Shown here piece by piece: positions 1 through 28,347 of a stretch of 28,347 nt of DNA (position 1 is the stretch's first letter; each line of letters begins with the position of its first letter). Position numbers and translations under genes: made by a program. Origin of the DNA: a virus; the IMG/VR virus record IMGVR_UViG_3300047477_000310, positions 1-28,347 of that record. One strand, 5' to 3'. The notes under the pieces were generated by a model. The model saw only the letters and a program-made list of their open reading frames with translations, was not told the origin of the DNA and searched no databases.

Positions 1-1510
1 ATAATTCAACAGTTACTAGTCTTTCTGCTTTACCTTTAACAGTTAAACCATCACCTGATATAGATACTCCTGTGATATCTTCTAATGAAGCTGTATTAGG
101 TGTATATAAAGTATATCTAGAACTTCTTTCATTACTTGGTGTTTTAACATAGAGATAGAGAGGCTCTCCTTCATCTCTAGCGGGACTGAATGTATGTGAG
201 AAGTTACCTAATGTATTAATAGGTCTTGTAGTAATTAAGGTATAAGTATTATCATATATCTCTAATGTACTATTAGCTAAAGCTGTCCCTGATAGAGATA
301 CTCCTGTAGCGTTAATAGTAGCTGTAGTTACTGCTGGAACTGGTTGAGTTACACCTGTTAACGCTACTCTAGCATCTATACTAAATACATTGTTTTCGTT
401 TACAATAGTACTCCCTGATGAGTCTGTAGTACAATATACAAATACTTCACCTTTTATTCTATATACATCTGTATTATTATAACCTTGTAGTGGATCTGTT
501 CTGATTGTACTAGTTAAAGCTAGAGTTACATCACCTGTGCCTGTTGCGTTATATTTGTAATTATAATCAAATAAAGAAATAGTAGTAGTGTCGTTAGAAG
601 TTCTAATATAACCATCTGTATTTATGTTTTTTAAATACACTACATTAGCAGTTTTTCTACTAAATACACTAGTAGTGTCTGCTGTAGTTTCACTTAATAC
701 ATCTGATACTTTATTTGTAAAGGTTGTATTTTTTGCTGCTGTTAAATATTGTCTATCTAAATCACTTCCTGGATTTACATCATTAGTGGTTAAGCCTAAG
801 TCTCCAATATCTACTGCTGGTGTCATATTAGTGTACGAAGAACCATTCCAATAATAAACATCATTACCTGATGTATCAACGTATAACCTATTAGCTAGAC
901 CTGTTGCTGGAAAACCTGAAAAAGCACTAAAAGATAATTCTTTATTAATATAAGTATCTGGTACTTTACCTGAAGATAATGGAGCTATAGTTGTTCCAAT
1001 TCGGGTTGTAAATTCTGTAGCTACTTTAGTATTAGTATAAGTATTAGAAGTAGTAACTGCGTTATTAGCTGCTGTCGTAGCGAACGCTCTGTCGCCATGT
1101 GGGTCCGATGCAGCTATATGGGTACTAATCTGTGTATTAGTATAAACTCTGTCACCATGAGGATCTGATGCGCTTGTATGAGCAGTTATTGCTGTATTAG
1201 TACTTGATGTTGCAAAAGATCTATCCCCATGAGGATCTGTAGCAGATATGTGAGTAGATAATAAACTTGATGCATGTGCTCTATCTCCATGAGGATCTGA
1301 AGCTGCAATGTGTGTACTGATTTTACTGTTAACGTTTGTATTTAAGTTAGTAGTAAATTCAGTAGAAGTTAATATATAGTTAGTTAGATTAGTTAAACTA
1401 ATCTTCTCTGCTTTAGTTACACCTGTTCTTTGTACTGGTAATTCAGTTGTTGCATTTATAGCACCTGCTGTAGACAGGTCTTTAATTTGAATCCCTATTA
1501 AATCAGCCAT
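1..1510 (-). CDS. Tail fibre protein with DPHGDR repeats and Ig-like domains (3' end outside window)
   Basis: The reading frame opens at ATG 1510-1508 and stays open to the window edge, so about 503 N-terminal residues are seen and the C-terminus is missing. An AGGA ribosome site lies about 8 nt before the start, and the preceding gene ends 3 nt away. The N-terminus (MADLIGIQIKDL) is followed by four HxxAxDPHGDR units at residues 67-141. Near residue 210 comes a GLANRLYVDTSGNDVYYWNG stretch, a motif common in phage fibre and appendage proteins. From about residue 395 there is a beta-rich segment (ATINATGVSLSGTALANSTL) that starts again near residue 480 as TGVSISGDGLTVKGKA. These look like tandem bacterial Ig-like domains. 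The architecture fits a long, trimeric side fibre; the receptor-binding tip lies outside the window. The family call rests on motifs and composition only. Confidence 0.8.
   Translation of the reverse strand, partial: MADLIGIQIKDLSTAGAINATTELPVQRTGVTKAEKISLTNLTNYILTSTEFTTNLNTNVNSKISTHIAASDPHGDRAHASSLLSTHISATDPHGDRSFATSSTNTAITAHTSASDPHGDRVYTNTQISTHIAASDPHGDRAFATTAANNAVTTSNTYTNTKVATEFTTRIGTTIAPLSSGKVPDTYINKELSFSAFSGFPATGLANRLYVDTSGNDVYYWNGSSYTNMTPAVDIGDLGLTTNDVNPGSDLDRQYLTAAKNTTFTNKVSDVLSETTADTTSVFSRKTANVVYLKNINTDGYIRTSNDTTTISLFDYNYKYNATGTGDVTLALTSTIRTDPLQGYNNTDVYRIKGEVFVYCTTDSSGSTIVNENNVFSIDARVALTGVTQPVPAVTTATINATGVSLSGTALANSTLEIYDNTYTLITTRPINTLGNFSHTFSPARDEGEPLYLYVKTPSNERSSRYTLYTPNTASLEDITGVSISGDGLTVKGKAERLVTVEL
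1088..1312 (-). repeat. Four DPHGDR repeats in the tail fibre shaft
   Basis: Residues 67-141 of the fibre carry HIAASDPHGDR, HISATDPHGDR, HTSASDPHGDR and HIAASDPHGDR, spaced 20, 24 and 20 residues apart. The protein motif is strict, but the DNA varies at synonymous sites (for example cct-cat-gga against cca-cat-ggc). The repeats are therefore old and kept at protein level, not recent duplications. Similar DPHG/DPHP repeats are known from shafts of phage fibres, where the histidines may bind metal along the trimer axis; that role is an inference here. Confidence 0.85.
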
Positions 1511-1513
1511 TAA

Positions 1514-2206
1514 TTATTCCTGTAAATATTCGTCTGTATTAGTTTCATCTGTAATAATGTATTTTGGATTTTCTTTAGTATTAACGTTTAAGAACTTAGT
1601 ATTATTAGTAGTATCAGAAGTATATTGCTCACCATCCTCTAAATATTCTTCTAAGTATAAAGAACCTTTTTCTATAGCTACATTATCTAATTTAATAACA
1701 GATTTTAGATCATTTGTTGAATAGTATTGTTCATGGTAATAAGTAAAATTATCATCCAGTCTTTTAATATAGTTCCCATTATAGTAATTTACTACTTTGT
1801 TTATATCTACTACTGATTTCAATAATTCATAACCTTTCATAGTTACAATTACATCCTTACCAGTAATAATTTTACCATCTAGTAAACCATACTCATTATC
1901 GTTTAATTCTTTTAAAGGGTATAATTTAGAGTATACGAAACCCTCTATTTCAATTGGATCGAATAATATATCAACTAAGTTTAAAAAATAATTAATTGAA
2001 TCTTCGTCTTCTATTGTTAATAGATCTTCTTTTTTAATTTCTGCAACAATCTCTCCAATACTGTTTTTTATAATAATATCTTCAAAATTTACATTGATAA
2101 TAGTAGCTGAACTATTTATTACAAAAGGTGTTGTTAAATCTAATTTTAAAGATTTCTTACTTTGAGAACCTGTTATAGTATAGATATCTTCTGCTATGTT
2201 TGTCAT
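1514..2206 (-). CDS. Unknown structural-region protein, 230 aa
   Basis: I do not recognise a family. The protein is acidic and rich in Ile, Asn and Asp, has no signal peptide or membrane segment, and ends in a charged tail (ETNTDEYLQE). A beta-rich N-terminal part (KLDLTTPFVINSSATIINV) precedes a more helical middle (NYFLNLVDILFDPIEIEGF). It starts at ATG 2206 with AGGA about 8 nt upstream and ends 3 nt before the next fibre gene, so the two are probably translated together. It is the first gene after the terminator at 2497-2526, so it may start a separate transcript. A fibre-attachment or fibre-assembly role is plausible from position only. Confidence 0.7.
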   Translation of the reverse strand: MTNIAEDIYTITGSQSKKSLKLDLTTPFVINSSATIINVNFEDIIIKNSIGEIVAEIKKEDLLTIEDEDSINYFLNLVDILFDPIEIEGFVYSKLYPLKELNDNEYGLLDGKIITGKDVIVTMKGYELLKSVVDINKVVNYYNGNYIKRLDDNFTYYHEQYYSTNDLKSVIKLDNVAIEKGSLYLEEYLEDGEQYTSDTTNNTKFLNVNTKENPKYIITDETNTDEYLQE

Positions 2207-2252
2207 TTTATATTCCTATTTAATTGTCTATTGTATTCTTCATTTAAGCTAA

Positions 2253-2270
2253 GGGGATTTACCAATCCCC
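2253..2270. other. Short GGGGATT hairpin
   Basis: GGGGATT at 2253-2259 and AATCCCC at 2264-2270 form a 7-bp stem with a 4-nt loop. On the minus strand it is followed by TTAGCTT rather than a clear run of T, so it is at best a weak terminator. It sits between the gene debris and the gene starting at 2206. Confidence 0.4.
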
Positions 2271-2383
2271 ACCTAGATTTTCACCAACTTTCACGTAGGA
2301 TTACCAATACACTTTCACCTCCAGACACGTGACGAGCTTGTGATTGATCCTGATGAAATCTCTGACCCAGTATTGGTAATGGA

Positions 2384-2416
2384 TAACTCCAAAAGTAGTG
2401 TTAGCTTTTGGAGTTA
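2384..2416. repeat. 12-bp inverted repeat with an adjacent tandem copy
   Basis: TAACTCCAAAAG (2384-2395) pairs perfectly with CTTTTGGAGTTA (2405-2416) across a 9-nt loop. The right arm is duplicated in tandem immediately after (CTTTTGGAGTTAT at 2418-2430), so a second 13-bp pairing is possible. There is no run of T on either side, which argues against a simple terminator. Confidence 0.6.
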
Positions 2417-2496
2417 GCTTTTGGAGTTATATTGATGTGAATATTTGAAGGCTGCTATTTGAGAGTTCCTGATTAGCATTTATTCAGGATTTGCCG

Positions 2497-2526
2497 AAAT
2501 AAAAAACCACGCATCAAGCGTGGTTT
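2497..2526 (-). terminator. Rho-independent terminator after the 210-aa gene
   Basis: A 9-bp perfect stem (AAACCACGC at 2504-2512, GCGTGGTTT at 2518-2526) with a 5-nt loop is followed on the minus strand by TTTTTTATTT. It begins 17 nt past the stop codon of the gene at 2544-3176, as expected for the end of that transcript. It is the only classical terminator I found in the window. Confidence 0.85.
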
Positions 2527-2543
2527 GGGTTGAGTTATTGACG

Positions 2544-3176
2544 TTACATAGCTGCTAATACAAATGAATAGTGAACACCCACATTGTATGTAGTGTGTGC
2601 ATATAAAGCAGCATCCATGCTGTTCCCAATATCTTCACTCATGGAATAGTTGTTGGAAAATGCCCCCCAATTGTTGAATGGTGTACCACTTAAATTCGTT
2701 GTGACAATGAAAAATTTACGATTAGTGTTACTGCTGTTTATTAGATGAATAGCGGGGTTGCCATTGGGTAACGCCATTTCCTCAATAGTTAAATCTGAAA
2801 TAAATTGCGGTAGCGTATCGACAAAATTTTGAACCGTTGCATCTTCGGCAGCTATATAAGTCATTAGGGTTTCATAGCTGCCGTCCAAATTCTGCTCAAC
2901 AATTTTAATTGCCCCTGAAAAATACTGATTTAGACTATAAACAAACCCTATTGCAATATGGCTTGTTGCATTTGACGCATCAATAACAATACCAGTACCA
3001 CCAGTACCACCACCATTATCCCCACTAGGTGCTAAGCAGAACGTAACTTCGCCATTTTCGCTAATATCTAAGGTCGGGTTTTCTACTCCAATGTTAGCAG
3101 AAACTCCTGCACCAGCCTTTGGGATTAAACGAATACGTTTAATCGAATCTGAAAGATTTTTAAAATTAAGTTTCAT
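2544..3176 (-). CDS. Small tail fibre or receptor-binding protein, 210 aa
   Basis: The start is ATG 3176 with GGAG about 7 nt upstream; the gene follows the 805-aa fibre gene by 11 nt. A basic N-terminus (MKLNFKNLSDSIKRIRLIPK) leads to a flexible glycine linker (GDNGGGTGGTG) near residue 55. A compact C-terminal domain of about 145 residues follows, beginning IVIDASNATSHIAIGFVY and ending HYSFVLAAM. The Gly-rich hinge between a small anchor and a globular domain suits a receptor-binding tip or decoration protein. The DNA is clearly GC-richer (26 of 60 at 3061-3120) than the upstream baseplate genes, which suggests separate acquisition. No family is recognised. A terminator follows directly. 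Confidence 0.75.
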   Translation of the reverse strand: MKLNFKNLSDSIKRIRLIPKAGAGVSANIGVENPTLDISENGEVTFCLAPSGDNGGGTGGTGIVIDASNATSHIAIGFVYSLNQYFSGAIKIVEQNLDGSYETLMTYIAAEDATVQNFVDTLPQFISDLTIEEMALPNGNPAIHLINSSNTNRKFFIVTTNLSGTPFNNWGAFSNNYSMSEDIGNSMDAALYAHTTYNVGVHYSFVLAAM

Positions 3177-3187
3177 AATATACTCCG

Positions 3188-5605
3188 TTATGTTGCGAAG
3201 AAGCAGCGATAAGGAGGAAGACCGCGAGGCATATCCTCTTCACTAAAAGTATTCCCTTCATCTAGGATGTAGAAGAATGTATTGTTATAAGCAGTCGCAT
3301 CGTAGTAGGTGATACCAAACGAGGTGTTATTAGCGATTGAGAACATATTGTTATGGGCATATAAACCATGTGGCTCTAACTGTATGGCTAACTGTTCCCC
3401 AATATTGTTATAAGGGTCAGGACCCTGCGCAACCATAGGGGTTGTGATAGATTCACCGTCTGGAGTCAATGCAATAGGAATGTATATAGTAGAGCCTGCT
3501 TGGATTGGGTAGGGCAGAAAAACTGATCTGTAATATCCCTCAGGACAACAGCTAGGATGGTTAGTGATGTGGGATGACTCGTTAATCAAGTAACTCTCAA
3601 TCTGTTGAGGAGTTACATCTGTAAGAATCCTTACTCCATCAATCTCTAAATCCCATAATCCTCCAATATCTATACAGCCTGATGTATTAGTAGCACCATC
3701 ACACGTAACTTCAGTTTCAGATTCTCTATTAGCTGATAGACAAGCCCCAACATGATTTCTATTGTTTCCATCTATTTGATTAATAGTAGGGTTATCCCAC
3801 ATATAAACTTTTATGTGTTCAGTATTAGTTATTATTTCAATTCTTTTAGGAACACTTGTTCCATTAGAAAGTTTAATACTATCAACAAACTCAAACCCAT
3901 CTTCAACTAAAAATGGAACTTCTAAAGAATCTATTGGTTCTATGTTAAGCCCGATAACAACTTCTCTAAAAGTGTGAGGAACACCATCAACAATAAGCTG
4001 TAGTGATGCAGACAAATCCTCTGAATTTTCCAAACCATATTCATCAACTGCTAATATACAATGAACTGAATTTGTAGCACCCTCGCAACTGTCGAGGGGT
4101 ACAGGAACTTCAATATTTTTATTCGTTTGTTTTAACATTAAGCATAGGTTATCTTTTTGTCTAGTATTAACTATTTCATTAATCTTTCTAGGGTAAATAT
4201 CATACAACTTACAATTAGCTACATCATAAGTATCTGCATCTAAGGTACTACTAGCTACCATTCGTTTTAATTTTAATTCAGCCCCAATACTGCCTAACAC
4301 ATTACTTGTGTTGTTAGTATCAGTAATAGAGTATTTAGTATCTACTAAACCTAATACTTTAAATATTCCGTTATTTTGAATGTACTCAATTCTATCTAAA
4401 GGTAAAGTAGCTAAGTTTGTGGTATTATTATAAATGTAATTACCATAACTATAATCAGAAGAACTTACTCTATATGCTGATAATCTAATATTTTCAATAG
4501 TGTTTAATAAGTCATTACCTATAGTAGAATCTTCTCTTAGTGTATTATAAACAGATACATCTAAATTTTCATTAGATAATACGCTTGATTGAATGCTAAT
4601 TTTTACATACATACTGTATATGTCTTGGTCATTCTTTATTGAATTACTACCTATCGTATTAATTGATAATATCTTTTTAGTTCCATTCAAACCTATAGAA
4701 GAGCTATTATTTAATTCAATCCAATAATTTTTATCTGTTGATACTTCAATTTTAATACCTTCTGTTATAGTACTAGAATCTACCGCTAACTTTAATATAG
4801 GATCTTCTGTACTAATAGGACCTAATATAATATAACCATTACTTAGTATATTACTATAGTATGTCTCTATTCCTTTTAATAGAACACTGTCACTTTCTCT
4901 TGAAGCTAATTGTATAATTATTTGATCAGTAACTACAGGAGTAATATTAAATATATATAAGTTATCTTTTACTCTATTATCATTTAAACTATAGTTTCTA
5001 GTATTAGTATCTAAGATGATTATATCTTTTAAATTATTTTCATGATCTACATATTTAATAGATAAGATATCAGGATATGCTTCTGTTAATAGACCTAATT
5101 GTAATACTATAGTATTAATTTGTTCTTGAGTTTGGTATCTAAGATTTAGATCAAAAGTAAAGTTTTTATTAGGGAATTTAACTTCTATTTCAGTTTTAGT
5201 TTTAATTAAATCATTTAAATAACTTTCTTTACCGTCAATAGTATATAACTTATAAGTACTAACACTAGTTAAACTAGATAGACTTGCATCTATTTCTTTT
5301 AACTCATTTGTTATATAATCTAATTCAAATTTACTATCTTTAATTTTTATACCTTTATTTTCTATAACTTTTAAATTAGTTAGAGGTATAATGTTTTTAG
5401 CTGATCCATTTAATACTCTTAAATCTGTTAACATATCACCTAATACTGATATTTTATTTTTTAAAGTAGTAACACCCTGAGTAACGTTAGTTAATAGGTT
5501 ATATGTTTCAGTTGCTAATTTATTAGTTTGTTCTGTTTCAATATTGAAAGTACTAGCAATATCACTATAAAGTTCTTTTACTTTAACTAAAGAATTATTA
5601 TACAT
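3188..5605 (-). CDS. Tail fibre/baseplate appendage protein with swapped-looking C-terminus, 805 aa
   Basis: It starts at ATG 5605, overlaps the end of the upstream gene by 8 nt, and has AGGAG about 8 nt upstream. The N-terminal 130 residues are helical and heptad-like, suggesting a trimeric coiled-coil stem. Residues about 140-480 are beta-rich and repeat the general layout of the 412-aa protein encoded upstream (for example the NLRYQTQEQINTIVLQ region). A Cys motif, CxGATNxxxC, occurs twice, starting at C507 and C635; a CC pair follows near residue 685. The last 170 residues (LYAHNNMFSIANNTSFG, RGLPPYRCFFAT) are encoded by DNA of about 40-42% GC, well above the body. I interpret this as an appendage protein whose tip is exchangeable. 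The family is not identified. Confidence 0.75.
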   Translation of the reverse strand: MYNNSLVKVKELYSDIASTFNIETEQTNKLATETYNLLTNVTQGVTTLKNKISVLGDMLTDLRVLNGSAKNIIPLTNLKVIENKGIKIKDSKFELDYITNELKEIDASLSSLTSVSTYKLYTIDGKESYLNDLIKTKTEIEVKFPNKNFTFDLNLRYQTQEQINTIVLQLGLLTEAYPDILSIKYVDHENNLKDIIILDTNTRNYSLNDNRVKDNLYIFNITPVVTDQIIIQLASRESDSVLLKGIETYYSNILSNGYIILGPISTEDPILKLAVDSSTITEGIKIEVSTDKNYWIELNNSSSIGLNGTKKILSINTIGSNSIKNDQDIYSMYVKISIQSSVLSNENLDVSVYNTLREDSTIGNDLLNTIENIRLSAYRVSSSDYSYGNYIYNNTTNLATLPLDRIEYIQNNGIFKVLGLVDTKYSITDTNNTSNVLGSIGAELKLKRMVASSTLDADTYDVANCKLYDIYPRKINEIVNTRQKDNLCLMLKQTNKNIEVPVPLDSCEGATNSVHCILAVDEYGLENSEDLSASLQLIVDGVPHTFREVVIGLNIEPIDSLEVPFLVEDGFEFVDSIKLSNGTSVPKRIEIITNTEHIKVYMWDNPTINQIDGNNRNHVGACLSANRESETEVTCDGATNTSGCIDIGGLWDLEIDGVRILTDVTPQQIESYLINESSHITNHPSCCPEGYYRSVFLPYPIQAGSTIYIPIALTPDGESITTPMVAQGPDPYNNIGEQLAIQLEPHGLYAHNNMFSIANNTSFGITYYDATAYNNTFFYILDEGNTFSEEDMPRGLPPYRCFFAT

Positions 5606-6836
5606 ATTTAGTTACTCCTGTTAACATCTTTAACAATGGCGCTGAATTTTTATTAAAAGTTATCATTTCAACTGTCGAATGTATTTGTAAAGTAGTTATA
5701 TTTTTATTAGTGATTCTTATACCTTGATTATTTAATACTCTATAAGAACTATTATTAGTACTAGAATCGTTTAGAGGGACATAGGTTATGTATATTTCAT
5801 TTTTATTATTTAATGATTCTAAATAATCTTTATTTAAGATTCTTTTTGAGGTAGTTTGTTTATTATTAATATACACACTAGATATTGTTTGAACTTTATT
5901 AAAATCTATTTCATCTAATCTTTTACATAAAATAGGAGAACCTAGTCCAAATGTAGTAGAGAAAGAATTAACTTTATTACCATTTGTATCTAAGCCTGTA
6001 ATGTTTAAATCCAAGTTAATAAAAGTGTTATCAGGTACCGTAGCATTATAGATTATATTAAATAAACCACTACTAGAATATTGAAATTCTTCTAACACCG
6101 ATGTTCCTTTTTCTTCATAGGTATAGTCGATTAACGAAACTTTTAATCCTTTATAGTAATCTTGGACTTCGGTAGGGAGGGCATTAATATCAACATTTAA
6201 ATCAATAATAATTTGAGTAGATGAGACGTAATCATGTTTAAGAAATTGAGTACTGTTAGTATTAGAAGAGTAAGGGAGATTAAGAATAGTTCCATCTACT
6301 TTTCTAACTGATATTGATTTAATATCAAGGAGGTCAAGGAAAGGAGAATCTAAGGTTATGCCGCTATGATATGCTAAGTTGGTATTATAGTATACTAAAG
6401 AACGGCCAGTTACTGCTGTTTGTAAGCAGTTATAGGCATTAGATACATTTCTTAGTGTCAAGCCTTTTTGAATGTTATCATAAACTAATAAGTTATTAAT
6501 AGAAGTATTAGTTAGATTATAATTCTTTAAATCTACTACTGTATCCATATCATAAAAAGAATTTAAGTATAAAAACATATTAGACACTTCTGATACGTAG
6601 TCTATTTTAGACTCTAATATATTTTTTATTTTATTATACTCTTCTAAATTTTCTTTAGAAGCTTTATTAGTTAGACTTGTAAGAGATTCTAATTGTTCAG
6701 AAATAGAATCTAATTGTGAATTAATTATTTGTAATTCAATTGCTGATATGTTTGGAGGGAAATTCTCTATTGTTGTTCTCTTAACAACATACATATCTTG
6801 AAAGTTGTTAATAAAATTATTAATAGCTTTACCCAT
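5598..6836 (-). CDS. Putative baseplate/fibre connector protein, 412 aa
   Basis: The start is ATG 6836 with AAGGA about 7 nt upstream; the upstream gene ends 3 nt before. Residues about 25-90 are strongly helical (INSQLDSISEQLESLTSLTN) and likely form a coiled coil. The rest is beta-rich, with no catalytic motif, signal peptide or membrane segment. Its layout (helical N-terminus, beta body) parallels the next gene, with which it overlaps by 8 nt, so the two may be paralogous parts of one appendage. The function is assigned only from position within the tail block and from composition. Confidence 0.65.
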   Translation of the reverse strand: MGKAINNFINNFQDMYVVKRTTIENFPPNISAIELQIINSQLDSISEQLESLTSLTNKASKENLEEYNKIKNILESKIDYVSEVSNMFLYLNSFYDMDTVVDLKNYNLTNTSINNLLVYDNIQKGLTLRNVSNAYNCLQTAVTGRSLVYYNTNLAYHSGITLDSPFLDLLDIKSISVRKVDGTILNLPYSSNTNSTQFLKHDYVSSTQIIIDLNVDINALPTEVQDYYKGLKVSLIDYTYEEKGTSVLEEFQYSSSGLFNIIYNATVPDNTFINLDLNITGLDTNGNKVNSFSTTFGLGSPILCKRLDEIDFNKVQTISSVYINNKQTTSKRILNKDYLESLNNKNEIYITYVPLNDSSTNNSSYRVLNNQGIRITNKNITTLQIHSTVEMITFNKNSAPLLKMLTGVTKYV

Positions 6837-6839
6837 AAC

Positions 6840-8165
6840 TTAATCCTTGTGGTATCTCTTATACTTATCAGTAAAAGCTGCTTGATTTAATAAATAAGCA
6901 TCAACTTGACTTACTAAGTCTGTTAGTAATGATTGGTTTGTTACGATTGGATCCATAGTTCCACTTATTGAAGATGTAGGAATTAGATTTAAATCATTTT
7001 CTTGAAAGATATCGAAACCAGAATCACTAGATATATAATTCTCTTTGTTTTTCATAATACTAACTATATCAGAGGATACTCTAGTAGTAGTTATTCTTGT
7101 ATCATCATTACTATTGTATTTCTCATCTTTAAAATCATTTACTAATACAGTATACCCTTCTGAGTTACATGTTCTTAAGACAGTATTAGTAAAGATGTTC
7201 TCAACAGCCGAGTAAGTAACATTTTGTTTACGTTTTGTCAATATTGGAATAAGATTTCCTGAATTTAATTCAATAGTAGATACATAGAAGTTTTTAGTTT
7301 TGTCTGCTAAATTACTTGATGTATTTAAGTAAATAAAGAATTCTTCAGAATAGTTAGTAGGTAATAGTAAATTAGACCTATAACTTTTATACTGTACTAT
7401 TACTTCTTTATCGTAATATGTTTCTATTATATTAGGATCTACGATATAAATTGGATCTTTTAAGTTATCTGTATCATATTCTTTTATATTGTAGTACTCT
7501 GTTTTATTAACTACATTAAAACTATGATTATAAACATGTGTGTAAGCTTGATCTAAGTTAGGAAATACGCACTCATAAAACTCTATCCAATTCTTATATA
7601 TTTTAGGTTCAAATAGATAATCACTGCCTACTTTAATTGAATAATTATCAGTGTCGATTAAATTGTTTATTGTTATCTTTAATCTATCTTTTAATTTTCT
7701 AATAGCTACATTAGATATTCTATTAATAGCACTATCTCCGATAGTTATAATATCTTCTACTTTAATACCATTAACTTTTGATATGGTCTTTAGATCTGTA
7801 TTTAAGTAAATGGTAACTGCCCCATCTTTATTTTCAATCAGTATCTGATCAGTTATTGTACTACTAATTAATTCAACAATTTCTGTTGATATATCTAAGG
7901 GGATATTTCTTATTACTTGATAAAGAGGTATTCCATTAAAGTATTTATTAGTAATCTTTAAGTTAGTAGTGTTACTATATATTATCAAAGAGTTTAAGTT
8001 TCTTGTTATGTTATAGATTTCAGTTTTATAATTATCTTTATTTACTTCTAAGTTATTAGTGTATGAAGATTCTAAATATAAATCAGATCTAAGTGCTTCT
8101 GTTGCTTTTAATTTACATTTAGCAATACGTCTATACAGTGGTATACTGTATTCTTTAATTATCAT
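6840..8165 (-). CDS. Unknown tail/baseplate structural protein, 441 aa
   Basis: No family is recognised. The protein starts MIIKEYSIPLYRRIAKCKLK at ATG 8165 with only a weak GAGA ribosome site. It is rich in Asn, Ile, Ser and Tyr, has alternating beta-like segments throughout, and lacks membrane segments and obvious enzyme motifs. It lies 14 nt after the small Calx-beta-like gene and 3 nt before the 412-aa gene, within one continuous minus-strand run. A virion appendage or baseplate peripheral role is inferred from the neighbourhood only. Confidence 0.65.
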   Translation of the reverse strand: MIIKEYSIPLYRRIAKCKLKATEALRSDLYLESSYTNNLEVNKDNYKTEIYNITRNLNSLIIYSNTTNLKITNKYFNGIPLYQVIRNIPLDISTEIVELISSTITDQILIENKDGAVTIYLNTDLKTISKVNGIKVEDIITIGDSAINRISNVAIRKLKDRLKITINNLIDTDNYSIKVGSDYLFEPKIYKNWIEFYECVFPNLDQAYTHVYNHSFNVVNKTEYYNIKEYDTDNLKDPIYIVDPNIIETYYDKEVIVQYKSYRSNLLLPTNYSEEFFIYLNTSSNLADKTKNFYVSTIELNSGNLIPILTKRKQNVTYSAVENIFTNTVLRTCNSEGYTVLVNDFKDEKYNSNDDTRITTTRVSSDIVSIMKNKENYISSDSGFDIFQENDLNLIPTSSISGTMDPIVTNQSLLTDLVSQVDAYLLNQAAFTDKYKRYHKD

Positions 8166-8179
8166 AGTTATTTCTCAAT

Positions 8180-8518
8180 TTATATGTCTTCAATTCTAGT
8201 TGTTATACTTATCTCTGGATAGTAGTATAAGATTAAAGTAAAATTTTCAGCTTCTTCATTAAAACCATCTGATCTTATTTTAAAAGTTAATTCACTAGTA
8301 AAATTCTCATCTAAAACAAATAAACCATATTCTTCAGAAGGAATATAATCACTTTCTCTTACGTCTCCAACTATTCTATACGGTATCTTTAAACCTTCTT
8401 TTACATCAGGCCCTAAAGCATTAAGAGTAATAGTAAAAGACTCACCTTCACTAACTTCCGTATGAGAAGAAGTTAGTGCAAAAGTTATATTTAATTTTTT
8501 AGTATCATGTTGTTTCAT
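8180..8518 (-). CDS. Small Calx-beta-like domain protein, 112 aa
   Basis: I place the start at ATG 8518 because AAGGA lies about 6 nt upstream (8524-8528). A longer frame could begin at GTG 8560, but it has no ribosome site and would start inside the inverted repeat of the fibre switch. Residues 9-100 follow the Calx-beta pattern: NITFALTSSHTEVSEGESFT, then IPYRIVGDVRESDY, a FVLDENF turn, and a closing ELTFKIRSDGFNEEAENFTL. Calx-beta and related beta-sandwich domains are common in extracellular and phage adhesion proteins. It lies directly beyond the invertible fibre tip and could cap, chaperone or decorate that fibre. Both arms of the switch leave its ribosome site intact. Confidence 0.7.
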   Translation of the reverse strand: MKQHDTKKLNITFALTSSHTEVSEGESFTITLNALGPDVKEGLKIPYRIVGDVRESDYIPSEEYGLFVLDENFTSELTFKIRSDGFNEEAENFTLILYYYPEISITTRIEDI

Positions 8519-8523
8519 ATAAT

Positions 8524-8528
8524 TCCTT
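8524..8528 (-). promoter_or_regulatory. Ribosome binding site that fixes the Calx-beta start
   Basis: The minus strand reads ATAAGGAATTATATG, placing AAGGA about 6 nt before ATG 8518. It lies outside the inverted repeat (8554-8578), so inversion of the fibre tip would not remove it. Confidence 0.75.
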
Positions 8529-8549
8529 ATATTATTTATTTGTATTTGA

Positions 8550-8777
8550 GGTAACTTCACTCACCAACTTACAGTTGATGAAATGCCCATACACCAAGCG
8601 GAGGCAGATGATTACAACACTGTTGGTGGTACATATGCTAATGGGGATATGCACTACGGAGAACCTGGTTTTGGTACGTTTCAAGGGGTTTGGAAGTCTA
8701 AACCTATTGGTGGAGATCAACCTCACAATAACATTCAACCAAGTATTATAACTCATGTATGGGAAAGAATAGGGTAG
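8550..8777 (+). pseudogene. Silent alternative tail-fibre tip cassette
   Basis: On the plus strand, a frame opens right after a TGA at 8547-8549 and reads GNFTHQLTVDEMPIH, ending in the cap PHNNIQPSIITHVWERIG and a TAG stop at 8775-8777. The active fibre gene encodes GDFTHQLTVEEL and the same 18-residue cap, but the sequence between the two is unrelated (here EADDYNTVGGTYANGDMHYG). There is no start codon before the internal ATG 8583 and no ribosome site, so this is not an independent gene. It is a tip awaiting fusion: inversion between the repeats would join it in frame after residue 1047 of the fibre. It is GC-richer (about 45-48% on counted lines) than the fibre body. Its LTVDEMPxH motif is closer to the usual collar-domain consensus than the active copy. 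Confidence 0.88.
8554..8578 (+). repeat. Left inverted repeat of the fibre-tip switch
   Basis: This 25-bp sequence (begins ACTTCACTCACC, ends ACAGTTGA) is the exact reverse complement of 9019-9043. With one mismatch the identity extends over 30 positions (8549-8578 against 9019-9048). It encodes the FTHQLTV stretch of the collar domain and contains the 13-bp core CAACTTACAGTTG, whose 5-bp arms are symmetric around TAC. Confidence 0.92.
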
Positions 8778-8780
8778 TAG

Positions 8781-11700
8781 TTAGCCAATACGCTCCCATA
8801 CGTGTGTGATTATAGAAGGCTGTATATTGTTGTGAGGTACATCTCCACCTGAAACGTCAGTATTATGAATATAGTAGACCACACTATTATTATCCCAATC
8901 TGTGCTATGTGAACCTAGGCCATTCTGTGGATTAGGGTCTCTTGGAACGTCACCTGTTGTTGTAGAATTTTCTGGATAGTAGTAATCTTTAAATGGGTGA
9001 TTATGACTCGCCAACTCCTCAACTGTAAGTTGGTGAGTGAAGTCACCTACTTTATTTCCAGCAGCTTCTAAATCTAAACCTGAAGGTTTATTTAAACTAG
9101 GGTCAGTTTTCTCTGAGAAAGTAGAGCCTTCTGCACTGATTATTACTCGACCTGGACCATATCGTCTCCAGACACTATCAGGCCAATTCAATACAAGTTT
9201 AGGATTTCTTCCATCAGTTGTATTCATATATATAGATCCAATAGGATACGTACTATCTAAAATAGCTGCTGACATCTCTTGAATTTTACTTGATAACATA
9301 CTCAAAGTAACTACATCGCTACCTCTATTGGTTAAATCATCATTTTCTAAATCTGCAAATTCTTTAGGAATTCTAAATTTCTCTATACCATCAATCCTAA
9401 ATACAATATCACTTCCATTTTGAGAATCAATATTACGTTCAGCAAACATACCAGTATCACCATCTGGAGCACCTGAAGTACTTGAGAAAGCATAGCCGCC
9501 TGTTTCATCACCATTGCCACTTGGACTTCCTTTCCCTGCTATGTATTTAGCAGCAGATACTTTACCATTAGTACCTAATTTAACTTCGTTACTAGATAAT
9601 AATAACCCATCTGTATTTCTAGTATCTTCTATATCAGAATCACCTATAATGAAGTTACTATCGTTAGTAATCTTTACATTATTACCAAATTCAACTGTTC
9701 CATCAAATCTAGAGTTAGCTACTGGGTTAGTTTGTAACATATTGTTAAAACGTAATTCTGTTTTAACTTCTAAATTATTGACAATTAATTCTTCGTAATC
9801 AGCTGATTCAGTTACTTCTAATCTTTTTACAGTAATGTCATCAGCATCTATTTCTTTAAATTTAGTATAGTCTTTAAACTCAACTGGTTTGTTAAAAATT
9901 AAGTCATTAGTAAATTCAGTTAAACCATTAACAGTTAATTTATGATTAGCAGGTATTATTACGTTTCCAGTAAAACCAGCACTAGTAGTTATATCGCCTT
10001 TAGCAATAAATTCTTTAGCAGTTACTTTACCATAATTTAATGTAGTGTCAGATACAGAGTAAGAATTAACTACAACTAATCCTGAATTAGATTGAACGAT
10101 AGTTGATAAATTACCTAGTTCATCTCTTTGTGATAATATTTTATTTGTAGAATTTAAAATAATACCTTTAGCTAGTTCTTCATCAAAATTAATTACTACG
10201 TTTTCAACTACAGTGTTATTACAATAAATATCTGATTTCGGTACTGTTTGTAAATTCGTAACACCTTGAGAGAAAGGATAACCTGACTTAATGAAATAAG
10301 TATCACGTTTAGTTTCTACATATAAGTCAGTAGGCTCTACTACATCTGCTATGTAACTGCCTTGAGGTGTTGAAGTATAAATATATTGTCTATTGTCTAA
10401 TGATAAACCTGTTAGTCTTCCGTTGTTTTTAAAATTAACGGAATTACTAGATTTAATATTTAGTTGATCATCATAATTAATATAATCGTAAGTACTTGAT
10501 TCATGATCATCTGTATTGAATACAATCTTTTGATCTGCTGATAAATGAATCTCTTCAGCGTCGATATGTTGTGCTTCTAAGTCACTAGTAAATACTTTAA
10601 CATCGAAATGTACGTCAGATGCTCCAGTTGATGTGCCTACGTCATCTGTTTTAAAATGAAGTCCATCATTTTCTTTTACGATATCAATTAGACTTGGAGA
10701 ACCAAAAGAAATTTTAGCGCCATTGTCGATGGTTAATGTATCTTTAATTAGAGAGAAGGAAAATTCAGAATCATAACTAAGGAGTTTAGCTTTATCGTCA
10801 TCTGAAGCTACACCGCCAACTATTCTCTTACGAGTTAATTGTAATACACCTAATTGACTATCATCTTCTGACTTTAATGTTAATTTTAAAGCTCTGTTAG
10901 TATTTGAACTAATATAATTAGTATCTACAAATGAATGATCATTTACACTGATTGCTCTTTTATTTTGAGGAGTTAGAAACTTAACACCATCTTTAGAAAT
11001 ACTATCAATCCATAAACAATTATCTGATTGATTAAAATACATCTTATGTCCTGATGCATATTCACCAAATACTAACTTAACGCTATTTGCATTTAAGTTA
11101 TTTTTTCTACTGCCTGAATCCGTAGATGCTAATAATAAATCACCTAATATAGCATTGTTATAAATATTAGGGTCATTAACGAAACCTTCTCTATTTATGT
11201 ATTGTGGGTGATCGTAATTAAGCTTGTCTGATACTTTATAGTTAATTAACGCATTACCGTTTCCATCATATGTATTTTCATATAAGCCTAGTAATGCTCC
11301 ATGATTAATGTTATTCCCACCATTTGTTCCATGATCATGAGAATAGAATAAACGATAAATACTTTCTAATAAAGCTCCTATTGAAGAGTTAGCTACATAT
11401 AGTTTAACTTCAGTTGTTGCTATTGTTTCTGTAGTATTAAATCTAAAATAAGAAGTAGTAATAGAAGGAGTAGTTATTTCTATTCTTTGTCCATTCGTAT
11501 CATATACTGCTACATACTTATTTAAATCAGTTGGGTTATTATTTATTACGTTTTTTATAAACGTAGAACACATGTTTTTAAAATTGTAGCCAGATACTGT
11601 TATTTGAGTTCCTGATGTGCTGTAAGTAAATGTATTGATAATAGAGTTATCAAATTGTTTATGTTGTAAGATATTATATCTTAACTCAAAAGGCCAATTA

Positions 11701-12182
11701 CTATCGTCATCTATGCTAGTAGTATTATAACCTTTGTAAGTAATAGTTAATGCTTCATTAGTTTCAGGAGCTTTACCAAATACTACTTTTTTATCTACGA
11801 ATGTAAAATCTGTAGGGTTATCTAAAATACCATTAGTCTTATAAGTATAAGTAGTAGCTGGTACTGTTTGATTAATAACAGAAACAGTGTTTAAATCAGC
11901 AATTACTAAAGATGGAAATAAATCTAAAGACGCTTCTTGGGAGTTTCTTGGAAAATATAAGTTTTGTGTGAAGTTACTTATTAATCCTTTATTAGGCACA
12001 TATTCTTTAATATATTTATTATCTAAATTACCTATACTTGAATTTACAGATGCGTTTACTTGGTCATCCTGATAGAGTAAGTCTTCTATTTCTGTAAATG
12101 CTTCATCAACTTCTGTAGCTAAATTTTCTACTTGATTGACTATATTTGTTCCTTGTGGAGTATGTTCAAAATATCTACTCAT
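8781..12182 (-). CDS. Long tail fibre with C-terminal collar domain and switchable tip, 1,133 aa
   Basis: The start is ATG 12182 with AGG about 7 nt upstream. An N-terminal attachment region (MSRYFEHTPQGTNIVNQVEN) leads into a short helical part and a long shaft. Around residues 640-880 there are beta-helix-like repeats such as VEFKDYTKFKEIDADDITVK. A chaperone-like or shaft region with SSTSGAPDGDTGMFAE follows near residue 905. From about residue 973 comes a phage collar-type domain: STYPIGSIYMNTTDG, VWRRYGPGRVII, THQLTVEELASHNH and the cap PHNNIQPSIITHVWERIG. The segment between LTVEEL and the cap (residues about 1057-1115) is the likely receptor-contacting loop and is exactly what the invertible segment exchanges. 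GC content rises at the tip (25 of 60 at 8881-8940). The fibre role is well supported; the receptor is unknown. Confidence 0.9.
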   Translation of the reverse strand: MSRYFEHTPQGTNIVNQVENLATEVDEAFTEIEDLLYQDDQVNASVNSSIGNLDNKYIKEYVPNKGLISNFTQNLYFPRNSQEASLDLFPSLVIADLNTVSVINQTVPATTYTYKTNGILDNPTDFTFVDKKVVFGKAPETNEALTITYKGYNTTSIDDDSNWPFELRYNILQHKQFDNSIINTFTYSTSGTQITVSGYNFKNMCSTFIKNVINNNPTDLNKYVAVYDTNGQRIEITTPSITTSYFRFNTTETIATTEVKLYVANSSIGALLESIYRLFYSHDHGTNGGNNINHGALLGLYENTYDGNGNALINYKVSDKLNYDHPQYINREGFVNDPNIYNNAILGDLLLASTDSGSRKNNLNANSVKLVFGEYASGHKMYFNQSDNCLWIDSISKDGVKFLTPQNKRAISVNDHSFVDTNYISSNTNRALKLTLKSEDDSQLGVLQLTRKRIVGGVASDDDKAKLLSYDSEFSFSLIKDTLTIDNGAKISFGSPSLIDIVKENDGLHFKTDDVGTSTGASDVHFDVKVFTSDLEAQHIDAEEIHLSADQKIVFNTDDHESSTYDYINYDDQLNIKSSNSVNFKNNGRLTGLSLDNRQYIYTSTPQGSYIADVVEPTDLYVETKRDTYFIKSGYPFSQGVTNLQTVPKSDIYCNNTVVENVVINFDEELAKGIILNSTNKILSQRDELGNLSTIVQSNSGLVVVNSYSVSDTTLNYGKVTAKEFIAKGDITTSAGFTGNVIIPANHKLTVNGLTEFTNDLIFNKPVEFKDYTKFKEIDADDITVKRLEVTESADYEELIVNNLEVKTELRFNNMLQTNPVANSRFDGTVEFGNNVKITNDSNFIIGDSDIEDTRNTDGLLLSSNEVKLGTNGKVSAAKYIAGKGSPSGNGDETGGYAFSSTSGAPDGDTGMFAERNIDSQNGSDIVFRIDGIEKFRIPKEFADLENDDLTNRGSDVVTLSMLSSKIQEMSAAILDSTYPIGSIYMNTTDGRNPKLVLNWPDSVWRRYGPGRVIISAEGSTFSEKTDPSLNKPSGLDLEAAGNKVGDFTHQLTVEELASHNHPFKDYYYPENSTTTGDVPRDPNPQNGLGSHSTDWDNNSVVYYIHNTDVSGGDVPHNNIQPSIITHVWERIG
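9019..9043 (-). repeat. Right inverted repeat of the fibre-tip switch
   Basis: It is the exact reverse complement of 8554-8578 and lies inside the active fibre gene, covering codons for the FTHQLTV part of the collar domain from residue 1048. Recombination with the left repeat keeps the reading frame because both copies sit at the same codon phase. Confidence 0.92.
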
Positions 12183-12192
12183 TTTAAAACCT

Positions 12193-12278
12193 TTAAATTA
12201 AACTCATTTTAAATTGTAATCTTAAGCCCTTAGTCATGCCTACTCTAACTAGTCTAGCATTTTCTTGGACATCTGTTT
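12193..12278 (-). other. Out-of-frame C-terminal continuation of the 205-aa gene
   Basis: Just before the apparent stop of the 205-aa gene, the +1 frame opens and reads TDVQENARLVRVGMTKGLRL and a few more residues to a TAA at 12193-12195, 10 nt before the next start. This spacing matches other gene junctions here, whereas the apparent 71-nt gap does not. Removing one A from the AAA run at 12276-12278 (TTT on the plus strand) would fuse the frames after EPMYIYI and give a 225-aa protein. Confidence 0.75.
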
Positions 12279-12871
12279 ATGTATATGTACATAGGTTCAT
12301 ATAGAGTATTACTAGTTTCTGATTCTTTATAGTTATAAACAAATAATGATTGTTTAAAAATACCAGTTAATCTAGCTACACTTGTTTTACTTTCTTCAAA
12401 TATAGATTGATATAAACGTAGATCATTTGTAGTTAAAATACGACCAGTAATACCTTTAGAGGATATAGCTGCTGTTTCAATTAAATTAATAGGATATATT
12501 TGACTTGTTAAGTAATAGACTGAAGGATCTGAGATTACTTTTGTTTGTTTCTTTTTAGTTTCAATATTATCAATAATAACTTCGACTTCAAAAGTTCTCT
12601 CAGTATATACTTCATCTTCAGGATCTGGGTATCTATAAAGATAATCATTTATCTTCTCTAGTACGACAGTAGACCCATTAATTTGATAGACTAATATAGG
12701 TGCTCCATTTCTATCACCTACAGTAACAACTGTTAAATAGATGTAACCAGATTCTTTAGAGGAGAAGAAATTAATTAAATCAAAGATTGGTCTTGTTTTA
12801 TATCTATTTTTTGCAGGATTCGCTTTATCTATTAACTCTGTTGTTAAGGAATTCGTTAGTCTTATTTTCAT
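12254..12871 (-). CDS. Unknown baseplate/fibre-attachment protein, 205 aa, apparent frameshift near its end
   Basis: It starts at ATG 12871 (MKIRLTNSLTTELIDKANPA) with a weak purine-rich ribosome site and follows the 377-aa gene by 21 nt. The protein is beta-rich with basic patches, no membrane segment and no recognised family. It ends YINRCPRKC in the sequence as given, but this Arg/Cys-rich tail looks unnatural, and a better C-terminus continues in the +1 frame to 12193. The full product was probably 225 aa. It sits immediately before the long fibre gene, so a fibre-attachment role is possible. Whether the frameshift is a mutation, a sequence error or programmed cannot be decided here. Confidence 0.65.
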   Translation of the reverse strand: MKIRLTNSLTTELIDKANPAKNRYKTRPIFDLINFFSSKESGYIYLTVVTVGDRNGAPILVYQINGSTVVLEKINDYLYRYPDPEDEVYTERTFEVEVIIDNIETKKKQTKVISDPSVYYLTSQIYPINLIETAAISSKGITGRILTTNDLRLYQSIFEESKTSVARLTGIFKQSLFVYNYKESETSNTLYEPMYIYINRCPRKC

Positions 12872-12892
12872 AATTAATCTCTATTAATTTAT

Positions 12893-14026
12893 TTATTGTG
12901 GGCCGGGCCCATGCTCTTGTAAGGAGAGTAATGAGAGTAATGAGGGTCTTTCAAAGTTATAAGTATTTTTTTCTATCTCTTTTACAATATAAATTGAACT
13001 ATATCTGGAAGGATAGACGACAATATTATTACTACTTAAATGGTCACCTATAATACTAGAATCATAGTTAGAACTGCCTAATCGTATGTCTTCTATATTA
13101 GAGACATAATCATCCACTAATATTTCTTCACCCCAATTGAGTTCTATTACTACGTTTGTATTCTTTGGAATAAACAGTTTGTAGTTACTTGCTAGTCTTA
13201 TTCCATCCACCTTCACATTATCTAAACCACTAAAAATATAAATATTGTCTATTGAAGATAAAACATAAAGCCCATCTAATAACTTTAGGCTTATATTACC
13301 TTTATCTGCATTATTTAAGAATTTATAATAAGTCGAGTTTGTCTCTGTTAAAGACAGATAACCTTTTTTATCTACTATAATTGGATCAATATTGAAGATA
13401 CCAATAACTGATGCAATGTTCTCAGAGCCTTCAGAAAACCTGAGATAAACATTGCCCTCTATATAATCAACTATAACCCCATTAGAGGAGGTGTCTATAA
13501 TTTGAAGAACTCCGTTGTTACTTATAGTATAAAAAATAGAAGAGGTCTTTGATATACCTCCGAAATTAAAACTAAAGCAACGATAAGAATTAGACATAAA
13601 AGAGTCTTGGGTTAGAGTCTCTACAGAAGGTTGTATATAGCTACCGTAAGTAGTATCGTCCCTTAAGTAAATATAAGAATCTCCGTTGAAAAGAAGTAAT
13701 TCTGTATCCACTATGTGTCTATTAGGAAGTGGCCTTTGCTTTAAAAATTTATATTCACTACCTATTTTTGATAAGAAGTAATACTTACTGTCACTAGGCA
13801 CAGACTCACTGTTAATAGACTCTTCTACGTTAACTGAGCCACACACATCTGAACAAATAAATACCCTGTCATCAGTAGTATTTATTCCTTCTTTAAGTAA
13901 GAGACTGTCCTCTATGACTATCCCTGAGCTCTGACTAATTGTTTCTTTAATGTGTTCATTCTCAATATTATTGAATATCTCAGATTCTGGTTGTTTAACT
14001 CTTAAATTATATTGTTTATGTAACAT
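12893..14026 (-). CDS. Unknown tail/baseplate protein, 377 aa
   Basis: The start is ATG 14026, preceded by AAGGAG about 8 nt upstream, and it overlaps the stop of the upstream gene as TAATG. The protein is beta-rich throughout (for example VDTELLLFNGDSYIYLRDD, IDNIYIFSGLDNVKVDG). Two cysteines occur close together near residue 60 (FICSDVCGS). There are no membrane segments or enzyme motifs and no family is recognised. The C-terminus ends LLSLQEHGPGPQ, encoded by an unusual GC-rich palindrome. Its place between baseplate wedge genes and the long fibre suggests a peripheral baseplate component. Confidence 0.65.
   Translation of the reverse strand: MLHKQYNLRVKQPESEIFNNIENEHIKETISQSSGIVIEDSLLLKEGINTTDDRVFICSDVCGSVNVEESINSESVPSDSKYYFLSKIGSEYKFLKQRPLPNRHIVDTELLLFNGDSYIYLRDDTTYGSYIQPSVETLTQDSFMSNSYRCFSFNFGGISKTSSIFYTISNNGVLQIIDTSSNGVIVDYIEGNVYLRFSEGSENIASVIGIFNIDPIIVDKKGYLSLTETNSTYYKFLNNADKGNISLKLLDGLYVLSSIDNIYIFSGLDNVKVDGIRLASNYKLFIPKNTNVVIELNWGEEILVDDYVSNIEDIRLGSSNYDSSIIGDHLSSNNIVVYPSRYSSIYIVKEIEKNTYNFERPSLLSLLSLQEHGPGPQ
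12900..12910. repeat. GC-only palindrome at a gene end
   Basis: GGGCCGGGCCC (11 of 11 G or C) has symmetric GGGCC/GGCCC arms and lies at the last codons of the 377-aa gene, in a genome where lines of 60 nt often have fewer than 20 G or C. There is no run of T after it on the minus strand within the usual distance, so a terminator is not supported. Confidence 0.6.
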
Positions 14027-14670
14027 TAAATAATCTCCTTATTTTTAATAATATTGGATATGTTAATATTACTAAATAATTTAGAATCCAAAGTAATGTT
14101 AGTTTGAAAATTCAAAGAAATAAATTGAACCATTAATTTAGTTGAACTTGTAGGTTCAAAATAAATGAAATTATTTTCATCTACCACTTTGTTTATTTCT
14201 TGATTAGAGTTAGTATCATACAATATAGTACTAGATATTAATGTATCTATTGAAGATATTCCATTAAAGAGAGAATTAGGATCTGCAATTTCTTTAGAAA
14301 TCCTAATAGGGGACTTATTAGCATCTACTGATAAAGTAACAGTATTGTTAAAATCTTGTAGAAGATAAGCAGGAAGGTATTGAAGATTTTCATAACCTGT
14401 AAATAAAGTAACATTACATTCATTAGATAATAATGTTAATACATCAGATATATAATAATCTGTTATATTATATTCATCACTATTAATTCTGAGCCAACCA
14501 TTTTTTAATGATACTCTGAAATTTGCTTGTATATTAAAACAAGGAATTTGTCTATCTTTATTAAGAGATAGACATTCTTTTTCAGTATAAGTATAAGGCT
14601 TATATCTTGCTGTAGGTATATCAAGTTCTATAGTTTTATCCTTATAGAAGCCTTCTTTAGTTAAGAACAT
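14026..14670 (-). CDS. Unknown baseplate-region protein, 214 aa
   Basis: It starts at ATG 14670, 1 nt after the stop of the 59-aa gene, with GGAG about 9 nt upstream inside that gene. The first residues (MFLTKEGFYKDKTIELDIPT) do not form a signal peptide. The rest is beta-rich with many Asn, Ser and Thr, and ends INISNIIKNKEII. No family, membrane segment or catalytic motif is visible. Tight coupling to its neighbours suggests a stoichiometric baseplate part, but this is inference. Confidence 0.6.
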   Translation of the reverse strand: MFLTKEGFYKDKTIELDIPTARYKPYTYTEKECLSLNKDRQIPCFNIQANFRVSLKNGWLRINSDEYNITDYYISDVLTLLSNECNVTLFTGYENLQYLPAYLLQDFNNTVTLSVDANKSPIRISKEIADPNSLFNGISSIDTLISSTILYDTNSNQEINKVVDENNFIYFEPTSSTKLMVQFISLNFQTNITLDSKLFSNINISNIIKNKEII

Positions 14671-14671
14671 A

Positions 14672-14851
14672 TTAAACTGTCTCCGTTAAATCAACTATTT
14701 CTTGATAATCTTTACTGTCATTTGAATAATAGATATTATACATATAATCAGACAGTAGAACTACAGATTGAGTAGATGAATCGTATTCGTATGCTTGTGG
14801 TGTTGTTAATTGAATTTGATATTTAACTGGACTTACTTTTTCATTAATCAT
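14672..14851 (-). CDS. Small baseplate-region protein, 59 aa
   Basis: The frame ATG 14851 to TAA 14672-14674 encodes 59 residues starting MINEKVSPVKYQIQLTTPQA and ending DLTETV. It fills exactly the space between the 741-aa gene (8-nt overlap) and the 214-aa gene (1-nt gap). A GAGAG-like ribosome site lies upstream of the start. Composition (acidic, Tyr/Asn/Ser-rich) matches its neighbours. Without it there would be an unusual 173-nt gap. Function unknown. Confidence 0.75.
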   Translation of the reverse strand: MINEKVSPVKYQIQLTTPQAYEYDSSTQSVVLLSDYMYNIYYSNDSKDYQEIVDLTETV

Positions 14852-17069
14852 AGTCAGATTCTCTCGTAATTGTCAAGTTTTGAAGGTCTTCTATGTCACA
14901 TGAAATAGTATATTCTATTTGATTTGGATCAACTAAGAGCCTTTTAGGTAGTAGATTAGCACTATCTGAATTAGAACTATCTGATATAGTAAAAGTAGCT
15001 GATACTAATTCATCTATTAATACACCATTAGAAAGATTAAAAGAAGTTCCTAATTTAATATCAAATACAGAAGCTCCTATTAGTTCTTTTATTCTTATTT
15101 TATCAAGATACAAATATATGTTCCCTTTAGCTTTATTTATATATAAACAATAAGAATCTTTAGGTAAATTTGTAGAATAGTTTCTAATAAAATATTCACC
15201 AATCATTATTACAAAATCTAATTGGTTAGAGTACTCGTAGTTAATGTTTATACATATTTCGGAATTAAATTTAGAGTCTTGTGAAGAAAAAATAGAATTT
15301 GAATTACTGTTAGTTTTTACTACTAGTATACTGTTACCTTGTTTAATTAAATAATCATTAGTTATATACTCTAAAGGTTTAGTTGTAATAGGGTTAATTT
15401 TATAATTTTCTATCATTGCTGAAAAACTAATTCCTGTCTGTTCGTCTACAATTGAGAAAACATAAGGTTCTGAATTTTCTACAAATACTGATATGGCTAT
15501 TATATCTGTTTGAAGTAACTCAGTGTACAGATATGTCTTGTCTAAAGTAAGACTATTAATTTCACTGTTATAGAAGTACACAGAATCTTTATTTTTAATT
15601 TGTAAGTAAAAGGCCTTAATACCTCTTTCCCCTACTAACCTACCTATATCAATAATAACATCACACCAATCTCCTACTACAGTATTAATATCTGATAACT
15701 CGATGTAAGGATTGTTATTACATGTTTTATCTCCTATGATGGAACTGTAATCAACATTTAGTTTACTATAATTTAATGTAGTGTTACTTCCAGTTGTACT
15801 TAAATATATAACATCTAATTCATCATTAACATAAAGTGATCTAAGTTTAGTAGAATCAATATTATACTTATATTGTTCATTGCCTTTTTCTATTAAATTG
15901 TTATTGAAACTAATTACATTGTTAGTTAATTCATGATTAGTTTTTATTACAATTTCAGGTTTAAATGTTTTTAAATTAACATCGGTTAACGGTGGAGATA
16001 TATAAGGATTTTCATTAATATAGTGTGAGTATCTTAAATCAACATAATTAGTTATTTCTATAGTTTCATTGCAATCAATGTCTACTATTCTTTGAAATTC
16101 ATTTTGTAATTTAGAATACATGTCTTTACGAATAATTGTTGTTTCATTAATTAAGATGTTTTCTAAATTGTATCCAATTATATTAGCTGAAGTATATTCT
16201 AGATTACTTGAGTCTAGTAGTCGTACATAAACATCTTCTAAATTAACTAGTTTGTTTATAGTAGCTTCGCTATTTCTTTTGAAGTCATAAATACAAGAAA
16301 ATAAATTAAAATTAGTCTCTGTTGCATAAACTTCTACTTTCTTTGGTGCTGCTTTTATATCACTAGTTTCTTTTAGTTCCTCTACTATTCCATTAGATAA
16401 TATTCTTGTAATAGTTTTAGGATAATTCTTTAAAAATACTCTTTTAAATACAGCTGGCTCGTATTTTAAATTAAAAGACTGTAATAAGTACTCATTAGCT
16501 TTGCTATAAATAGAACTATATAAATCATGAAGAGGCTCTAATAATTTTAAAGTAGTGGAGTTAATGTTAGTATTAACTGTTCCCCATAAAGGGAATCCAA
16601 CTTTTACTCTTTTTGCTAATAGATTACTATCTATCAATCGAGTGCCTAGTGTGAAGTAATTAAATATTCTTTTAGTCTTTCTAATATATTTAACTTTTAC
16701 AGGTAGCCTTAAACTTCCTATATACATTGTATTTTCAAAGATAATTTCTAGTATGTTAGAATTTGAATCTTCGTATGATTGATCGTTTATGCGTAATTGA
16801 AAATTATGTTCGTTATTATCTGTAGTCATATAAATACAATCTAACTCATACTTAGCTCCAGTTTTAGTGTTTAAAAAAGAAGCTCTTGTTGATTGTAGTA
16901 CAGGAGTATATATTATATTCCCCTCTATATTTCTAAATTCAACTCGGACATTATACTCTATTATATTGCTGCTTTCTGTAGGAATATATAAAGTACTGTT
17001 TTCTATTGGGGAGTTATAAGTAGTGCATGTCAGATCATTTAATCTGACAAAACATTTAGATTTAATCAT
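14844..17069 (-). CDS. Putative baseplate wedge protein following gpJ, 741 aa
   Basis: The start is ATG 17069, overlapping the stop of the J-like gene (TAATG), with AGAGGA about 6 nt upstream. The protein is beta-rich with long Asn/Thr/Ser/Ile stretches and no membrane segments. Residues about 125-230 (FNYFTLGTRLIDSNLLAKRV, NSTTLKLLEPLHDLYSSIYS) are more helical. In contractile-tail phages the gene after the gp6/J-like wedge commonly encodes the next wedge or fibre-connecting subunit (Mu gp48, P2 gpI, T4 gp7 region). I assign that role from position; the sequence alone does not identify the family. Confidence 0.65.
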   Translation of the reverse strand: MIKSKCFVRLNDLTCTTYNSPIENSTLYIPTESSNIIEYNVRVEFRNIEGNIIYTPVLQSTRASFLNTKTGAKYELDCIYMTTDNNEHNFQLRINDQSYEDSNSNILEIIFENTMYIGSLRLPVKVKYIRKTKRIFNYFTLGTRLIDSNLLAKRVKVGFPLWGTVNTNINSTTLKLLEPLHDLYSSIYSKANEYLLQSFNLKYEPAVFKRVFLKNYPKTITRILSNGIVEELKETSDIKAAPKKVEVYATETNFNLFSCIYDFKRNSEATINKLVNLEDVYVRLLDSSNLEYTSANIIGYNLENILINETTIIRKDMYSKLQNEFQRIVDIDCNETIEITNYVDLRYSHYINENPYISPPLTDVNLKTFKPEIVIKTNHELTNNVISFNNNLIEKGNEQYKYNIDSTKLRSLYVNDELDVIYLSTTGSNTTLNYSKLNVDYSSIIGDKTCNNNPYIELSDINTVVGDWCDVIIDIGRLVGERGIKAFYLQIKNKDSVYFYNSEINSLTLDKTYLYTELLQTDIIAISVFVENSEPYVFSIVDEQTGISFSAMIENYKINPITTKPLEYITNDYLIKQGNSILVVKTNSNSNSIFSSQDSKFNSEICININYEYSNQLDFVIMIGEYFIRNYSTNLPKDSYCLYINKAKGNIYLYLDKIRIKELIGASVFDIKLGTSFNLSNGVLIDELVSATFTISDSSNSDSANLLPKRLLVDPNQIEYTISCDIEDLQNLTITRESDYD

Positions 17070-18262
17070 TATACTTCCTCTTGTATGCTATTTAAAAATA
17101 AGAATCTACCTTTAGGTAACACTACATCCTCTCCTTCATTTGATAAATTAAATACTTCTTCGGATACATGAGGGGATGTAAATTCAAATCTATAATCTTC
17201 TTGTTTTAGTTTATAATCAGTCAGATAATTATTAATATAAGTAAATAGTGTTTGTTTAGTTATTAGTTTATCAGTATAAAAATAATCATTTAGATTTAAA
17301 CAGATATTATCTAAGTAAGAAACAGTAGGCCTAGTGTCTGTATTAAAACTTATAAATAAATTACATACTACTGGATGGGGAGGTATAACCTTTACTAATT
17401 GTCCATAGATTACTTTATTACTTAAACTAGTTTCAATCATAGGCCCAATAAATGTTTCAATAAGGTTGTCATTACCACTTAAAATTAATCTTTTTGTATA
17501 AGGATAAATATAAGTAATAGGTCTACCCTCTAGATAATTATCTACTTCAATAGAATGAAGTAAAGGAACTTCTTTTGTAATTGAGGATATTAAAGAGTTA
17601 GCTCCATTGTGTGCTACGTATGTTCCTTCATATATTCGAGCTTTATAATCATCTTCCGTTTCTTCTATAGAAGCTAAACCTATCGACCTATTAAATGTTA
17701 AATCTAAGTAAGGTAAAATTGTACTAACGATTGAGTTATTGCTAGCGATAGTAAATTCAGTTTCTTCCTTTATTACAAAGTAACTAGATTCGGATGAAAG
17801 AGTTAGTCTAACAGATAAATTGACTGTATCATTAATAGTATTAAAATATACATTATCTATGTTAGTGACCATAAAATTATCATTGCTGTAAATTACAGTG
17901 TTAGCAGATAATACTTGAGTAGGTCCATCTAGTGCTGTAACAAGTGCTTGATCTTTATTAATTTTAACAGAGACTGCTTCAGTATTTGAAAGAATAACTA
18001 TATTATTATATCGTTTTCTATGAAGATTGTACTGTCTTCCAAATAAGTCTAAATACTCAGAAGGCATAGTACTAACATACCCTGTAGCTATTGTTTGATC
18101 TACTACATTTGCAAATTGAGTATGCTCATTAGAATAAGTATCTGCAATTTTCTTAATATTAGAGCCATCTGTAATGAAGTCTAAATTTAAATTTTCAGCT
18201 AACTTCGCTAACATTAATTCGTTATTAACATTTGTTTCTAATTGTTTATTAATCAATTTCAA
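17069..18262 (-). CDS. Baseplate J-like wedge protein (T4 gp6 / P2 gpJ / Mu gp47 type), 397 aa
   Basis: The region around residues 190-240 (ETEDDYKARIYEG then GANSLISSITKEVPLLHSIE) matches the conserved core of the baseplate J family, in which an E-x-D-x-x-R-x-R-like helix precedes a Gly/Ala-rich helix and a VxxVxV strand. VIPPHPVVCNLFISF near residue 295 is the usual conserved strand following the core. The gene lies directly after the gp25-like gene with a 14-nt overlap, the standard order. The frame begins with TTG at 18262, preceded by GAAGGGG at a close 4-5 nt distance; the next ATG would be 17 codons in and would lose a helical N-terminus. The wedge forms the inner ring of the baseplate around the hub. 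Confidence 0.85.
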   Translation of the reverse strand: MKLINKQLETNVNNELMLAKLAENLNLDFITDGSNIKKIADTYSNEHTQFANVVDQTIATGYVSTMPSEYLDLFGRQYNLHRKRYNNIVILSNTEAVSVKINKDQALVTALDGPTQVLSANTVIYSNDNFMVTNIDNVYFNTINDTVNLSVRLTLSSESSYFVIKEETEFTIASNNSIVSTILPYLDLTFNRSIGLASIEETEDDYKARIYEGTYVAHNGANSLISSITKEVPLLHSIEVDNYLEGRPITYIYPYTKRLILSGNDNLIETFIGPMIETSLSNKVIYGQLVKVIPPHPVVCNLFISFNTDTRPTVSYLDNICLNLNDYFYTDKLITKQTLFTYINNYLTDYKLKQEDYRFEFTSPHVSEEVFNLSNEGEDVVLPKGRFLFLNSIQEEV

Positions 18263-18656
18263 ATACCCCTTCTTTATAATATGTCTCTATAGAGAGTCTC
18301 TCTGTACCTATGTCAATATAAGTATAAAGTTTTAACGTGTTATCAAATATTAATGGAATGATTTCGAGTGTATTGCTATCTATAAAGTTATCGTAAGTTA
18401 AACAGTATCTAAAGGAAGTTATAATACTGTTTACTAATTCAGTACTTATTCCCTTACCTATGTTTTTATCTAAGTTAGCTCCATATGCTAAGTTTAATCT
18501 AAAATCACCTAAGTTGCTTTTGTAACGTTCTATAACGGTATCTCTTAATATATCTATAGGTTTTCTTACTAACTTTATATCGTTGTTAATTAATTCAATA
18601 TCGCCATATAATGGATCTATTTTTATGTCTCTTGTACTCGTTTTCCATATTGGCAT
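18249..18656 (-). CDS. gp25-like baseplate wedge protein, 135 aa
   Basis: Length and pattern fit the gpW/gp25 family (T4 gp25, Mu gp46, P2 gpW). An N-terminal DIKIDPLYGDIELIN segment is followed by a helix IDILRDTVIERYKSNLGDFR and the conserved RLNLAYGANL loop. Start ATG 18656 has a strong AAGGAG 7 nt upstream. The family member initiates sheath polymerisation and forms the inner wedge with the J-like protein, whose gene overlaps this one by 14 nt. The exact EPR motif of classical gp25 is replaced here by GDFR. Confidence 0.88.
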   Translation of the reverse strand: MPIWKTSTRDIKIDPLYGDIELINNDIKLVRKPIDILRDTVIERYKSNLGDFRLNLAYGANLDKNIGKGISTELVNSIITSFRYCLTYDNFIDSNTLEIIPLIFDNTLKLYTYIDIGTERLSIETYYKEGVFEID

Positions 18657-18665
18657 GTTATCTCC

Positions 18666-18974
18666 TTAAATTAATGACGCTGCTATTTTAGCTATTCCTG
18701 ACATAGTGCTGATGTTTTTTAATGGTAAGTCTAATGTTAATACAGGTACTGGTGTAATCATTGTAGAGGCTATGCCAGTAGCTAGTATAGGATTAAATCT
18801 ATAAATGCCGCTGACTTTAATGTTTTCTATTGGACTACTAATAGATAATGGTCCATTAATAAATGTTCCTGCTCCATTTACGGTTGTAACAGAATAAGGT
18901 CCAGAAGCTACTTGAGCATAATCTCTTCCTGTTTGTAAAAAAGAAGAAGAATCTGGTGTATCTTTTATAATCAT
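18666..18974 (-). CDS. Small protein in the spike position, 102 aa
   Basis: The start is placed at ATG 18974 because AGGA lies about 8 nt upstream. A longer frame to 19013 begins inside the previous gene without a ribosome site. The protein is Ser/Gly/Pro-rich and beta-like (YSVTTVNGAGTFINGPLSIS), with no charged helix. Its C-terminal half is hydrophobic (IASTMITPVPVLTLDLPLKN). It lies between the hub-adjacent gene and gp25, where Mu gp45-type spikes or PAAR-like tip proteins are usually encoded. A spike-tip role is a reasonable guess, but I see no clear PAAR metal-binding residues. Confidence 0.65.
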   Translation of the reverse strand: MIIKDTPDSSSFLQTGRDYAQVASGPYSVTTVNGAGTFINGPLSISSPIENIKVSGIYRFNPILATGIASTMITPVPVLTLDLPLKNISTMSGIAKIAASLI

Positions 18975-18976
18975 AG

Positions 18977-19720
18977 TTATTTTCCTGAAAATATTGAAAC
19001 AGGGAAATGACAATTTTTTGATTTTCCCTGTGCAATATTAGATAAACCTTTTACTATTCCTAAAGAATCTAAGAAAATTTGACCATCTTTAGGTTTAGAA
19101 GTATCGTTCATCCAAAGAGCGTTATCTTTGAATGCTAATATTTTATTGTGCATTTTCTCATCGTACGTAAATTTCTTTAACTCTTCTACTTCTTGTTCAG
19201 AGTACCCTGCTTTATAAAAGACTTCTAAGTTAATAGGAGAAAATAAGTCAAAATTAGGATCATTGTTACGTAAGGTAATTAACATCTCAGCAGGAAATAC
19301 AGTTAAAGAGTCAGAACCTTCATCTATCTCTGCATAAATTCCTATATTATTTCTTAAGATAACTTTACATCTTTTACCCTTATATCTTTCCATATTAAGA
19401 TTAATAGCAGATAGGTTAGTTTTAATAAAAACTTCATCATGAGTTAACCCGTGTACTTTTAGTCCTTCTGCAACGTTAAAGAAACCATCACCTCCATCAT
19501 CAACTTGCTCCCCTGTATCATCTACAGTGAACATAGGTAGTTTTTTGATTAGTGCGTAAACTGAATCTTCCTTAACTAAGAGAGTATCGATCACACCATA
19601 CATAGACTGTAACTTATTATCGTTAAGTCTAGTGATGTGATCTGAGGTATCTCTTAAATTATTATTAATGCTTGAATACAAATTACCTACTTTATTATAT
19701 AAAGTATTTATTAAACTCAT
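18977..19720 (-). CDS. Candidate baseplate spike or hub-associated protein, 247 aa
   Basis: It starts at ATG 19720, overlapping the TGA of the hub gene in an ATGA junction, with AAGGA 7 nt upstream. The N-terminal 60 residues are helical (LYNKVGNLYSSINNNLRD). Residues about 110-150 (YKGKRCKVILRNNIGIYAEI) are beta-rich and could be an OB-like barrel as in phage spikes. The C-terminus ends HFPVSIFSGK. The place immediately after the hub gene corresponds to the spike gene in Mu- and P2-like phages. The assignment is positional; no diagnostic motif is seen. Confidence 0.55.
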   Translation of the reverse strand: MSLINTLYNKVGNLYSSINNNLRDTSDHITRLNDNKLQSMYGVIDTLLVKEDSVYALIKKLPMFTVDDTGEQVDDGGDGFFNVAEGLKVHGLTHDEVFIKTNLSAINLNMERYKGKRCKVILRNNIGIYAEIDEGSDSLTVFPAEMLITLRNNDPNFDLFSPINLEVFYKAGYSEQEVEELKKFTYDEKMHNKILAFKDNALWMNDTSKPKDGQIFLDSLGIVKGLSNIAQGKSKNCHFPVSIFSGK

Positions 19721-22700
19721 TTTGGATTCCTTATTGGTAAATCAGTAGAACGTCCTAGTTCTTTACTAGTTACTTTCTTTAATTGATCTTTTAGTTCTTC
19801 AGCTTTCTTTTCTTCTTTAGATAGCATTTCTACTTCCGCATTAATTGCTTTTTCTAAAGCTCTTAGTTTCTTAGAATCTTCACTTGTCACTACTTTAGGC
19901 TCTCCTCTACTATTTAACTCAATTTTATTACCTTTAAGATTTGTAGAATAAGTAATTGGCGCATTTCTTTCTTCACCCTTACCATCACCATACCAGTTAA
20001 GCATTTGTATAAATAAGTTTTGTTCAGAACCTGCTAACTTACCATTCTCTGCGATAATATTAGCAGACTTCTTAGCTTGATCAATAGTCTTACCTAATTC
20101 TTCTTTATTACTTTCCCACCAAGAATTACGTTTTAAACCAGCCATACCAGCAGTATAAGGTTTACCATGTCTTACTAATGGATAAAGAAGTAAAGGTTGT
20201 CTAATAAGTTTATTTTCTTCCATTTTATCGAAAGCCCATTGTAATGCAAAAGTAATAATAACATCAATAGCTACAGCAGCTAAGCCAGCAACAGGCAGTG
20301 CAATTAAACCTACTACCATAGCTCTAGCTAATACTTTAGCCCCAATTAAACTTGCGTGGCCTGCTGCAACCCCTGCAAAACGAATAGGAGAGAATAGTAG
20401 TTTACCTGTAAAACGAAAAGCTTTACCGACAAGCCCTACTTCTTTTGCAGAGCGAGCTGCCATACTATCTTTAAAAGATGCTTTGGCTTTCTTAGCGTAC
20501 GCTGCGTATTTTGAACCACCAATTAATTGTTTAGTTCCAGTTATTTTACCATTAATCTTTTCAACAGCATCTGTGACTTTTAAATAGTGTGCAACATCTT
20601 TACCTAATAATTTCCAGTCTGATAATTCAGCTAATGGAAATAATTCATAAAATGCTTTTATATACCTACCCGTACCTGCACCAATCACAGTTCCAAACCT
20701 GTGAGGTTTTACTCCTAGAATGCCTGCTAATTGGGTTGTTACATAAATAGATAGAGCACTAACACTACGTGTTGCTAAAGCATAGTCTGGTGACTCTATT
20801 GCATTGTCAACAGAGTTATAAATTGGAAAAGAAGAAGGTTTATCAGAAGCTATGTGTAACTGATTCATAATAGTTAAAAGATCATAAACCATGTTAAAGT
20901 CTTTAGCTGTGAAATTCTCTTTTGATATATTTCTAAGTTTAGATGTCGCAATTTTAGAACAACAAATTAATTTAAACCATAAAGACGAGTATAAAAAGTT
21001 AGCAGCTTCTACATATTGACCTGGAACGATTTCAGTAATGAATCCTCTCTTATCATCGAAATGATGAGTACATTCTCTTACTAATACTAAACCTAACATT
21101 CTCTTTTCACTGTCATCTAAAAAGACATAATCTCCTGCTTTAATAGTTGGATTACCTACAACTAAGATTTTACCTGAATACATTTTTTCAGCTTCTTTTT
21201 TAAGATCTGTAGTACCATAACAGAAAGCCATATATTTAGAAACACATGAACTTAATGTTAAATTCTTCTCTCTTAAATCCCAACTAAAAATGTTATCATC
21301 CATCTTAATTTTTTGATTTTCCATTTCCCAAGGTTTAGCCGCTATACTCTCAGATCTACTGTCTGAGTATGCTACATTAGTAACAGTAGCATAAGTAGAG
21401 TTTAATCTTAAACCATTACTAATTAAGTTATGACTTGAAGTAACTAAATGCATATCAACAGCTGGTGACATTCTTTCACGACGATGTTCGTAGTAAGTTT
21501 GAGTAGAAAAACCTAGAGTTCCACCTTCAATCTCTTTAGCAGAGTTCATTTGTGTTGCTCTATTTATATCCTTAGCAAAATACATCTGTTCTTTAATACC
21601 ATAAAACATAGTCATTCTATCTTCATAAAATTTAGGTTTCATTATAGTATTAGGATGTCTATATTCCATTTGTTTCAAACAATCCCAAGGAGTCATTCTG
21701 TAAACAGAGAAAGGATAACCTTGCATGTATAGTCCACTGAAAGAACCAGTAAAATGACTAAACCATTCACCATCTCTATAGACTTGATCTACTGCCTCAA
21801 TTTCAGGAGCGAATATATTAGAGTATATTCTACTTCTGTATTGTGCAGGCGTTTTATCAAAAAACCAATTATACGAAAAACTAAACGTTCCAGGCGCTAA
21901 TGATCTATCTTCAGGGTCAAATAAACCTTGAAATTTATCTGCCCAGAATCCACTTGAGTATCCAAAATGAGTAATGCATCTAGCTAGTAAAGATTCTCCA
22001 ATTACTCCTGCTGTACTCATATGGTCATCTTGACTATTAAGCATTACAGGTTTTACTGGTCCAAAAATCTCACCTAATAACTCTTTACCAAAACCCTCGC
22101 ATATTACTTGAACATTTTGAGGATTAGATATATTAATATCAGTAATAGTCCCATTAAAAACCACATCCAGTTTTGAAATATTATTTCCATAACCTAATCT
22201 TATATGTAGTTTTAACCCTGCTCTTAATAATATATTGTCATTAGAGAATTGAGTTTCATAATCTGTTCCAATTTTATTAGGAGAGATTCCTTGCATCTTC
22301 TTTAAACCCATGAAAGCATCAGTATTTAAAAATGAAGGATCTGCTATATCCATTACTACTACATCTACTGGATTAACGTCATTATTACAAGCCATTGAAA
22401 AAGATTTAATTCCTTTTAACTCATAATACTGAATTCCACCTTTTAATGTATTTAACCAAAACTTATCATTCTCATTACCAATAGTAACATAAACTTTAAT
22501 AGCAGGGAGTGAAGTCTTTAATCCTAAATTAACATATTTATTCATTCTTTGAAAAATAGCTTTAGCTAATTCATCTTCATTATAAACAGTATTTTCAGGA
22601 GTAACACCAGCTTTAGGTACTAGAGCGTCTAAAGAAGCCTTAGAACTAATAGGGGGTGCTGTATTATTACCTTGTCCTACTGGATCACCTGCTTTATACT

Positions 22701-25700
22701 CTGTTAATAACTTAGTACCATAAGGATTAATAGGTTTTCCTTTATATCTAACTTCATAATGTAAGTGAGCTCCTGTTGAACTTCCTGATCCTTCTTTACC
22801 AGCTACCCCTCCACTAAATCCTATATGTTCACCTGCTTGCACTCTTTTACCAGCGCTAGATATTAATGATTTAGATAAGTGTGCATAACGAGTTAAGAAA
22901 CCATTACCATGATCTATCTCAATGTAATAACCAAAACTAGGTTTACCTTGAGGAGCTACTTGGGATTTAAACTTAGCAAAACCAGAAGCTGCTGCTACAA
23001 CTTTAGTCCCTGCTGGGCATTTTATATCAATACCTTTATGATTTTTACTTACTCCTCCTCCGCCTTTACGGTTTCCAAAAGGACTCTCAGTTCTAAAAGG
23101 ACCTCCTGCTACAGGTTGATAATTATTAAATTGAACACCATTTACTTTTGAAGCATTATCTAAATCAGCCTCTGTGAATCTTAAAGTATTTTGAGCTTTA
23201 GCTTTATCAACTTGATCGTCTGTTAAGAGCCTACCATCTGTTTTAAACTGACGAGGTTTATATGCAACACCGTTAGGTAATTTCCAAATTCCTCTGTTAT
23301 TGTCTTTAGCTTCTTGTTCTGCTTTTTTATAAGCAGAATTAGAAGTAAATTTATCAGGTACAAAGCCTAATCCATTTCTTAATAATGTTAATGCTGGATC
23401 TACACCATCAGGTAAAACAATTTTAGCGACATGACGAGTGCCTGTAGTATCTGGATCCATATCGATTATGGATACAGTTTTACCAAAAGCCATTCTAGTC
23501 ATTTCTTCTTTTGCTTTATTACCTAAAATTTCAGCAACACCTATTTCAGATTGTTTTAAAGTCTTTTTATCTACTTCTCCTAAATGCGTTGTCTCTGGTG
23601 TATCAATACCGTATAAACGTATTTGAATTCTTTCTCCAGTTTTACCATCTACGAAATCTAATGTATCACCATCTTCTGTAGTTGCTGCATGCCTGCCTAC
23701 AATAACACCAGTTCTACCTCTTCCTGCTTCCACAAAATTAACAGTATCAGCTTTAGTAGGAGTTACTACAAAGTTAGAATACAATTGATCTACTTTTTTA
23801 ACGTTAGCGTTATTTTGAGGAATAGTTGTACCTTGAACTTTTTCATTAGCTTTTGTAAATATATTATTAGCTAACTTAGTGAGAGTAGGGTATGATTTTT
23901 TAGATTCAGGTGCATTAGTAAAGATACCTATGAATTCTTGAATTGCATTTGGTGAGTAACCTGCTTGTAATTCTTTTGGAACATTATTATGGGAAAAACT
24001 ACGTTCAGTTAGTACTTTAATATAGGACTCTATTGTTTCCTTATGATTACCATTCCAAATTACACCCTTTACGTTACCTTGTTGTTTAAGCATTTCAATA
24101 GCAGCTGGTGCACTTGATGATTTACCTGAGATCACGCTATATAATTGCTCTAAAGAGCCAGGACCTAGATTGTAACCTAAGTAAAGTAGTACAGGATTTT
24201 GTTGACCATTGATTAAAGTAGAATTACCATAATTTTTTCTAATATATAGTAAGTATTCTATACCACAACATGCATTAAAGAAATGATCTGTTCTTAACTT
24301 AGGTCTCTGACTTGGAGCTTGGCTAGCAGCCCATGCTTTGTCTCTACCACTAGGCAAAGGATTTCCTTGAGAATCAATAACTTTATTATTAATCATCATT
24401 AGTTGAGTCATTGCGCCATTAGTAAGTTGGAATAAACCTTGAGCACCTTCTGAATCAAATGCTTTGGGATCTGTTCCATTAGCACTCTCAATGTGTAAGA
24501 ATGAGTAAACTAATTTTCTAAAATTATCATCTTTATCATAACCATAGTGTTTTAATGCTTTTTCAATAGCATCTACATAAGGTTGTTTAATAGTGATGTT
24601 CTTACCATTACCTACTCCTAAATCAGCTGGAGAGGGATTGAGTACACTAGTAAGCATAAAAGTATCGGGTGTAATTTTATTATATTCGATTTCTTTTAAT
24701 TGTCTATAATCTACAGGTAGAGGTAATGCTGTCGCATCAGGATTATCTTTAGCTGTTTCATCTTGTTTATTCATCTTTTCTGGAATTATTTCAAGATTAC
24801 CTGTTTGAGCGTACATTTGTTCATAGGCATTTGCTAACTCTGTTCCATCTAAATGATTTCTTTCAATTAAGAAAAAGAAAGGATCGATACTTTGTACAAG
24901 TAAATCTGTATTTCTATCGTACTCTGTTGGAGATAAATCTTCTAAACTTAGATCTTCATAGTTATATCCGAAGAATGTTTGAGCATAGAATTCTGAAAAC
25001 TCTTCAAAGAATGTTCTAACTTCTGTAGAATCAATTGATTGTGCTGCTGCTTGTTCTCCGTTCTTTAATGCTGCTTCTAGATTAGAAACTACTGTAATAG
25101 CTAGATTATCAAATCTACCACTTTTGTTAAGCTTAATTCCTGGGATATTAGTTGAAACTTTTCCTTCTTGAGCACTTTGTCTAGTTAGAAGTGTTTTAAC
25201 CATGAAAGGGATAAAACCTGAGTATATTTTATAAAGAGATGCTTCTGAGAAGTTAGGATTTTTTGTTACCTTATCAACAACTAGTCTTGTACTTCCCGAG
25301 CCTGAGAAGCTACCAGCTTCTCCAAATTTACCTGATCCTCCTATTTTTACATCAGGATTCCAGTTTGGATTTTCTTTAGTTTCTACTATTTCTTTACTTC
25401 CTTCAGTATACAAATTACTACCATTAACTAAATCTTTAGGATTTAAGTCTTTAGGTAAAAGTTCTACACCTTTGATTATATTTTGTCCAGGTTGTAGCTC
25501 AGGTAATAAACTAGACATAGTTTCTAGTGCATCATTTATTTTGTTTTTTTCAAAACCTAAATCATTATAAGCTGCTATAGCTAATTCAACTATAGATTTA
25601 AATGTTTTTAAAGAATGCATGTAAGTTTCAGAAGGATTCTTACTATTCATTATATCAGGAAATATTTTAGTAAATTCAGTTAACCATCTAACAGACATCT

Positions 25701-27456
25701 CTGTAACTTTAGCTGTAGCATTACCTGTAGATAATTTACCTGATGCTCTTACTTTAGTATCCTCAATAAAAGATGTCATATCTGTTTCATTAAAAGAGTA
25801 AACAATATTCTCAACACCTTGCTGATTAGCTGATGCAGATACTACAGATTGAGATGGTACATAGTTTTCACAACCCATTACTAAGGTAGCTAGTGACCTA
25901 ACTTTTAAAAAGTTATAAGCCTCAGCTTCTGGGATATTAGATTTATTAAAATCTAATACGTTAAGTACTTGTTTTATAAAGACGTTGGTATTGTATGATT
26001 CGTCATTTTTATAAACATCTTGATTTACTGAATTCATTGAAATAGAAACAGTTGAAGGATATTTACCCATGTATTGAATAATAGGATGCTTAAAAGAAGA
26101 TATTTGATGTGATACTAATTTATTTTTTCTAGAAACTTTTATAGAAGTAATACCCATTTGTAAATCTTCTACATTACCTCCGTGCCATTGAATAAATACA
26201 CTCGAGCCACCTGATAAACTTGATTTATCTTTATTGGGATTATCTCTTTCTTCATTAGTAGCATTAACTTTACTAGCTATTGATTCAGGTGCAACACTAC
26301 TTTGTAAACCTTTTCCATTCCTGCCTACACTACTTTGTAGTCCCTTAGTTCCTTTTAAAGCTGCTAGTAATGGATTTGTATTAGGTGCCGTATTCTCTTT
26401 TTTCTTAGCTTCTTCTTTTCTGCTATCTTGAGTAGTTAATTCACCTTGTTTAATTTCATTCTCGGAGTTAACTGAGAAAGTACTTCTATTTTCGAATACA
26501 GAGTCGCTACTAAAATCCTGATTAGAAAGAGTAGCTAGTAAATTCTCATACGATCCATTATCATAATGACCTACGTTAGTTACTGTAATTACTTTACAGT
26601 CTTCTCCTACCAGTCTACCATCATCTAAGTTTTCCTCATCTTCGTTAATTACGAACATTAATGGAGCCATTAAGTTGACTCTCATAGATGGATGAATACT
26701 TTTAGTGTTTGTTGCAGACGTCTGAAGTAACCCTGTTCTTATTAATTCTTCGTATACTTTGCTTTCTTTTGGACGCATGTATTGCTTCCATACAGCAGAT
26801 TCTTGCAATGAACTACAAGGTTGATTTGGTACTTCAATTAATCTTTTTTGTTCTTCTACTTTTTTATTACTTGTAAATACTTTATCTAGGTATTTCTGCT
26901 GACTAGTTTTCTCTTGTTTTTTTACAATTTCTTCATCTTCTTCTTCACCATACTCAGAGTCAGTAACTACTTGAGTAGTTAGGTTAGATTTAAATTCAAA
27001 ATCTCTGATTAAAGCTTTGTGATTAAAATATTGAAGAACTACTTCTAAAAATAACATATTAGAAGCAGCTGCGTCTTGTACTAAATTTATTTCATCTACT
27101 GCGAACATCATGTAGCCAGTTTCTGATATAGATGTTGGTGAAATATATGTTCTTATTCTTTGATTTCGAATAAAACAAAAAGGATAAGAAGATAATTCTG
27201 TAATTAATCTAATACAGTTATATGTATTATTTAAAGTTGATGCTTCTACTTCATTTAAATGTGTTACTTGAAAAGGAATACTTAACACTACTTTAGTAGC
27301 TGAATATTTAGATCTATAACAAAATACAGCTTTAGATCTAAGATAGCTATCTTCCATAACCCAATTGTCATCCATAACCTGTACATCAGATGGGTTAATT
27401 TCCATGTTAATGTCGTTAATTATAAATAGTTCATCTTGTTTATTATTAGTTTTCAT
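19717..27456 (-). CDS. Giant tail hub with lytic transglycosylase, SNase nuclease and M23 endopeptidase domains, 2,579 aa
   Basis: Two beta-rich segments (residues about 10-160 and 420-475) and long acidic or low-complexity linkers form the N-terminal third. Residues 970-1110 form an SLT lytic transglycosylase: catalytic Glu990 in HIES, then GAQGLFQLT and LGYNLGPG. Residues about 1245-1395 form a staphylococcal-nuclease-like domain with DGDT (from D1262), RLYGIDTPE (R1280, D1285, E1288) and R1341, matching the known catalytic Arg-Glu-Arg set. Residues about 1450-1590 form an M23 metallopeptidase with H1473/D1477 (HKGID) and HLH at 1564-1566 as zinc ligands. Residues about 1650-2150 are hub-like. 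A hydrophobic stretch at about 2353-2408 could hold membrane helices. Spacing from a possible AAGGA to ATG 27456 is long. The protein probably pierces the envelope during injection; the job of the nuclease is open. Confidence 0.9.
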   Translation of the reverse strand: MKTNNKQDELFIINDINMEINPSDVQVMDDNWVMEDSYLRSKAVFCYRSKYSATKVVLSIPFQVTHLNEVEASTLNNTYNCIRLITELSSYPFCFIRNQRIRTYISPTSISETGYMMFAVDEINLVQDAAASNMLFLEVVLQYFNHKALIRDFEFKSNLTTQVVTDSEYGEEEDEEIVKKQEKTSQQKYLDKVFTSNKKVEEQKRLIEVPNQPCSSLQESAVWKQYMRPKESKVYEELIRTGLLQTSATNTKSIHPSMRVNLMAPLMFVINEDEENLDDGRLVGEDCKVITVTNVGHYDNGSYENLLATLSNQDFSSDSVFENRSTFSVNSENEIKQGELTTQDSRKEEAKKKENTAPNTNPLLAALKGTKGLQSSVGRNGKGLQSSVAPESIASKVNATNEERDNPNKDKSSLSGGSSVFIQWHGGNVEDLQMGITSIKVSRKNKLVSHQISSFKHPIIQYMGKYPSTVSISMNSVNQDVYKNDESYNTNVFIKQVLNVLDFNKSNIPEAEAYNFLKVRSLATLVMGCENYVPSQSVVSASANQQGVENIVYSFNETDMTSFIEDTKVRASGKLSTGNATAKVTEMSVRWLTEFTKIFPDIMNSKNPSETYMHSLKTFKSIVELAIAAYNDLGFEKNKINDALETMSSLLPELQPGQNIIKGVELLPKDLNPKDLVNGSNLYTEGSKEIVETKENPNWNPDVKIGGSGKFGEAGSFSGSGSTRLVVDKVTKNPNFSEASLYKIYSGFIPFMVKTLLTRQSAQEGKVSTNIPGIKLNKSGRFDNLAITVVSNLEAALKNGEQAAAQSIDSTEVRTFFEEFSEFYAQTFFGYNYEDLSLEDLSPTEYDRNTDLLVQSIDPFFFLIERNHLDGTELANAYEQMYAQTGNLEIIPEKMNKQDETAKDNPDATALPLPVDYRQLKEIEYNKITPDTFMLTSVLNPSPADLGVGNGKNITIKQPYVDAIEKALKHYGYDKDDNFRKLVYSFLHIESANGTDPKAFDSEGAQGLFQLTNGAMTQLMMINNKVIDSQGNPLPSGRDKAWAASQAPSQRPKLRTDHFFNACCGIEYLLYIRKNYGNSTLINGQQNPVLLYLGYNLGPGSLEQLYSVISGKSSSAPAAIEMLKQQGNVKGVIWNGNHKETIESYIKVLTERSFSHNNVPKELQAGYSPNAIQEFIGIFTNAPESKKSYPTLTKLANNIFTKANEKVQGTTIPQNNANVKKVDQLYSNFVVTPTKADTVNFVEAGRGRTGVIVGRHAATTEDGDTLDFVDGKTGERIQIRLYGIDTPETTHLGEVDKKTLKQSEIGVAEILGNKAKEEMTRMAFGKTVSIIDMDPDTTGTRHVAKIVLPDGVDPALTLLRNGLGFVPDKFTSNSAYKKAEQEAKDNNRGIWKLPNGVAYKPRQFKTDGRLLTDDQVDKAKAQNTLRFTEADLDNASKVNGVQFNNYQPVAGGPFRTESPFGNRKGGGGVSKNHKGIDIKCPAGTKVVAAASGFAKFKSQVAPQGKPSFGYYIEIDHGNGFLTRYAHLSKSLISSAGKRVQAGEHIGFSGGVAGKEGSGSSTGAHLHYEVRYKGKPINPYGTKLLTEYKAGDPVGQGNNTAPPISSKASLDALVPKAGVTPENTVYNEDELAKAIFQRMNKYVNLGLKTSLPAIKVYVTIGNENDKFWLNTLKGGIQYYELKGIKSFSMACNNDVNPVDVVVMDIADPSFLNTDAFMGLKKMQGISPNKIGTDYETQFSNDNILLRAGLKLHIRLGYGNNISKLDVVFNGTITDINISNPQNVQVICEGFGKELLGEIFGPVKPVMLNSQDDHMSTAGVIGESLLARCITHFGYSSGFWADKFQGLFDPEDRSLAPGTFSFSYNWFFDKTPAQYRSRIYSNIFAPEIEAVDQVYRDGEWFSHFTGSFSGLYMQGYPFSVYRMTPWDCLKQMEYRHPNTIMKPKFYEDRMTMFYGIKEQMYFAKDINRATQMNSAKEIEGGTLGFSTQTYYEHRRERMSPAVDMHLVTSSHNLISNGLRLNSTYATVTNVAYSDSRSESIAAKPWEMENQKIKMDDNIFSWDLREKNLTLSSCVSKYMAFCYGTTDLKKEAEKMYSGKILVVGNPTIKAGDYVFLDDSEKRMLGLVLVRECTHHFDDKRGFITEIVPGQYVEAANFLYSSLWFKLICCSKIATSKLRNISKENFTAKDFNMVYDLLTIMNQLHIASDKPSSFPIYNSVDNAIESPDYALATRSVSALSIYVTTQLAGILGVKPHRFGTVIGAGTGRYIKAFYELFPLAELSDWKLLGKDVAHYLKVTDAVEKINGKITGTKQLIGGSKYAAYAKKAKASFKDSMAARSAKEVGLVGKAFRFTGKLLFSPIRFAGVAAGHASLIGAKVLARAMVVGLIALPVAGLAAVAIDVIITFALQWAFDKMEENKLIRQPLLLYPLVRHGKPYTAGMAGLKRNSWWESNKEELGKTIDQAKKSANIIAENGKLAGSEQNLFIQMLNWYGDGKGEERNAPITYSTNLKGNKIELNSRGEPKVVTSEDSKKLRALEKAINAEVEMLSKEEKKAEELKDQLKKVTSKELGRSTDLPIRNPK

Positions 27457-27481
27457 AATGTTAAATATTTTCCTTAAATAA

Positions 27482-28347
27482 TTAATTTGTTTGAAGTCTT
27501 GACGATCTTACTCCATTACCAAATGCTGCATTTGTCATATTGTAAACTTGATCTTGTATGTTATCAGGTTCTAATAAACTAGAATATTCATTGTAAGTTT
27601 GAATACCTTCTTCAATGAAATCTCCTCGTATTTGCATATTTTTACTATTAAAAGACTTAGGAGTTATGTAATTAGTTTTAATAGTGTTAGTAGCCATACC
27701 CATTGGAGTGTTATTGACTGAAGGTTCATCCATAGTTCCAGGAGCTCTTAGCATCTTAGAACTATGTTGTCTTACATTTTCTCTACTGTCAGAGAAGTTA
27801 GGACTATCTCGACCTAGAATAGCTACGCCTGCCATAGCAGCAAAACCACCCAGTAAGACACCTTTATTATTCTTAATAGTGTCTTTGACAATATCCATCA
27901 TACCTGTAGCAACTCTTCCAGAAGAAGTTCTCATAGTCTCTGTAAAATCACCAATATCTGATTCTACTCCACTAGATTTAAACATTTCAGCTAAGTGTTG
28001 AGAAAAAGTTGTTTTACTTCTATGTTCAGCTAAGTCCATAGGATTCATTACATCATTACCAACTTTAACTGAATGATTAAGTTCAGATGTGATAATGTCT
28101 TCCATGATTGAACGACCCTTAATACCTTCTACTGATTTTTCTTGAAGTGTATTAATGTTTAAGTAACTAGGTAAATGTGTTCTTAGAACCTTCTCATACT
28201 TGTCTCTTGCTATAGGTGATTTTCCATTACCTATATAGTTTTTTCGAGCATTTGTCAACTCCTCTACAGCTTGAATTCTAGAAGTTACAAAGTCTTCTGT
28301 GTTTAAGTGAGAAGATTTAATTAAGTTTTCCACGAATTGGTGAGACA
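27482..28347 (-). CDS. Unidentified virion protein, C-terminal part only (5' end outside window)
   Basis: The frame stays open to the window edge with no stop, and a GTG at 28333 has no ribosome site before it, so I treat the gene as truncated at its 5' end. About 288 residues are seen. The N-terminal half is helical (TSRIQAVEELTNARKNYIG). Residues around VLLGGFAAMAGVAILG (near 27825-27870) form a Gly/Ala-rich hydrophobic segment able to span a membrane. The C-terminal part is polar and loosely structured. It lies 25 nt before the hub gene, where tape-measure or hub-associated proteins are often found. This could be the C-terminal part of such a protein, but no family is recognised. Confidence 0.65.
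   Translation of the reverse strand, partial: SHQFVENLIKSSHLNTEDFVTSRIQAVEELTNARKNYIGNGKSPIARDKYEKVLRTHLPSYLNINTLQEKSVEGIKGRSIMEDIITSELNHSVKVGNDVMNPMDLAEHRSKTTFSQHLAEMFKSSGVESDIGDFTETMRTSSGRVATGMMDIVKDTIKNNKGVLLGGFAAMAGVAILGRDSPNFSDSRENVRQHSSKMLRAPGTMDEPSVNNTPMGMATNTIKTNYITPKSFNSKNMQIRGDFIEEGIQTYNEYSSLLEPDNIQDQVYNMTNAAFGNGVRSSRLQTN

Follow-up and report, generated by a model that had tools for sequence, protein, structure and literature searches.

A candidate compact inversion cassette at the tip of a tail fibre gene in a lineage related to jumbo phage

Previous studies have established that tail fibres can be altered by DNA inversion. The G segment of Mu, the C segment of P1 and the P segment of e14 are tail-fibre inversion systems (PMC12529663), and in Mu and P1 inversion exchanges alternative parts of the tail fibre, and hence host range (PMC12529663, PMC6109161). 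In the Min (p15B) and Rin shufflons, variable receptor-binding C-termini are recombined onto a constant N-terminus (PMC6109161), and carotovoricin is also a known case of tail-fibre inversion (PMC13195805). Mavrich et al. (2018) described a tail locus of about 500 bp in bifidophage 689b-1/Bb423phi2 that is inverted and has no adjoining recombinase (PMC6109161).

Here, we analyse a stretch of 28,347 nucleotides from an IMG/VR virus record (IMGVR_UViG_3300047477_000310; hereafter, the window), in which the 3′ end of a tail fibre gene lies between inverted repeats together with a second, silent tip. We are fairly confident that this locus is a two-state invertible cassette, which would swap the predicted receptor-binding loop of the fibre. 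The first-pass annotation of the window held the arrangement to be undescribed. Tail-fibre inversion itself is already known, and that claim is too strong, because the bifidophage locus had been published; Gin, Cin, Min and Rin share the same logic.

Cassette architecture and the fibre gene

The segment 8554-9043 is bounded, as first annotated, by a perfect inverted repeat of 25 bp per arm (Table 1), nested in a longer pair (8549-8581/9016-9048; 33 nt, 94%). Among inverted repeats spaced no more than 2 kb apart in the window, the 25-bp pair is the longest, and it lies far beyond chance, since the longest inverted repeat reached in 30 Markov simulations was 19. Even with up to three mismatches allowed, the window holds no further copy of the 25-bp repeat (chance expectation 0). 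The arms enclose roughly the last 86 codons of the fibre and, on the opposite strand and tail to tail with them, a second tip, GNFTHQLTVDEM...PHNNIQPSIITHVWERIG*, which is open over 8550-8777 (+). This tip lacks a start, runs uninterrupted for 75 codons and has the codon phase of the fibre, in agreement with the earlier description.

Table 1. Coordinates of the fibre gene, the cassette and its neighbour in the window
Feature	Position	Strand	Description
Tail fibre gene, 1133 aa	8781..12182	-	N-terminal part phrog_5717 (PHROG 5717); C-terminal Gp10_C (PF21939)
Right arm of inverted repeat	9019..9043	-	Within fibre gene; encodes (D)FTHQLTV(E)
Tip A (reading orientation)	8781..9018	-	Variable loop, then cap DVPHNNIQPSIITHVWERIG, stop
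Tail-to-tail caps, imperfect palindrome	8721..8837	.	RNA of 8700-8860: -58.6 kcal/mol, z -6.8
Tip B (silent, start-less)	8579..8777	+	Variable loop, then cap DQPHNNIQPSIITHVWERIG, stop
Left arm of inverted repeat	8554..8578	+	Heads silent tip; encodes (N)FTHQLTV(D)
Next gene, 112 aa	8180..8518	-	Weak homologue of post-fibre gene in L005

Inversion of 8554-9043 in silico yields one ORF of 1120 aa, compared with 1133 aa in the present orientation; the first-pass annotation had anticipated an in-frame fibre of about this length. Both orientations give a complete fibre because, in both tips, the repeat falls where the variable region begins, in sequence that is conserved, and has the same codon phase. 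The ATG of the next gene, at 8518, and an AAGGAA-like ribosome site just upstream of it both lie outside the invertible segment, and the expectation that this ribosome site would be untouched is borne out. Recombination between the inverted repeats would thus flip 8554-9043 and produce a fibre of 1133 or 1120 aa with a new loop and the same cap, while the fibre trunk and the start of the downstream gene would be unaffected.

Gp10_C covers the last ~160 residues of the fibre (66.8 bits versus a curated cut-off of 27), and tip B aligns to its second half (positions 61-139; E 8.8e-6), with a score of 21.2 bits that is under the curated cut-off. The fibre probably assembles as a trimer. Searches with the fibre peptide found only two full-length homologues: ME3_46 of Acinetobacter phage vB_AbaM_ME3 (ME3; 234.9-kb genome), with 38.6% identity, and the fibre of a 183.7-kb IMG/VR contig (L005), with 54.6% identity over the fibre length. 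A DNA search for close relatives among phages gave no match, nor did a search with the repeat sequence of viral_contigs, from which near records may be missing. Gene order in the window agrees with that in ME3 and L005, so these 28 kb probably come from a large ME3/L005-like genome, of which the window would be a fragment. Elsewhere in the window, four degenerate repeats of ~49 nt, 60-72 bp apart, occur at 1076-1316, in a gene (2-1510, minus strand) with a bacterial Ig domain, and 19717-27456 encodes a 2579-aa baseplate hub-like protein with Peptidase_M23 and staphylococcal-nuclease-like (PF00565) domains.

Comparison with these two relatives places the cassette within the fibre. Residues 1057-1113 are only 19% identical to L005 and 14% to ME3, whereas the flanking residues, 1046-1056 (encoded by and around the repeat) and 1114-1133 (the cap), show 60-65% identity to the relatives, and the rest of the fibre shows ~49-65% identity to L005 and 28-64% to ME3. 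Because identity falls only at residues 1057-1113, the invertible part spans the single hypervariable loop of the fibre, and conserved sequence holds both of its borders. This fits a putative receptor-binding loop, and the collar domain whose variable loop was first annotated here is Gp10_C. The spacing between the fibre gene and the next gene is a 4-bp overlap in ME3, a 50-nt gap in L005 and 262 nt in the window. Neither ME3 nor L005 has a second Gp10_C tip; since their sites are empty, the silent tip is an extra module in the lineage of the window.

Tail-to-tail fibre tips in other phages

A DNA pattern for two tail-to-tail collar caps, which matches the window, was scanned over IMG/VR and species genomes. 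Two of the contigs found, IMGVR 3300031867_006950 (L015) and IMGVR 3300032038_000597 (L016), carry nearly the same phage region, with flanks identical at 2609/2612 positions on the fibre side (99.9%) and 558/559 on the other (99.8%). Between these flanks, a 763-bp tip cassette is inverted (560-1322 in L015, 4253-5015 in L016), with 750/763 identity when the two copies are compared inverted and 362/857 when compared directly. The breakpoints fall exactly on 13-bp inverted repeats, both arms of which co-vary between the contigs (GAGCAGTTTAAGT in L015, GAGCGTTTTAAGT in L016), and each orientation encodes a complete fibre with a different tip. This is a natural inversion, present in both orientations. 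The L016 contig also encodes a tyrosine recombinase, which we rejected as the invertase; it looks like an ordinary integrase, because it has a repressor-like neighbour and integrase N-terminal domains.

Two Treponema loci show the same layout with a serine recombinase gene directly alongside. In Treponema sp. RGIG7863 (L024, 395-2065), two tail-to-tail fibre tips have a perfect 25-bp inverted repeat, in-frame and in equal phase in both tips. In Candidatus Treponema caballi (L021), a shufflon-like array at 3308-5204 comprises one collar tip that is expressed and six that are silent, each headed by a repeat (GAACGTT.T.AT.AC.CA), and the recombinase lies at 2671-3270. Our literature search found no paper on inversion of Treponema tail fibres by a serine recombinase. 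Since none of these phages is a close relative of that in the window, the tail-to-tail layout is recurrent. A further locus (L014, 9171-9264) has a 12-codon inverted cap (MNYTVRIWKRIA) opposite a fibre cap that is intact; the inverted cap probably survives from a second tip that has been lost. Of the remaining matches, one (L013) is cut by the end of its locus, and three (L022, L023, L025) lack collar tips and are either chance matches or short hairpins; wider cap spacings of 31-61 nt gave nothing further. Eggerthella LE2-3 and Vibrio EniLVp02 were rejected as candidates for inversion cassettes; they have several collar tips, but as whole genes on one strand.

Possible routes of inversion and alternative explanations

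The adjacent serine recombinase that a Gin/Cin/Hin-type cassette would have is missing from the 28-kb window, and so is the tyrosine recombinase of a Rin-type shufflon; matches to serine (PF00239), tyrosine (PF00589) and IS110-type (PF01548) recombinases are lacking in the window, in ME3 (235 kb) and in L005 (184 kb). The window, however, is a fragment, and these two relatives also do without the cassette. The 25-bp repeat has no dyad symmetry above background, and no likeness to hixL or gix at 15 or more of 26 matches. The likelier route, we infer, is a recombinase encoded elsewhere, in the rest of the phage genome or by the host, and not by a neighbour of the cassette.

Inversion may also be real but owe nothing to a site-specific recombinase: as the phage replicates, the 25-33 bp arms could recombine homologously or undergo strand annealing, in the manner of RecA or UvsX. 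ME3 encodes a RecA homologue and, by annotation, a Rad50-like ATPase; the arms are alike at the DNA level, and both ME3 and L005 lack recognisable site-specific recombinases. Against this, arms of 25-33 bp would be short for exchange by RecA, only 13 bp are found at the L015/L016 inversion, and dedicated serine recombinases accompany both Treponema loci. We regard a purely homologous route as unlikely, though it deserves real weight. Incidentally, the RecA homologue of ME3 (KU935715.1, 93429-95469) is seen as two matches ~1.4 kb apart, with a possible intron or intein between them.

The codons of the repeats and caps bear on the history of the two tips. As first reported, both tips end in the same cap (PHNNIQPSIITHVWERIG), with 18/18 amino acids identical; at the nucleotide level 38/54 positions agree, and every one of the 16/54 differences is silent. 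When equally many changes were placed at random in the cap, none of 200,000 placements kept the protein intact. Among the 17 degenerate cap codons, 14 are silently different and only 3 are the same, fewer than the 8.6 expected from independent codon choice (P=0.004). All 7 of the full repeat codons, by comparison, are identical (7/7 versus 3/17; Fisher p=0.0003), so the repeat arms are held alike as DNA, beyond protein constraint, and the caps as protein only. Such DNA-level likeness of the arms would be expected from repeated exchange or from recognition by a recombinase. Only three bases separate the two facing caps, so identical cap codons would create a long perfect palindrome, and the surplus of silent changes is consistent with selection against one. 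As RNA, the imperfect palindrome still folds strongly. The divergence of the caps could also be older than the event that brought in tip B from another phage, and is not in itself proof of alternate expression here. A more speculative proposal is that ME3-related large phages switch only the receptor-binding loop by a minimal inversion for which the phage needs no invertase of its own: either recombination linked to replication or a recombinase of the host would act on the 25-bp coding repeats, and the facing caps would be silently recoded against a perfect palindrome; this combination we think distinctly doubtful.

Alternatively, the locus may be a dormant relic, in which tip B was inserted once, inverted, left a repeat and went unused. 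The repeat search of viral_contigs did not turn up this phage in the opposite orientation, a local recombinase is lacking, and the vestigial cap in L014 suggests that such cassettes can decay. But tip B is intact throughout in the right phase with a fully conserved cap, identical repeat codons beside silently changed cap codons are not explained by a single old event, and a single recent import would require a lucky 25-bp match; a relic is thus quite improbable. An assembly artefact or amplification chimera is scarcely credible even for a 28-kb contig that is probably a fragment, given that a palindromic chimera would duplicate one sequence and run back into the fibre, whereas here the tips differ, the left flank passes straight into the next gene, which has a ribosome site of its own and homology to the post-fibre gene of L005, and gene order is as in ME3 and L005. 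Nor do the data suggest the template/variable repeat pair of a diversity-generating retroelement, as the tips differ throughout the loop and are inverted in orientation.

Most likely, then, the locus is a compact but genuine version of a tip switch whose kind is already known, because the same architecture is found in unrelated phages, in L015/L016 it is inverted, and the Treponema tips lie beside a serine recombinase. The interpretation first given, a switch of fibre tips, finds good support in the anatomy, the codon statistics and the occurrence of the same layout in independent phages, in one case in both orientations; its claim to an undescribed arrangement falls away, and inversion in this phage itself stays a prediction.

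Comparison with known inversion systems

If active, the cassette would be a host-range switch near its minimum, confined to one loop and 490 bp, with a shared cap and untouched neighbours, and fibre inversion would then also occur in relatives of a jumbo phage; we found no description of tail-fibre inversion in a jumbo phage in the literature searched, which covered few subscription papers. Host-range switching bears on the prediction of phage-host links and on phage stocks that drift. The tail-to-tail cap pattern, which found the layout in phages that are no close relatives of this one, and once in both orientations, offers a practical way to search metagenomes for such switches.

The segments acted on by serine-invertases of the Mu and P1 type swap fibre-assembly genes too. 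The Mu G, P1 C and e14 P segments (Gin, Cin, Pin) are of kilobase size (1.8 kb in e14) and have serine invertases, whereas the segment in the window is 490 bp, exchanges one loop, and an invertase was not found. Like Gin/Cin/Hin-type cassettes, it has inverted repeats around alternative 3′ ends of the fibre gene, in-frame either way; where those cassettes have 26-bp hix/gix-like dyad sites with a 2-bp core, its repeats show no such likeness at the threshold used. The analogy first drawn to Mu G and P1 C therefore holds for the alternative in-frame tips, but not for an adjacent invertase or for hix/gix likeness. Min and Rin are multi-segment arrays with a serine (Min) or tyrosine (Rin) recombinase, a closer match to the Candidatus Treponema caballi array than to the two states proposed here. 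The bifidophage locus has an 8-bp repeat and genes of unidentified function in a temperate Bifidobacterium phage, whereas the window has a 25-bp repeat and a Gp10_C fibre whose relatives include that of a large Acinetobacter phage. The L015/L016 and Treponema loci share with the window tail-to-tail collar-type tips, WKRTA/WERTA-like caps and in-frame inverted repeats; they belong to unrelated phages, with a serine recombinase adjacent in both Treponema cases, and the cassettes of L015/L016 and L024 are larger (763-962 bp) than the one described here.
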